A stretch of DNA of 60,069 nt, taken from Acidobacteriota bacterium (lineage in GTDB: Bacteria > Acidobacteriota > Blastocatellia > Pyrinomonadales > Pyrinomonadaceae). Shown here one piece after another: positions 1-60,069 of the stretch. Made by a program: the position numbers and the translations under genes. The stretch's first letter is position 1. Every line of letters begins with the position of its first letter. The stretch is taken from assembly GCA_003222895.1 (NCBI GenBank), contig QHXI01000057.1, positions 1,848 to 61,916 of the forward strand. The letters are read 5' to 3'. Below the pieces are notes generated by a model, which made no database searches, was not told the DNA's origin, and saw only the letters and a program-made list of their open reading frames with translations.

Positions 1-141
1 TGTTGCGATGTGTCAACCTGGACTGCGGTGCCGTGGCGTCTAATGAATCATTAGCCTCCTTACCTTAACTTCTAAGTTGAAAGCGAGTTGGCTCTCTTTT
101 TCCTTGAGCGCCGCGGATTACAGCAGCGCTGAAGCTTAACC
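1..141. other. Window edge, downstream of pilus operon
   Basis: The stretch past the PilX-like stop carries, on the minus strand, a good GGAGG followed by an ATG, but that frame stops after three codons. The next pilus gene probably begins near here (a PilY1-like gene often follows in such operons), but no convincing frame is visible before the edge. Confidence 0.3.
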
Positions 142-3045
142 CTACAAGATTTGTTTGAATCCTGTCGGCTGCACGTACTGGAACAGAGGGGTTCGCGGCG
201 GCAACCTCGTAGGATTGGTGAAGGTAACATCAAATGACCAATCGCGAATAGGTGGTTGGTAAATCTCATAGTTCGGAACGTACCACCATGGCCCAATCAT
301 CTGCGTCGAGTGATACAACGGAATGAAAGAGCCGGTGTAGTTCCATCTGCGGTTCACCGTGAACCAGTCTTCGACGAAGCGCGGGAAATTGATCATGCCG
401 CCATTCAGCCGCGATTCAGGACCGTTGCCCTGGTCGGGAGTGCCCGCAAGCGCCGACAAATTGTTGCCCGAGATGATTGCACTGCGCACGGAAGTTTCCG
501 CGGCCACGTTCGGCAGATTAAGGTCGGCCAAACGGCTTGAAATCGCGTCGGGATAAGTCGCGCTCGAGGCATCGAACCAAGTCTTTGACATGGGCGAAAA
601 CGCATCAGAAACGATGGAGGCCGGCACCTGATTGCCAGTGTAGTGGTATGCGTAAGTCGCATCATTCAGTGCGGCCGTGCCATTCGGGGGAGCGGCATTA
701 AGCCCAGTCGTGTTGTAATTACCCCAAATGTAAACCATGTTTTCGCTGGAAACGGTGATTCCCAAAGTTGATGAGAGTTTGCCGGCAGCGCCTGATACTT
801 GCAGATTCTCACCATTAAATAAGCGCACGGTGCGACGGAAGTAGTTGCAGGGATTCGTCCAGGCCGAAACCTGAACCGCGCGCAGACCACGGATCGAATT
901 ATTGAAACCAGGGGTACTGGCACATTGGGTAGTTGGATCAGGAAGTTCCGCGGTGTCCTTTACCAGCACTCCTTTGCCTTGCAGATCTTCACCCGGATCG
1001 AGTTGGTTGTTCGGACCGTAGATATCTTCGTTGTCAACCATCCCGTTCGAGCTGTTGATTGTCGCGCCGGATAAATCGACCATCGATTTCACCCGGTCGC
1101 CGCGCCGATCAGAGACGTAGACCGTGTAACCATCGGGCTTGGCGATATTAGCGCTCACGGCATTCGTGCCCACCAGCAGGTTCGTGTCATACACACCATC
1201 CATCCAACGGGCCAGGTTGCGCATATTGATTTCCACCACGTTGGTGATACCACGTTCATAGACTGTGTTCGACGTCATGCCTGCACTAATTGAACCCTCC
1301 TGAACGTTGTAAGTATTGATGGGAACGATCGCGTTCCAATCCTTGTTAGTAAACCACGCGGAGGCTGGAGTCGCGCCGCCGCCCCAATCACTCGTCAGCG
1401 AAGTCAGCGAATTCGAGGGCGGGGTGTCCGAACGCGTACGCTGGGAGCCTGAGGCGGTATCGTCAACGATGGCTGTCAGGTAACCGTACGTGGTATTGAG
1501 GATTGGATTGCTGCCGCTTACTTGCTTGATCTCCCCATCATACGAGACGTGCGTGTTGTTAAGAATATCCGTCAACGCGTTGGTGTAAACCGGATCGCCA
1601 TTCAGAACGCCGTTTGTCGTGCCGCTGGCATCACGGCTTCCCTGCGTGAACGCCATCCACAAGGGCCGTTGAAAAGCTCCGTTCGCGTCGACAATCTGAA
1701 TCAAGATGCGACCCGTGATGCCTGCGCCGGCTGGAATCTTGACGCTGCCAGGCGAATTGACTGATACCGCTTTTATTCCACGGACGGCGTCGGCTTGCTT
1801 TGCCGATCCGCCGTTCTGTTGCAGCAAGCAGGTGGACGAAGTATCGACGTATGTGCCGCTGTCGTTTATCTTCCAAAGCGCGCGACCGCCGCCGGACGCT
1901 GAAGAAGTGTTGGGCAACGGAAGCGGATCGAATTGCGACAGCTTCACTCCCTGACCAGCCGGAATGCCGGCAGCGTCAGTGCTCGCGGGATTTTCATCGT
2001 CGATTAAGATTCGAATCTCCGCCTTGTTTTGAAAGCGAGAATCAGAAAGAGTCTGGGTGTCGTTTGGCATATTGCGCTTAATCAACTCGCGCGAGGGGGA
2101 GCCTTCGAGTTCGATCGGAAGATGCAGACCTGCGCCGCCCGTCGACCGCGTCACCACCTGGCCGCCGAACTGATTTGCGACGCCAGTAGCGGAGGCGACT
2201 GAGGTTGTGTCCCAGCTAGAGTTAATTGTCCCGTTGGGCGAGCCGGGAAAATAGCCGCGCTGTCCTGCAGTCGCACTTGAAATGTTTGGACCACCAACCA
2301 TGCTACCCATGGTCACCGGGACATTGACGCCACTCACGTTGACGAAGACGTGGTCGTAACCTAAGGCCGTTCCATTGCGCCAGTCATCGGTGATGAATTC
2401 GTTGGCGGTGGTTACTTTTGCCTGGAAAGTGAGACTGGTGCTGGCGCTCGCATAAATATTTCCGTTGGCGTGCACGCGACCGTTGATGGCCATTGCCGGC
2501 AATGGATACAACTCGATGTCGTCATTGCTGAACATGCCGAACTGGAAAATCGGAATCAGATAATTGTTCATCCTTCGTTGGAGGCTAACTTGGGTACCGT
2601 TAGCCTGCATCGCTGTCGAAATTAACGAGTAGGGAGTTACCTGCGCATACAGCCCAGAAAACGGTCCGCTGGAAATCGTAGCGTTGCCCGTGCTTCCCGA
2701 CGGATCTAGAGCAAGCGATTGATTGAAAGTAAACCCCTCGGCGGTTAACTCGCTGGGATACGATGCAGCGATGGTATTCAGCTGCGCCGGCGTTGGATTG
2801 GAAGTCTTCGCGAACAGACTCGAGAAATCATTCGTCATTTTCTCGATGCCGGCTGAGGCTGCGTAGAATGTCTGCGTCCGCTGGAGATCGCTTCCCGCGA
2901 TGCGCGCTTCATGCGTTACGATTGCCAGCACGGTCATCGACACGGCGCCTAGCAGACTCAACACGACCAATGACGTGGCGAGCGCTGCACCTCGCTGTCT
3001 CTCAGAGCGCACGTGGGTAAAATCTGTGTTTGTATCCTTGCGCAT
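142..3045 (-). CDS. Large PilX-like type IV pilus-associated protein
   Basis: This 967-residue protein begins with a short basic leader and one hydrophobic helix (about residues 19-43), followed by a THEARIAGSD...YAASAGIEK-type stretch like the N-terminus of PilX pilus-assembly proteins. The rest is a long, Ser/Thr/Asn/Gly-rich, probably beta-rich extracellular region. PilX-type minor pilins are usually under about 250 residues, so most of this protein is extra, perhaps an adhesive or tip domain. It is the last of four co-oriented minor-pilin genes, 57 bases after the PilW-like gene. The role as a pilus minor component is inferred from the N-terminus and neighbours; the function of the C-terminal 800 residues is unknown. 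Confidence 0.75.
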   Translation of the reverse strand: MRKDTNTDFTHVRSERQRGAALATSLVVLSLLGAVSMTVLAIVTHEARIAGSDLQRTQTFYAASAGIEKMTNDFSSLFAKTSNPTPAQLNTIAASYPSELTAEGFTFNQSLALDPSGSTGNATISSGPFSGLYAQVTPYSLISTAMQANGTQVSLQRRMNNYLIPIFQFGMFSNDDIELYPLPAMAINGRVHANGNIYASASTSLTFQAKVTTANEFITDDWRNGTALGYDHVFVNVSGVNVPVTMGSMVGGPNISSATAGQRGYFPGSPNGTINSSWDTTSVASATGVANQFGGQVVTRSTGGAGLHLPIELEGSPSRELIKRNMPNDTQTLSDSRFQNKAEIRILIDDENPASTDAAGIPAGQGVKLSQFDPLPLPNTSSASGGGRALWKINDSGTYVDTSSTCLLQQNGGSAKQADAVRGIKAVSVNSPGSVKIPAGAGITGRILIQIVDANGAFQRPLWMAFTQGSRDASGTTNGVLNGDPVYTNALTDILNNTHVSYDGEIKQVSGSNPILNTTYGYLTAIVDDTASGSQRTRSDTPPSNSLTSLTSDWGGGATPASAWFTNKDWNAIVPINTYNVQEGSISAGMTSNTVYERGITNVVEINMRNLARWMDGVYDTNLLVGTNAVSANIAKPDGYTVYVSDRRGDRVKSMVDLSGATINSSNGMVDNEDIYGPNNQLDPGEDLQGKGVLVKDTAELPDPTTQCASTPGFNNSIRGLRAVQVSAWTNPCNYFRRTVRLFNGENLQVSGAAGKLSSTLGITVSSENMVYIWGNYNTTGLNAAPPNGTAALNDATYAYHYTGNQVPASIVSDAFSPMSKTWFDASSATYPDAISSRLADLNLPNVAAETSVRSAIISGNNLSALAGTPDQGNGPESRLNGGMINFPRFVEDWFTVNRRWNYTGSFIPLYHSTQMIGPWWYVPNYEIYQPPIRDWSFDVTFTNPTRLPPRTPLFQYVQPTGFKQIL

Positions 3046-3102
3046 AATAGGTCCTTCCTAAAAACGGATGATGTCCTGAAATCAGCGGAAGTTTTGGTGG
3101 CT

Positions 3103-4182
3103 TCACGGACTCAGGGCATTGCGGAATTGCAGATTGCGAACCGTCGTGGCGGTAGTACTGGAAATACCCTGTTTACCCGTCGGATTTGTGTTTGTAATGC
3201 TGTTAACAGCTTTCGCGGTTTCGACCGCAATCGTCGTCTCAACTTCGCGGACCGCAGTCTGTTCATTGGAGGTGATGACAGGCACCGGCTGCTTGATAAA
3301 GCCATTTGCATCGGGGAGATTCGTTAAGTAACGAAATTGAAGATTCGTGACGTGTTCAGCGATGATGCTGTCCGAAAATCCTGTGCCTTTTACGCCGAAC
3401 ACCCGACGGTGTAGCAGGTTATTGGCGTCAACGTAATATTCAATGATCTGGAAGCGGACTATCGAAACCGGTTGCGTACTGATGAGCGAGCCGTTCAGCA
3501 GGCCTACATCATAAATCGGGCTGGTTGCTCCTGTTTGGTTGATCGAGTAAACATCGCCGTTGGAAAACGTCAAAGTGTTTGTCGTGGTGTTAATGGCGGA
3601 AACCACACCGAATGCGGCGTCACTCGAAACGAACGCATAGATTTCGCCAACCTGAAAACGCCCGGTGTCAGTGGGGGACACAATGGCGAACGTGTTCGAT
3701 CCAACTTGAGTAAGTTTAGCGGCGGCCACGCTGACATCCGGAAGGGACGTGTCCTTAACAAGCATTGTTATTCGGTCCATGCCACCCAAATAGTTCACGG
3801 CCGGGTTCGCTTGGGGCACCGCGATATTGGCAGGAATTGAATCGTCAGAGGTAAGTAAGCCAACGTCTGCATGAGTCGTGTCCGCGCCATTGAGGACGGG
3901 AGTCCTCGTCAGGAAGTTCTGCGCAAAGGCGAGGGGAGCGGTTACTTTGCGAATGCCATTCAGTCCGTCGCCGGCCGTTGTCAAGTCGCGGTTAATAACT
4001 TCATGCGCTGCGCGCAACGACTGCTCGGCGTCTGTTAGATGATAGGTCGTGCTCGCAAACTTGATGCTTGATCCGATGAGCGCGAGTGATGCGCCCAATA
4101 TGATGATCGTCGTGGTCATTGCCACCAAGAGCTCCATCATCGAAAAGCCGGCTTGCGATTTCAATGTGCGATTAGAAAACAT
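3103..4182 (-). CDS. PilW-like prepilin
   Basis: A 359-residue protein with a class-III prepilin signal near its N-terminus: the sequence SQAGFSMMELLVAM gives a G|F cleavage site, Glu at position +5 and a hydrophobic helix that would pack in the pilus core. The Leu/Ala-rich helix is followed by a head with an AEQSLRAAHEVINRDLTTAG stretch typical of PilW-type minor pilins. It sits 37 bases downstream of the PilV-like gene in the same operon. PilD-like peptidase would process it at the inner membrane. The PilW label rests on operon position and head pattern rather than on an alignment, so a generic minor pilin is the safe call. Confidence 0.8.
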   Translation of the reverse strand: MFSNRTLKSQAGFSMMELLVAMTTTIIILGASLALIGSSIKFASTTYHLTDAEQSLRAAHEVINRDLTTAGDGLNGIRKVTAPLAFAQNFLTRTPVLNGADTTHADVGLLTSDDSIPANIAVPQANPAVNYLGGMDRITMLVKDTSLPDVSVAAAKLTQVGSNTFAIVSPTDTGRFQVGEIYAFVSSDAAFGVVSAINTTTNTLTFSNGDVYSINQTGATSPIYDVGLLNGSLISTQPVSIVRFQIIEYYVDANNLLHRRVFGVKGTGFSDSIIAEHVTNLQFRYLTNLPDANGFIKQPVPVITSNEQTAVREVETTIAVETAKAVNSITNTNPTGKQGISSTTATTVRNLQFRNALSP

Positions 4183-4219
4183 CTAGGCCTCCGTTATGAC
4201 TGCCCGATCTCGGCGCGCG

Positions 4220-4828
4220 CTATCTGAAGTTACTGCGCGTGTCATCGTTTAAGTAACTAACTCCCGTCAAATTGCGCTGTTGTCCCCCAGCGTCGTAATA
4301 ACGAACGATTACTTCGACGCGCTTCAAACTCTGACTAAGAGAAGTGATGGTGATTTGTCGCGAAAAATTCGCCGCAGCATAAGTCGGATCGGTGAAATCA
4401 TCTGCTGTGCCATAAACATTGTCTAGACCAGGATTAATCAAATCGTCGCTGGTGCCGAAAATTCCGTCAGGTCCGGGATTATTTGATAACGGTTGAAATC
4501 CGATTGGAAAACCTGAGAAGTTTTTGGACGCGCCCGTATTATCAACCTGTCCGGTGTTCGCAATTTGTTTGAAGGTCAATTCCTGTGTGTTGCGAAGCGT
4601 TTCCATCTGCTCCAGGACAGAAACCGCCAGTAGTTTAGTATTGGTCAAATTGCGGCCTTTGTTGCTGACCGTCACGGCGTAGGCGATCGAAGCCGCCAAT
4701 CCCAGTAATCCGACAGTCAGAATCACCATTGCCACAGCCATTTCAAGAATAGTGACACCCGATTGCGAATCGAGCCGGTTAGATTTCCTGCCTTGGCTCA
4801 AGAGGCTATTCAGCATACTTGCTTGCAC
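4220..4828 (-). CDS. PilV-like prepilin
   Basis: A 202-residue minor pilin. The processing site lies in SQSGVTILEMAVAMVILTVG (G|V, Glu at +5), followed by a hydrophobic helix and the pattern LAASIAYAVTVSNKGR seen in PilV-like proteins (G-L-A-A-x-x). The head is short and contains GPDGIFGTSDD- and GLDNVYGTADD-type Asp-rich loops that repeat and look like possible calcium-binding turns. Its start overlaps the end of the upstream FimT/GspH-like gene by 23 bases, suggesting translational coupling. Family assignment to prepilins is firm; the PilV identity is probable. Confidence 0.8.
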   Translation of the reverse strand: MQASMLNSLLSQGRKSNRLDSQSGVTILEMAVAMVILTVGLLGLAASIAYAVTVSNKGRNLTNTKLLAVSVLEQMETLRNTQELTFKQIANTGQVDNTGASKNFSGFPIGFQPLSNNPGPDGIFGTSDDLINPGLDNVYGTADDFTDPTYAAANFSRQITITSLSQSLKRVEVIVRYYDAGGQQRNLTGVSYLNDDTRSNFR

Positions 4829-5480
4829 TTGCGCTGTACCTCCAGACTTTGATTCTGCCGGCGCCGCCTAATACAGAGATCGCGACCGCCGTTTCGGTTG
4901 GAACTTGATTGTTGTAGAGAAAGATCGCCGGCTTCGCATAATTTCCCAGAGTATCGACAACCGTGCCGTTCGGCTGAAAAGTTATATTGATTACTGAACC
5001 GGTGAGAGCGGTCATCGTGTTGCCGTCGTCCAGCGTCGTGCTGCTGATTCCCGACGGAATGCCATAGGAAAGCTCTGAAGCCGGCAATCCGCCGCCTGTT
5101 GCCATCGGCATTGTAAGGACCGTCGTGGTGCAGGCTGTATTCGGATAACCTGGGGCGGACAGGACTTCCACGCCAGTCATATTGCAACTGGTGTTATTGT
5201 GATCGAATATTCTTATCGTTTTGGTAGAGTTGTCGTATTGAAATGTGAATGCTTGTCTCTGTGACATTGCCTGCTGACGCGTATAGCGCATTTGCGCCGC
5301 AATTTCGCGCGGCAGGTTAGCGGAGCGAAGCAATCGTCTGCCAGCGATCATTTGTGGCACGGCAACTGACGTCAGCAGACAAGCTATAGTTATCACTATC
5401 AGGGTTTCGATCACCGTACGCCCGCTCTCTGAATTTCGAGCGGGTGTTTCAACGATCGGGTGGGCTTTGATTAATTTCAC
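4806..5480 (-). CDS. FimT/GspH-like minor pseudopilin
   Basis: A 224-residue protein starting at GTG with a GAGGTG ribosome site a few bases upstream. The prepilin motif is SESGRTVIETLIVITIACLL (G|R then T, V, I, Glu at +5), followed by a hydrophobic helix and an AAQMRYTRQQAMSQRQ stretch typical of FimT/GspH proteins, which prime pilus or pseudopilus assembly. It is the first gene of the minor-pilin operon and lies about 50 bases from a predicted sigma-54 start site. Residue +1 is Arg after Gly rather than Phe, which is unusual but tolerated in some pseudopilins. Confidence 0.8.
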   Translation of the reverse strand: MKLIKAHPIVETPARNSESGRTVIETLIVITIACLLTSVAVPQMIAGRRLLRSANLPREIAAQMRYTRQQAMSQRQAFTFQYDNSTKTIRIFDHNNTSCNMTGVEVLSAPGYPNTACTTTVLTMPMATGGGLPASELSYGIPSGISSTTLDDGNTMTALTGSVINITFQPNGTVVDTLGNYAKPAIFLYNNQVPTETAVAISVLGGAGRIKVWRYSASASKYAE

Positions 5481-5541
5481 TTTTCACCTCAGAGGTTTTT
5501 TCAATCTCGCCGTGGCCAGAGTTACGGCCTGGCAACGCCAG

Positions 5542-5557
5542 TGCAATAGCGGTGCCA
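5542..5557 (-). promoter_or_regulatory. Sigma-54 (-24/-12) promoter of the minor-pilin operon
   Basis: On the minus strand this reads TGGCACCGCTATTGCA, a full match to the TGGCAC-N5-TTGCA consensus with the GG and GC elements exactly ten bases apart. Transcription should start near 5532, leaving a leader of about 52 bases before the GTG of the first pilin gene. PilSR-controlled sigma-54 promoters of pilin genes are established in Pseudomonas, Geobacter and myxobacteria. Confidence 0.85.
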
Positions 5558-5616
5558 GACGGGAACCAGTCTAAAAGTTGAGATTTGTACGGGACGCTCA
5601 ATAAAAGATCGCCCAT

Positions 5617-5637
5617 GCTGTCACATTGAGTGACAGC
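5617..5637. promoter_or_regulatory. Palindrome, possible enhancer site for a PilR-like activator
   Basis: GCTGTCAC-ATTGA-GTGACAGC is a perfect 8-bp inverted repeat about 75-95 bases upstream of the sigma-54 -12 element, the usual position of an enhancer. It contains CTGTC on both strands, resembling the (C/G)TGTC core described for PilR sites. Binding is inferred. Confidence 0.5.
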
Positions 5638-5665
5638 TGATAGAGCTAACTTACCGATTCTCTGG

Positions 5666-5680
5666 TGACAAAATTTGTCA
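5666..5680. promoter_or_regulatory. Second palindrome upstream of the pilin promoter
   Basis: TGACAAA-A-TTTGTCA is a perfect 7-bp inverted repeat about 120-136 bases upstream of the -12 element and shares the TGAC/GTCA half-site with the first palindrome. It lies between the divergent pilin operon and pilT, so it could serve either. Confidence 0.4.
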
Positions 5681-5927
5681 ACAAATCGCTGCCTTTTGCG
5701 CGGCTAACGGGCCCAATAAAAAGGCTAGGCGCGGCCTGTTTCAATTTGTTATATTCGATGTAGAGCATTGCTCGTCACTCGAGTGGTGCGTGGAGATCCC
5801 GCCTCGGGCGTTTGACGTTTTCCTTGACCGCCGACAACGCCGGCCTTCCTCGGATCGCGACGACTTAGTTCTTAATATCCATCTACATCACTCCGCCAAG
5901 CCACTCGCGGATTTTGAAACTTTAAAA

Positions 5928-7010
5928 ATGGCCAGAATAGATGAACTGCTCCGACAGATGAAAAGCCAGGATGCATCCGACCTGCACCTGACTTCCGGCT
6001 CAGCCCCTTACATGCGCGTCCACGGCGACATGTCCAAATTGAACTACCGGGAGGTTTCCGCTGAAACGGCGCGAGGCTTGATCTTTGAAATCCTGACTGA
6101 GAAGCAACGAGAAATATTTACTGAGAGTTGGGATCTTGACCTGAGCTATCCGCTCGGCGGCGTCGGCCGGTTTCGTGTGAACGTGTTCATGCAGCGAAAC
6201 GGCATCGCGGCGGTGTTCCGCATAATCCCTGAAAAGATTAAGTCGATCAAAGAACTCGATCTGCCGGAACAACTAGGCAAACTCATAGATGTTTCCGAAG
6301 GGCTCGTGCTGGTCACCGGGCCAACAGGTTCGGGAAAGAGCACGACGCTTGCCTCGATGATTCACACGATTAATATTGAGCAGCAGGCGCACATCATCAC
6401 AATCGAAGATCCGATCGAGTTCGTGCACGACAATCACAAATCGTTAATTAGCCAGCGCGAAGTATCGAGCCACACAAAGTCTTTCGGTTCGGCTTTGCGC
6501 GCCGCGCTGCGAGAGGATCCCGACATCATTCTCGTTGGCGAAATGCGCGACCTCGAGACTATTTCGCTGGCGATCACGGCCGCTGAGACCGGCCATCTGG
6601 TCTTCGGAACCTTGCACACAAACAGCGCGATCAAGACAGTGGATCGCGTCATCGACGTTTTTCCCGAAGTACAGCAGGCGCAGATTCGCGTCATGTTGTC
6701 GGAGAGTTTGCGTGGGGTCGCTTCGCAAGTGCTGCTCCCGCGCCCCGATCATAATGGACGCGTGCCGGTGGTCGAGGTTTTAGTCAACACACCCGCGATT
6801 GCTAACTTGATCAGAGAAGGGAAGACCTTCCAGATTTCTTCGGCAATGCAAACCGGCCGCGCGCAGGGAATGGTTACCTTCGAAACTTCCGTGAACGAAT
6901 TAATTCGCAGAGAATTAGTTTCGCGCGAGGTGGGAACGAACTTTTTGCGTCGTCGTGGCGGACACTATCAGTCCCCCGGCGCAAACGCCAGCATGCGCCT
7001 GGCCGATTAA
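5928..7010 (+). CDS. pilT: Type IV pilus retraction ATPase PilT
   Basis: A 360-residue hexameric AAA-like secretion ATPase that powers pilus retraction at the cytoplasmic face of the inner membrane. The ATG at 5928 gives the canonical PilT N-terminus (MARIDELLRQMKSQDASDLH); an upstream in-frame extension to 5790 lacks family similarity. Visible motifs are Walker A GPTGSGKST (131-139), the Asp box ITIEDPIEF, Walker B ILVGEMRD (about 200-207) and the His box GHLVFGTLHT. It is divergent from the minor-pilin operon, separated by a 447-base regulatory region. No strong ribosome site is seen before the ATG. Length matches PilT; PilU is a less likely alternative. Confidence 0.93.
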   Translation: MARIDELLRQMKSQDASDLHLTSGSAPYMRVHGDMSKLNYREVSAETARGLIFEILTEKQREIFTESWDLDLSYPLGGVGRFRVNVFMQRNGIAAVFRIIPEKIKSIKELDLPEQLGKLIDVSEGLVLVTGPTGSGKSTTLASMIHTINIEQQAHIITIEDPIEFVHDNHKSLISQREVSSHTKSFGSALRAALREDPDIILVGEMRDLETISLAITAAETGHLVFGTLHTNSAIKTVDRVIDVFPEVQQAQIRVMLSESLRGVASQVLLPRPDHNGRVPVVEVLVNTPAIANLIREGKTFQISSAMQTGRAQGMVTFETSVNELIRRELVSREVGTNFLRRRGGHYQSPGANASMRLAD

Positions 7011-7017
7011 CTAGGTT

Positions 7018-7509
7018 TCAAGAGGTCGGCGAATCCGGCGGCGCCAGCATCCTTACGACGCGCTCCCAGGCGCTGCGAAACGGAAAGCAATAGACCAGCA
7101 CGACGACAGAAACGCCGGCCGCGCGCAGCATGTTCGTCCAATCGCGCGTGAGCATCGCCCAGCCAAAGCCCATTACTCCGACCGCACCGCCGAGCACTGC
7201 GACTTGAATCGTCGTTTGCTGCAAAGATTTGACTAATCCGCTTGCGCCTCTGAGCGCGGCAACGTCTTTTAAGCGCATCGTCGCGAACCTTGTCCGTCGC
7301 AAAATGAATGCGCCCAGGCCACAGAGCAAAATGCCGATCCATAGGGCCATGATGATCGACGGATCGCCAAGCCTTGTGAGCCGTTCGGCCGTGAAATATG
7401 CGATCGCGAGCAGCAGCGCGTCAAGAACTATGAAACCGACGACGATCGTCATCGCCGTGCGATGCCGCTGCTCTAGCTCACGCTGAACTGTTTGAGTTTC
7501 CATTGTCAT
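7018..7509 (-). CDS. Hypothetical four-helix membrane protein
   Basis: A 163-residue protein not recognised as a named family. It has a short charged N-terminus (QRELEQRHRTAM) and then four hydrophobic stretches arranged as two hairpins (about residues 20-40, 50-68, 100-120 and 125-143), so it is predicted to be an inner-membrane protein. Its stop is 7 bases from the end of convergent pilT, and it lies downstream of the TPR protein gene with an AT-rich inverted repeat in between. No functional residue pattern is evident. Confidence 0.6.
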   Translation of the reverse strand: MTMETQTVQRELEQRHRTAMTIVVGFIVLDALLLAIAYFTAERLTRLGDPSIIMALWIGILLCGLGAFILRRTRFATMRLKDVAALRGASGLVKSLQQTTIQVAVLGGAVGVMGFGWAMLTRDWTNMLRAAGVSVVVLVYCFPFRSAWERVVRMLAPPDSPTS

Positions 7510-7536
7510 CCGCGGGAGATGAGGATACGTGCGATG

Positions 7537-7654
7537 GGTTTCAAGTTCAAGGTTTCAAGTTTGAAGTTGAAGATTATCTCCAAAGAAAGAATGAGGCTTC
7601 GAGTTGCAACACGCGGAATGCGACTTGAAACCTCAAACTTTGAAACTTGAAACC
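7537..7654. repeat. Imperfect inverted repeat of GTTTCAAG units
   Basis: The left arm (7537-7568) is built from repeated GGTTTCAAG/TTTGAAG units and the right arm (7623-7654) from their complements (CTTGAAACC, CTTTGAAAC). Arms pair imperfectly around a 54-base loop. It sits just after the TPR gene stop and could act as a terminator-like or repetitive intergenic element. Confidence 0.55.
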
Positions 7655-7657
7655 AGC

Positions 7658-9241
7658 TTACGGCTTCGGAGTTGGCGATTGCACCGAGCGTGGCCGAGTG
7701 CTGTCGGGCGCTGTGGTATTCGTGGCCGGCGGCGATGTGGTTCGACTGACGGGCGCGCTCCGCTGAATCACGGGTTGCACGCCTTCCGGCAGTTGACCGT
7801 TGTTCTGAATCGCTTTGTCGATTAGATCGGTTCCTTCGCCGTGATGAGTAATCAGGATTCCATCGTGGCTGGTCGTGACATTCGCGTTGCCGGTGACCTG
7901 CTGCATCATGTTCTGCATGAACGTGGGCTTCTCGCAGGTTGGCAGATTCTTCTTGATCGGATCTGGATCGGGAATCGCGGCGCCGATCACGTTCAGTTGT
8001 TCTTTGGCCTTGTCGACGAACTCACTGTTCGGATAATCGCGCACCAGTTGCTGATAATACTTCGCGGCTTCGTCGGGCTCTTCTTCTTCCTGAAACGTCG
8101 TCGCATACCGGAACAGAACTTCATCCATCAAACAGAAGTTCGGATACTTTTCGAGAATCTCTTTCAGACGATCCTGTGAACCTTTCAGTCCGCCCTTCTT
8201 ACCTCTATAGCGCGAGTCGTAATAGAACCGCGCGATTTGCAGGTTGTGCATCGCGAGGTTGTCCTGCACTTCGCGCAGACGCGTCTCGACATCCGGCCTC
8301 AGTTTCGTTTGCGGATACTGCTGCAACAGGGCCTTCAAACGCTGCTCGGCTTTACGCGCATGAGTGATGTCGCGATCCGACAAACCCATCTGGCGCATCT
8401 CGGCTTCCGCGACTTTCATCATCGCTGCATCCGCCAACTGATCAGTTGGAAAGAACGTCAGCCAATCCTGATACGCTTGACCGGCCTGGACCAGCGCGCT
8501 GGTAGTGCCTTCGAGATAGAATGAATCGGCGATTGCGAGCTTGGCCATCGGCAGATACGGCGAATCGGGATACGTCGTGATGATTGTGGTGAACAGCAGA
8601 CGGCCCGTCTCGTGATCTCCCTTACGCACTTGCCTGGTCGCTTCCAGGAACAAAGTTCGATCGCGGCCGGGCGCGACTGAGCCGGTTAGTTCAGCGTACT
8701 TGTCCTGGCTCTTGCCTGGCAGCAAACCAAACATGCGGCGTTTGCCTTTCTCTGGTTTTGGCTGATAGGTCGATGAAATCTGATCCCCGGCCTTGCGAGC
8801 GCCCGCCGTCGCCTGCAGCGCCGCTTCGACGCGGATGTTCAGATCGGTGACGGAAGTTTCCAGCCCATCGAGTCTCGAAGCGTCGTATTTTTCGGCGTGA
8901 TCTTCTTTCGCGTGCAGGTCGCTCACTTCGCTCGAGACCGATCCGACTTCTTTCACCAATCCGCGCAGTCGCTCGCGAGGGTCATCGGGGTTCTTGGACT
9001 TGTCGGTCGAGTCTTTGGCGTTGACTCCCGCAATAGCGCTTTCAAGCGAACGGCGCATCGCCTCGAGCTTCGAACGCATGACGTCCATCCGCTGTACATT
9101 TGACAGACCGGATTGAACCTGGCTGCTCTTGTTGCTCTGAGAGAATGCAGCGTTTGCCGCGAGCGCGATTGCGCAAACCACCAGCGCGAATGAAATGGCC
9201 TGCCGCGAAGCGCGAGACTTAAGCGTTGAGAAAAGAAACAT
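7658..9241 (-). CDS. TPR outer-membrane-assembly-like protein (BamD/YfiO-like)
   Basis: The chosen ATG at 9241 has GGAGG seven bases upstream and opens a signal peptide (MFLFSTLKSRASRQAISF then a hydrophobic core ending AANAAFSQ). The 527-residue protein then has a coiled-coil-like Ser/Glu/Lys region (about 40-180), and from about 215 onward tetratricopeptide units such as GRLLFTTIITTYPDSPYLP and AAKYYQQLVRDYPNSEFVD, the YPxSxY pattern of BamD/YbgF proteins. The C-terminus is a Pro/Thr/Ser-rich tail. It is twice the length of classical BamD (about 250 residues) and has no lipobox Cys after the signal, so a periplasmic or envelope role with BamD-like repeats is safer than calling it bamD. Confidence 0.7.
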   Translation of the reverse strand: MFLFSTLKSRASRQAISFALVVCAIALAANAAFSQSNKSSQVQSGLSNVQRMDVMRSKLEAMRRSLESAIAGVNAKDSTDKSKNPDDPRERLRGLVKEVGSVSSEVSDLHAKEDHAEKYDASRLDGLETSVTDLNIRVEAALQATAGARKAGDQISSTYQPKPEKGKRRMFGLLPGKSQDKYAELTGSVAPGRDRTLFLEATRQVRKGDHETGRLLFTTIITTYPDSPYLPMAKLAIADSFYLEGTTSALVQAGQAYQDWLTFFPTDQLADAAMMKVAEAEMRQMGLSDRDITHARKAEQRLKALLQQYPQTKLRPDVETRLREVQDNLAMHNLQIARFYYDSRYRGKKGGLKGSQDRLKEILEKYPNFCLMDEVLFRYATTFQEEEEPDEAAKYYQQLVRDYPNSEFVDKAKEQLNVIGAAIPDPDPIKKNLPTCEKPTFMQNMMQQVTGNANVTTSHDGILITHHGEGTDLIDKAIQNNGQLPEGVQPVIQRSAPVSRTTSPPATNTTAPDSTRPRSVQSPTPKP

Positions 9242-9350
9242 CGAAACCTCCAAAAACTCTTGCGCGAGTACTTCGAATATTAATCGGGGAACTGTCCGAT
9301 CGCCTACCGCAAGGGAATCCGCAATCCGCATTCCGAATTCCGCAATTCCT

Positions 9351-9921
9351 CTAGACCCACAGAACGGTCGCTTCGCGCATTTGGCGAAGCGCGACCGCGG
9401 GATCCTTTGCGCCGAATATCGAAGACCCTGAAACAATGATCTCGGCGCCGGCGCTGGTTATTTCAGCTATATTTTCCGCATTGATACCGCCGTCGATTTC
9501 GATGCGCGTCTTCAGACCCCGCTCGTCGATCATTTTTCGCAGGCGGCGCACCTTTTCCAAAGACTCGGGAATAAATTCTTGTCCACCGAAACCGGGATTG
9601 ACCGACATTATTAAGACGTAATCGGCGAACTTAATTGCTTCGTCCAAGGCCGATAATGATGTCGCCGGATTTATTGCCAATCCTGCGAGCGCACCTGCCT
9701 GTCTGATTCCCGTAAGCGTGCGGTGCGCGTGCGGGTCGGCTTCGATGTGGATTGAAAGAAATTGCTTTTACGACCGGTAAACCGACTGTGATATTTGGCA
9801 CGAAACGCCCGTCCATCACGTCAACGTGAAGGATCGACGCGCCGGCTTTTTCTACCGTAGTGATCTGTTCGCCCAGCCGCGCGAAATCTGCTGAAAGAAT
9901 CGATGGGGCTATTTCAATCAT
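9351..9921 (-). pseudogene. rpe: Ribulose-phosphate 3-epimerase, internal deletion and frameshift
   Basis: Rpe interconverts ribulose-5-phosphate and xylulose-5-phosphate. The first part ([20 protein letters not shown] ... [21 protein letters not shown]) and the last part ([13 protein letters not shown] ... NPGFGGQEF ... EIDGGIN) are clearly Rpe, but they are in different frames and about 33 residues are missing at the join near 9750. The lost stretch would hold the conserved DVHLM segment with a metal-binding His. The remaining span is 571 bases, and restoring about 95-101 bases would give the usual 221-223 residues. The gene lies 16 bases after the PASTA gene. As read it cannot make an active barrel; either it is a true pseudogene with a second copy elsewhere, or an assembly collapse. 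Confidence 0.85.
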
Positions 9922-9937
9922 TTCTTTCCAAGCAAAA

Positions 9938-10612
9938 CTATGGAGTTGGCGCGCTCACGGGCGGCCGGCGATTCGCGTTCAAATTAGTATTCGCGCGGTT
10001 CGTATTCGTTCGCGGCGTCCCGTTGGCGTTTGCATTAGTGTGCACCGGAGTTGAATTGGCGTTCGCGTTCAAGTTCCGATTGGTGGCGCGATTGGTGTTC
10101 GCATTTTGATTCCGATTCGTCACGCGATTCGAATTACCGTTGGCATTACTATTGTCGTTTGTATTGCGGTTTGACGGCTTCCGCTTCTGTTTGTTGTCGT
10201 TCTCGTTTGTATTCGCAGACGAGCGGTTCTCCGGCTTGTTCGAGTTGTTGGAATTAGTATTCGCGTTCGTCTCAGTCGAAGCTTCGCCTTCTTTTGTCGG
10301 ACGGCTGATATCGACGGCGACCGTTTGGCCAACTTTCACGATTTGGCCCGCGGGCGGAAGCTGAATCAACACGGTGTCGGGCTTGGCCTCGCCGCTTGCA
10401 CGAGTTGCGCGTACGCGAAAATTCAAACCTGCATCGCTGATCGTATTTTCCGCCGCCGCGCGATCTTTTCCGATGATGTCGGGCACGCGCGTTTCCGAGC
10501 TACGCAGCGAAAGATAGATTGCACCGAGCAAGCCCAGCGTGAACGCGATGGCGATCCCAATTACGATCGCAATTCGCTTGAAAACAAGTAGCGTTTGGCG
10601 GATGACAGACAC
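9938..10612 (-). CDS. Single-PASTA membrane protein with Asn/Thr-rich tail
   Basis: A 224-residue protein with one transmembrane helix (about residues 12-34), then a single PASTA domain ([20 protein letters not shown] ... [19 protein letters not shown], about 43-105), then an about 115-residue low-complexity tail made almost wholly of Asn, Thr, Arg and Ser. PASTA domains bind peptidoglycan or lipid II fragments, so the protein probably sits in the inner membrane with its tail in the periplasm. The gene order rsmB-PASTA-rpe resembles the Gram-positive rsmB ... prkC ... rpe neighbourhood, but here no kinase domain is attached. Function is unknown; a cell-wall sensing or tethering role is inference. 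Confidence 0.75.
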
Positions 10613-10701
10613 GATTGGTTCAGGGGTACTTATTCCAGCAGGACACTCCAGTGAGCAGAGCGCAGTCTAACATGTCCCCTAGTCCCAGCGATAGCGATGA
10701 G

Positions 10702-10831
10702 GTCAGTACCGGGAGCGGTAGCGACTGGGCCCTCCATGTATCCGCATCATGCAAAAGCTAAGACCCTGTCGCATCCACCACCCCATGCGGGCTGCCGCGC
10801 GTGGGGACCCCGGTCCGCTCCCGGTACTGAC
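10702..10831. repeat. 130-bp intergenic element with perfect 17-bp inverted termini
   Basis: GTCAGTACCGGGAGCGG at 10702-10718 is repeated exactly as its reverse complement at 10815-10831. The element fills most of the gap between rsmB and the PASTA gene and has no coding capacity. This is the form of a MITE or REPIN-like element; no second full copy occurs in this window. Confidence 0.65.
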
Positions 10832-10841
10832 TCCATTGCCG

Positions 10842-12230
10842 TCAACCATTTCGCCGAAGGGCTGCCGCAAAAAAGCCTTCTACATCATCCCGATGCGGCC
10901 AGGTGCGGATCGTGCCGGCGTCGCTTAATAAAGAGCTCGGCGAATTGAATGCGACGATTTGGAAATCCCGATGTTCAGCGAGGAAGTCTGCGATTACCGC
11001 TTCGTTCTCATCTGGTTCGAGTGAACACGTCGAATAGATGAGCACGCCGCCGGCACTCACCGTAGTCGCAGCATTCTTCAGAATCAGTTCTTGCTTCTCC
11101 GCCATCGCCCGAATATCCAAAGCTTGTAAGCGCCAACGAATCTCAGGATTGTGACGTAACGTCCCCGTTCCCGAACATGGCGCATCGACCAAAACGCGAT
11201 CGAACGTTTGGTTTTCGAAAGGGAGACTGCGCGTCGCGTCGTGAACCATCACCTCGATATTGTCCACAGCCTGCTGCTTTGCGAATTCCTTGATCGTCCT
11301 GGCGCGATGTTCGTAGAAATCGCCAGCGACGATGTTGGCTCGCGGAGCCAGGGCAGCCATTAAAGTTGATTTGCTTCCCGGCGCGGCGCAAACGTCCAGG
11401 ACGCGGTCTTCAACCTGCACGGCAATTAAGTGAGCGACTAGCTGCGAAGCCTCATCTTGAAAGTAGATGAGGCCATCTGCTGACAATTGTTTGAGGGCAG
11501 CTATACCTGCCTGCGGCTCACCGGCATCCTGGCCGCTGCCTTCTCTGGTCCGATCTAACCGTTTCATTCGCCAGCCATCCGGCGCAATTTTCGATTCGAT
11601 CAATTCAGCGCCGGTCGTTCGTAGTTGTTCGACAATCGTCGTCGGCGAAAGATCAGAATCGCGAAACGCTCTGGCCGTGAACCGAAATGCCAGTGGCGCG
11701 GGATCGTTATTTGCGCGAGCGATTGCCGTCGCCTCTTCTATTCCGAATTGCGCTGACCACCGTTCAATCAGCCAACGCGGATGTGAGGCCTCGATCGCCA
11801 GCTTTTCAATTTCATCGGTTGCGTTCGCTGCGGGATTGTAATCAACTTCGCGGGTCGCGCGTCGCAGCACGGCGTTGACGAAAGTCGCGGCCGATTTCAC
11901 GCGCGCCACCTTAACCAAATTCACGGATTCGTTGATCGCGGCTGACGCCGGAATACGCGTAAGAAATCGAAGTTGATACAAGCCAAGTCGCAAGGCCAGA
12001 ATAACCGGCAGATCGAGATCCGCAATCTTTCGATTTGCGAAATGCTCCAGCGATTGATCGAGCCAAAGGCGGCGGCGCAGAACTCCCAGCACGAGTTCAT
12101 GAGCGAGCGCTCGATCGTTTCTGCGCAAGCGATCGTCGTTTTGCGCGAGCAGGGAAGATGAGTACGCGCCTTCGGCCTCTACGCGCCGCAGGATTTCAAA
12201 CGCAGCGCGTCGTGCCGGCGAGACTTGCAT
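10842..12230 (-). CDS. rsmB: 16S rRNA m5C967 methyltransferase RsmB
   Basis: RsmB uses S-adenosylmethionine to methylate C967 of 16S rRNA. The 462-residue protein has the N-terminal NusB-like domain (ARRAAFEILRRVEAEGAYSS; LALRLGLYQL), a Rossmann methyltransferase core with the SAM loop DVCAAPGSKS, and the two catalytic Cys motifs DAPCSGTGTLRHNPE (about 345) and YSTCSLEPDENEAV (about 398). Length fits the family (430-450). It starts 21 bases after mqnD and probably belongs to the same transcript. No defects seen. Confidence 0.95.
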   Translation of the reverse strand: MQVSPARRAAFEILRRVEAEGAYSSSLLAQNDDRLRRNDRALAHELVLGVLRRRLWLDQSLEHFANRKIADLDLPVILALRLGLYQLRFLTRIPASAAINESVNLVKVARVKSAATFVNAVLRRATREVDYNPAANATDEIEKLAIEASHPRWLIERWSAQFGIEEATAIARANNDPAPLAFRFTARAFRDSDLSPTTIVEQLRTTGAELIESKIAPDGWRMKRLDRTREGSGQDAGEPQAGIAALKQLSADGLIYFQDEASQLVAHLIAVQVEDRVLDVCAAPGSKSTLMAALAPRANIVAGDFYEHRARTIKEFAKQQAVDNIEVMVHDATRSLPFENQTFDRVLVDAPCSGTGTLRHNPEIRWRLQALDIRAMAEKQELILKNAATTVSAGGVLIYSTCSLEPDENEAVIADFLAEHRDFQIVAFNSPSSLLSDAGTIRTWPHRDDVEGFFAAALRRNG

Positions 12231-12251
12231 GGCTGGAATTCATAGCCGAGT

Positions 12252-13106
12252 TTACGCGACGAATTGCACGTCGACTTTGTGAGGAATGATGCCGCGCTCG
12301 TGGCCTTCGCGCAGCAGACAGCGGACCGCTTCGCGACCGCGTTCGGTGTAATCGAGGGTCAGCTCGTTCACCCACATCGCGACAAAGCGATCGGCGAGCG
12401 CCGGATCCATCTCACGCGCAAATTGTAGTGCATACTGCAAAGCGTCCTCGCGATTGTCGAGCGAGTAGCGAATGCTTTCGCGCAGCAGGTCCGAAACCTC
12501 GTGAATCGTTTCTTCGCCAAGATCACGGCGAATTGCATTGCCCCCCATCGGCAGAGGCAATCCACCACTGTGTTCATGCCACCACTCGCCCAGGTCGAGC
12601 ACTTTGTGCAGACCGTGATCCTGATAAAAAAGTTGGCCCTCGTGAATCAACAAACCGGCGTCGCATCGACCTTCGGTGACGGCGGCGATAATTTGGTCGA
12701 AGGGCACGACTTCGTATTTGAATTTCGGCGTATGAATGCTCAGCGCGAGAAACGCGCTGGTCAACGTGCCCGGAATAGCTATGGTTAAATTCGAAATCTC
12801 CGCAGGATCGAATTCCTGAGTAGCAACCACGATCGGCCCGTAGTTGTCGCCAATCGAAGCGCCGTGCGGCAGCAACGCATACTTATCGGCTACATAAGCG
12901 TATGCGTGAAAGCTGATCGCGGTGACGTCGTAAGTGCCTTTGCGCGCCTCTTCATTCAATGTCTGAATGTCTTGTAGGGTGTGTTCAAATTCCAAGTCGC
13001 CGGTTTCGATCTTGTGAGTCGCCAACCCATAAAACATGAAAGCATCGTCGGAATCCGGCGAGTGCGCGAGTGAAATTGTTCGTTGTTCTGTTGCTGCTGT
13101 GGTCAT
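12252..13106 (-). CDS. mqnD: 1,4-dihydroxy-6-naphthoate synthase MqnD
   Basis: MqnD converts cyclic dehypoxanthine futalosine to 1,4-dihydroxy-6-naphthoate in the futalosine route to menaquinone. The 284-residue protein has the periplasmic-binding-like fold signatures [13 protein letters not shown] near the N-terminus, [35 protein letters not shown] and [10 protein letters not shown]; the conserved His of the LLIHEGQL segment is present. The start is immediately next to the mqnE stop, showing tight coupling. MqnA is the related alternative, but the SPDxDDAFMFY and DIQTLN patterns favour MqnD. Confidence 0.9.
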
Positions 13107-14216
13107 TTATGCAATTACCGCTTTTTCGATTCGATTGTAAACAGTATCGCGTTCGACTGCTTCAAATCCAGCTTCTTCGATTAAGCTAATCAATTCGGAC
13201 TTGGTCATCTTTACTTCGTTGTTGCTCTCCACTGAATAACTTTCAGTCAATTCGCCGCCTTCGGTAATCGTTCCGTCAACATCGTTCGCGCCAAAGTGCA
13301 ACGCGACTTGCGCGAGGCGTTTGCCGAGCATCACCCAATACGCTTTGATGTGCGCAAAGTTGTCGAGCAACAAACGCGACACGGCCATTGTCTTCAAGGA
13401 ATCAATTCCTGAAGGCCCGGGCAAATGCGCAAGCTGCGTATTCTCGGGATAAAACGCCAGCGGAATGAAGCATTGAAAGCCGCCGGACTTGTCCTGCTGC
13501 TCGCGCAGATGAATCATGTGATCGACGCGATCTTCAATCGATTCGATGTGGCCATAAAGCATCGTCGCGTTGGTCTTCAGGCCCGCGGCGTGGACCTTGC
13601 CCGCGAGATCCAACCAACGTTGCGCGTCGCACTTATGAGCACAGATCATCGAGCGCGTTGGCTCGCGAAAAATTTCGGCGCCGCCACCTGGACATGAATC
13701 CAAACCAGCATCCATCAACTGTTGAATCACTTCTTCGTCCTCCATCTTGTAGAAGCGCGCAAAGTGATCCAGCTCAACCATCGTGAATGCTTTCAGATGC
13801 AGCTCTGGATATTGTTTTTTCAAAGCTGAAAGCAAATCGGTGAAATAGCTGAACGGCAATTTCGTGTTCAGCCCGCCGGTGATGTGAAGTTCGGTTGCGC
13901 CTTCACCAACTGCCTGACCGGCGATCCGCAAAGAATCATCGATATTATGCGTGTAGGCGTCGGGTTGTCGCGGCGTACGATAGAAACCGCAAAACTTGCA
14001 ATCGACATAACAGACATTCGTCGGATTGAAATGACGATTGACGTTGAAATAAGTCGTGCGCCCATGCTTCTGGCGGCGCACAGTGTCGGCAAGTTTGCCC
14101 AGCGCGTTCAGATCGTCGGTCTTAAATAAGGTGACGCCATTTTCGAACGAGAGACGCTCGCCCGTCTTAACCTTGGCGCTGATGTCGCAGAGTTTCTGAT
14201 CGTGTGAAAAGCTCAT
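13107..14216 (-). CDS. mqnE: Aminodeoxyfutalosine synthase MqnE (radical SAM)
   Basis: MqnE joins adenosyl radical chemistry to carboxyvinyl-oxybenzoate to make aminodeoxyfutalosine. The 369-residue protein carries the radical-SAM cluster motif CYVDCKFC (CxxxCxxC, about residues 68-75) and the family blocks [45 protein letters not shown] and [20 protein letters not shown], the last being typical of MqnE over MqnC. It overlaps the ubiA stop by four bases (ATGA) and abuts mqnD. All cluster cysteines are intact. Confidence 0.92.
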
Positions 14217-15091
14217 CGCCTTAAGAATGTGGCCGTCCCGAAAGTCAAAAGTAGAATCACGCTGACAAATGCATTCGTGGTGAAGAACGCCGCATTCAAT
14301 CGGCTCAAATCACCAGCCCTTACCAGCGTGTGCTGATAAATCAGAAGTGCGCCCGTAGCGATGACGCCTGCGATTGCGAGCGTTCCCAGGTTCGTCAGAA
14401 AGTATAGCGCAACGAGCGCGGCAAAAGCTCCCGCATGCAACGCCCGCGAGATCCAAAGCGATCGCGCGATGCCAAAGGTCGCGGGAATCGAATACAAGCC
14501 TTCGCGCCGATCGAATTCATAATCCTGACACGCATACAGCACATCAAAGCCCGCGGTCCAGAGCATTACTAATAATGAGAGCAGCAGCGGAATGGGGCTG
14601 TCGATCGCGCCGCGCACGGCGATCCACGCGCCCGTCGGCGCGATCGCAAGGCACCAACCCAGCACGAGGTGCGAGAACAATGTCCAGCGCTTGGTGTAGG
14701 AATAAAGGATGATGCTTGCCAGCGCGACCGGCGAAAAAAACAGCGTCAGTCGATTCAACATCGCGGCAGCCACAAAAAAGATGGCGGAGCTAATCAACGT
14801 AAACACCAAAACGAATCCGACCGAGAGAAGCCCGGCGGGGATTGCGCGCATCTTTGTGCGTGGATTACGCGCATCGTAATCGCGATCGGCGATGCGGTTA
14901 AAGGCCATCGCGGTCGAACGCGCGCCCAACATTGCCACGCTGATCCAGACGATCTGCCATGCGGTAGGAATTCCGCGCGCTGCCAGCACCGCGCCGAGAA
15001 ATGCGAACGGCAGCGCAAACAGCGTGTGCTCGATCTTGATCATTTCGAGCGTGGTGCGAATCTTATGGGTGACCGTCGGCATAAAACTCAA
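14213..15091 (-). CDS. UbiA-family prenyltransferase of the menaquinone pathway (MqnP-like)
   Basis: A 292-residue integral-membrane prenyltransferase with eight to nine hydrophobic helices. The two Asp-rich, Mg-diphosphate-binding motifs are [13 protein letters not shown] (about 64-76) and [16 protein letters not shown] (about 186-201), as in UbiA/MqnP proteins. In a cluster with mqnE and mqnD it most likely attaches the isoprenoid chain to dihydroxynaphthoate. It starts 12 bases after the ubiX stop and overlaps mqnE. Substrate choice is inferred from the neighbours. Confidence 0.88.
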
Positions 15092-15103
15092 AACTCAAAA
15101 CTC

Positions 15104-15707
15104 TCATTCGCCCTTCCATCTTGTGGCCGTCGAATGCGGCAGCGCAAACTGATCGAGAATCCGAAAGCAAAGATGGTCGACCAGCGTTTCTATGGTCTGA
15201 GGCCGATGATAGAAGCCGGGACTCGCGGCGACGATCTGAGCGCCCGCGCGTGAAAGCTTCAACATATTCTCTAAGTGGATGGCGTTGTAAGGCGTCTCGC
15301 GCGGCACTAAAACCAACTTGCGGCCTTCTTTCAAAGTCACATCGGCGGCGCGATGAATCAGGTTCATGACGGCACCCGAAGCGATTGCGCCCATCGTTCC
15401 CATCGAGCACGGCACGATGATCATGCCGGCTTGCGGATGCGATCCCGACGACGGCGTCGCCGCCATCTTGTCCAGCCGATGCAAACGGATCATCTTCGCC
15501 TCGCTCGGCAAACCGATCCATTCGTTGATTTTCTGCTCGTCGGCTGAATGCAAATCGAATCCCAATTCGACCATTTGCCACCGTCCTGGCTGAGTCCGAA
15601 ATGATCAGATTGATGCGTTGGACGACACCGCTCGACGCCAGGTGAATCAGCGTGCGATGCGCATAAATCGCGCCCGAGGCTCCGGTTATTGCGACGGTTA
15701 ATTCCAT
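15104..15707 (-). pseudogene. ubiX: Flavin prenyltransferase UbiX, +1 frameshift
   Basis: UbiX makes prenylated FMN for UbiD-type decarboxylases. The N-terminal part (MELTVAITGASGAIYAHRTL ... IISDSARTVA) and the C-terminal part (MVELGFDLHSADEQKINEWI ... IIVPCSMGTMGAI ... LVLVPRETPYNAIHLENML ... PGFYHRPQTIETLVDH) together make a complete 200-residue UbiX, but they are joined out of frame near 15570, at a short A run, where one extra base is present. All catalytic and FMN-binding segments are otherwise intact. It heads the mqn operon. A sequencing indel is as likely as a real mutation. Confidence 0.85.
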
Positions 15708-15856
15708 GCAAGAGGGATGAATTGGCTGACACGATCTTACGTTTGTTGACGAGCAATCGCAAACGCACCAATTAATGACGAGACCGGCTTGCGGAGTCGC
15801 ATGTTAGAATTGGCGCGAACTGCTCTTGCCCTGCAGTTCCCGTCACCTGACCACGG

Positions 15857-16978
15857 ATGACTAGACAAGAAAAAGTTCAGAAGCGCCAACAGAATTCAAG
15901 TCACGCGATCAAACACGAGGCTCGATTAAGTGCATTCGCGCGTTCTTTGTTGCGGGAATGGCGAAAGCTCGGACTGCCACAGTCTGGCGCGCGGGTGGTG
16001 GTTGCAGTGTCCGGTGGTGCAGATTCCTCCACGTTAATGTTAGCGCTCGACGAGTTGGTGCAGAGCGAGAAGCTGAAGATCAATCCAATTGTCGCGCACC
16101 TCAATCACAAATTGAGAGGCAAAGCCAGCGATGCGGACTCGCGCTGGGTTAGAGGGTTAGCGAAGCAGCTTGGCCATCAAGTAGTGACTGCAGCGATTGA
16201 TGTGAAAAAGCGCGCCCTGAGATCCGGCGACAACCTCGAGCAGGCTGCGCGGCGGGCGCGATACGAATTCCTGACAAAAACCGCGAAAGCAAAGAAAGCC
16301 AAGTTCGTGGTGACCGCACACACGATGGATGATCAGGCCGAAACGGTCCTGCTCAACCTGCTGCGCGGAACCGGACCAGACGGATTGGCCGGGATTGACG
16401 TGACGCGCGCACTGAAATCCGGCAGCGATATCGTGCTCACACGGCCGCTTTTGTCCTGGGCCACTCGGGCGGACACTGAGAGTTATGGTCGCGAACACGC
16501 GATCGATTTTCGTGTAGACGAAACGAACGCAGACGAAACGCGAACTCGAGTGCGCGTGCGCCGGCAGCTTCTTCCGCTGCTGAAAACCTTCAATCCAAAA
16601 TTCGTGGAGCGGCTCGCTCACACGATCGAGATCCTGCGTGAAGACAATCTCGCTCTTGACGCAGCGGCCCTGCGTCTCCTTGATTTGTCTTCGGATCAGC
16701 ATCAGTCTGGTCGCAATCGGCGGCCAACAAGTTTGCGAGCCGATCTGCTGCGATTTGCGCCCCCGGCGCTGCGCCGACGCGCGCTTCGTCTGTGGCTCGC
16801 GCGCGTTCGCGGCGATTTGAGGCGGCTCGACAGCGCACACATTTTCGCGATTGAAAAGCTGCTCGCCAGCACCAGCAGCGGACGGCTCGTCGAACTGCCC
16901 GGCCAATCGACCGTGTCACGTAAGGACGGCCTTATTCATTTCCACGCAGCTAAATCTAAAGGCCGCGCGAGAACCTGA
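15857..16978 (+). CDS. tilS: tRNA(Ile)-lysidine synthase TilS
   Basis: TilS puts lysine on C34 of the tRNA-Ile that reads AUA, an essential step. The 373-residue protein has the PP-loop ATPase signature VVAVSGGADSS (SGGADS at 52-57), the conserved VAHLNHKLRGKASDADSRWV block, NLEQAARRARYEFL and VTAHTMDDQAETVLLNLLRG. It is of the shorter TilS class, keeping the N-terminal catalytic domain plus a basic middle domain and lacking the full C-terminal domain of the E. coli enzyme (432 residues). It lies directly upstream of ftsH, an arrangement widely conserved in bacteria. Confidence 0.92.
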   Translation: MTRQEKVQKRQQNSSHAIKHEARLSAFARSLLREWRKLGLPQSGARVVVAVSGGADSSTLMLALDELVQSEKLKINPIVAHLNHKLRGKASDADSRWVRGLAKQLGHQVVTAAIDVKKRALRSGDNLEQAARRARYEFLTKTAKAKKAKFVVTAHTMDDQAETVLLNLLRGTGPDGLAGIDVTRALKSGSDIVLTRPLLSWATRADTESYGREHAIDFRVDETNADETRTRVRVRRQLLPLLKTFNPKFVERLAHTIEILREDNLALDAAALRLLDLSSDQHQSGRNRRPTSLRADLLRFAPPALRRRALRLWLARVRGDLRRLDSAHIFAIEKLLASTSSGRLVELPGQSTVSRKDGLIHFHAAKSKGRART

Positions 16979-17159
16979 CCGCGGTTCAGTTCGTACTAGT
17001 GAAGCCGGGAATATTCAGGCACCGGAAGGGCGCGCGGCCGCATCTTAAAACTTCGCAAAGACGGCCGGGCCATCGGGAGAAGTTGAGGCCGCGAATCGAA
17101 GGCCCTCTTATCAGAATGGCCGATTTGAGGTATGATCGGCCCTGGAGGAACGGAAGGCA

Positions 17160-19103
17160 TTGAGTTCTACTGCAAGACAAATCATTTTCTGGTTGCTGAT
17201 AATCGCGGGCGCGTTGTTGATTTATAAGCTCGTCAACCCGGGCAGCAAGAACACGGCGAATATCGATCTCACGCAGCTTGATCAAAAAATCAAAGACAAA
17301 CAACTGAAATCGCTGATCGTTAAGCAGAGTGAAACCGTAGCTGTCGACAAGAATGCGCCCAACGTCGAGTATCACGTTCCACTAACAAACGAGCAGACGA
17401 AGAACGACATTCTGAAAGCAGCGCGCGAACTCGACAGCAACGGCAAACCGCTGGTTGAAAACGTGCAGGAAGAGGGCAGCTCGAGTCTCTGGTGGCCGGC
17501 GCTTTACTACATCCTGCCATTCCTTTTGATTTTCGGTTTCTGGATTTTCATGCTTCGGCAGATGCAGTCAGGCGGGAACAAGGCTCTGTCGTTTGGTAAA
17601 TCGAGAGCAAAACTGCTCAGCAATCAACAGAAGCGCGTCACCTTCAAAGACGTTGCGGGAGTTGAAGAAGCCAAAGAAGAGCTGCAGGAAATCATTGAAT
17701 TCCTGAAAGAGCCGCAGAAGTTTCAGAAGCTCGGCGGCCGCATTCCCAAAGGCGTTTTGATGATGGGCCCGCCAGGAACGGGCAAAACTTTGCTCGCGCG
17801 CGCAATTGCCGGCGAAGCAAACGTGCCGTTCTTTTCAATCTCAGGTTCGGATTTCGTCGAAATGTTCGTCGGCGTCGGCGCGTCTCGCGTGCGCGATTTG
17901 TTCGAGCAAGGCAAGAAGAACGCGCCTTGCATCATCTTCATCGACGAGATCGACGCAGTTGGTCGGCATCGCGGCGCGGGTCTTGGCGGCGGTCACGATG
18001 AGCGCGAGCAGACTTTGAATCAATTGCTTGTCGAAATGGACGGCTTTGAATCGAACGATGGCGTAATTCTGATCGCCTCGACGAACCGGCCTGATGTTTT
18101 GGATCCAGCATTGCTTAGACCGGGTCGTTTCGATCGTCGCGTCGTCGTCTCGAGACCTGACGTTCGTGGCCGCGAAGGCATTCTGAAAGTTCACACGCGC
18201 AAGATTCCGCTCAGCGAAGATGTAGACATCAGCATTATCGCGCGCGGCACCCCGGGATTCACCGGTGCAGATCTCGCAAACCTCGTCAACGAAGCGGCAT
18301 TGAACGCGGCGCGTTACAACAAGAAAGTTGTGGCGATGTCGGATTTCGAGTTGGCCAAAGACAAAGTGCTGATGGGCGCTGAGCGCAAGAGCATGGTCAT
18401 CTCGAATGAAGAGAAGCGCGTCACGGCTTATCATGAAGCGGGCCATACGCTCGTCGGCTTGAAAGTTCCGAACGCCGATCCGGTGCACAAGGTCACGATC
18501 ATTCCGCGCGGCATGGCCCTCGGCGTTACGCAGCAATTGCCGGAAGGCGATCGGCACAACTACACGAAAGAATACTTGCTCGGACAAATTTCGATTTTGA
18601 TGGGTGGGCGAGTCGCGGAAGAAAACTTCCTCGGTAACATCACGACCGGCGCCTCGAACGATATCGAAAAGGCAACCGAGCTGGCTCGCGCGATGGTTTG
18701 CGAGTACGGCATGTCCGAACTTGGCCCGTTGACCTTCGGTAAGAAGGAGGAGCAGATCTTCCTGGGCCGCGAAATTGCACAGCACCGCGACTTCTCGGAA
18801 GAGACGGCGATTCGAATCGACTCAGAAGTTCGTAAGATTGTTACAGAGCAATACGAACGCGCGACGAAGATTATTCAAGAGAATCGCGACACAATGGTGC
18901 GTCTGGCAGAAGCACTGCTCGAGCACGAGTCGCTTGATGGCGTGCAGATTCGTCGGGTCGTTGCCGGTCTTTCGATCGACGACGCGACCCCCTCAACTGA
19001 ATCTGGAGTTCAGCAAGAACTGCCTGCGGCCAAGGAACCGTCAGCGAAACCGCTGAAGCCGATCCTGCCGCCGATTACCGGAGGCACGCCGGCGACCGCC
19101 TGA
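17160..19103 (+). CDS. ftsH: ATP-dependent zinc metalloprotease FtsH
   Basis: FtsH is the inner-membrane AAA+ protease for quality control of membrane and regulatory proteins. The 647-residue sequence has two membrane helices (about 7-24 and 111-132) flanking a small periplasmic domain, Walker A GPPGTGKT (203-210), Walker B IIFIDEID (258-265), the second region of homology around [10 protein letters not shown] ... RPGRFDRR, and the zinc site HEAGH (425-429) with a downstream Asp-containing helix. The start is TTG with GGAGG about 10 bases upstream; no in-frame ATG is better placed. The Pro-rich C-terminus ends the protein, and a strong terminator follows. Confidence 0.96.
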
Positions 19104-19152
19104 CCTCCTGGCGGTACATCTGCCTTAGACGATCGGTCAAAATAATACCAGG

Positions 19153-19183
19153 CGAGGGCCACCGGCTCTCGTCTTTTTCTTTT
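19153..19183 (+). terminator. Rho-independent terminator of ftsH
   Basis: CGAGGGCC-ACC-GGCTCTCG forms an 8-bp stem (one G-U pair) with a three-base loop, followed at once by TCTTTTTCTTTT. It begins about 50 bases after the ftsH stop. Confidence 0.88.
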
Positions 19184-19498
19184 GCGATCTTTATAACTTT
19201 GCGCGAGACTTCAGATAACTTCTGTCGCGAAACGCGCCCGCAGAGCTTCGGAAAAGCATGACCTGCCAAGTCAGGTTCCGGATCTTCGTTGCGCGCTGAT
19301 CTTTTACGTGCGCCGAGACCACGTTCATCTGAAGATCGAGAAACTCAGGACCATGATCCAACCACGTCATAGGTCACGGCTATCAGTTGCGTCGCAGTTT
19401 ATATTTCAAAGCAGCACCGCCTACCGACCACTCGTCATGCGGGTCAATCTGCCCGGCAAAGTGAGTTCAGGTGGCCGCGCTGCGCCACACAACTACTC
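19184..19498. other. Intergenic region between ftsH and the SIR2 gene
   Basis: About 315 bases after the ftsH terminator and beyond the SIR2 stop on the other strand. No coding frame with family similarity is visible. A small hairpin ACCTG-ccaagt-CAGGT (near 19261-19276) is the only local structure seen. Confidence 0.5.
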
Positions 19499-20728
19499 TT
19501 ACTGCCCGCCGGAAACAAAGTGGTGGTTCTTGAGGTCACTCAGCGAGGTTTCTGACAACCACTGCCGTATAGAGACCAACTGTCCACAGCGAGTCCAGTA
19601 GTCGTAACCGCTCGCCATGACTAGCGACCTATCAACAAGTGTCTCAGGAGTTCGGTCAAGGAGAATAATATTGTTATTTCGGTTCTGGTCTAGCCACTTG
19701 TCCAACCGGAAGTTGATGGCTATATCACCCCATCCATACCCTGACATCACTATTTGTTTGCATTGGCGCAGCACCTGATGAAAGTAAAAATGCGTGTCCG
19801 CATAAATTCCGCGCTGATATGCGACAGCCTTATTAATACCGGACAGGAAGGACGGCCTGCGAAATTGCGCTGTTAGTTGTGCTCCTTCACCGTTCCTGAT
19901 GTTTGTAACATTAGTTCCGAGAAAGATTGCTGGTCGTGGTCTTCCATTCACTAGGAACGAGTACCAATTCACAGAACCATGGAGCTTGAGGATTCTGACT
20001 CTGGGGTGACTCTCGTCAGATACAGTTTCATCATACCATCGCACGTCGCCGTCGACGTCTCCGAACCCATCTATGAACTTCACCTTATTCTCAGCCAGGA
20101 ACTGCTCAACAAGCGTGTCGTGGTTGAGCGTGACTATGTTCAATTGCTCTATGAAGGGTGCGGTGGCTAGTTCTAGGATTAGATCAAGTCCGACGATTTC
20201 TTTCGGGCGAAGCTCGTCGGCGACGACCGACTCGATAAAGAAACATGCCTGCTCAGCGAGGGAGCCGAGGTTGCTCATTCTTGCCATCGTGCTGTCTCCC
20301 CCGAGCAATCCCCCTGCATTGCGCTGAATGATCTCCATCAACGGAGTAACGAGGGAGTTGTCGACTAGCCCAAGGTTCCAAAGCCTCATTTGTTCGCAGA
20401 GGTAAAAGAGGTCTTCGTAGGTTGTTCTATCGCCTCTATAGATCGCTCCAGAACTGCGGTCGAGTGATGGTGAATAGCCCACACGTTTAATGTCGTCTTC
20501 ATCATATTCGATTAGCAATTCCAAGAGCCGGCGAATTCGCGGCGTAACATCAGCCGCTCGCAGATTGGGGTCAGGATGGCGACCTGGGCTGAAGTGAACG
20601 TAGCTGTCCTGGTGGTAGGCGCGACTGAAAAGCGACTTTGTCAACTCCTCTACCATTGGCAATCCGGATTGCTTGGAGACTCCGGAACCAAGAAAGAGAA
20701 TCAGTTTCATGCCGTCGCCAGACGTCAA
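19499..20728 (-). CDS. SIR2-like domain protein, putative NADase effector
   Basis: A 409-residue protein with the SIR2-like nucleotide-binding layout: LFLGSGVSKQSGLPMVEEL near the N-terminus (GxGxS loop), TLNHDTLVEQFL (T-x-N-x-D), LKLHGSVNWY (K-L-H-G-S with the His expected to act in NAD chemistry), and a C-terminal VMSGYGWGDIAINFRLDKWL block. Such SIR2-like proteins in prokaryotic defence systems (Thoeris ThsA, DSR, Argonaute-SIR2) destroy NAD+ and stop growth on infection. It begins 21 bases after the TIR gene stop, so the two are almost certainly co-transcribed. An alternative start at 20710 would begin MKLILFLGSG. No C-terminal SLOG domain is recognised, unlike ThsA. Defence function is inferred. 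Confidence 0.75.
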   Translation of the reverse strand: MTSGDGMKLILFLGSGVSKQSGLPMVEELTKSLFSRAYHQDSYVHFSPGRHPDPNLRAADVTPRIRRLLELLIEYDEDDIKRVGYSPSLDRSSGAIYRGDRTTYEDLFYLCEQMRLWNLGLVDNSLVTPLMEIIQRNAGGLLGGDSTMARMSNLGSLAEQACFFIESVVADELRPKEIVGLDLILELATAPFIEQLNIVTLNHDTLVEQFLAENKVKFIDGFGDVDGDVRWYDETVSDESHPRVRILKLHGSVNWYSFLVNGRPRPAIFLGTNVTNIRNGEGAQLTAQFRRPSFLSGINKAVAYQRGIYADTHFYFHQVLRQCKQIVMSGYGWGDIAINFRLDKWLDQNRNNNIILLDRTPETLVDRSLVMASGYDYWTRCGQLVSIRQWLSETSLSDLKNHHFVSGGQ

Positions 20729-20749
20729 AATCCTTCACCATTAGACTAT

Positions 20750-21386
20750 TCACACTCTCTGAACGCCTAGGGCAATCTGCCCTTTGGGACTCTCTGCTAT
20801 GGAGAAATAAACGTTATCACCGACGCCCAATTCAGCGAAAGTAACTCCTTCGACTTCGCTATGATGAAAGAAAATCTGCTGTTCATGCCCCTGGATAAAG
20901 CCAAAGCCTCTATCCGTCAATTTCGATATCATCCCTGCTTTCTTTCTGACGTCGACTTCAACTAGTGCTTGCTTCTCCTCTGACTCATAAGTAAAAACCC
21001 GCAATAGATCCCTAATGCCCTCCTCGTAGGAAGGGAAAAGGTCGGCCCTATGCAGCCGACGGAGGCCCTCGAAAGAAGGTTCACATTCGTCGATTCGCAC
21101 CGGAATAATGAAGATTTTGTCTTCAGGGTACTGATCCGCAATATCGAGTGCGTGACGGATTTCCTTTTGAACGTGACCTTTCTTTTCCACTGAGCGGCTA
21201 GACAATATGACTATGAAATATGAACTATCACTGATTGCCCTTCTAATGGCCGCTTCCCAAGGTTGCCCAGGGACTAAATCCATAGTCAAGCCATGGCTTC
21301 ACACCAGCTTGCTGTAAATCACTATAGAGTTTCTCAGCGTAGCCTTTATCTCCTTTGGCATAAGAGATGAATACTCTTTTTGTCAT
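20750..21386 (-). pseudogene. TIR domain fused to a cold-shock domain, +1 frameshift
   Basis: Starting at the ATG at 21386, one frame reads MTKRVFISYAKGDKGYAEKL then QQAGVKPWLDY, the start of a TIR domain. From about 21289 another frame continues DLVPGQPWEAAIRRAISDSS, IVILSSRSVEKKGHVQKEI and IIPVRIDECEP, the rest of the TIR. Removing one base between WLD and DLVPG restores a 211-residue protein. The last 65 residues are a cold-shock domain: AGMISKLTDRGFGFIQGHEQ (RNP1-like), QIFFHHSEV (RNP2-like) and VGDNVYFSIAESPKGQIALGV. TIR domains in bacterial immunity make NAD-derived signals or degrade NAD; cold-shock domains bind single-stranded nucleic acid. The fusion suggests nucleic-acid sensing linked to signalling. 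As read, the gene is interrupted; a base-calling error is possible. Confidence 0.75.
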
Positions 21387-21475
21387 TCATGGGAACGCTC
21401 TCGTTGCAGCGTGACGCGCGGCTTGTAGTTGACTCGAAGTCGAGACGTTGATTACAAGTTGCTTAATTACAGGTA

Positions 21476-21736
21476 CTATGCCGCGGGCACTGACTTGGCA
21501 ACGGGCACGCTGATTTCATAGAGAAAATCTGGGGACATGTCAGCGCCATTCTTCCAGACAATCGTATCCAAATCAGCGTTGAGATGAACGCTTTTGAAGT
21601 TGCTCATGTCCTTCAGCGGCTCGAACACTTCTCCGTCGAGGTGCGGCGCTAAATCAACTTGTCGTAAGCTTCCGTCCTCAAAAGTCAGCAGTAGTTTGTA
21701 TTCAGACAAATACTTCAGCTCCTTTACGAAATGCAT
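21476..21736 (-). CDS. DUF2442 family small protein
   Basis: An 86-residue protein of the DUF2442 type: the body YKLLLTFEDGSLRQVDLAPHL, FEPLKDMSNFKSVHLN and TIVWKNGADMSPDFLYE is the characteristic fold. DUF2442 proteins are often encoded next to DUF4160 proteins, as here (nine-base spacing), and the pair is suspected to behave as a toxin-antitoxin-like module, though this is not settled. It lies upstream of the TIR-SIR2 pair, 89 bases away on the same strand. Which partner would be toxic is unknown. Confidence 0.8.
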   Translation of the reverse strand: MHFVKELKYLSEYKLLLTFEDGSLRQVDLAPHLDGEVFEPLKDMSNFKSVHLNADLDTIVWKNGADMSPDFLYEISVPVAKSVPAA

Positions 21737-21745
21737 CGTTACCTC

Positions 21746-22006
21746 CTACTCCAAAGGCGCGATCGGTTGCAATGGTTCTTGCGCGACCGCACGTTGCCAA
21801 TTGTCCAGCAATTCACTGCGATACTCAAACGCCCATTCAAGCACAAGCGCAACCACTCGTTTGGGTAAACGACCCTCAATCAGCTTCAGGTCAACAATCG
21901 AGAACACGCCCGTTTGGCCAGCGTACTTTGCGTGAAAATGCGGCACACCGTGCTCTTTGTAATAGATTGCGATTACGATCCCGAAAAATCTGCTGATTTC
22001 CGGCAT
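21746..22006 (-). CDS. DUF4160 family small protein
   Basis: An 86-residue protein that opens MPEISRFFGIVIAIYYKEHG and continues VPHFHAKYAGQTGVFSI, the DUF4160 signature with its HFHA segment. The ATG at 22006 is preferred to an upstream in-frame start because family members begin M-P-x-I-x-x-F-x-G. It is paired with the DUF2442 gene downstream. The HFHAxY motif suggests a metal- or nucleotide-binding site, but no activity is established. Confidence 0.8.
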   Translation of the reverse strand: MPEISRFFGIVIAIYYKEHGVPHFHAKYAGQTGVFSIVDLKLIEGRLPKRVVALVLEWAFEYRSELLDNWQRAVAQEPLQPIAPLE

Positions 22007-22151
22007 AGATAGTTGGCTAATCATAACAGCAACCTGCAACAACATACGAGAGAATGCCGCACGCAAGGGTTGGTTCCACGAAACCGACTGCATCATTGTC
22101 CGACCGGCCACTCTTTACTTTTTCCTCCTTCGTTCTTAACCTTTGCCTTCA

Positions 22152-23309
22152 ATGGAGACTGCGGACGTCGTCATCATCGGCAGCGGCATTGTCGGATCGA
22201 GCGTCGCTTATCACCTTGCGCAACAGGGCTGCACGAACGTGCTGGTGATTGAGCGCGAAGCGCACCAGGGTAAAGGCTCGACTGGCAAGAGCATGGGCGG
22301 TGTGCGCGCGCAATTCTCGACTCCCGTCAACATTCAAATGTCGAAGTATTCGATCGACTTCTTTTCGAAGTTTGATGAAGTCATTGGTCACCCCGCGGAC
22401 TATCGCGCGCATGGTTATCTCTTCTGCGCGACGAACCAAAACCATCTCGCGTATTTGAAAGCGAATAGGGAAAGACAAAACGCGCTAGGCGTGACGAACG
22501 TCGAATGGGTTACGGCTGAAGATATTGTGAAGATGGTGCCGCAACTTCGCGCGGACGATATTTTGGGCGGCACGTTTTGTCCGACTGATGGGTTCGTCGA
22601 TCCGCACAGCGTGATGATGGGATTCATGCTGAACGCGCGCGAGAAAGGCGCGCGGCTGTGGCTGGATACCGAGGTAACCGGGATCGAAGTCGAGAATGAC
22701 CAGATCAAAACTGTAAACACGTCGCGCGGATCCATCTCAACCCGCATCGTCGTCAACGCCGCCGGTGCATGGGCCGCGAAGATTGCTGAGATGGCCGGCG
22801 CAGAATTGCCGGTCGAACCGCTCCGTCGCCAACTTGTTCCGACCGAACCCTTCGATCAATTGCCGCAGAGATTTCCGATGGTCATCGATATGTCGACCGG
22901 CTTTCACTTTCGCCGGGAAGGGAAGGGAATCCTGCTCGCCTGGAATGATCCGAAAGAGACACCGGGTTTCAAGACTGAGTTCGATACAACCTTCGTCGAA
23001 AAAATTCTGACGCGTGCAGCCTCACGCGTGCCGGTGTTGGCCGAAGCCGGAGTGAATCCGCGCCGCGCGTGGGCAGGCCTTTACGAGATGACTCCCGATC
23101 ACCATGCGATCATTGGACCGGCGCCGACGGTTGAAGGTTTGTATTTTGTGAACGGCTTCAGCGGCCATGGCGTGATGCACTCGCCCGCGTCGGGAAGAGT
23201 CGCCGCCGATCTAATTCTGAATGGACACTCGAATTTGATCGATGCGACGCAACTCGGCGTAGAGCGATTCAAAGAAGGGAAACTTCTAGAGGAGACTGCG
23301 ATATTATGA
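22152..23309 (+). CDS. FAD-dependent amino-acid/amine oxidoreductase (DAO family)
   Basis: A 385-residue flavoenzyme with the N-terminal dinucleotide fold [20 protein letters not shown] (GxGxxG), an acidic end of the second strand (VIEREA), the [13 protein letters not shown] stretch typical of sarcosine-oxidase-beta/DadA-like enzymes, and the C-terminal FAD-contact block [20 protein letters not shown]. It probably oxidises an N-methyl or D-amino acid, or proline-like amine, feeding electrons to a carrier or O2; the exact substrate cannot be read from sequence. It stands alone between the defence-like block and the hydrolase block, divergent from the former. A TTG nine bases earlier is a possible start. 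Confidence 0.85.
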
Positions 23310-23354
23310 AAGAACTCGCAATCAGCGATATCGTTGGTCGCTGATATGATCTCA

Positions 23355-23614
23355 TCTCAATTTAGAGGTGACCTATTGCAGATTTTTTCGCGGCCAATCG
23401 CAGCCCGTCATATCGGCGGTTGGAATAAGCAAGCACTCGAAGGTCGGTCGATAGCCAATCTCCTTTGCCGCGTCAAAGTGAACCTTCGCTTGGGCTTAAT
23501 CACCTTTGTGGTCAAAGGCCAGGGCTAGATGATACTCCGCCAATCCTATTCGCGCGGGATCTGATCGCGTCTCGAGATAGCGCGTCACCGTCGCGAGACT
23601 CGGAACACTCTTCA
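23355..23614 (-). pseudogene. Remnant of a TPR-containing protein
   Basis: On the minus strand an ATG at 23614 opens MKSVPSLATVTRYLETRSD followed by LAEYHLALAFDHKGD, then an in-frame TAA, then AQAKVHFDAAKEIGYRP. The two halves read as a single tetratricopeptide-like repeat interrupted by a stop. Nothing intact flanks it. The rest of the 23310-23723 gap holds no other recognisable gene. Confidence 0.35.
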
Positions 23615-23723
23615 TCGTGAATACGATCAACGATCAGTTGCCAATCGGGATCAGCCTAAAGGTCCTGTGGGCATACTGTTAATCTCCCAAGATAGAATTG
23701 ACCGTGTGGGAGTACAGTCGTCA

Positions 23724-25079
23724 TTAACTCCACTCCTGCTTAGGGCGTTCGCTTGGCCCGTCCTGATCGTAATACTCAATCACGATTTTTTGCGGACTGA
23801 TGCGCAACAAAGCGAACGTATGTATCCCTCGATAATCGGGATCGTTCGGCTGCTGGCGTGCATTTAGCCAGGCGACGTTGTCCGGCATTTCGATCGTCGG
23901 CGGGTTATACGGAAAACAACCGTTGCCGAGACAGATTGCCTTGATGCCCATGAATGGTTTGTATTCCACACAAAGATGTTCGTGTCCCCAGATCCAACCG
24001 TAAATTGTTCCGGCATCGAGAAACGGTTGCACCTTGGCTTGCAGTTTGCTGCAGTCGGTCGCGGTTTCGTAAGCCGAAAAAAGTTGATGGTGTGAAAAGA
24101 AAATGTTTTTGCGGCCGTCGTTCTGCAGTACCTGCCCCAACCATTCAGCCTGGGGCGGATGCAAGTCGTGCTCGTCGTAGCCGGAGTCGAGGCCGACCAG
24201 ACGCCAGTTCTTATTGCTCAGCGTGAAGTAACTGGCCGGCTGTTTGAATTTCGGCAAGGTGACGTCGAAATATCCATAACCGCCACTGTACATTTCGTGA
24301 TTCGAGTTCAGGGCAAATGATTTTCCCGGTTCGGCCGGTGCGGGCCAGAACTTGAGAAAGCGCTCATTTATTTCTTTGGGCGTACCCGCATAGTAAACAT
24401 CGCCAAGATGGATGATGTGATTTGGCTTGATAGTTTTGATCTGATCCGCGATGCCTTGCGCGGCGGCGTTGCCGCCTCCCCAATCGCCGACAACGGCGAT
24501 GGTAGTTTCATCATCCATATCAAAGTTTATGTTGGGCGCCTCTTCATGAGTGGTGAAGTGATGTTTACCCTTGAAGAGGAGTTTTGCTTTTTCCCAAACG
24601 ACTTCGGCCCACTTCGGATCGACGTTATCGAATTGCTCCATTAGCGCTGCCGCCGTAGCGTCGGCACCGCTGCTGCCCGGCGCGGCGCCACCATAGAAGA
24701 TATTTGCGGCGATTTCCGAATGGCCCAACTCGCCTGCGCCGATTGATGCTGCGCCCGCGCCACCAGGTTTCGGCGGCGCTTCCGGTGCGCCTTGTTCTTC
24801 GAGGTATTCATCCATCACAGATTGAAAGACGGCTACCGCCTGATTCCTGGGGACAAACCAGTCGTCATTCTGCTGGTCCGTAAAATCGATCGAGGCAGCT
24901 GACGCACCTGCTGCATCAGCTTGCTCCTGCATGTATCCGGCGTTGAGTTGCGCGACGACGTCGACCTCATCGCCTCCACCGAGGCTGGCGGCGCCAGCTT
25001 GCGGAGCCGTCTGCATCTTCATGATGGTGTTGTTCATTAATTGAAGAACCTGATCGCGGTTACCTGTAAGCGTGTGCAT
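23724..25079 (-). CDS. Calcineurin-like metallophosphoesterase with novel N-terminal region
   Basis: A 451-residue protein. From about residue 190 it has the metallophosphoesterase motif series VVGDWGGGN (D, metal), HLGDVYYAG (GD), NSNHEM (NH), FFSHHQLF (H) and WGHEHL (GHxH), the dinuclear metal site of calcineurin-like phosphatases of the purple-acid/tartrate-resistant type. The first 190 residues are Ala/Gly-rich with repeated AGAASxG stretches and are not recognised. There is no signal peptide, although related enzymes are usually exported. It begins 52 bases after the S8 protease gene in the same direction, with GAAAGGAAA as ribosome site. Substrate unknown. Confidence 0.8.
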   Translation of the reverse strand: MHTLTGNRDQVLQLMNNTIMKMQTAPQAGAASLGGGDEVDVVAQLNAGYMQEQADAAGASAASIDFTDQQNDDWFVPRNQAVAVFQSVMDEYLEEQGAPEAPPKPGGAGAASIGAGELGHSEIAANIFYGGAAPGSSGADATAAALMEQFDNVDPKWAEVVWEKAKLLFKGKHHFTTHEEAPNINFDMDDETTIAVVGDWGGGNAAAQGIADQIKTIKPNHIIHLGDVYYAGTPKEINERFLKFWPAPAEPGKSFALNSNHEMYSGGYGYFDVTLPKFKQPASYFTLSNKNWRLVGLDSGYDEHDLHPPQAEWLGQVLQNDGRKNIFFSHHQLFSAYETATDCSKLQAKVQPFLDAGTIYGWIWGHEHLCVEYKPFMGIKAICLGNGCFPYNPPTIEMPDNVAWLNARQQPNDPDYRGIHTFALLRISPQKIVIEYYDQDGPSERPKQEWS

Positions 25080-25131
25080 GATCCGTTTCCTTTCGTTTAA
25101 GGAGAGCCAGGGAATAAGTTTGCGGTTGCGC

Positions 25132-26685
25132 TCAAACAGATTGTATGGCGCGCATTAAATCAACCAAGCCGTAGCCCTGAAAATATCTCTCTCGTTTCAA
25201 ATCAGTGGCAGTGGACACAAAGATCTCTTTTACTTTATCCGGCTGGCCGATGAATTCGCGCCGGATGGAGAGGAAAGCTGCGATTACTCCTGAGACATGC
25301 GGCGCGGCCATGCTGGTCCCGCTGTCTTCAACGTAATCGCACTGCGACATAGCGTCGGTTCTTTTCTTGCCGGCGAAGCAAGAAATAATTTTTTCACCGG
25401 GAGCTACGATGTCCGGTTTAGCGCGGCCGTCACCGGTTGGTCCTTTTGACGAGAAATAAGACACGCCGTAAATGTGTGGCATATCTCGGTGCGTTGCGCC
25501 AACTGTAATCGCCTGATCAGAATTGCCAGGATCATTAATGGTCATTCCCAGCCCGGCAGACATGATCCCAGTGAACCTGGTCTGTTCAACCCCATAGCCG
25601 GAATTGCCCGCAGCGACCACGACCACTACGCCCGAATTGACGAGTTGATTTACTTCCGTGCAAAGGGGACTCTGGCCGCAGGCAAACCATTCGGGATCGA
25701 AGCTGTTGCCGACGCTGATGTTTACGCCATGAATTAGGATACGCCGGCCATGCGCGTTGATTTCCTGAATCTTGGCGATTGCCGCGATTAGACTGCTCGT
25801 GCTGCCTCTGCCGGCGTCATCCAATACACGCAGACTCACCAGCTTACATTTGGGAGCCATGCCTGAGATGCTTTTGATGCTGATGTTCTGTGAAGTGATG
25901 ATGCCGTTTTCGTCGCGGCTGCGAACCAGGGCATTCGTCGGCGCTCCGGATTTGTCGTCCATCTGTCCGCCGATGATTCCCGCGACATGCGTACCATGCC
26001 CGAAGGGGTCAGACTTTGGGTCGCCATTGCCCATGAAATTAGTGTGATCCAAAGGTGATTCGAGGTTCAGATTCCCATGCAGTTGAAAATGCGGATGGTT
26101 CGCGTCAATTCCTGAATCCATTACCGCCCACACGATTCCTTCACCAAGGGCGGCGAATGACGCATGCGCCGCATCGGCCTTTACGGTACTAATCGATTTG
26201 TTGGTGAGCGGGAAGATGTCAAAGTCGGGCCAGATGTGATAAATGGCGCGCCGTCTGAAATCCGATCCGTCATTGTCATGTACTTCTGCATCACGGGTCA
26301 CGAGGCCTCGAATGGCGCGCTTTCGCAGTGTGGCGAATACATACTGCGGCGTCGAAACGCCGAAGTCCTCTTTGATGAACTGGTCAGACATTTCGCCCTC
26401 GTCTGAGCTGTCTTTCAGTTCTCTCGCCGTCTTGATTACCCAATCTCGCGCGCCGTTCCTGCCGCCAGGGAATTCGCTATCTCCGGGGAATTCAAGGTTC
26501 AGATCAATAATCACATTGTGGGGTTTGGGATCTGCTTCACCATCGTCCTCCTTTTTCAACTCCTTCAGCAGTGGAATAGCAATGACAGTTCGATCAAGAT
26601 TCTCGGGAACAAAACCGGTTTGTTTGGGGTTGCTCTTATCGAGTTTGCCGGCATCGTCAGACTTCGGATTTTGTTCGTCAGCCAT
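25132..26685 (-). CDS. Subtilisin-like S8 serine protease without signal peptide
   Basis: A 517-residue subtilase. The catalytic triad is visible: Asp in VMDSGIDANHPHF (about 189), His in FGHGTHVAGIIGG (about 229) and Ser in SGTSMAAPHVSG (about 458), with the oxyanion Asn in VVAAGNSGYG. The about 170-residue N-terminal region is charged and may be a pro-domain, but there is no signal peptide: the protein opens MADEQNPKSDDAGKLDKSN. The ATG at 26685 is chosen over 26721 because a GAGAGG site lies eight bases before it. It is part of a run of signal-less hydrolases. Intracellular proteolysis, or release by a non-Sec route, are both possible. Confidence 0.88.
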   Translation of the reverse strand: MADEQNPKSDDAGKLDKSNPKQTGFVPENLDRTVIAIPLLKELKKEDDGEADPKPHNVIIDLNLEFPGDSEFPGGRNGARDWVIKTARELKDSSDEGEMSDQFIKEDFGVSTPQYVFATLRKRAIRGLVTRDAEVHDNDGSDFRRRAIYHIWPDFDIFPLTNKSISTVKADAAHASFAALGEGIVWAVMDSGIDANHPHFQLHGNLNLESPLDHTNFMGNGDPKSDPFGHGTHVAGIIGGQMDDKSGAPTNALVRSRDENGIITSQNISIKSISGMAPKCKLVSLRVLDDAGRGSTSSLIAAIAKIQEINAHGRRILIHGVNISVGNSFDPEWFACGQSPLCTEVNQLVNSGVVVVVAAGNSGYGVEQTRFTGIMSAGLGMTINDPGNSDQAITVGATHRDMPHIYGVSYFSSKGPTGDGRAKPDIVAPGEKIISCFAGKKRTDAMSQCDYVEDSGTSMAAPHVSGVIAAFLSIRREFIGQPDKVKEIFVSTATDLKRERYFQGYGLVDLMRAIQSV

Positions 26686-26975
26686 TTTTTGACACCTCTC
26701 TCCTGGGGACATTGCACGCATATCGATATTTGGCGTGCGGTGATTTCAACTTGTGCAATCTGGTCGGGAGATGCTGATCCCAGGATCGATCTGACGACCA
26801 GCCGCTTTTAAAGTGGGAGATAAATACCATTTTGCCGGTAGAGAAATCGCTCGAGCTAAAGACTGCGGCTAAACCTTAAACCGGACATCTGCAATGAGTA
26901 ACTTCCGTCTCAGCATTCTCAGAAACTTGATCTGCCAAACAGGATCAGAGAACGACTTGCTCCTACTCGTCCCTC
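26686..26975. other. 290-base gap between S8 and M14 genes
   Basis: No coding frame of note. The gap probably holds the promoter for the S8-metallophosphoesterase pair on the minus strand, but no clear -35/-10 pair stands out by eye. Confidence 0.4.
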
Positions 26976-28349
26976 TCAGGTGGCTGCAACGCAGAACGCC
27001 AACAAGGCTGCCGTAATCTCCTGGATGATCTTGGCCATCTCAGGATAGAACGGATGAAATGGCGTGGGATTATTCGGGCTGCCCCATTCGATAGTGTACG
27101 AGTAGATCTTTGACTTCTTCTTGTCCACGAAATGGCGACTAAAAGCATAGTCGTCGGAAGTTCCCGCCGTCGGATACAAATCCATCGACTGCTCAACTTT
27201 ATAAACGCGTCCGCGCGTGTTCTGAATCGCCGTCTTCATTTTGTTGGCGAGGTTCACCGCAGTTGTCTTGTCAGTTGCGGGAATATATTCCTTGTATTGC
27301 GCGTCGCCGGCAATGCCGCGCTTGCCGTTGTAGGCTGCGTTTTGAAAGTTCATCGAGGCGTTGCTGGTTTGATCGTCGTCATCGCCCCAACTGTAAAGAA
27401 TGTCTTCGCTGTAACTGTGCACATCGATGAAGTACCGGATCTTGGGATACTTGTCGAAGATCCAAACCGCGTTTTTCGTTTCCGGCTCCGAAACCGCGCT
27501 CGGCCCGATGTATGTCTGATAGTCGCAGGGATCTGTCGAGTTCACGACGGGCGCCGTCGGGTCATAGTACATTGGATAGTTCCAGAGGAAATCGTAATTC
27601 CGATTTATGTCTACGCCCACACAGCTCGGTTGCGGGTGTCCCGCAGGCGCGGGCCGCCGGTTCTTTCGCCAATTCGCGTCTGTGTTCATGCTGTAATAAC
27701 GGCCGTCGGGATTGCATTGCGGAAAGACGTAGATGTCTTTCGTCTCCACGATTTTTTTGATCTGCGCCGCGGTGAACGTGTTGGTTCCGATTGTGATGGC
27801 CGTGTTCGCGACGTAGGCGTGAGTGAGTCGCCGGACGAAGCTGATCAAAATATCCGGACTGCCCCACTCGCGAGCGTGCACGCCGCCAAGAAGATATATG
27901 GCGGGCCGATTACTCCCGACATCTTTGCCGATTTTGAGAGCATGGCAGGTTCGCTTCTCCCATGTCGGGTTGGGCAGCGTAATTAGTGTCGTGAAGGTAT
28001 CGTTCGGTGTCTTCGCAGAGTCCGCAAGCCAATATTCAATTTCATCTACGGTCAGATAACGCGCCATCGTCGTCGCCTGGATCGCCTCGGCCGCGGGAAC
28101 CTTTTTTGCAGCTTTCCGCACCTCCCGTTGACGAACTTTGCCTTCCTTGTCCAAGTCTTCCAGGCGTTTGATCTTATAACCAGCCGACTCCAACGCGCGG
28201 ATTTGCCTTCCGTCCGCGTGCGCGTCTACGCGATAACCTTTAGCCAGTTTTTCAACCGTGTGCCGAGCAACATGGACTTTGTATATCCTCACGAGATCAG
28301 CCATGGCCTCGTAATCTTTTCCAGTGATTTTCACGTGATACCTGGGCAT
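26976..28349 (-). CDS. M14-family zinc carboxypeptidase without signal peptide
   Basis: A 457-residue metallocarboxypeptidase. Zinc ligands are in GGVHAREWGSP (HxxE, about 158-161) and IDVHSYSE (about 311); substrate-binding residues in GVDINRNYDFLW (NR) and the catalytic Glu in YTIEWGSP (about 420) are present. The first about 110 residues (MPRYHVKITGKDYEAMADLV ...) are Lys/Arg-rich and resemble a propeptide, but no Sec signal is seen. It has a strong AAGGAG site. Upstream on the same strand are the 107-residue protein and the M43 protease. It removes C-terminal residues from peptides; target unknown. Confidence 0.88.
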   Translation of the reverse strand: MPRYHVKITGKDYEAMADLVRIYKVHVARHTVEKLAKGYRVDAHADGRQIRALESAGYKIKRLEDLDKEGKVRQREVRKAAKKVPAAEAIQATTMARYLTVDEIEYWLADSAKTPNDTFTTLITLPNPTWEKRTCHALKIGKDVGSNRPAIYLLGGVHAREWGSPDILISFVRRLTHAYVANTAITIGTNTFTAAQIKKIVETKDIYVFPQCNPDGRYYSMNTDANWRKNRRPAPAGHPQPSCVGVDINRNYDFLWNYPMYYDPTAPVVNSTDPCDYQTYIGPSAVSEPETKNAVWIFDKYPKIRYFIDVHSYSEDILYSWGDDDDQTSNASMNFQNAAYNGKRGIAGDAQYKEYIPATDKTTAVNLANKMKTAIQNTRGRVYKVEQSMDLYPTAGTSDDYAFSRHFVDKKKSKIYSYTIEWGSPNNPTPFHPFYPEMAKIIQEITAALLAFCVAAT

Positions 28350-28403
28350 GGGATTCTCCTTCCGATTGATACGAAGCGCTTCCTAACCTGGAGAGACCTG
28401 AAG

Positions 28404-28727
28404 TTACTTCTTCACGATCAAACGATCTTTGTTCGCCGAGACTATTTCCAGCACTTGATCGGGATTCAAGTTCGATCCGGAGTAGAAGGCAAGCTTATTG
28501 TCATCCTCGAGCTTCCAGACGCCGTCTGCAGTCGCGCGCTGATCGTTGGGCGCAATTCCGCCCATCACCAAACTGCCGCCGGGTTTCAGTTCAAATGAAT
28601 TGCGGCCGCGAGCTGGTGGAAAACGAAACCCTTGCGGCCGGAAAACCATTTCCGTGTCTGTATCTTCTTCGTGAGAATGCACCCACAATCCAGTGAGTGC
28701 ATTCTCGTTCACAATTTTTGCCATCAT
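28404..28727 (-). CDS. Hypothetical 107-residue beta-rich protein between two proteases
   Basis: A small protein opening MMAKIVNENALTGLWVHSHE, with FELKPGGSLVMGGIAPNDQR, ADGVWKLEDDNKLAFY and KDRLIVKK, alternating hydrophobic strands that suggest a small lipocalin- or inhibitor-like beta barrel (GLWxxS ... GxWxL pattern). It starts 12 bases after the M43 gene and lies 54 bases before the M14 gene, so it is co-transcribed with both. A protease inhibitor or immunity-type partner is an attractive guess from position only; I do not recognise a family. Confidence 0.6.
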   Translation of the reverse strand: MMAKIVNENALTGLWVHSHEEDTDTEMVFRPQGFRFPPARGRNSFELKPGGSLVMGGIAPNDQRATADGVWKLEDDNKLAFYSGSNLNPDQVLEIVSANKDRLIVKK

Positions 28728-28739
28728 CTCGATCCTGAA

Positions 28740-29687
28740 TCAGCTGCCAAGACCATTGCGTGGTCCTTCCAGAGTAGCGCCCATGCGCGCGACCTGTCCG
28801 GTCGTAAACATGAACATCGCGGCATCGTCAACATAGTCCATGTAGTTCATGAACATGTCTCCGTTGGGGCCATTGTGACAGGTGATATGCGGAAAGTGCG
28901 GCGTGCCAAAGTTCGGCAATTGCGCATTGGGTGTGTCGTCGACAAGGTCTGTTCCTTCGCAGTGTTGGGTATCGCCCCAAATGTGATGAAGGTTCAACCA
29001 GTGTCCAATCTCGTGCGTGGCCGTGCGGCCTTTGTTGAAGGGGGCTGCCGCCGTGCCTTTCGTACCAAAGGCGGTGTTGAGAATCACGACACCGTCTGTG
29101 GCGGCGGGCCCTCCAGGGAATTGCGCGTATCCCAACAATTGACCGGTGGCGGTCCGCTCGAAAGTACAAACCCAAATGTTCAAGTACTTATTCGTCGGCC
29201 ATGAATCAGCGCCGCCCGCTGCCGCAGACTTGACCCTGTCATCATCGTTGAATGAAGTTCTCGTCGTCTTGGTCCGCGTGATGCCGTTGGTCGCCTTGCC
29301 GTTCGGATCTTTCTTCGCCAGCGCAAATTTGACGTTGGGATTTGCGATCAGTCCCTTCCAAACCACCGGGGTTTGATTTCGATCGAGATTCTTCGCACTG
29401 TAGTCCTTGTTCAAAGAAGTAATCTGGCTGTTGATTTGAGCCGTGGAAATGTTTTCCGCCGCGGTGTTATAGACGACATGCACCACGACTGGAATCGTCG
29501 TCGGGCCACCGACTTTGGCCACTAGTCCCATCATGAGCCTTTGTGTGACCTGTTGCTCAAGGCCTATCAGGTTCTGGCGAAAATTCGGATACTGCTCGAG
29601 CAGTCTGCTGTGCACGATCATTGCTCCACACTGGCGTCTGCGCGGTGGTGGAGTCTTCTTGGTTTTGATTTTACTCTTGGCTGGCAT
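28740..29687 (-). CDS. M43-family zinc metalloprotease (cytophagalysin-like) without signal peptide
   Basis: A 315-residue protease with the extended zinc motif HEIGHWLNLHHIWGD (HExxHxxxxxH, about 223), the downstream disulphide-type Cys positions (HCEGTD ... HITCHNG) and the Met-turn NYMDYVDD, all as in pappalysin/cytophagalysin (M43) enzymes. These are normally secreted, yet this one begins MPAKSKIKTKKTPPPRRRQ, basic and not hydrophobic, so it has no Sec signal. It is the first gene of a tight unit with the 107-residue protein and the M14 carboxypeptidase, with a clear AAGGAG site. Export route unknown. Confidence 0.87.
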   Translation of the reverse strand: MPAKSKIKTKKTPPPRRRQCGAMIVHSRLLEQYPNFRQNLIGLEQQVTQRLMMGLVAKVGGPTTIPVVVHVVYNTAAENISTAQINSQITSLNKDYSAKNLDRNQTPVVWKGLIANPNVKFALAKKDPNGKATNGITRTKTTRTSFNDDDRVKSAAAGGADSWPTNKYLNIWVCTFERTATGQLLGYAQFPGGPAATDGVVILNTAFGTKGTAAAPFNKGRTATHEIGHWLNLHHIWGDTQHCEGTDLVDDTPNAQLPNFGTPHFPHITCHNGPNGDMFMNYMDYVDDAAMFMFTTGQVARMGATLEGPRNGLGS

Positions 29688-30192
29688 TCTTCGTTTCTCC
29701 TTCAGCGGGGTGTGTCGGCCGTTGTTCGTAGTCTGTCCTTAATTGAAAACGAACTCTTTTGCTCTTTTATCAAGCATCGAAAAAGTTTATGCGGCTTCGG
29801 AGATTAACGGCGTCTCGGACAAAATTGATAAAGAGAAGTAGATTCAAGGCTTGAGCCGAGATTCAGCCACGCACTATTTCGAGAGCCCATTAACGATTTG
29901 TTTATCGAAAGTTCTTTACGGTTGGCACAGGGAGTTTGCGTTGAAGCAGGCTCTAAGAACCAACCTACGAGTGCGACGGGAGCAAAGACTAGCTCAAATC
30001 TAGAAGGCCGTCAATGTTTGTGCAAGATATGTTACAACTAACCACAGTGATCACGGGTAGTCAGACTTAGGATGCGTAGCGATCGATTTGATCAGACGAC
30101 GCGACCAGGTTTGAATATTCAAGAAGGAGGTGGCGACGTTGATTTCATGAATGTTGCGACATCCTATACAGGTTGAGCAGGAACTCAGCCCG
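29688..30192. other. 505-base gene-free region upstream of the M43 operon
   Basis: Somewhat AT-richer than its surroundings, without a credible coding frame on either strand. It must contain the promoter of the M43-small protein-M14 unit (minus strand) but no convincing consensus is visible. A TTGGCAC...TTTGC string near 29922-29940 has wrong spacing for sigma-54. Confidence 0.5.
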
Positions 30193-30792
30193 CTATTTAT
30201 CCTTATCCCCGTACAACAGCTCCTGCGGCAGATCCGTCAGGGTCGCTTTTCCTTTCAGAAAAGTTATCTGCCAGACGCGATCGAAAACTTTGCCATCCCA
30301 CTTCGGCGGCTTCGCAATTCCCAAAGCTTTCGCGATCTCGGGAATCTTGCCGTGATGCCAGCAGATCAAAACTATCTGGCCGGGATATTCGGTAAGAACC
30401 GCGTTGACCATCTTCTTGATGCCGGCGTCGTCGTCCTTAACGCTGTCGTTGACAGGTAAATTTAGCGCGGTCGCCAACGGCAGAACCGTTTCAAGCGGGC
30501 GTTTACTGTGTTTGGACGGCTCAGTCGCAAAGATGTGATTCGGAGTCGAAAACCTCGGCGCCGCACCCTTCAAAGGAATCTGACGGTACTCGCCGACAAA
30601 GCCCTCCGGATGCGCGTGGAACTTGCAACTCAACTGCGGTAGAGGGCCGGCAAATAACGAAGGCAATGCTGCAGCGCGGGCTGAACCTCGAATCGACAAA
30701 TGTCGTCCGCCGTCGTCATCCTTTTTCGGATCGCCCACCTTCTCGCCATGGCGAATTATCAAAACCTGACTGGGCCTCGTATTGGTGCTCAT
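30193..30792 (-). CDS. Histidine-phosphatase-like protein
   Basis: A 199-residue protein with the histidine-phosphatase signature LIIRHGEK (RHG, catalytic His) at residues 11-18 and a second His region ICWHHGKIPEIAKAL near residue 145. These enzymes transfer phosphate through the first His. There is no signal peptide. AAGGAAAGG lies before the ATG. It is downstream of the lysozyme gene (176-base gap) and upstream of the M43 unit. The biological substrate is not evident; SixA- or phosphoglycerate-mutase-like folds are the nearest relatives. Confidence 0.78.
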   Translation of the reverse strand: MSTNTRPSQVLIIRHGEKVGDPKKDDDGGRHLSIRGSARAAALPSLFAGPLPQLSCKFHAHPEGFVGEYRQIPLKGAAPRFSTPNHIFATEPSKHSKRPLETVLPLATALNLPVNDSVKDDDAGIKKMVNAVLTEYPGQIVLICWHHGKIPEIAKALGIAKPPKWDGKVFDRVWQITFLKGKATLTDLPQELLYGDKDK

Positions 30793-30968
30793 TTGCTTTT
30801 ACCTTTCCTTGCGTATCGAATGTGATGAAGAGGTGCAACGGTCTGTTTGTCCTCACCTCTCCAAAGTTAGGCCGGTGTGCTGGAAACCTTCCGGCCTGAA
30901 AATAGTTCTCCCGCGCGACTAAATGGCAAACGGAGGTCGCCACGTCAGCGCAGACGATTGGGTTCCCG

Positions 30969-31580
30969 TCAGGGTTTTGACTTCAGAACCAAATCCGCCT
31001 CGGCGTCGCGTCGTCGAGACATCCCTTTCTCGATATCTGTTCCGATCCAAAGCCGCTTCATCTTACGGAACTGTTGAGCGATGCCCGCATAGTCTTTTGG
31101 CGGCACCAAATCTCTGATTGCCCGCATCTCGATTCTGCGGTCGCCTTTCATCGACGCTCCGCGATTAAAAACGAGCGAGACAAGTGCGCCCTGGCAGTTC
31201 GGGTCGAGATTGTCAAAACCGGGAAAGGCTTTACGCGCGGCTTCTGTGAACTTCGGTATCGTTACAGCCTGGAAAACCGCAAACGCCGGAGGCCAGGGAA
31301 TTTTTATGTCCTTCACCGACGGCAATGCAGCTTTCGCCGTTTGCCCTTTCTTGCCCTGAGTCGCTAGTAACCGCGCCAGCGTCGTCGCGTCCAGCTGCTG
31401 GCCCCAATCCGAGGTGATCGTTGCTGACGAGTTGTAACCGAGATCGTAACCGACTCCGATCGTCACGCCGGATGCGGCGCCAGGCCAGATCGGTGACTGA
31501 AGATGTTTGTTGTAATACTGCTCGCCACCAGAAACTTCAAAATCGAGAACCAGTTGAAGACTTGCATCATTTAACGGCAT
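30969..31580 (-). CDS. Lysozyme-like glycoside hydrolase (GH24-type)
   Basis: A 203-residue protein with the phage-lysozyme pattern: a Glu in VLDFEVSGGEQYYNKHL, then GVTIGVGYDLG (the T4-lysozyme GxTxGxG block) and ALVSLVFNRG (helix with N-R-G). It would cleave the glycan of peptidoglycan. It lacks a signal peptide, as do phage endolysins. It begins 48 bases after a multi-pass membrane protein gene, an order reminiscent of holin-endolysin pairs, and has a GGAGG site. No phage structural genes are nearby, so it is better seen as a cellular or effector-type lysozyme. Confidence 0.75.
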   Translation of the reverse strand: MPLNDASLQLVLDFEVSGGEQYYNKHLQSPIWPGAASGVTIGVGYDLGYNSSATITSDWGQQLDATTLARLLATQGKKGQTAKAALPSVKDIKIPWPPAFAVFQAVTIPKFTEAARKAFPGFDNLDPNCQGALVSLVFNRGASMKGDRRIEMRAIRDLVPPKDYAGIAQQFRKMKRLWIGTDIEKGMSRRRDAEADLVLKSKP

Positions 31581-31628
31581 GGTTAGTTCCTCCGTAGAGT
31601 GAGTGTTGAGAATCGTTGCGTAACCAAC

Positions 31629-32882
31629 TTACTTCTGTTCCGGGAACTTGAATCCGATATAGGTCCCCGAGCTGATGCCCATCAATCCCAATAACGTCGT
31701 GCTGAATTCCGGCATTGCCAGGCTGTTGTAAACCGCGGACAGGAAAATAATGCCCAGCACGATTGTCCAGGCGAAAATCTGGAAGCGGTGGAAGCTGTAT
31801 CCACTGCCGTCCCTGAGAATGTCGCGCAGCAGACCCTGACTGTGACCTGCCGTTGACGGCGGGGTGATGCCTTGAAGCTGCTGATTAACTTGGGCGAGGC
31901 GCGTGCGACTGTCCAGTAGTTGCTTGTTCAGGCTGTCCCGGTTGGCCGTATCCTCTGTGGTTAACGTGGGCTTAGAGTTGAGCGCGCCGATCTGGGACTG
32001 AAATTCCGGGATGCCCTGTTCGAGCGACTGCTTCTCGGCCGTGAGATCCCGGAGTTGACTAGCCTGTGTGGTGTCTTTCCCCGAATCAATTAAAGCTTCT
32101 CCCAAAGCGGTGCCGGCGCTGATTCCCATCAATCCCAACAGCGAGGGCGTGATGGTATCGAGTGCGGAGGTGACCAACCAGATCACCACGTATGAGACGT
32201 AAACCAGAAAGAACCAGAAGGCCATCTGCGTCCGGCCCAGGTTGTATGGCCTGAGCTTTCCGGGAACTGCCGTCCCTGCCTCGCGGATCAGATTGGTCGT
32301 GCGCGCCAACCAGATAAATAGGACCAGGGTAAACGCGATGATGAGCAAACCAATCACGCCGTACGGCGGTGAAATCACAGTAAGCGGGAGAGGATTGCTT
32401 TGATCAAAGACGCTATCAAACGGCGATTCAGTCTCCAGCCCTATGGTAAAAGTGACGGGATGGCTTAACCCGTGTGGCGCACCTAATAGATCGATCCAAA
32501 GCTTCTTATTCTCCGGCGTGATGAGCAAATGAAAACTGAGCCGCCGGCTATCCGGATGAAGTTCGTTCGGATAGCCACCACGGACCGCCCGGCCGTTAAG
32601 GAAGGGGACCAGCTTCGTTGCATCGTGCGTGGCCGCCCATTCCGAAAAGTTTGCCACTTCAACTTTAATGATGGAGTCGAGTTCCAGGTGGCCGTCAATC
32701 CCCGTGACTTTGGGACGCGTTGCCACTGTCGCCGCCGAAGGACTCGGAGAGGTTACCGGCGTCGGAGATATGTTCTGAACCGGGGATGGCGTCGGCGTTT
32801 GCGCTCTGGATATTGCGATGCCGAAAATCGCGATCGGCGATAACATCAAACCAAGGATCGTTAGTCGGGTTGTCTTTTTCAT
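31629..32882 (-). CDS. Signal-bearing membrane protein with duplicated LLGLMGIS(A/S)GT helices
   Basis: A 417-residue protein of unknown family. It has a signal peptide or anchor (MKKTTRLTILGLMLSPIAIF ... SRAQ), a Pro/Ser/Thr linker, an extracytoplasmic domain (about 55-165), then membrane helices near 173-193, 215-237 and 240-258, a coiled-coil region (about 270-335), and two more helices at the end. The segment SLLGLMGISAGTALGEA is echoed at the C-terminus by TLLGLMGISSGTYIGFK, so the membrane part looks like an internal duplication split by the coiled coil. It precedes the lysozyme gene by 48 bases. Confidence 0.65.
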   Translation of the reverse strand: MKKTTRLTILGLMLSPIAIFGIAISRAQTPTPSPVQNISPTPVTSPSPSAATVATRPKVTGIDGHLELDSIIKVEVANFSEWAATHDATKLVPFLNGRAVRGGYPNELHPDSRRLSFHLLITPENKKLWIDLLGAPHGLSHPVTFTIGLETESPFDSVFDQSNPLPLTVISPPYGVIGLLIIAFTLVLFIWLARTTNLIREAGTAVPGKLRPYNLGRTQMAFWFFLVYVSYVVIWLVTSALDTITPSLLGLMGISAGTALGEALIDSGKDTTQASQLRDLTAEKQSLEQGIPEFQSQIGALNSKPTLTTEDTANRDSLNKQLLDSRTRLAQVNQQLQGITPPSTAGHSQGLLRDILRDGSGYSFHRFQIFAWTIVLGIIFLSAVYNSLAMPEFSTTLLGLMGISSGTYIGFKFPEQK

Positions 32883-32916
32883 TTGATTCGCTCAGTTAAT
32901 CTGGGCAATTCCTCAA

Positions 32917-32944
32917 TTGGTGTTTACAAAACGACGCGTATAAT
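32917..32944 (+). promoter_or_regulatory. Sigma-70-type promoter for a possibly leaderless mRNA
   Basis: TTGGTG (32917-32922), a 16-base spacer and a perfect TATAAT (32939-32944). The ATG of the following small gene begins eight bases after the -10 box, which is where transcription should start, so the message would have little or no leader. Confidence 0.5.
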
Positions 32945-32951
32945 TAGCTTT

Positions 32952-33149
32952 ATGAATCCTAAAAACGATCGTGTGACTACAGGCGATGCCGAACAGAACA
33001 ACGACGAAGAAGCGTCGCGTGAGCCGAACGAAGAAAACGAGTCTGATTCGGCGGAAGACGATTACAAGCGAGACGAGTCTAATCGCGGCGAGCGTCCCGA
33101 TAATCTTCGACGTCGAGCCGATTGGTTTCAGAAACGCACCGGCGGCTAA
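32952..33149 (+). CDS. Acidic, disordered 65-residue protein
   Basis: The frame opens MNPKNDRVTTGDAEQNNDEE and ends RRRADWFQKRTGG. It is extremely rich in Asp, Glu, Asn and Arg, without hydrophobic core, so it is probably disordered. No ribosome site precedes the ATG; instead a TATAAT lies right upstream. An in-frame extension back to 32883 is possible but would overlap the promoter. Not recognised; it is divergent from the membrane-protein gene and convergent with the BNR gene. Confidence 0.5.
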   Translation: MNPKNDRVTTGDAEQNNDEEASREPNEENESDSAEDDYKRDESNRGERPDNLRRRADWFQKRTGG

Positions 33150-33165
33150 TCGGATCGCCGGCTGA

Positions 33166-35415
33166 TCAAAGCTTGATTCGCCAAATGCTTCTTCCGTACG
33201 TCGCCGCGAAAAGCGCCTTGTCATTCTCCTGAAAGACCAAATCGATCACCATCGCGTTCGGCAAATTCTTCGTCAGGTTCGTCCACATTCCCGCCACAAC
33301 ATCCAACACGAACACCCCGGCGTCGTTGCCGACGTAAACTTTGTCGAGTTCGTCCGGACGGATCAGCACCGCGTGGTGAGGCACGTCGGGCAGTTGGCCC
33401 TTGTCCGCGTCCTCCCACGTCAGGCCACCATCATGCGAACGGAACAGATGAGCATGACCGAAGTTCGCAACCGTCACGTACAGAAGATTCGCGTCGTTCA
33501 GGTGCGATTCGATGCGCGTAATCGTGTGGCCCGGCAGAACTGAGCTGGAAATGTTGGGACTCCAAGTCGCACCGCCATCGGAGCTTCTGAACAAGCCGCC
33601 GTTTTCCGTTCCGACATAAATTCGCTTGCGATTTGCCGTGGCTATTTCGATCGCTGAAATTGGACTGTCATCCAAACTGCTTGAAACGGGAGTCCAGGTG
33701 TGACCGTCGTTGGTTGTTTTCCAAACTCGGGTCGATCCGGTGAACAGCGTATTTGAATCGACTGGATCCATCGCGATGAAACACATCCAAACAGAATTTT
33801 GCTCGTGCGGCGGAGCAGGCGGGGACACGTCGACCGGATCGTCATCCAGCCCGTGATAACGCTGAATCAAAAGATTGTAGGCGGAAGTGTAAACATGGCC
33901 GGCGTCTTTTGGATCGAAGATGTTCCAGCCGCCGTCGCCCGAATCGATCGAAACAAAATCGTTCGCCAGTCCGTGCCTGGTCGCCACCGTTCCGTTGTCC
34001 TGAGCGCCGCCGCCAAAAACCAGCGGATCAGTTTGGGCAACGTCCATGTCATAGAACATCGTGACTGCCAGGCTGTTGCTCCGATTGGTCCATGACGTGC
34101 CGCCGTTCTCACTGACATCGACTCCGCCATCGTTGCCGTCGTAGACGCGTCCCGCGGCAGCGGCGGGCATTACCAGCGCATGATGATCGGCATGGGCGTA
34201 CGTGGGATCCTTGTGCTCTGCGTCCCAGTGCGTGATCTTCTTCCAGGTCTTGCCGCCGTCTTTGGTGCGATGCAGATCGACTCCGCCGCAAATTACATGA
34301 TTGGGATCCGCCGGATGGACAACGATCGAATTGCCGTACGAGATTTGTCCTTCGCCTTTGAAGTGCGTCCCCTGAATGTCTTTCCAACTGTCGCCGCCGT
34401 TCGTGCTGCGAAAAAGTCCGAGCAGCAGATCCTTGTCACCGGTGGCTTCGTTCTTCGCAAAGGCGTAGAGCACATCAGGCTTCGACGGACTAATCGCCAA
34501 ACTCGTGCGGCCAAACAGCGGCGAGTCGGGCAGGTTCTTGGTTAAGTGTTCCCACTTCTTTCCGCCGTCAACCGAGCGCCAAATTCCGCTCCTGGCGCCT
34601 TGTTCGGTAAAGGTCGCGTAGATCCTGTTTTTAGTTTTCGGATCAAAGACGATCGAGTGGCACCAATAGTTTTGACTTGAAATAAAAGTTTGCCGCTGCC
34701 AGGTCACGCCGGCGTCAAACGAAACGTACATGCCGCCGAGGTCTTTTCCGGTAACGCTGACTTCAGCGAGGCCAACGCCGCCGATGATGAGGTGTTTTGA
34801 ATCGAAGGGATTGATTGCGATGACACCGATGCGCTTCGGAATGCCGGTTCGATCCGCGGCCGCCAGCAGTTGCCAGGTCTGTCCAGCATCAACGCTTTTG
34901 TAAAGGCCGACTCCGGGATAAGAGTCGGAAGAGAGGTTTGCTTCTCCGGTTCCCACATAAATCGTGTCGGGGTTTTTCTGATCGACTGTGATCGAACCGA
35001 TGTTAAGTATGTCCTGATCGCTCCAGCATGCTTGCCAGGACTGGCCCGCGTCGTTACTTCGCCAAACGCCCCCACCCGCTGCCCCAGCAAAGATTCGTTC
35101 CGGATGAATTGGATGACACGCCAACGCTGTAATGCGGCCGCCGATGTTGGTCGGACCAACGCATTCCCATGAACCGGCGATATTGGTCGCGGGCGCCAGC
35201 GATTTCTCGACGCGATTCCGTTCGCGAATCAAAGCTTGCACGGGCGCTTCGCGAAGCGGCCACGCGCTGCGCGCCTGAAACCAGCGGCCACGAACTTTGT
35301 GATGAGAGAGGCGGACTTGTCCGCCTTTTTTCCTTTGCCGGCGATGCGGGTCCTCTGTCGTGCTCTCGGCGGAATTGCCGCGTTTTGAACTCTTAGCGTT
35401 CTTTCGTCTAAACAT
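33166..35415 (-). CDS. BNR/sortilin-type beta-propeller protein without signal peptide
   Basis: A 749-residue protein made of repeated BNR/Asp-box units: WRSNDAGQSWQACW, YKSVDAGQTWQLL, WRSVDGGKKWEHL, FRSTNGGDSWKDI, HRTKDGGKTWKKI, FRSSDGGATWSPN and FRSHDGGLTWEDA (S-x-D-x-G-x-x-W). Such repeats build one or two beta-propellers, as in sialidases, sortilin and photosystem assembly factors. The first 70 residues are Lys/Arg-rich and not a signal peptide. No catalytic sialidase residues can be assigned with confidence. It follows on from the hydrolase block on the same strand. Confidence 0.8.
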   Translation of the reverse strand: MFRRKNAKSSKRGNSAESTTEDPHRRQRKKGGQVRLSHHKVRGRWFQARSAWPLREAPVQALIRERNRVEKSLAPATNIAGSWECVGPTNIGGRITALACHPIHPERIFAGAAGGGVWRSNDAGQSWQACWSDQDILNIGSITVDQKNPDTIYVGTGEANLSSDSYPGVGLYKSVDAGQTWQLLAAADRTGIPKRIGVIAINPFDSKHLIIGGVGLAEVSVTGKDLGGMYVSFDAGVTWQRQTFISSQNYWCHSIVFDPKTKNRIYATFTEQGARSGIWRSVDGGKKWEHLTKNLPDSPLFGRTSLAISPSKPDVLYAFAKNEATGDKDLLLGLFRSTNGGDSWKDIQGTHFKGEGQISYGNSIVVHPADPNHVICGGVDLHRTKDGGKTWKKITHWDAEHKDPTYAHADHHALVMPAAAAGRVYDGNDGGVDVSENGGTSWTNRSNSLAVTMFYDMDVAQTDPLVFGGGAQDNGTVATRHGLANDFVSIDSGDGGWNIFDPKDAGHVYTSAYNLLIQRYHGLDDDPVDVSPPAPPHEQNSVWMCFIAMDPVDSNTLFTGSTRVWKTTNDGHTWTPVSSSLDDSPISAIEIATANRKRIYVGTENGGLFRSSDGGATWSPNISSSVLPGHTITRIESHLNDANLLYVTVANFGHAHLFRSHDGGLTWEDADKGQLPDVPHHAVLIRPDELDKVYVGNDAGVFVLDVVAGMWTNLTKNLPNAMVIDLVFQENDKALFAATYGRSIWRIKL

Positions 35416-35586
35416 GGAAATGCCCCGATCGGTTGCAGCTTGCTGGATTGGTCTAACGCGAGGTGCGGCAGAAGCTATCCGATCTTGTTCAGTCCGTCAA
35501 CAAATTTTCGCGAACCGGGTTGCGCGCCGAAACGAACTGCGACAATATTGGCGGGCTAATTCAAACAGACAACCAAAGAGGATTTG

Positions 35587-36324
35587 ATGGAACGCCGAAC
35601 AACGAGCTGGTTCAGCCCGAACCTGCAAATGGAAATGCCGCTGGTCGCGTATGGTCACGGCGGACAGACACTTTTGATGTTGCCGACAGCGGCGGCGGAT
35701 TATCTGGAGTACGAAAGATTTTATTTGGTCGATGCGATCAAGCCATTAATCGAGCACGGCAAGATTCGCGCTTACTCAATCAACAGCGTCAATCGTTGGA
35801 GCTTGCTGAACGAGCAGATGCCGCCAAATCTGAAAGCTGAGTTGCTGACGCGGTACGATCGATACATCACTGAAGAAGTTCTGCCGCTGATTCGAAACGA
35901 GAATGAAGAGAAGTTTGCGCGGCCGATCACGACGGGTGCGAGTTTGGGCGCGTTCCTCGCGGCCAATGAATATTTCAAACATCCCGATCTGTTTCGCGGC
36001 GTGATTGCCATGAGCGGGGGCTACGACATTCGCTCTTACCTGAAAGGGCATTACGACGACAACGTCTATTTCAACAATCCGATGGACTATCTGCCGAATT
36101 TGAATGACGAACATTACCTGCCGATCCTGCAGCAGGCAGATTCGATCCACATTATTTCGGGGCAGGGCGCTTATGAAGACCCGGAGCGCAGCCGGCAGCT
36201 CTCAGACATTCTCAACAGCAAAAACATTCCTCATAGTCTGGAGTTATGGGGTGCGGACGTGAATCACGACTGGCCCTGGTGGCGGAAGATGCTGCCGCAT
36301 GTTTTGGGAAAGATAGTGGGCTAG
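35587..36324 (+). CDS. Alpha/beta-hydrolase esterase (putative esterase family)
   Basis: A 245-residue enzyme with the nucleophile elbow TTGASLGAFLAANEYFKHPD (Ser in GASLGA), followed by FRGVIAMSGGYD, and an acid/His region near the C-terminus (GAYEDPERS; WGADVNHDWPWW with the likely catalytic His). It matches the esterase-D/antigen-85-like family often annotated only as putative esterase. The ATG at 35587 is preceded by AGAGGATTTG. No signal peptide; probably cytoplasmic. It is divergent from the BNR gene. Confidence 0.8.
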   Translation: MERRTTSWFSPNLQMEMPLVAYGHGGQTLLMLPTAAADYLEYERFYLVDAIKPLIEHGKIRAYSINSVNRWSLLNEQMPPNLKAELLTRYDRYITEEVLPLIRNENEEKFARPITTGASLGAFLAANEYFKHPDLFRGVIAMSGGYDIRSYLKGHYDDNVYFNNPMDYLPNLNDEHYLPILQQADSIHIISGQGAYEDPERSRQLSDILNSKNIPHSLELWGADVNHDWPWWRKMLPHVLGKIVG

Positions 36325-36384
36325 CAACATTTGCATCATTGACCCGCAGCTTACCATCTTCCATGTGAAGGTGGAGGCGACAGT

Positions 36385-36678
36385 GTGAAGCCAAATGCCG
36401 CTGAATACGAAATTGAATGGGACAGACGCAAGAATCTGCTCAATCAAGCGAAACATCGCATCAGTTTCGAGGAAGCCGCAACCATCTTCGCAGATCCTCT
36501 TGAAATAATGATTGACGATCCGGAACATTCAGAGAAAGAGCAGCGCTTCATCTCAATTGGCGAGTCTTTCAGTCGGCGATTGCTGGTAGTATCATATACC
36601 GAGCTCGGCGACACGATTAGGATTATCAGTGCACGCAAGCCGACGACACGCGAACGTCGCACATACGAAGGTAATTAA
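36385..36678 (+). CDS. brnT: BrnT-family toxin
   Basis: A 97-residue type II toxin of the RelE-like BrnT family: EIEWDRRKNLLNQAKHRISF then FEEAATIFADPLEIMIDDPE, RFISIGESFSRRLLVVSYTE and IRIISARKPTTRERRTYE, including the Arg and Lys positions used for RNA cleavage in BrnT. The start is GTG with GGAGG nine bases before it. The expected BrnA antitoxin gene is replaced by the fusion gene that starts two bases after the BrnT stop codon. Toxicity is inferred from the family. Confidence 0.88.
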   Translation: MKPNAAEYEIEWDRRKNLLNQAKHRISFEEAATIFADPLEIMIDDPEHSEKEQRFISIGESFSRRLLVVSYTELGDTIRIISARKPTTRERRTYEGN

Positions 36679-36680
36679 TT

Positions 36681-37280
36681 ATGCGGAGTGAATACGATTT
36701 CAGCCAAGGAATAAGAGGCGCGCACGCGGGTAAGCGTGCGCGTATCGTCGGAGAACGTTCCTCAGATGTCACTTCTCGTACGCAAGTCTCGGCGAAGGAG
36801 AGCAGCAATACCTTAACCGGCACGGCCGGAGAATATTACGTTTGCGCCGAACTTTGTCGGCGAGGTTATCTAGCGCTTCTTACCCCAAAGAACAACCCTT
36901 TATTCGATGTGGTGGCCACCAACATTGATGGAACGACTTCAATATCCATCCAGGTAAAAACCCGTTCAGCCCGCAACAAGCAGGGATGGAAATTGAATAA
37001 GCAGGTTTCTGCAAGCGACACACCGGGAGTTCCTTTCGTAGTACTCGTTAATTTACACGAAAGGGAGGCGCCGGACTTCTTCATCTATCCTTTTTCAGAG
37101 TTCGCTTCGCGCGTTAGAGAGGTATTCGACAGCTATATGAGCAAACTGAAGCGGAGCGGTGAACCACGCAAAGATCCGGGTTTCCGTTGGTTTGACGAAG
37201 TAAATCTCACCGAGGCAGATTTCGCTAGAAAAAACATTTGGCAACCCATTATTGACGCGTTAGACGCAAACGGCTCTTAG
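36681..37280 (+). CDS. Antitoxin-like leader fused to a PD-(D/E)XK-like nuclease domain
   Basis: A 199-residue protein. Its first 25 residues (MRSEYDFSQGIRGAHAGKR) match the leader of short antitoxins that open M-R-x-E-Y-D-F-S-x-x-x-R-G and partner BrnT-like toxins. From about residue 45 the sequence changes to LTGTAGEYYVCAELCRRGYL, then NNPLFDVVATNIDGTTSISI followed by QVKTRSA: a Glu helix, an Asp strand and a Q-x-K strand, the pattern of PD-(D/E)XK nucleases of the resolvase/restriction type. The gene begins two bases after brnT. It could be an antitoxin whose C-terminal half was swapped, or a nuclease under TA control. Domain calls are by eye. Confidence 0.65.
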   Translation: MRSEYDFSQGIRGAHAGKRARIVGERSSDVTSRTQVSAKESSNTLTGTAGEYYVCAELCRRGYLALLTPKNNPLFDVVATNIDGTTSISIQVKTRSARNKQGWKLNKQVSASDTPGVPFVVLVNLHEREAPDFFIYPFSEFASRVREVFDSYMSKLKRSGEPRKDPGFRWFDEVNLTEADFARKNIWQPIIDALDANGS

Positions 37281-37287
37281 TCGAACG

Positions 37288-37323
37288 AACAAAAAGAAAA
37301 CGCGGCGAGTGATCGCCGCGTTT
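37288..37323. terminator. Bidirectional terminator between nuclease gene and PBP1A
   Basis: AACGCGGCGA-GTGA-TCGCCGCGTT is a perfect 10-bp stem with a four-base loop. On the minus strand it is followed by TTTTCTTTTTGTT, making a strong terminator for the PBP gene; on the plus strand the T run is short. Confidence 0.85.
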
Positions 37324-37350
37324 CAACTCTCATCCTTCCGCCTCCATCCT

Positions 37351-39918
37351 TTAATTCGGCGGGCCATCGTCGCCCTTCTTACCTTTCTTCTTAGCCGGTT
37401 CGACTTCGCGTGGTCGGGATTGCGCCGGAGTCGCCACCGGGGCGGGTTTTACTTCTTTCGGACTTTCACTGGGTCGCCGCGGTTCCCCCGGTTCAGTTCG
37501 CGGGGGCGGGACGGTGTTGTCTTCCAGCCGCGGTGTGGTGATCGGGCTGGTGTTTACATCAGGCTGCGCAGTCTTGTCCGTCTGATCGGTCTCTTCATCA
37601 GCGGTCATCTGCGCGCGCTCGAGTTGCAACTCACGCTGACGTTGCTTGTACATCTCCTTCATGTCTTCGGGCATCGTGGGCGCTTTCGGAAAATCTTCCT
37701 TCGGCTTGTCCTTCATAAAGTCGCGCATGAAATCGATGAACATCGGCAGCGCACCATGCGCGCCGGTCATGTCGTTGCCGAGCGGTTTCTTTCTGCCCGG
37801 ATAACCCATCCACGCGCCGGTCACGTAGGTCGGCGTGTAACCGAGGAACCAGACGTCGGTATGATCGTTGACCGTGCCGGTCTTGCCGGCGAGCGGCATG
37901 TTAAGAACTTGCGCCGCCGAAGCCGTACCGCCCTGAATCACACCGCGCATCATCCCCACCATCGTCAGCGCGACGTACTCGCTGAAAACTTTATAGGTTG
38001 TCTTTTCCCACTCTTGCATCACCGCGCCGTCGCGATCGACGACCTTGCGAATCATGTGCGGCTCGACCCGAATGCCTTTGTTTGGAAAAGCTGAGTAAGC
38101 AGAGACCATCTGATCGAGCGGAACTTCGGTCGCGCCCAACGCCGAGGGAAGGTAAGGCGCCATCGGAACCTTGATGCCGAAGCGACGCACCATCTGCGCG
38201 CCGGTTTGAATGCCGACGGTTTGCAGCAGGTGCACCGCCGGAATATTCATCGAGTGCGCCAATGCCGTTTTCAGAGGCATGTCGCCGCAGCTGGTCGAGC
38301 CGTCATAGTTGTGCGGTTGCCATCCGTTGATATTGATTGCCGCGCCGCTGACCGTCGTGTCTGGTGTCATGCCCCATTCGATCGCCGCGCTGTATACGAA
38401 CGGCTTGAACGCGGAACCAGTCTGACGATAGGCCTGCACGGCGTTATTGAATTTGTTCCGCTGAAAGTCATAGCCGCCCACCATCGTGACCATCTCTCCG
38501 GTCTTGGCATTGATCGTCATCATCGATCCTTCAATCGCGGGAATCTGGTTCAACTCGACTTTCAGATGATGCGCTTTCTTGTCGACTTCTTTGATGATGA
38601 ACTCCGGCAGATAACCTGGCTTGAATTCACCGCGTGGCGATTTGTGGCCCCAACCCATGTCGGCGCCGGTCACTGTCGCCGTGTAATTACCGAAGCGCAC
38701 CGTGGCCTGATCGCCTGAATCGACTTTCATGACCAGGCCGACCAGATAGCGGCCCGGCTGGTATTCGCCGCGGTACCAATCCGGATACTTGAAGCCCGCG
38801 AGCTCCTGCTGCGTCGGGACTCCGTTGTCGGCAGATGTCGGAATCACTTGATAAGAAGAGCGCCAGCCGCTGTGCGACTTGTCATACCATCGCAAACCTG
38901 CGCGCAGAACTTCATACGCTTTCTTTTGCGCGGCGATGTTGATAGTTGAATAAACCGCCAGGCCCGTCTGAGCGACGCGTGTCGTGTACTTGTCTTCCAA
39001 ATCCTGACGAATGTATTCGACGGGATAATCGAACGCCGGATCAGTTGCTTGCGGCGGTTGATAGTAAGCCGAATCGGCGAGCTGGATTGGTTTTGTCTTG
39101 GCGGCATCGACTTCGGCCTGCGAAGCAAATCCATTCTTGGCCATTAGATCGAGCACGAGATCGCGTCGTTCTTTGGCCTTCGCCGGATTCGCCGTCGGCG
39201 AATATTCGCCGGGAGCTTTCGGAATCGCCGCGAGCAAAGCAGCTTCTTCGATCTTCAAGTCCTTCGCTTGCTTACCGAAATAAGTTTCCGCGCCCGCTTC
39301 CACGCCGTAGGCGTTTGCGCCCACGAAGATGTGGTTCGCGTAAAGCTCCATGATCTGGTTCTTCGTGTAGTAACGTTCGATTTGGAGCGCGAGCAGCCAC
39401 TCATTCATCTTTCGTTTATAGCTACGCTCAGGTGTGAGAAAGAGATTCTTGGCGAGTTGCTGCGTCAGCGTCGAACCGCCCTCGACCTTGTTGCTGGTGA
39501 AGTTCTTCCACGCCGCGCCGATAATGCGTATCGGATCAATGCCCACGTGATCGTAGAAGCGCACATCCTCTACGGCCAGGATCGCATTCTTCATGTTGGG
39601 CGGAATCTCTTCGTACTTGAGCGGGATGCGCTTCTCGAGCGCGAACTGGCCAATGACTGTCTGGCCGTCATCCGCGTAGATGCGCGTGACGATGCTGGGC
39701 CGATAAGTCGCAAGCGCGGCGACCTCGCTGGCGGCCTGCGAATAGTTGAGCTGGTACGCCGCGATGATTCCCGTCAATCCACCCGCGGCCAGCGCCAAGA
39801 GGAGCACCGCGGGAAACCAGAAGCGGCGCAAAATGTGTTTGCGCTCGCCCGGAGGGGCCGCGACGATTGCGCCCGGCGTATATGATTTCAAACGATTGAA
39901 TGGTGGTTTGGCAGCCAT
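37351..39918 (-). CDS. Bifunctional penicillin-binding protein 1A
   Basis: An 855-residue class A PBP that polymerises and cross-links peptidoglycan. It has a cytoplasmic leader, one membrane helix (about 31-55), the GT51 motifs EDVRFYDHVGID (117-128) and GGSTLTQQLAKN (147-158), and a transpeptidase domain with SAFK (about 503-506), SMN (about 553) and KTGT (about 677). The C-terminal 130 residues are Pro/Glu/Lys-rich and disordered. The ATG at 39918 (GGAG six bases upstream) is preferred to a further 45-residue extension. Length and motifs are typical of PBP1A (mrcA/ponA type). Confidence 0.93.
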   Translation of the reverse strand: MAAKPPFNRLKSYTPGAIVAAPPGERKHILRRFWFPAVLLLALAAGGLTGIIAAYQLNYSQAASEVAALATYRPSIVTRIYADDGQTVIGQFALEKRIPLKYEEIPPNMKNAILAVEDVRFYDHVGIDPIRIIGAAWKNFTSNKVEGGSTLTQQLAKNLFLTPERSYKRKMNEWLLALQIERYYTKNQIMELYANHIFVGANAYGVEAGAETYFGKQAKDLKIEEAALLAAIPKAPGEYSPTANPAKAKERRDLVLDLMAKNGFASQAEVDAAKTKPIQLADSAYYQPPQATDPAFDYPVEYIRQDLEDKYTTRVAQTGLAVYSTINIAAQKKAYEVLRAGLRWYDKSHSGWRSSYQVIPTSADNGVPTQQELAGFKYPDWYRGEYQPGRYLVGLVMKVDSGDQATVRFGNYTATVTGADMGWGHKSPRGEFKPGYLPEFIIKEVDKKAHHLKVELNQIPAIEGSMMTINAKTGEMVTMVGGYDFQRNKFNNAVQAYRQTGSAFKPFVYSAAIEWGMTPDTTVSGAAININGWQPHNYDGSTSCGDMPLKTALAHSMNIPAVHLLQTVGIQTGAQMVRRFGIKVPMAPYLPSALGATEVPLDQMVSAYSAFPNKGIRVEPHMIRKVVDRDGAVMQEWEKTTYKVFSEYVALTMVGMMRGVIQGGTASAAQVLNMPLAGKTGTVNDHTDVWFLGYTPTYVTGAWMGYPGRKKPLGNDMTGAHGALPMFIDFMRDFMKDKPKEDFPKAPTMPEDMKEMYKQRQRELQLERAQMTADEETDQTDKTAQPDVNTSPITTPRLEDNTVPPPRTEPGEPRRPSESPKEVKPAPVATPAQSRPREVEPAKKKGKKGDDGPPN

Positions 39919-40373
39919 AATTACTCCAGCTTTTTTACTCTCAAAATGCTTTAAGATGCCGGTTTCCGGCAACGTGGATTCCCACAGTCGTCCCAAAGTC
40001 CGAGGGGGATTATAACTTAGCCGGCGGCGAAGCTCGATACGGGGATCGGGCACTAGCCCGAACGTTATAGAAGGCCCATCGATTGTGCGGACGAAGCTAG
40101 AACCAGTACTGACGCGCGGGCAACTGCCCCGATCAATTTCCCTCTTGACTTAAATCGCCATGCGTGGCAATGAACTGTCTCACCTTAGCACGGTGGAAAT
40201 ATCGAGAACGTCGATAGCGAGCTACCAACAGCAAGCCGACTTGGACTTAGCGGGTGTGAACTGGTGAGCGTCGTGCACGAGACGGAACACTCAGCAGAGT
40301 ATTTTCTAAAGCGTCCGATTAGGGAGGATTCGTCCGCAGCGATCTGAATTTTTCGAAGTTGTAAGGAGGAGCC
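39919..40373. other. Divergent promoter region of PBP1A and a secreted protein
   Basis: A 455-base region without a coding frame. On the minus strand a TATAAT (40014 to 40009) lies about 90 bases before the PBP start, but its -35 region is poor. No repeats are evident beyond a GCCGG-aaa-CCGGC hairpin (near 39958-39970). Confidence 0.4.
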
Positions 40374-40955
40374 ATGCGTCGATTCGTCGTGATCTTGAGC
40401 GCGCTCTTATTTGCGGCAAATGCGTTTGCCCAAGGCAATAGTTCTCGGGCTGACGGCTTTCGCGGGCTGATCTTGGACCAAACCAGTTCAGAAGAGGCGA
40501 CGCGAATCCTCGGACCGCCGGTTGCAGACAAAACCGATCGACTCGACGTCGCGAAACTAAGCAAGTGGCTGGATCCAAAACATAAGGAAAAAATATTCCG
40601 TCAGCTCTCGTTCAAGAACGTCGGCGATTTTTCCCAGATTCATTTATCATTTCTCGAAAACAAATTGATGATGATCGATTTGGAATTCAAAAAGACACTC
40701 TTCCCGGCGCGACTTAATGATCTATTCGGTTTGGAGTTTGCTGTCATCGGGACGCCGCAAGGCGCGTCAGACTTACCAAACAAACCGGGTAACTATCCGG
40801 TTCGTTTTATTCCGATCTTCTATCCATTTACTTACAACATGATCGGCATTTCTGACAAAACATTTATTTGGGTGGACTGTAGCACTGGCGATGCGCGCAC
40901 ACCCGGCAAGATCGATAGAAGTCGCCAGGTCAGTCGCGCTCTTGAAAAGAAATAA
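40374..40955 (+). CDS. Hypothetical secreted protein
   Basis: A 193-residue protein with a clean signal peptide (MRRFVVILSALLFAANAFAQ, predicted cut after AFA or AQ) and an AAGGAGGA site. The mature part (FRGLILDQTSSEEATRILGP ... LSKWLDPKHKEKIFRQLSF) has no family I recognise, though the SSEEATRILGPP segment resembles small SmpA/OmlA-like recognition repeats. It stands alone before the large BNR protein gene on the same strand, 81 bases away. Confidence 0.7.
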   Translation: MRRFVVILSALLFAANAFAQGNSSRADGFRGLILDQTSSEEATRILGPPVADKTDRLDVAKLSKWLDPKHKEKIFRQLSFKNVGDFSQIHLSFLENKLMMIDLEFKKTLFPARLNDLFGLEFAVIGTPQGASDLPNKPGNYPVRFIPIFYPFTYNMIGISDKTFIWVDCSTGDARTPGKIDRSRQVSRALEKK

Positions 40956-41036
40956 CCCGTTCGTTGCGCGCCCGAAGGGCCTTTGATCTTATTTTCAGAC
41001 TCCAACTTCGTTTCTTTCGGCATTGGAGGACCACAG

Positions 41037-44000
41037 ATGTTCAAGCGCAGTTTCTTCTCATTCACGATCCTCATCGTGTTCGCGGTTTTGCAGGGTTATG
41101 CTCAATCGCCGGTCGATTCGGCCCTCTTCAACGCACTTCATTATCGCCTGGTTGGGCCATCGCGCGGCGGACGCGTGACGACCGTTACCGGTGTGCCTTC
41201 ACAACCGAAGACTTTTTATATGGGTGTCGCCAGCGGCGGACTTTTTCGCACGACTGATGGCGGCGCGTCGTGGGTTCCGATCACTGACGGCAAAGTTCCG
41301 CTCGGCTCGACGGGTTGCGTCGCAATCTCTGATTCCAATCCTCAAGTGATTTATCTCGGCACCGGATCAGACGATGTGCGCAGCAACGTTTCGACCGGTC
41401 GCGGCATGTACAAATCGACCGACGGCGGCCAGACGTGGAAGTTCATCGGCCTCTACAACGCAGGGCAAATCGGCGGCGTGCGCATTCATCCGACGAATCC
41501 AAACATCGTCTGGGTGTCCGCGCAGGGCGATGCGTTCAAAGCGAATTCTGAACGCGGCATTTTCAAGACGACCGACGGCGGGCAGACCTGGCGCAAAGTT
41601 TTATTCGTCTCTGATCAAGTCGGCGCGATGGATGTTGAGTTGCAGCCCGGCAATCCGAATGTTGTTTACGCATGGATGTCGCGGCTCGAACGGAAGCCCT
41701 GGACGATTGTCAGCGGCTCGCGCGAAGGCGGTTTCTACAAGAGCACCGATGGAGGCGAGCACTTCACGAAAATCACGAATGGACTGCCGACTGAATTGAT
41801 TGGCAAAGCGAATCTCGCGGTAACGAATGCAAAGCCCGATCGCATTTACGCTCTGGTCGAAGCCAAGCCCGGCGGCGGATTGTATCGTTCGGACGATTCC
41901 GGAAAGAGCTGGGCTCTTATCAGTTCGCAAAGCGCCCTCATCCAGCGTCCTTTTTATTACGTCGCGCTCGGAGCTGATCCGACGAACGCCGATGTCGTGT
42001 ACGCGGGCGCTGAAGGTTTTTACAAATCGACGGACGGCGGCAAAACATTTTCTGTTTTTCGCACGCCGCACGGCGATAATCACGACATCTGGATCAGTCC
42101 GCGGGATGGCAACATCATCATTCAATCGAACGATGGCGGCGCGAATGTTTCGTTTGACGGCGGGCGCACGTGGTCGTCGCAGATGAATCAAGCAACAGCG
42201 GAAATCTATGGCGTTTGGACTGACAATCAATTTCCTTACAAGCTCTACGGCGCGCAACAGGACAACTCGACGGTAATCATTTCGAGTCAGGCTGATCCAT
42301 CGAGCCTCGCCGATTGGCGCGCAGGTCCCGGCTGCGAGACTGGGCCAATCATGCCTTATCCGCGGGATCCGAACATTGTTTACGGATCCTGCAAAGGGCA
42401 GTACGGCGTGATGAATTTGAAGACCGGGCAAGAGAAGAACTATTGGATCGGCGCGCAGTCGCTGTATGGAAATCCGGCGAGCGATCTGGTTTTGCGTTTC
42501 CAACGAGTGTCGCCGATGGCCACATCGCCGCACGATCCGGAAGTGCTTTATTACGGTTCGCAATACTTGCATCGTACGCGCGACAAAGGCGTGACCTGGG
42601 AAAAGATTTCTCCCGATCTCACCGCGCATCCCTCTTGTTGTCAGGGCGCGAGTGGCGAACCTATCACCCGCGACGTTACCGGCGAAGAGTTCTACTCGAC
42701 GCTCTACGCGATCGCGGAATCGCCGCTGGAGAAGGGCGTGATTTGGACGGGCTCGAACGATGGGCCGTTCTATGTGACGCGCGACAACGGCAAGAACTGG
42801 ACGAACGTCACGCCAAAGGATTTGCCGGAAGGTGGCCGCGTGCAATACATCGAAGCCTCTCCGCATCGCAAAGGCGCGGCTTACTACGCGGCGTATCGTT
42901 GGCTGCTCGGCGATTACCAACCTTACATCTACGCGACGAATGATTATGGAAAGACGTGGACACGTCTGACCGATGGCCAGAACGGGATTCCGGCTGACTG
43001 GCCCACGCGCGTTGTGCGCGAAGATCCTGGTCGAGAAGGATTGCTTTACGCCGGAACGGAATTCGGAATGTTTATCTCGTTCGACAATGGCGCGCATTGG
43101 CAGACGTTTCAATTGAATCTGCCGAATGTGCCCGTGACCGACATCAAGCTTCACAACAACGATCTGATCGTCTCAACCCAAGGCCGCGCGTTCTGGATCA
43201 TCGACAACATTAGCTCGCTGCGTCAGCTTTCGCCGCAGGTGACGACTTCGGACGTGCATCTTTTCAAACCACGCGATGGATATCGCACCAGAGTTAGTCC
43301 TGCCAATCTGGGGCCGATGATCGAGTACTACCTTCCGCCCGGACCGAACGATCCGGTGACCATCGAAATCCGCGACGCGAAAGGGAAAACGGTGAATGTG
43401 TACAGCAGCGACGCGCCTGCAGCTCCAGCTCGCGGCGGACGCGGAGGAGCGGGCGAGGCGCAGCAGGAAGATCCAGATGCGCCGGCAGGCGGACGCCGGT
43501 TCGGACCGCCACCCACGCGAGCGACAAAAGTCGCTGGACTCAATCGCGTTGCTTGGGACTTAAGAAACAAAGAAGGCGTGATAATTCCGCCTGGCCGGTA
43601 TCAGGTGATTTTGAAGGTTGGCGTCTTAGGAAAAGCTTGGGCTGAATATCTTAACGTGCTGATCGATCCGCGCGTCGCCGAAGAAGGCGTAACGGTTGCT
43701 GACTTGCAGGAGCAATACGAGCACAACATGCGCATGCGCGAGCTCGTGACTGGAGTTAATCAGCTCGTTACGCGCGTTCGCGAGGCGCAGACGAACCTGC
43801 GAAAGGCTGACGCGATCGACGGCGGTATAGCAAATCGCGTGAATGCGATCGCTGCGAAACTTTTGACTGAGCCGGTGCGTTATGGCAAGCCGGGGCTGCA
43901 AGCGCACATTACTTATCTGGCCGGCATGACCGCGAACGTCGATCAGAAAATTGGGCGCGATGCGATTGAACGTTACGCGGTGCTTAGGAAAGAGTTCGAT

Positions 44001-44063
44001 GCGCTGCGCGCTGAGGTTGATCGAGTGCTCGGACCCGCGCCTGGGGTTGCTAACGATTACTAA
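41037..44063 (+). CDS. Secreted VPS10/sortilin-like BNR protein
   Basis: A 1008-residue exported protein (signal MFKRSFFSFTILIVFAVLQG, cut near YAQ). It contains many BNR/Asp-box repeats: FRTTDGGASWVPI, YKSTDGGQTWKFI, FKTTDGGQTWRKV, YKSTDGGEHFTKI, YRSDDSGKSWALI and YVTRDNGKNWTNV, forming beta-propellers like sortilin's VPS10 domain, then a Gly/Arg/Ala-rich linker (about 800-830) and a C-terminal beta domain with a helical tail. Such proteins are abundant in Acidobacteriota, with unknown function; glycosyl hydrolase activity is often annotated but no active site is evident. The ATG at 41037 has GGAGG and follows an in-frame unneeded extension. Confidence 0.85.
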   Translation: MFKRSFFSFTILIVFAVLQGYAQSPVDSALFNALHYRLVGPSRGGRVTTVTGVPSQPKTFYMGVASGGLFRTTDGGASWVPITDGKVPLGSTGCVAISDSNPQVIYLGTGSDDVRSNVSTGRGMYKSTDGGQTWKFIGLYNAGQIGGVRIHPTNPNIVWVSAQGDAFKANSERGIFKTTDGGQTWRKVLFVSDQVGAMDVELQPGNPNVVYAWMSRLERKPWTIVSGSREGGFYKSTDGGEHFTKITNGLPTELIGKANLAVTNAKPDRIYALVEAKPGGGLYRSDDSGKSWALISSQSALIQRPFYYVALGADPTNADVVYAGAEGFYKSTDGGKTFSVFRTPHGDNHDIWISPRDGNIIIQSNDGGANVSFDGGRTWSSQMNQATAEIYGVWTDNQFPYKLYGAQQDNSTVIISSQADPSSLADWRAGPGCETGPIMPYPRDPNIVYGSCKGQYGVMNLKTGQEKNYWIGAQSLYGNPASDLVLRFQRVSPMATSPHDPEVLYYGSQYLHRTRDKGVTWEKISPDLTAHPSCCQGASGEPITRDVTGEEFYSTLYAIAESPLEKGVIWTGSNDGPFYVTRDNGKNWTNVTPKDLPEGGRVQYIEASPHRKGAAYYAAYRWLLGDYQPYIYATNDYGKTWTRLTDGQNGIPADWPTRVVREDPGREGLLYAGTEFGMFISFDNGAHWQTFQLNLPNVPVTDIKLHNNDLIVSTQGRAFWIIDNISSLRQLSPQVTTSDVHLFKPRDGYRTRVSPANLGPMIEYYLPPGPNDPVTIEIRDAKGKTVNVYSSDAPAAPARGGRGGAGEAQQEDPDAPAGGRRFGPPPTRATKVAGLNRVAWDLRNKEGVIIPPGRYQVILKVGVLGKAWAEYLNVLIDPRVAEEGVTVADLQEQYEHNMRMRELVTGVNQLVTRVREAQTNLRKADAIDGGIANRVNAIAAKLLTEPVRYGKPGLQAHITYLAGMTANVDQKIGRDAIERYAVLRKEFDALRAEVDRVLGPAPGVANDY

Positions 44064-44074
44064 AATATATTCTT

Positions 44075-44695
44075 CTACGAGAGTAACCGCGTCAGAAAAT
44101 TCGGGTGAATGTGCCAACTGAAGAGTCCGGCCAATCCCATCAACACGCCGAAGAATGTTGGCACCATCGCAATGACAAAGAGCCAACGCTTCTGCGTCAG
44201 CGCGGTAACGGCCAGGAGCGAGATTGCCAGGGCCAGCATCGCGTCAGAGAGATCGAACTGATCGTCATGAAAGTTTAATTCGTTGTAAGTCTGATCTGCT
44301 TTGTCCGCATCAGCCTGCTGAACTTTCTTCTTTTGTTCCTGCTCCTGGGCCAGCGCCTGATAGGTTTTGATTTGATCCTGAACGACGCTCTGCGCCTGTG
44401 GTGAGGCAGCCGCTTGCTGCGCTTTCAATTGGGCCACGGTAGCGTTCGCGACCTCTTCACGAATATTTCGTGCCTGGTACCAGGTGTAATTGTCGATCTT
44501 GTCGGCCTGCGCCTGTTGCATCGCCTGGACGATGTTGTCGTCCTTCACTTTGCAAATGCCCATGAAGGTCGCCAGCAGCGCTACGGAAATCGCGACCCAG
44601 GTATTAAGTCGCGCACGCGCGTCGGCCGTCTTCTCTCTATCACTCGGCTTTTTGTCATCATCTTCTTCGACGAATTGCATTGGATCTGGATCCAT
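44075..44695 (-). CDS. DUF4337 family membrane protein
   Basis: A 206-residue protein with the DUF4337 layout: a short charged N-terminus, one helix (about 31-47, NTWVAISVALLATFMGICKV), a long central coiled coil rich in Gln, Ala and Lys (KIDNYTWYQARNIREEVAN ... EQEQKKKVQQADADKADQTY), then two or three hydrophobic helices (about 152-190). The coiled coil would project into the periplasm or cytoplasm between membrane anchors. Function is not established. It is convergent with the BNR gene, 11 bases away. Confidence 0.8.
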   Translation of the reverse strand: MDPDPMQFVEEDDDKKPSDREKTADARARLNTWVAISVALLATFMGICKVKDDNIVQAMQQAQADKIDNYTWYQARNIREEVANATVAQLKAQQAAASPQAQSVVQDQIKTYQALAQEQEQKKKVQQADADKADQTYNELNFHDDQFDLSDAMLALAISLLAVTALTQKRWLFVIAMVPTFFGVLMGLAGLFSWHIHPNFLTRLLS

Positions 44696-44859
44696 CGCGT
44701 TACTCCTCTATGTTCGGTCGTGCAATGCGCCGATATTAACAGACAAGCCTTCTGGATCTTCGCATTTGGAGTAGAATAGCCGCCGCCAAACCGGCAACTT
44801 TGAGCGTTATTATGGCTTAGTCGAGTTTTGTTGGACTGATAGTTCGATTGGATGTACTT

Positions 44860-46254
44860 ATGATCAGGAAGACGTTCTCGTTATTGACACTTCTATTCTT
44901 GTGCGCGGTGACGAAAGCCGCGCCCGCAACCATGCGGCTCGATTATTTTCATACCGGCGATGCGAAACATGAAGTTTTCAGCATGGACCGCGTTGTCATC
45001 GAGCCTTTGCCATGGCCGGGCGACATCACGAAAACGATCGACGATACGAATCTCGGAAAATATTTTTTCGAGGTTCGCGATCAGAAAAGTGGTCGCGTGC
45101 TTTACTCGCGCGGCTTTGCTTCAGTTTATGGCGAGTGGGAAACGACCGATGATGCAAACAAGATCATGCGCAGTTTCAGCGAGTCTCTGCGATTTCCCGC
45201 GCCCGACGCGCCGGTCGAAATCGTTCTGAAGAAACGGGACGCCAAAAACAGATGGGTAGAGATTTGGAAGACTTCAATCGATCCGAAAGACATGTTCATA
45301 GATCGTTCAAAGCCGCGCGCCCCAGCACCTTTGATTCCAATTCAAAAGATGGGCGACCCGGCGACGAAAGTCGATCTGCTTTTGCTGGGTGATGGATACA
45401 CCGCGCGGGAACTGCCGAAGTTTCAAGCCGACGCGCGACGATTGATCGCAGTCCTGTTTTCGACGTCACCGTTCAAAGAGCATCGCGCGGATTTCAATGT
45501 GTGGGGATTGTGTCCGCCGGCCGCGCAATCAGGAATCTCGCGACCATCGACCGGCATCTATCGCGATTCGCTTTCGACCTACGACGCATTTGGTTCAGAG
45601 CGTTATATCCTCTCGTTCGACAATCAGCGCATGCGCAAGGTCGCGCAGTTTGCTCCTTATGAATTCATCGAGATTCTCGCTAACGGCCGCACCTATGGCG
45701 GCGGCGGCATCTTCAATCTGTACAGCACGGTCGCGGTGGACAACGCCTTCGCGAATTATGTTTTCATGCACGAGTTTGGTCATCACTTTGCGGGCCTCGC
45801 CGATGAATACTACACGTCGCTCGTTTCGTACGCGCCGGCAACGGAACGAATTGAACCCTGGGAACCAAACGCTACTGCGCTGCTAGATAAGAATAAATTG
45901 AAGTGGAAGGACTTGGTCGCGCCCGATACGCCGATCCCGACGCCCTGGAACAAGGAAGAGTTCGAAGCGTATGAGCGGGAATATGGGGCGCGCCGTGCGC
46001 AGTTGCGTAAAGAGAACCGGCCCGAGAGCGAAATGGAAGCGCTGTTCCGCGAAGACCGTCGCCGCGTCGATGCGATGATGACGAAGGAGAAATACGCTGG
46101 CCGCGTCGGCGCGTTCGAAGGCGCGATGTATGAAGCGAAGGGTTATTACCGGCCGCAGATCGATTGCATTATGTTCTCGCGCACGAATTATTTTTGTAAG
46201 GTGTGCAGTCGCGCAATTGAGAGAGTTGTGCACTTGTACGCGCGACGAGGTTGA
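44860..46254 (+). CDS. Secreted M64 (IgA-protease-type) metallopeptidase
   Basis: A 464-residue secreted peptidase. Signal MIRKTFSLLTLLFLCAVTKA is followed by a beta-rich N-terminal domain (about 25-145) and then the M64 catalytic domain with VDLLLLGDGYTARELPKF, TYGGGGIFNLYSTVAVDNAF and the zinc motif HEFGHHFAGLADEYY (HExxHxxxxxD). The 20-residue block DCIMFSRTNYFCKVCSRAI near the end is also typical. M64 includes the Clostridium IgA protease, but environmental members act on unknown substrates. ATG at 44860 is preferred over an upstream TTG. Downstream lies repeat copy A. Confidence 0.86.
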   Translation: MIRKTFSLLTLLFLCAVTKAAPATMRLDYFHTGDAKHEVFSMDRVVIEPLPWPGDITKTIDDTNLGKYFFEVRDQKSGRVLYSRGFASVYGEWETTDDANKIMRSFSESLRFPAPDAPVEIVLKKRDAKNRWVEIWKTSIDPKDMFIDRSKPRAPAPLIPIQKMGDPATKVDLLLLGDGYTARELPKFQADARRLIAVLFSTSPFKEHRADFNVWGLCPPAAQSGISRPSTGIYRDSLSTYDAFGSERYILSFDNQRMRKVAQFAPYEFIEILANGRTYGGGGIFNLYSTVAVDNAFANYVFMHEFGHHFAGLADEYYTSLVSYAPATERIEPWEPNATALLDKNKLKWKDLVAPDTPIPTPWNKEEFEAYEREYGARRAQLRKENRPESEMEALFREDRRRVDAMMTKEKYAGRVGAFEGAMYEAKGYYRPQIDCIMFSRTNYFCKVCSRAIERVVHLYARRG

Positions 46255-46317
46255 TTAGAGTCGTTAACGAAGAATGGGCCACAATCTGTTTTTCATTTAT
46301 GCCTTCACTGAAGTAGT

Positions 46318-46492
46318 CTGTCGGAGTAAAGCCGCGGAGCGGCGAAATATTTATAGACAACCGTGACCTGACAATTTCTATTAACCCGACTTGAGCGAAA
46401 TGCCGGGCATTTCGCTCAAGTCAGAAAATCTGAAAAACGAAAGCGTGCTCCGATCTATGAATATTTCGTGCCTACGGCACTTTTTCCGACAG
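46318..46492. repeat. 175-bp palindromic MITE-like element, copy A
   Basis: Terminal inverted repeats at 46318-46356 and 46455-46492 begin CTGTCGGA and end (C)GAAATATTTATAG / CGAAATATTCATAG. Each end contains its own mini-hairpin: GCCG-cggag-CGGC on the left, GTGCC-gta-GGCAC (complement strand) on the right. In the middle lies a near-perfect palindrome at 46388-46422, 17-bp arms around one base. Element type resembles REP/MITE repeats mobilised in trans. Confidence 0.75.
46388..46422. repeat. Central palindrome of copy A
   Basis: GACTTGAGCGAAATGCC is followed by one G and then its exact reverse complement, giving 17-bp arms and no real loop, so a cruciform or a very stable RNA hairpin is possible. 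Confidence 0.85.
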
Positions 46493-46560
46493 AGTCCAAA
46501 GCGAGGTGTGAATAAGAGATTTCGAAACCCAACCCAATCTGCTTGTCCGAAAGGAACCCT

Positions 46561-48750
46561 ATGCGATCTCGTCTCTTGCTAGTCATTGTTTCGATCACGA
46601 TTCTCGTCACGCCGGTTTTTGGGCAAAAGCGAAACATCACTGAGAAAGACTTATTCAACTTCGTGTGGATTGCCGATCCGCAAGTTACGATGGACGGATC
46701 GCGTATCGCGTTTGTGCGTGTGACGGTGAATGCGAAAAAGGATGGATACGACACGGCGATTTGGAGCGTGGCGACTGCGAGCGGCGAGTCGCGCCAACTA
46801 ACGGCTGGTCCAAGAGACTCTTCACCGCGTTGGTCGCCTGACGGCTAGTACATCTGTTTCGTGCGCGCGCCTGAGAAAGACGGCCGGCCCGACGCGCCGC
46901 AGTTGTTCATGATGTCGATGCAGGGCGGGGAAGCGTGGCAATTCACTTCGTTGCCGCGCGGCGCGGGCGGGCAGCAATGGTCGCCGGATGGAAAGATGAT
47001 CGCGTTTAGTAACGGCGCAACTACGGAAGAGTTGGCGAAGCAGAAAGAAACTATGCCTGTGCCGGCACCGGCGAGCTCGACACAGCAAACCGGATCGCCA
47101 ACCCCGGTTGCTTCTCCGAAACCTTCCGCCGAACGCGAGAGCGACGTGCGCGTAATCACTCGCGCGGTTTATCGATCGAACGACTCAGGCTATCTCGACT
47201 TCAAACATCCTTCGCACATTTGGATCGTGAACGCGCCACGGACCGGCGAAGACAAAGTCACGCCGACGCAACTCACCAGAATGAAATACAGCGACGGCAA
47301 CGTGACCTGGGCCAAAGACGGCAAATCGATCTATTTCGTTTCGGATCATCGCGACGAGGCGTACTACGACTTGCCGAAAACCGACCTCTACAACGTTCCG
47401 GTGGAAGGTGGCCAGGCATCGCGAATTACAACCTTCGATATGGGCGCGGCTGCTTTTTCGTTGAGCCCGAATGGAAAGCAAGTTGCCTTTTATGCTTCTA
47501 AGAATCGGCCGGTTCAGTCTTACACCGAACCGGACTTGTGGGTTTTGGATCTCATCGGTGAAGCTCAACCGCGAAATCTTACGGCGAATTTTGATTGGGA
47601 TTTGGGTGGAGGAGTCGGCGGAGACAACAGCGCGCCGCGAGGTGGCGGAGGATTTCCGCCAGTTTGGTCTGCCGACGGCAAACGGATCATCGCGTTGTAC
47701 GGCAAGGAAGGGAAAGCGAATCTCGGCTCGTTCGATGTCGCGACCGGAAAAGAAACTGACGTCACGACTGGCAATCAGGCGGTGCTCAGTTTTCGCGCGC
47801 CGAAAGATGGATCAAAGTTCGCGCTCTTGATTTCCACGCCGACGCGCATCGGTGATCTATTCTGGCTCGATAAGCCGGGCGCGGCGCTGAAGCAACTGAC
47901 CCACGTCAACGATGAATTATTTTCAAAGCTCAATCTCACCGAGCCGGAAGAGATTTGGTACACGAGTTTTGACGGCAAGAAGATTCACACGTGGGTGCAG
48001 AAGCCGCCCAACTTTGATGCTAATAAAAAATACCCGCTCATACTCAACATTCACGGTGGACCGCACGCCGCATACGGTTGGGTATTCGATCATGAATTTC
48101 AGTGGATGGCGGCGAAGGGTTACGTCGTTCTGTATCCGAATCCGCGCGGCAGCACGACGTACGGTCAGGATTTCGGCAACATCATTCAGTATCACTATCC
48201 CGGCGACGACTTCAAAGATTTGATGGCCGGCGTCGACGAACTGCTCAAACGTGGTTACATCGACGAGAAGAAACTCGGCGTCACGGGCGGGAGCGGCGGC
48301 GGTCTGTTGACTGATTGGACCGTCGGTCACACGACACGATTCGCGGCGGCGGTGGCGCAACGCGACATCGCGAGTTGGGCCGACTGGTGGTACACGGCTG
48401 ACTTCACTCTGTTTCAACCGAGCTGGTTCAAAGCGCCGCCGTTCGAAGATCCCGAAGATTACAAAGCGCGCTCGCCAATCACTTACATCAATGACGTAAA
48501 GACACCGATGATGTTCATTCTCGGCGAAGCCGATTGGCGCACGCCTACGTACGCCGGTGGCGAAGAGATGTTTCGCGCGCTCAAATACAAAAAGATTCCC
48601 ACAGTGATGGTGCGCTTTCCGAACGAGACGCATGAACTCTCGCGCTCAGGCCAACCATGGCATCGCATCGAGCGGCTCGAGCACATCGTCGGCTGGTTTG
48701 ATAAGTGGCTGATGGGAATGCCGAAGCCGGAATATGAAGCAGTGCAGTAA
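46561..48750 (+). pseudogene. Secreted S9-family prolyl oligopeptidase, in-frame TAG
   Basis: A signal-bearing peptidase (MRSRLLLVIVSITILVTPVF) of 729 codons: TolB/WD-like propeller (SRIAFVRVTVNAKK; WSPDGKMIAFSNG) and an alpha/beta-hydrolase domain with Ser in VTGGSGGGLLTDW, Asp in GEADWRTP and His in NETHELSR. At 46846-46848 a TAG interrupts SPRWSPDG*YICFVRAPE, where relatives have Lys (AAG would need one change). The frame is open on both sides of the TAG and nothing else is decayed. Either a nonsense mutation, base-calling error, or read-through. A GTG at 46861 could restart a truncated, non-exported form. Confidence 0.85.
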
Positions 48751-48762
48751 CCAAAAACGCAG

Positions 48763-48783
48763 TTGGCCCGTTAGCCGGTTTTT
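48763..48783 (+). terminator. Weak terminator-like hairpin after the S9 gene
   Basis: TTGGC-ccgtta-GCCGG forms a 5-bp stem with two G-U pairs, followed by TTTTT. Position, 12 bases after the S9 stop, fits a terminator, but the stem is short. Confidence 0.35.
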
Positions 48784-48816
48784 CAATAGTTAGCCTATTG
48801 TTTGAAAGGAGAGACT

Positions 48817-49647
48817 ATGCCCAACTTGAGTGGAACCGTCGTTGAGAGCAGCGATCTCAACGCATTACCTTTTCCAGGACACATCATCGAGCGAGACGAC
48901 CCGGACACCAACATCGTTCGGCCGTTACAGCACCGTCTAAACGAAGTCGGCTGCGGTCCCATAGACGAGAACGGAGGGTTTGGCGACCAGACCGAAAGCG
49001 CTGTCCGACTGTTCCAAGCGCGCTTTTCCGACTCTGATAATCAGCCGCTAAGAATAGACGGCAGGGTTGGCTCACTGACATGGGGGCGGCTCTTCGGGGT
49101 GGACACGGTCCCAACGGTGATCCAGCCGGCTACCAATCTTGCACAGGGTGTGTTGGATATTGCGCGCTCGCAGATCGGCGTTCTCGAACAGCCGCTCGGT
49201 TCGAACCGGGGCCCTCAGGTTGATCAATACGTTCGCGCGACTGGCCTGGACCCCAGTGGCCATTTTCCTTGGTGCGTGTGCTTCGCCTTCTTCTGCTTTA
49301 AGCAGGCGGCCGAAAAACTCAAGCGCACCAATCCGATGATCAGAACTGCGGGCGTGCTTGACCTGTGGAACCGTGCAGGTGATCAGCACGTGCCTCGCGT
49401 GACGACTAACGAGGCCATGAACAATCCGGCGCTCGTCAATCCCGGACAGATCTTCGTGATTGACACGCCCCCGCCGGGCGGAGCTGGACACGCCGGAATT
49501 GTGGAGAAAGTCCTGAGTGGTAAGCTGGTCACGATTGAGGGGAACACCAACGACAATGGCAGCCGTGAGGGCATTGGAGTATTCCGCCGCGAGCAGCGCA
49601 AGATCTCGAGCATCAACAAAGGCTTTGTAGACTTCACTCGCGCTTGA
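48817..49647 (+). CDS. Peptidoglycan-binding + CHAP amidase/endopeptidase without signal peptide
   Basis: A 276-residue enzyme. Residues about 25-90 form a PG_binding_1 module (VRPLQHRLNEVGCGPIDENG, GFGDQTESAVRLFQARF, DGRVGSLTWGRLFG), followed by a CHAP/NlpC-like domain with Cys in FPWCVCFAFF (about 153), His in GHAGIVEKV (about 225) and Asn in EGNTND. It should cut the peptide part of peptidoglycan. There is no signal peptide, the pattern of endolysins or injected effectors. The ATG at 48817 has AGGAGA. A duplicated end of the upstream S9 gene lies just downstream, suggesting it was inserted here. Confidence 0.82.
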   Translation: MPNLSGTVVESSDLNALPFPGHIIERDDPDTNIVRPLQHRLNEVGCGPIDENGGFGDQTESAVRLFQARFSDSDNQPLRIDGRVGSLTWGRLFGVDTVPTVIQPATNLAQGVLDIARSQIGVLEQPLGSNRGPQVDQYVRATGLDPSGHFPWCVCFAFFCFKQAAEKLKRTNPMIRTAGVLDLWNRAGDQHVPRVTTNEAMNNPALVNPGQIFVIDTPPPGGAGHAGIVEKVLSGKLVTIEGNTNDNGSREGIGVFRREQRKISSINKGFVDFTRA

Positions 49648-49703
49648 TTCAATTCGAGTGGCCCATTCTACGTCGCAACTTTCCGGGTGCGCGCAGGATC
49701 GGC

Positions 49704-49810
49704 TCAGGTCAACCGGGCATCACATCGAGCGGCTCGAGCACATCGTCGGCTGGTTTGATAAATGGCTGATGGGAATGCCGAAGCCGGAATATGAAGTGAC
49801 GGCGCAGTAG
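49704..49810 (+). pseudogene. 3' fragment of a second S9 peptidase gene
   Basis: This stretch nearly repeats the end of the S9 gene (48640-48750): it encodes IERLEHIVGWFDKWLMGMPK followed by PEYE, differing only at a few bases and at the tail (VTAQ instead of AVQ). One base is missing upstream (CCGGGCAT versus CCATGGCAT), so the frame is broken before it. Together with the upstream copy it brackets the CHAP gene. Confidence 0.75.
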
Positions 49811-49918
49811 CGTACGTCTTGAAGATGGTACAATTTGCCGCGCAGAACTTCATTGCTATGAAGCGCATGGCATCGGGCGAAAGAAGCTGAAGATCAAACA
49901 GTACCTGGATTAACCGAC

Positions 49919-50167
49919 ATGAGCACCACGATCACCTCGTACGTCCTATGCATCGACGATGGCGGTTACGCCGAGTCGTTGGAAGTTAGAAAAATCTATC
50001 CGGTGCTGCCTGACGATAAAGCCGCTTCGCGAGATTATGTGCGCATTATCGATGAGACGGGCGAGGACTATCTGTACCCAATGAAGTACTTTGTTCCGCT
50101 TAGTCTTTCCGCAGACGTAATTGGCGCGCTGACGGCGCGCAGTATTGACACCAACACCAACCGCTAG
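49919..50167 (+). CDS. Small conserved hypothetical protein
   Basis: An 82-residue soluble protein: SYVLCIDDGGYAESLEVRKI then YPVLPDDKAASRDYVRIIDE and TGEDYLYPMKYFVPLSLS. The pattern (C-I-x-x-x-G-Y-x-x-S-L-E-x-x-K-x-Y-x-V-L-P-D) is one I associate with small stand-alone proteins in many bacteria; it likely forms a small beta barrel of the SH3 type. No function known. No clear ribosome site precedes the ATG. The next gene follows after 24 bases on the same strand. Confidence 0.7.
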   Translation: MSTTITSYVLCIDDGGYAESLEVRKIYPVLPDDKAASRDYVRIIDETGEDYLYPMKYFVPLSLSADVIGALTARSIDTNTNR

Positions 50168-50191
50168 TTCCAATTGTCCGCTTCGCTTGCG

Positions 50192-50563
50192 ATGAGACGA
50201 GTCAACAGCATTATCTATGCTGTCCTGGGTGCGATTGCGATCATCTACGGTGTCGCAAATCTGCTTTTTCCGACCTTCATGGTTCCGGAATCCGCGCGAT
50301 CGTTTCCGCTATCGCACATCCTGCGAGAGCAAGCGGCTATGGCGATCTTCATCGGCTGCATGTTTCTGTGGTGCATCTTCAACTATGAGCGAAGAGCGTC
50401 CGCGCATTACTTCCTGATGGTCTTTGCATTTCTGTTGGCAGGAATTCACTGGTTTGATTATCTGAACGGCCATTTGAATTGGATGGCGCCGCTCTACAAC
50501 ACAGTGCCGTTCGTCGTGCTGGTGCTTATGGCGGTTAAGATGAAGTCGCGCGCCGAGGTGTGA
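50192..50563 (+). CDS. Hypothetical four-helix membrane protein
   Basis: A 123-residue protein opening MRRVNSIIYAVLGAIAIIYG, with four predicted helices (about 5-25, 47-67, 74-94, 100-118) separated by short loops, and a loop containing PESARSFPLSHILREQAAMA. The overall size and layout resemble small DUF-type integral membrane proteins such as DoxX-like or DUF4345-like ones, but I cannot name the family. The ATG at 50192 is preferred over an upstream TTG. It follows the 82-residue protein gene closely, so they may be co-transcribed. Confidence 0.6.
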   Translation: MRRVNSIIYAVLGAIAIIYGVANLLFPTFMVPESARSFPLSHILREQAAMAIFIGCMFLWCIFNYERRASAHYFLMVFAFLLAGIHWFDYLNGHLNWMAPLYNTVPFVVLVLMAVKMKSRAEV

Positions 50564-50605
50564 CCGATTGTGTGCGTTGCGTTCCGGGATAAAAGGATTG
50601 TCTTT

Positions 50606-50751
50606 GCGCCGTAGGCGCGAAATGTTTATAGAAAACGTCCTGTATTTTTAATATTAGTTGCTCCGAAATAGCGAAATGATTTCGCTCTTTCGGAGCAACC
50701 TATGATCCGGGCGATGTGCGCAGCTATAAATATTCGGCTCCTACGGAGCCG
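50606..50751. repeat. Palindromic MITE-like element, copy B
   Basis: Same layout as copy A. Left end at 50606-50631 holds GCGCC-gta-GGCGC then GAAATGTTTATAG; right end at 50724-50751, on the other strand, holds GGCTCC-gta-GGAGCC then GAATATTTATAG. The centre is a palindrome at 50657-50699 (12-bp and 7-bp stems around a three-base loop) whose sequence is unlike copy A's. The mini-hairpin stems differ between copies while keeping base pairing. Confidence 0.75.
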
Positions 50752-51070
50752 CGGGTTGGTTGAGAAACTCGCGAATCAAACGTTGTTCTTTCTCGTCTTT
50801 GATTCGCGTGAAGAGTTTCGTCCCGAGCTTCGTAATCGTCTCTGCCTTATCAAACGGAAGCTTGTCGTAAACCTTGCCGCCCTGAAAGTGACAGGGCTGG
50901 CAGCGAGCTTGAAAGATCGGTTTGATCTCTGAATCGAAATCAGGCCTTGTCGTTCGGGCGGTAAACGAGAAGCCGGCTGCGATATTCGCGCGTGAGTTCG
51001 ATCTAACAACCAGGCAGGCTGCAAGTCCGACGGCGAGAAGTAGTGTTGCGACTACGAGCAGCGATCTCAT
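50741..51070 (-). CDS. Small c-type cytochrome lipoprotein
   Basis: A 109-residue protein. The N-terminus MRSLLVVATLLLAVGLAACL has a lipobox (LAAC), so it is probably lipid-anchored in the envelope. The mature part has one haem-binding CQPCH in PIFQARCQPCHFQGGKVYDK, typical of small planctomycete/acidobacterial cytochrome domains. No clear axial Met is found. The start at 51070 is preferred to an upstream ATG at 51094. The last four codons and TAG stop lie within repeat copy B. It would shuttle electrons or serve as a c-type domain of an unknown redox chain. Confidence 0.72.
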   Translation of the reverse strand: MRSLLVVATLLLAVGLAACLVVRSNSRANIAAGFSFTARTTRPDFDSEIKPIFQARCQPCHFQGGKVYDKLPFDKAETITKLGTKLFTRIKDEKEQRLIREFLNQPAAP

Positions 51071-51204
51071 CGCCGCAATCCTACACCTGATCACCCGTCT
51101 GTCGATGTAAAGTTTTGTAAAGTTTTTGCTTCGGGGATCTTATTGCGTGATTGTTTGGAATTGCTTCACCGATCTCCTCATCAAGAATTGTCAGCTATCG
51201 ATAC

Positions 51205-51231
51205 CAGCGCGAAGCTGATTGCTTCGCGCTG
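51205..51231. repeat. Palindrome near the convergent region of the cytochrome and secreted-protein genes
   Basis: CAGCGCGAAGC-TGATT-GCTTCGCGCTG is a perfect 11-bp inverted repeat, just past the stop of the minus-strand gene at 51256. It has no T run, so it is not a standard terminator. Confidence 0.45.
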
Positions 51232-51255
51232 ATCATGACGCTATTTCAAAAGCGA

Positions 51256-52077
51256 TCATTTCGGGAGGTGTTGCGGCCTGCCCTGCCGACCGCCGGTCTG
51301 GTTGCAGATCCAGTCGCCGGTGGCGTCCTTGAAGCAGGAGTAAGTCATGTTTTCATAATTCGTCTTTAGGAGTTCTCCTTTAAAGCCAGTCGGCGCGTAA
51401 CCGGGATAATTCTCACAGACGAGATACGTAGCTTTGACCGCATAGACCGCTCCGCCGTCAACTCCATTGGGCCCATCCGGGTTATTGATCATGTGGTGGT
51501 ACGGATGGGTCGCGCCTAACTTGAAATCATCGAAATGAACGCTGACCGAAACGTTCTTGTTGTTCTCATCGCGGCTTTTGCCATTCTTTTCGTATCTGGC
51601 GTCGACGAGGCGCTTGAAGATCGCCGCCTGCGATGTGCCTTTGAGGTCATCAGACGCTGGACACGAGACCGCGCCTGCCTGGACGGGGTCGGTTGTAGTT
51701 TGAGTGTTTGTGGTCTGGTCTTCAGTTTTATTATTTGCTGCGGCAGGCGCGTCGGCTCCCTGCGGAGCGCGAATCCACTGCGTATCAACGAAACGAAGCC
51801 GCATTTCACGACCATCCTCATTCACCTTGACGATATAGCCGCCGAAGCGATCTTCAGGGTTATACAATCTGACGATGGTTGCCTTACGCCAAGTCGCATT
51901 TTTTTCAGCTCCGGGGTAATTACCGTGCTGAAATGTATCAACTTCTACGCGGTCGCCGACTTTGAATCGTGCATCGCCTTGCGCGGTCGCCCGTGAGCTG
52001 GTAACGAGAGATAAAGCGATTAATGTCGCGGCAAGAACGAGCGCTGGAATCAGTATCTTATAACTCCTGGTTTTCAT
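51256..52077 (-). CDS. Hypothetical secreted protein with Tudor/SH3-like N-terminal domain
   Basis: A 273-residue protein with a signal peptide (MKTRSYKILIPALVLAATLI ... RATAQG). The first mature domain (FKVGDRVEVDTFQHGNYPGA ... ATIVRLYNPEDRFGGYIVKV) looks like a small beta barrel of the SH3/Tudor kind. A Gln/Thr/Asn linker follows, then a Cys-containing C-terminal domain (SCPASDDLKG ... HFDDFKLGATHPYHHMINNP ... TYSCFKDATGDWICNQT). No known catalytic motif. ATG is preceded by an AGGAGAAACGAA site. Confidence 0.65.
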   Translation of the reverse strand: MKTRSYKILIPALVLAATLIALSLVTSSRATAQGDARFKVGDRVEVDTFQHGNYPGAEKNATWRKATIVRLYNPEDRFGGYIVKVNEDGREMRLRFVDTQWIRAPQGADAPAAANNKTEDQTTNTQTTTDPVQAGAVSCPASDDLKGTSQAAIFKRLVDARYEKNGKSRDENNKNVSVSVHFDDFKLGATHPYHHMINNPDGPNGVDGGAVYAVKATYLVCENYPGYAPTGFKGELLKTNYENMTYSCFKDATGDWICNQTGGRQGRPQHLPK

Positions 52078-52249
52078 TTCGTTTCTCCTCTAGTTTGTTG
52101 ATTGGATCCTTTAATGTGCTTCCGCCACGCCGATCAGCCGCAGCACTCACACTGCATTAAACAAGATCAGTAGGCTATCGACTTCAGATGGTCTGGCGGA
52201 TTCCAGAGAAGCTGAGAATGGAGTGAGCTATGCTCGATTCGGTAACACT

Positions 52250-52611
52250 ATAATGCGTCAGCAGTGGTTCCGCATAGCGGCTCCATTCAAACAAGCAGCG
52301 CCGAGCCGTCGAGTTCCATTGACGCGGGCGGATGGCACTCAACCTGAGCCGGACAAGGCCGCTGAGAAAAGCGCAATACTCTGGGACAGATGTATTCGCA
52401 ACTAGGCGTGTCTCGCGCAGTGCTGGCAACCAAGACGGGCGCGAGTAAACAGCCCGCACACAGGCAGGCAGCAAAAGACGCACATCAGAAGAGCCTCGAC
52501 ATCTATCTGAACATGAAAAGCAAAGGCACGCTCGGCGTTTCCGATGCCGCCAAACCGGATGAACTCGCGAACGAGATTGCAAAGTGTGATGCTGCTTTGA
52601 ATCGCAAGTGA
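52250..52611 (+). pseudogene. C-terminal remnant of a Ser/Thr-kinase-associated TPR protein
   Basis: The clear part (52390-52611) reads MYSQLGVSRAVLATKTGASK, then KDAHQKSLDIYLNMKSKGTL, then ANEIAKCDAALNRK, matching the end of the TPR tail commonly found on acidobacterial Ser/Thr kinases (a final TPR followed by IAKCDAAL). The upstream part is out of frame and too short to carry more repeats, so this is a 3' end fragment. Confidence 0.6.
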
Positions 52612-52624
52612 CTCGGAAGTATTT

Positions 52625-52698
52625 TGGCGTCCCGCACGAGAGTCGAACACCTGTTACCGCTGTGAAAGAGAAGGGACCTGTTGTAATCCAATGGAACT
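52625..52698 (-). pseudogene. Degraded tRNA-Glu (TTC) remnant
   Basis: On the minus strand the 3' half reads CTTTCAC (anticodon TTC loop), AGCGGTAACAGGTG, TTCGAC (T-loop) and GGGACGCCA, a close match to bacterial tRNA-Glu ending in encoded CCA. The T stem and anticodon stem have mismatches and the 5' acceptor arm does not pair with the 3' end, so it is unlikely to be functional. Confidence 0.7.
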
Positions 52699-52961
52699 TA
52701 GCGGCATGGATAGCACTTTACCGCACTTGAAGGACTCAGGGGAACGCCTATTGGACCTTTAATGGACCGTGCTTCCCGTTGGGGAGCTCCGCTGATTTCG
52801 TTAGCGGGCAACGGATTTTAAGTCTCAAAACGTTTGTTTCAGCCTGTTCTCCTAAATTCGGGCCCGTGACGATTCATTCGTATTTTCGCATGATCTCTTC
52901 GGGTTAGCTGGTGTGCGTTCGGCTTAGTTTGTGTGAGTTGGCACACTATTGGCACGCTGGG

Positions 52962-53016
52962 CTTTTATCCGCTTTGACACGGTAGGGGATCTGGGGTTCA
53001 AATCCCAATTCGCCTA
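52962..53016 (+). pseudogene. tRNA-like 3' end fragment
   Basis: TTTGACACGGTAGGGGAT then CTGGGGTTCAAATCCCA resembles an anticodon loop with GAC (Val) followed by a T arm with the TTCAAAT loop, and the end CGCCTATTA would be an acceptor end, but the stems pair poorly and no CCA is present. Probably a fragment left by recombination at a tRNA 3' end. Low certainty. Confidence 0.35.
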
Positions 53017-53391
53017 TTATTCTATGCGTTGCTCAAGTATTTAGACCCATCGATCCGTCCTCACTTCCCCCGAATTTGGCAGGCTCTTCCCAGACTTCAA
53101 ACTCAATTGCTGTTGCGACTGACCTTATCCGAGATTACTGCACAAGTTGGGTCGAAAAGGAGAATGATGCCCCTCGAAGTAGCAGGGCATCCTTAAATGG
53201 GTCGCCGGCTCAAGGTGAGATGGGATAACAGCGAGTAGCCTCGGGGCTGGGAACCCAAGGCTGCCTGCCGAAAGCTACTGCCGCATGTCACTTCAATTCT
53301 CGATAGGGACCCAGACTGTTCGTAATGCAGGGCAACAACCCGCACATGTGGAGATAAGAGGTTGTACGCTCAAAAAATTAAGCAGATCCGC

Positions 53392-56300
53392 CTAACATTG
53401 ATCAGGCACGGGCACCAACGGTGAGACGCGCAACATGCGCGCATGGCCCAGACTCTGACCTAGTGGGTCGGGCGGAAGGGGATCGGTGAAAAGTTCAACC
53501 GCCAATGCTGTCAACGGCGTATCGTCAGGGAGCCCCAGTTGCCGCAGTTGATTCTGGACCTGCACAATCTCGAAGAGGCCTTCGCCGAATAGCGTGCGCG
53601 CGTCGGCGTCAAGGTCCATAGACTCTTGCCGAGGCGACATCATCGCGCGCGCAAGCAGCAGGTTGCGCCACGATGCGGCATCGGTTTGCTGGACGCGCGC
53701 GTAAAGCACTGCCCACATCGAAGTGCGCGGAAATCGACGACGAACATTGCGTCCGTTATGAACCGCAGTGGCGTATGGCGCCCGAATACGGATTGCGAAC
53801 TGGTCGCGCGCGGGCGAGCAGACGAGCGGAGGGGCGGGATGTTGCACGCCTGCAATTCGAAGCGCAGGCCCGAACCGACCCTGCGCTGTAGACCAGCGAC
53901 TGCCGGTATGGCCCAACCGGATTTCATAGGTAAACATCCCGAAAAGCTCTAGTGACGTTTCACTGAGGCCCTGCGGCAATCGCACCAGGTAGTGCGGGCC
54001 CGACTCGGCTTGCTCGCCCAGAGGGTCCATCGAGCGCAGGCCGCTGCCATCACGCGATTGACCCCTTGCAATTAGACGCATCCACTCCGCCTCGATCGGC
54101 AGCGGCGACTCGGTCACCTCCGCAATTTCTTCGTGTATGTCGATCAACATAGGATCAGGAGCATTAGCCAGTACGCGCACGAAGTACGCATCACCCGGAT
54201 CGATCGGGGCCGACTCAAACTCCAGCCAAAGACTGCGCTTGCGTTGCTCAGTAGAAGAATAGTCTTTCGCCGCTATGTATGGCGAAAGGGCGATGCCAGC
54301 CGAAACCAATTTGGGCACTTGCACCGGAGGGGTAGTAACCGGCAGCAGGATGCTCTCCGTTATTGGCTTGGGAGGGGGGCACGTTTCCTTTGTACGCGGA
54401 CGCGACCTTATATTCGATGGTGATCTCGGCGGGAAACTCGAGTGGCTTCAGCGGCGCGTTCGGCTGAGGCGGTGGGTTCGGCTTTGGTTTGGGATCGAAA
54501 GCATCGAAAAAGAGAATCTCGGTCGACTGTCGCACGGGCTTGCGCGGATTAGGATCATTAGAAAGCTCTGATATTGCCGCAGGCGCGACGGCATGTGGCA
54601 GCCGTATAGTGCCGGCAAGCTCAACGAGGTCGTCTTTTCCTGGACGCTTGACCCGTCGCTCGACGGTGATACCTTCCTCAGCCAGACCATCCCAGGTCCA
54701 GTCGCGCGCCAACTCAAAACGCAAAACATTTATCCAACGCTGAATCACGTCTGCGCCGGACGAGATCGTAATTGAAGAGCGCTCCGGCGAAAGCGTATGA
54801 CGCAATGCTGCTGAGCATGCGAAAACAGTGCGATGGCCCGGTCGGCCGGCGAAGGTGAGGCCAGAGTGAGCCAGGTTCAATTCCGCGGCCAGGCGCTCTG
54901 CGGGACTGGCCACGCTTCCATCAGGTGGAGGCGGCTGGAAAAAGAAGCTTCGCAAAGGAGACTCGATCTTCGCAAACAACGCTGCTTCACCCCGTGCGTG
55001 AGCGCGAAGGTCAACGGTGATTGGCACACCGCGACGCAAGTCCTCGGATGCAAAGTATCCAGGCGTTTCTTTACCGAGGCCTACTAACGTGAGACGAATA
55101 TCGCGCGCAGTAGGAATAACGAGTCGTCCGTTGTTTGGTTGTTTGGCTTTAAGAAGATCCAGAGTAGCCAGGTCTTCAAATTTGAACTCGAGTGTGATCG
55201 GGAGAGCAACTTCATTTACATCTTTTTCAAAAATCCGAGACGTGGTGTAAAGCGGCAGGTAGATATCGACATCGCCTTCGAGTGCTCGGACTTGTACCAG
55301 AATCTCAAGACTGAGCACGTCTGGATCCGGAACGCTCATCTCACGCTCCCGCTTTGCCAGAATGTCTGCGTGGAGTTCTGTCGTGAGGTCCAGGAAGTTT
55401 GCGGCGCCAGTAAACACCGCTTCGGGATAGCCTATTCGCGGCTTCTCGACAGTGAGAGATTTATCGTCGCGTTCGGGCCTATGAGTGATGTTGACCTGGG
55501 CCGGGCGAGCGTGGCGCTGAAAGTTAATAGTAGTAATGGCCTGTGGTATTTCCGGCGTATGGTCGGTTGCGGGTGGACCGCCGAACGTAAGGTCCGTAAG
55601 CCGAACGCGGAAATCATAAGTCCTGCCGTAACGGAGCGGCACCAGCTTGTCATCGACGGCCACGAAAGTTTTTTCGCGATTAAGAAGCAGCGCGGCGCTC
55701 GGGTCCTTAATAAGCGACGAGTCTTTATGCAGGGACGTGAGATTGCTGTCTGTCAGCACCAGCGAACTGCCGCGCCAAGTGGTAAAGTAGGAAGGCATCC
55801 AAAACTCACCTACACGAGCGCGAGAGATTTGAGCCGGCATCACTTCCACCACCGACTCGCCTTCGTAGAGCCCGAGATCATGCGGCCCCAGCATCAGCGT
55901 CTCAGGGCTGGCGATACGCACCAGTGAATTCCAGTCGCCGCCTTCGGTGCGAACGTCCACTCGATAACCAGCCGTTCCCATCGGCGCTTCTGCCTTTGGA
56001 TCTGTCTGGCGGTTGAGCCATTCCGCAATCTGTTCATCGTCCCAGGCCAGGCTTATTGCGTCATCACGATCCTGAACTTGTGCGCCGTGGACCATGCGCG
56101 CGAAACCCAGATCGTAACGTTCGGCTTCGCTAAACGCGTCATCTCCCACTTCCGTTCCATCCACGGGGAACAGTACTGCGGCGTAAATCGATCGATGTTC
56201 GTTGAGAGGTGGAATCCGCGCCGCGTACAGAGCCGTGAATGTTGGCGCCAATGCAGAGTAGTCACTGCTGGTATGGAGTCCGGTGTAGAGCCAGCCGCCT

Positions 56301-56887
56301 GTTTCGAAAATCTTCGGATCGTCAAATTTGATCGTGGCTTTTCCGATCAGACCTAGCGCTATCGCCAGCTGCGGCTGACGAAGTGCGTAGGCCATCAGTT
56401 GGCCCCACGTCACCTCATCAGTTAACACCTCTGGCTCCGGCGGCTGGCTCGCCTGGGCATCATGAAGCGCACATTCAAAGTCTTTTTCGCCGATCAGATA
56501 ATCTGAGAGTTGGCGGCGGCCAGTGAGGGCGAGATAGCTTTTAGTAATCGGTTTCAAAAACTTTGGCGTGACACCCCTGCGAACAGGCGTATTAATTGTG
56601 AACATCCGTTCCAGTTGAGCGAACAACGTTTCCTTTTTTACAGGAGGATCGATGAGCTTCAACTTGCCGAGTGGGGTGGCCTCAGCAGATCGAGGCAGAT
56701 CGTCGAGCCCACGAATGCCACGGGCTTCAAAAACGAGATTTGCCTGTGCAAAATTAGGCTCACCCGGTTCGGGTGACACTAAAGGACTGGTCTTGGGAAG
56801 ACAGAGGAAACGGACTTGCAGACTGTTTGGCTCCCAGTGCTGCGGGAAGGTTAGGATACCTAATTTAGATAGACCGATAAGTGGCAT
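53392..56887 (-). pseudogene. Very large hypothetical protein (1164 residues), +1 frameshift
   Basis: The frame from the ATG at 56887 (MPLIGLSKLGILTFPQHWEP) runs to about 54380 and then goes off into a wrong tail (GFGWHRPFAIHSGERLFFY). A second frame continues ESILLPVTTPPVQVPKLVSA and runs to 53392. Removing one base in the run of six G at about 54375-54380 joins them as NVPPPKPITESILLPV, giving 1164 residues in one piece. It is beta-rich and hydrophilic, with no signal peptide and no membrane segment. I recognise no family. The gene begins 10 bases after the next large gene's stop, so the two form an operon. Frameshift in a homopolymer raises the chance of a base-calling error. Confidence 0.75.
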
Positions 56888-56897
56888 AAGAGTGTCC

Positions 56898-59800
56898 TTA
56901 TAACAACGCGGCGACGGGCAACAGCGCCGGTCCGAATGCGGCCGCCAGAACAAACGTAAGCGGTAGCTTCTGTTCAAACTGGGTATTGACGTCGATATCC
57001 TCGTCGATGAGCCAGGCGATGTGCACCGTGGCGCAAACGCGGATCTGGGCCCAAATTGTTACCTCATTAGCCTGCGGGATGATGCGTTGGATACGAGCCA
57101 TAGCGTCCACCGAGAAAGAAAAACCAACCAGGCCCCCGAGTAGTTTTGCTCGCGCTTCGAGGCCCAGGATTACGCCGGGCTCGAGATTCTGAGGGATCAA
57201 CATGTAGCCGTACTTGACTGTCGCTTCCACTTCAAGCAGGCCTTTAATCAGGTCGCCGCCGATTGAGATGACCGTTGCATATCCCAGTTCGATGGTCGGC
57301 TTGCCAGTCTCATCAATCTGTATGGCGAAACGGAAGAAGCCGCCGGCATAAATCGCCGGTGGAATAATTCCCTGTTGCACATCGCCCTGAAACTCCGCGG
57401 AGAGCAGACCATGCGTTTTGCCGCTCAATCCGGTCTTTAATTCACCGCGGATTATGAACTCGCCGTAGAACTTACCGATGCCAATATCAATTCGCTTGTC
57501 ACCTTCACCAATGCGAAGTTTTAAATTGATGATGACGATGAAAGTGGGGCTCGGTCCGGGGACCGGGTTAACCTCGACATGCATGGGGAAGTCTAACAGG
57601 CCCTGAAAACAATCCAGGGCGCTGACGATCTCTTTGAGAGCGTTCAGCGCGTCACCAAAGTCGAGAGTGGGATTATCGAATTGAGGCAAGGCGCCGCTTA
57701 TCGCGTTGTAGTTCGTGTGAATGATGAACACCTTGCCGAATCCTTCGATGTTGATATCCAGATCGTTTGGAGTTGCCGAGATCTCCCACGGCTTGTTCTG
57801 AATAGCGGAATCGATAATGACGTTCACCTTTGGTACTGGGGGTTCATTTATCCTTGGGCTGAAGCCCCTGGTGATCTCCCACTCGCCACCCTTGGCTAAA
57901 CCCGGCGCCTGCAGACTAAATGTGAAATCGGGGTTAGTTAATCGCCACTCGTCTTCATCAGAAATATTGAAGAGCGGCGACTCCACACAGCGGAGTGCGT
58001 AGGTTGGCCGCGGAAATTGGCTGGTGGCCTGGACCAGCGAATACGGGTCAGCAACGAAGGGGGGCTCAGTTAGAAGCTTGCCTTTCTCGAGAGGGACATC
58101 TGACACTGACGGTTCGGGGAAGAGTACTCGGCTCGTTGCCGTGGACATGAGGAAACCGAAATGGTCAGGCTTCGAAAGATTCACATCACCAGGATCGCGG
58201 AAAATGTACTTGGGTTGACCGGTCCGTTTGATGACCGGCATGCCGTGTCGAGGATCAACTGGCGAGGCCTCCGAAGTTGAGCCGTTGATCCGGACCGCAG
58301 TCCACTGCCCGGCGCGTGGCAGTTTCGGCAATCCATATGCGGCAAGCATCAGCGCCGCCGACTTGAATGGGTTGCTGTCTGGCGCTTCGTCGGCGAAGAT
58401 TCCGGAGAGATTCATTTCGAGCGTTTCGCCTAATCGAATCCTGCAGTCGATGCCCCCGCCTACCGCCTTTCCGACGTGTTTAAGAAGCTCCACAATTCGC
58501 CCCTGGGTCACCTCAGAACCGGAATTGGTTGGTTCTATTTGTATGTAACCCGGATGATCGTATATCGGGACGAGTCCAGCTGCGCCGCCGGCGACAACGC
58601 TCTCGAGATGGGCGTCAGCATCGAACTTCACCGGTTGCCAGGAACTCCTGGAAAGCTTCAATTGAGGGTCAGAAAGGACTCTTATGCGGCGAATGTTTCT
58701 AAACGCCTGAACGACACCTTTCTCAAACTCGAAGTTCTTTGTGGTGTCCTGAAATACAAGCTTGAACTCACCATCGTTCACCGCCTGCCAACCGCTGTCG
58801 AAGCGGAGGACCTTCCCTGAGTTTCGCCGTTCGAAGATGATTGTGCGCACTACGGAACACAGCGGAAATGCCAGGGTGGTTTTTGCCTGAATGACTTCAT
58901 AGGACGTGCGGCCGTTGAGCACGTCAAAGCGCACCTTCGTGATACCGGTCGGCACATCGCGATGCCAATCGCTAAAGGTGCTGAGTCCGTATCCTGAGAG
59001 ATCGGCGCGATGCAGGGGTAACTCGCCCAAGTTGTTCACGAACAAATCCAGCTCCGCTGTAAGCGCGCTCGCAAGGTTGTTCTTGTTGGGTGTTTCAAGA
59101 TTTGTGAGTTGGACCATCGCACCGGGCATCGAACGACTAGCCGGATTTCTCAAGGGATCGCTGTTGAAGACTCCTGTGGCGAGGAGCCGGAGTTGCCGAG
59201 CGGAAGTCAATTTGCCAAATTTAGGTTCATGCAGGGTGGTAACGATGGGGTTCGCTAATGATTCAGGAATGGGTGCGAACCGGGCGAAGGCCCGCAGCCC
59301 GAAGGGCAACGAGAACAGCACCCCACAACGAAGTCTCTGGCCCGCGGCGGCTACAAAGTGGAGACTGACGATACCCGGCAAAACCGGAACCAGTTGAACT
59401 GAAGCAGCTCCGGCCAAAGTGCGCGCTCCATTTGTCTTAAAGACCAAAGTGTCAGCGTTCGGCACGCCGGCATCGGCATTGGGCACAACGTCTACCGGCT
59501 CCCACTGAACCTGAGGCTGCATCAGAAGTCGCACACCACGAAGTTCCACCGTAAGACGGTTCTCCCGCACTTGAACATTCTGGTCTGATAATCTTTCAAG
59601 CGAGACGCCAAAGTGGTGATCGTTGCTGGAAAGGTCAAGCAAGTGCAGCAGTTCGACGTGAGTCTCCAGGTGACGATCGAAAAAACTACGGAGTTCCAGT
59701 GTTTCATCTACCGGAACGTCGCCCGGAGTGGGAAATCTTACCGGGCGTTCCAGTTGCGCTTCGACGTGCGGAGTTTGCAGATTGGCCCAACGCAGCGTCA

Positions 59801-60069
59801 TCGAGAACGCAGACTCTGCAATGAAACTCCCGTCTGCCCGCGACCAGTTTGCGATGTAAGGGTCGGGCAGTGTCGGCTGGGCAAGTATCACGTCAAAGAA
59901 AAACCTTGCAATGCCGTCCGTTATGACCGACACGCCATCGTAGTCTCCGGCGAACGCGAGCCTGCGTGGTGCTCGCACCATCAAATAGAGATTTTCCAGC
60001 GCGACTCCGTGCGAGTCGTTTCCGGATTGTTGTGTCGCCGCACAGGCAACGCGCCATCGACCCGTTGGT
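56898..60069 (-). CDS. Very large hypothetical protein, 5' end beyond window
   Basis: The frame is open from the window edge (the codons upstream of the first in-window start read ATQQSGNDSHGVALENLYLM with no stop), so the true start is outside and at least 1056 residues are encoded here. The sequence is beta-rich, with segments such as RLLMQPQVQWEPVDVVPNAD, FRDPGDVNLSKPDHFGFLMS and a C-terminal part (about the last 250 residues) of alternating hydrophobic strands (FIVIINLKLRIGEGDKRIDI; EFIIRGELKTGLSG) ending in a hydrophobic tail. No signal, catalytic motif or family recognised. Its partner gene follows after 10 bases. Together they look like structural or adhesion-type proteins, which is only a guess. 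Confidence 0.75.
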   Translation of the reverse strand, partial: PTGRWRVACAATQQSGNDSHGVALENLYLMVRAPRRLAFAGDYDGVSVITDGIARFFFDVILAQPTLPDPYIANWSRADGSFIAESAFSMTLRWANLQTPHVEAQLERPVRFPTPGDVPVDETLELRSFFDRHLETHVELLHLLDLSSNDHHFGVSLERLSDQNVQVRENRLTVELRGVRLLMQPQVQWEPVDVVPNADAGVPNADTLVFKTNGARTLAGAASVQLVPVLPGIVSLHFVAAAGQRLRCGVLFSLPFGLRAFARFAPIPESLANPIVTTLHEPKFGKLTSARQLRLLATGVFNSDPLRNPASRSMPGAMVQLTNLETPNKNNLASALTAELDLFVNNLGELPLHRADLSGYGLSTFSDWHRDVPTGITKVRFDVLNGRTSYEVIQAKTTLAFPLCSVVRTIIFERRNSGKVLRFDSGWQAVNDGEFKLVFQDTTKNFEFEKGVVQAFRNIRRIRVLSDPQLKLSRSSWQPVKFDADAHLESVVAGGAAGLVPIYDHPGYIQIEPTNSGSEVTQGRIVELLKHVGKAVGGGIDCRIRLGETLEMNLSGIFADEAPDSNPFKSAALMLAAYGLPKLPRAGQWTAVRINGSTSEASPVDPRHGMPVIKRTGQPKYIFRDPGDVNLSKPDHFGFLMSTATSRVLFPEPSVSDVPLEKGKLLTEPPFVADPYSLVQATSQFPRPTYALRCVESPLFNISDEDEWRLTNPDFTFSLQAPGLAKGGEWEITRGFSPRINEPPVPKVNVIIDSAIQNKPWEISATPNDLDINIEGFGKVFIIHTNYNAISGALPQFDNPTLDFGDALNALKEIVSALDCFQGLLDFPMHVEVNPVPGPSPTFIVIINLKLRIGEGDKRIDIGIGKFYGEFIIRGELKTGLSGKTHGLLSAEFQGDVQQGIIPPAIYAGGFFRFAIQIDETGKPTIELGYATVISIGGDLIKGLLEVEATVKYGYMLIPQNLEPGVILGLEARAKLLGGLVGFSFSVDAMARIQRIIPQANEVTIWAQIRVCATVHIAWLIDEDIDVNTQFEQKLPLTFVLAAAFGPALLPVAALL

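What the first reader, a model, noticed from the sequence alone, without database searches (positions are those of the whole stretch)
36385..37280. BrnT toxin whose antitoxin partner is replaced by an antitoxin-leader/nuclease fusion
brnT is followed after two bases by a 199-residue protein that begins like an M-R-x-E-Y-D-F-S antitoxin but changes at about residue 45 to a PD-(D/E)XK-like nuclease pattern (GTAGEYYVCAEL, FDVVATN, IQVKT). A canonical BrnA is missing. This might be a new TA class in which a nuclease domain is held by the TA pair, or a recombination joining an old antitoxin leader to an unrelated nuclease.
Basis: partly seen in the sequence, partly recalled or inferred. Interest (0 to 1): 0.65.

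Follow-up and report, generated by a model that had tools for sequence, protein, structure and literature searches.

The report
Antitoxin start fused to nuclease domain
A small bacterial RNA-cutting toxin gene is followed by a hybrid protein that keeps the short start typical of its usual antidotes but continues as a DNA-cutting type of enzyme, which suggests that this antidote start is a portable piece that can be joined to quite different proteins.

Summary
brnT (36385-36678; PF04365, 94.7 bits) is followed after two bases by an intact 199-aa ORF. Residues 1-24 match the start of proteins encoded right after other brnT genes (profile without the window: E 1.8e-9 among 1722 window ORFs). Residues 44-199 are a complete PD-(D/E)XK-type domain (best fold match I-Ssp6803I, Z 12.9) with E51, D76, Q91 and K93 invariant in 29 rows. 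It is neither a frameshift nor visibly decayed. Of 58 fetched leader ORFs next to brnT, 57 are 42-125 aa with short, varied tails; only the window's (199 aa) carries an enzyme-sized domain. No second leader + this-nuclease fusion was found. The leader is, however, fused elsewhere to unrelated large domains without brnT next door: DUF6998 at the same chromosomal site in a congener, and a helicase protein in three genomes of one genus. Best reading: a chimeric BrnT antitoxin whose usual tail was replaced by a nuclease; neutralisation of BrnT by the leader is inferred, not shown. New variant of a known kind; the exact architecture is a singleton.

The parts
36385..36678 (+). brnT, ribonuclease toxin of the BrnT family, 97 aa, GTG start
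   Evidence: PF04365 94.7 bits, whole profile; K16, N20, H24, R79, R84, E90 and Y94 among the invariant columns of 9 BrnT rows
36681..37280 (+). fusion gene, 199 aa, two bases after brnT
36681..36752 (+). leader, residues 1-24: N-terminal segment typical of proteins encoded after brnT
   Evidence: E 1.8e-9 with a profile that excludes it; 30 of 36 leader ORFs fetched from the family survey lie next to brnT
36753..36809 (+). linker, residues 25-43, not conserved; unordered in the model
36810..37277 (+). PD-(D/E)XK-type nuclease domain, residues 44-199; E51 at 36831-36833, D76 at 36906-36908, Q91 at 36951-36953, K93 at 36957-36959
   Evidence: 28 aligned relatives; model mean pLDDT 83.5; I-Ssp6803I Z 12.9
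37300..37321 (.). short inverted repeat followed by TTT, terminator-like, between the convergent genes; a like one stands at this place in L039
   Evidence: read by eye; not scanned
35584..36324 (+). conserved esterase-like gene, left border of the variable interval (name by resemblance)
   Evidence: found in 106 of 118 family genomes at E up to 1e-60
37351..40053 (-). PBP1a-like gene, right border of the interval (name by resemblance)
   Evidence: its C-terminal part matched downstream of the esterase in 26 of 30 loci looked at

Best explanation
The pair is a BrnT-type type II toxin-antitoxin operon whose antitoxin is a chimera: the conserved N-terminal leader of proteins encoded next to BrnT is joined in frame to a whole PD-(D/E)XK nuclease-type protein, which took the place of the usual short tail. 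Shown: intact brnT; intact adjacent fusion ORF; leader homology; complete nuclease fold with its conserved residues; the leader is a constant module that occurs with many different tails. Inferred: the leader binds BrnT and keeps it inactive; the nuclease domain supplies the self-association or DNA contact that a ribbon-helix-helix tail supplies in BrnA, and may itself cut DNA. The likely consequence is that a cell with this operon is safe from BrnT only while it makes the fusion protein, so the toxin holds the nuclease in the genome.
For: Intact brnT with no other evident partner: the three other strong BrnT genes of the genome have their own leader antitoxins. Leader constant, tail varied: 58 fetched leader ORFs next to brnT, 57 of them 42-125 aa (tails); 11 of 19 viral BrnT loci also carry a leader ORF. 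Nuclease complete and unspoiled: invariant residues, fold, 3 of 40 conserved columns changed, no row of 29 with more than 3. Leader grafted elsewhere too: DUF6998 in L039 (139.3 bits) and a helicase protein in L139-L141, with leader-free relatives that begin after it. In the literature BrnA binds BrnT in a 2:2 complex and its RHH domain is C-terminal (passages of PMC5086665, and PMC11980606).
Against: One genome only. The site is an insertion site with a leader remnant in a congener. In L039 and L139-L141 the leader has no brnT next door, so it can persist without BrnT. That the leader binds BrnT is not shown by any search: the BrnT-antitoxin model left the leader at pLDDT about 41 (inconclusive, as no aligned row covered that half).
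Confidence: 0.6

Rival explanations
1. Replacement scar: a nuclease gene landed in an old brnT-antitoxin operon at an insertion site, removed the antitoxin tail and uses its start codon. The leader is only a 5' end, and BrnT is silent, weak or held by an antitoxin from elsewhere.
For: The esterase-PBP1a interval is variable across the family. G002 keeps 22 leader codons beside an opposite-strand Uma2 gene and no brnT; G121 keeps the leader beside an interrupted brnT. The junction falls at the same place (after about codon 24) in G000, G001 and G002. Three other leader antitoxins exist in the genome.
Against: brnT and nuclease are both intact; two fusions at this site (G000, G001) are in frame to complete domains; leader residues are kept with about as many synonymous as replacement codon changes (5-8 against 5-8 of 22), which suggests mild protein-level constraint.
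Confidence: 0.25
2. Guarded enzyme: the nuclease is the working part (for example in defence), and BrnT is carried as a second, stronger weapon released when the fusion protein is titrated or destroyed.
For: Domain relatives resemble restriction, homing and SPARDA nucleases in fold; a weak PADLOC hit to TmtA, residues 25-107, E 5e-4; BrnT-like genes lie immediately upstream of CoCoNuT systems (PMC11090510, passages); the leader also sits on a helicase protein.
Against: No defence gene was identified next to it (esterase-like and PBP-like neighbours); fold matches show no function; no recurrence of the operon.
Confidence: 0.1
3. Assembly or gene-call artefact.
For: The genome is a 167-contig assembly and only one genome shows the fusion.
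Against: The frame is open over 199 codons, both flanks keep the gene order of the family, and the nuclease part has no start codon of its own before codon 77.
Confidence: 0.05

Closest known systems
BrnT/BrnA type II toxin-antitoxin system (Brucella abortus)
   Same: BrnT family toxin first, partner gene directly after it, partner with the leader motif of BrnA-type antitoxins (L076, leader plus PF14384)
   Different: The partner has a PD-(D/E)XK-type domain instead of the C-terminal RHH; neutralisation and autoregulation are untested
Aave_1720-Aave_1719 double-ribonuclease TA (PMC10714953, passages)
   Same: BrnT-like toxin first, BrnA-like antitoxin that is reported to have nuclease (weak RNase) activity
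   Different: That antitoxin has 107 residues and no nuclease domain was identified in it; here a separate PD-(D/E)XK-type domain is attached
I-Ssp6803I homing endonuclease and Hjc/NhoI/SPARDA nuclease domains
   Same: Fold of residues about 41-199, Z 12.9 for I-Ssp6803I and 8-10 for the others
   Different: 17% identity or so; leader in front, brnT upstream; no activity known
BrnT genes upstream of CoCoNuT systems (PMC11090510, passages)
   Same: BrnT-like toxin gene immediately upstream of genes with nuclease domains
   Different: A multigene McrBC-type system; the passages read mention no antitoxin leader on it

Membership tests
BrnT/BrnA type II TA system | Toxin of the BrnT family | tested here: met
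   PF04365 94.7 bits against a cut-off of 34.5
BrnT/BrnA type II TA system | Partner gene directly downstream with the leader motif | tested here: met
   gap of two bases; leader E 1.8e-9
BrnT/BrnA type II TA system | Antitoxin with BrnA (PF14384), CopG (PF12441) or RHH domain | tested here: not met
   no such family at E up to 1 in Pfam for the 199-aa protein
BrnT/BrnA type II TA system | Partner neutralises the toxin by binding and represses the operon | not testable with these tools
   no call shows binding; the model is inconclusive
PD-(D/E)XK nuclease superfamily | Core fold | tested here: met
   Z 12.9 to I-Ssp6803I, 129 residues aligned, rmsd 3.3
PD-(D/E)XK nuclease superfamily | E...D...(Q/E)xK active-site residues | tested here: met
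   E51, D76, Q91, K93 invariant in 29 rows; their catalytic role is recalled, not tested
PD-(D/E)XK nuclease superfamily | Nuclease activity | not testable with these tools
   needs an assay
Pfam PDDEXK_5 (PF11645) | Score above the curated cut-off | tested here: not met
   13.8 against 26.1 bits
Double-ribonuclease TA (Aave_1720-Aave_1719 type) | Antitoxin with RNase activity | not testable with these tools
   needs an assay
Homing endonuclease (I-Ssp6803I type) | Carried by an intron or other self-splicing element | not tested
   no search for intron RNA was run; the ORF lies directly after brnT

The most novel reading that the evidence does not exclude
The MxxEYDFSxGxRGK leader is a portable BrnT-docking module that is grafted onto unrelated large proteins (PD-(D/E)XK nuclease, DUF6998, helicase protein), making enzymes that carry or neutralise a ribonuclease toxin: two-tier systems in which damage to, or engagement of, the enzyme frees BrnT.
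Probability: 0.15. Interest if true: 0.8.

Novelty: new variant of a known kind. Interest (0 to 1): 0.5.

Why it matters
It shows BrnT partners as a constant leader plus a replaceable tail, with an enzyme as the tail. That gives a direct test: residues 1-43 alone should neutralise BrnT. If they do, the leader is a minimal antitoxin tag, and large proteins that bear it without brnT next door become candidates for cross-talk with BrnT genes elsewhere in the genome.

Tried and rejected
Frameshift or chance motif: rejected. Decay of the nuclease: not seen. A family of brnT-leader-nuclease operons was looked for and not found in genome contigs (33 loci), 60 relatives (matches in 6), 297 genomes of the phylum (matches in 21), plasmids (2 weak records), phages (no match) and viral contigs (1 relative, L208); a leader profile run on 61 loci (the nuclease and DUF6998 relatives) hit only a separate BrnA-like ORF behind a brnT in L003. 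Leader + DUF6998 elsewhere: only G001 among 118 family genomes; the viral relative L209 and the plasmid loci L244 and L245 have no leader (3 further plasmid records were not fetched). L179 is a false leader match inside a 512-aa frame. L044 (G002) is a leader remnant whose 169-aa frame runs antisense to Uma2.

Leader structure: in the fusion model the leader is unordered, but no aligned row covers it, so this says little. A BrnT-antitoxin single-chain model was meant to show docking; in two alignments BrnT rows were laid on the antitoxin half, and the one used covers only BrnT in depth; leader at pLDDT about 41. Inconclusive.

Limits. No call names the G-handle genomes, the window's own included. 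Heaton 2012 on BrnT/BrnA is not held. Paper searches that ran; among the titles and abstract starts listed I saw none describing this fusion; passages, not whole texts, of PMC11980606, PMC10714953, PMC5086665, PMC8616854 and PMC11090510 were read. Most subscription papers are not covered, so absence from print is not shown. The 20 phylum and 20 other-phyla places fetched were chosen mainly for long open frames; the other places listed were not fetched. In one search, 36 of the 42 family places counted as leader ORFs; four were listed as not leader-like (three of them, L055, L058, L074, have an I-D-F-S form) and the remaining two are not among the rows. One of the 20 other-phyla 'leader ORFs' is the false match L179. 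In one search, 5 of the 33 loci (L022, L028, L030, L031, L032) were left out because their frames are broken or partial.

Full report
What is there. brnT at 36385-36678 (97 aa, GTG start) is a full-length BrnT-family toxin (PF04365, 94.7 bits). Two bases later a 199-codon ORF begins. Its first 24 residues match the starts of proteins encoded right after other brnT genes; its residues 44-199 are a complete nuclease-type domain. A leader profile built from 23 other leaders finds this ORF at E 1.8e-9, and the next of 1722 window ORFs at 0.97.

The nuclease half. A scan of genome contigs gave 33 loci. Twenty-eight of them with readable frames align from about residue 38, with 26 invariant columns that include E51, D76, Q91 and K93. 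A leader profile finds no leader on any of the 33. The predicted structure is confident from about residue 46 on (mean pLDDT 83.5). Its best fold match is the homing endonuclease I-Ssp6803I, Z 12.9 over 129 residues, followed by SPARDA, NhoI, Eco15I and Hjc chains at Z 8-10. The window copy differs at 3 of 40 columns that are at least 90% conserved in the other rows; no row of the 29 differs at more than 3. It does not look like a decaying copy.

The leader half. A profile of three leaders found 42 places in 27 of 119 genomes of the family. A 24-row profile found matches in 97 of 396 genomes of the phylum (E up to 0.05) and, at E up to 0.001, in 25 of 199, 33 of 194 and 46 of 198 genomes of the phyla of a Pirellulales, a Tychonema and a Desulfobacteraceae genome (these names from the record titles). 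In the family set 36 of the 42 fetched places are leader ORFs and 30 of the 36 lie next to brnT; among 20 phylum picks and 20 other-phyla picks it is 13 and 15. The 58 leader ORFs next to brnT are 42-125 aa long except the window's 199 (the picks favoured long frames). Tails differ widely: BrnA type (PF14384, 42.0 bits, in L076), a D-P-D-V...S-V-N-x-A-L-R type, an L-P-I-Y-L type, helical types and others (described by eye). Eleven of 19 viral BrnT loci also carry a leader ORF. So the leader is the constant part and the tail is replaceable.

The own genome. G000 has five PF04365 matches. The three other strong ones have, or are fused to, ordinary leader antitoxins; the fifth is weaker (43.9 bits) and is followed by an 88-aa ORF without the leader. 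The window's brnT therefore has no evident partner other than the fusion. Third-position GC is low in brnT (50%) and in the nuclease part (51%) against 67 and 69% in the esterase-like and PBP-like neighbours, but the other brnT genes of this genome are as low (50-52%), so this does not date the nuclease.

The site. The operon lies between an esterase-like gene and a convergent PBP1a-like gene. This interval is variable across the 30 loci read: short in G006; Uma2 in G002 (PF05685) and, by resemblance, in G004 and G034; other ORFs elsewhere. At this site G014 has brnT (64% identical) plus leader with an 83-aa product; G121 has the leader and an interrupted brnT; G001 has a leader fused to a whole DUF6998 domain (139.3 bits, profile 3-136 of 136) and no brnT there; G002 has 22 leader codons beside Uma2 and no brnT there. 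Free-standing DUF6998 proteins begin about where the leader of the G001 protein ends. Pairwise, the five leaders differ by 5-8 synonymous and 5-8 replacement codons of 22, which points to mild protein-level constraint.

Other large fusions. In three genomes of one genus of the same phylum (G164, G408, G429) the leader starts a protein of 1318 aa (G429), 1482 aa (G408) and at least 1426 aa (G164, cut by the contig end). The G429 protein has a ResIII/DEAD helicase part above cut-off and HSP90-like ATPase and sacsin-like stretches below cut-off. No brnT was found in the 6-7 kb loci around it. Among 272 genomes of the phylum 4 matched the first 400 residues: G164 from residue 1, G248 and G240 from residue 31-32 with no leader in front, and G264 over a short stretch. 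The leader was thus gained, or lost, at the front of otherwise similar proteins.

How it most likely works. From the literature (passages of PMC5086665 and PMC11980606): BrnT is a ribonuclease toxin, BrnA binds it in a 2:2 complex that represses the operon, and BrnA's RHH domain is C-terminal. Inference: the N-terminal leader is the BrnT-binding part. The fusion protein would then neutralise BrnT through the leader, and the PD-(D/E)XK-type domain would stand in for the RHH. Whether it cuts DNA, and what would free BrnT, is open. A BrnA-like antitoxin with weak RNase activity is in print (PMC10714953), and BrnT-like genes occur immediately upstream of CoCoNuT systems (PMC11090510), so a nuclease beside BrnT is not without precedent.

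What speaks against a class. The brnT-leader-nuclease order is known from one genome only, at a site where genes are often exchanged, with a leader remnant in a congener. The replacement-scar reading keeps a quarter of the weight. The verdict is an intact chimeric-antitoxin candidate, a new variant of the BrnT/BrnA kind, not a shown new class.

Noticed in passing
L139, L140, L141 (G408, G164, G429): The BrnT-antitoxin leader starts a protein of 1318-1482 aa (one cut by the contig end) with a ResIII/DEAD helicase part and weak HSP90-like ATPase matches; relatives in another genus lack the leader.
   Followed up: partly
L039 1460-2014 (G001): The leader is fused in frame to a complete DUF6998 domain at the same esterase-PBP1a site as the window operon, with no brnT there.
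   Followed up: partly
window 36325-37350 and the same interval in L084-L113: The interval between the esterase-like and PBP1a-like genes is a variable insertion site that holds different small genes in different genomes, Uma2 among them.
   Followed up: partly
L138, L162, L211: brnT and its leader antitoxin stand in one open frame, that is, natural toxin-antitoxin fusions; L211 is in the window's own genome.
   Followed up: no
L163, L180 (phylum of the Tychonema genome): Leader antitoxin-like ORFs with an unusual tail that holds two similar segments (PGVQFLRDHH.../LDQLQFLMDHQ... in L163); brnT directly upstream in L163, not in L180.
   Followed up: no
L003, L009, L208: Free-standing relatives of the nuclease lie near toxin-antitoxin-like genes in 3 of 17 loci looked at by eye: brnT with a leader antitoxin, HicA/HicB-like genes, and an XRE antitoxin-like gene (names by resemblance).
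   Followed up: no
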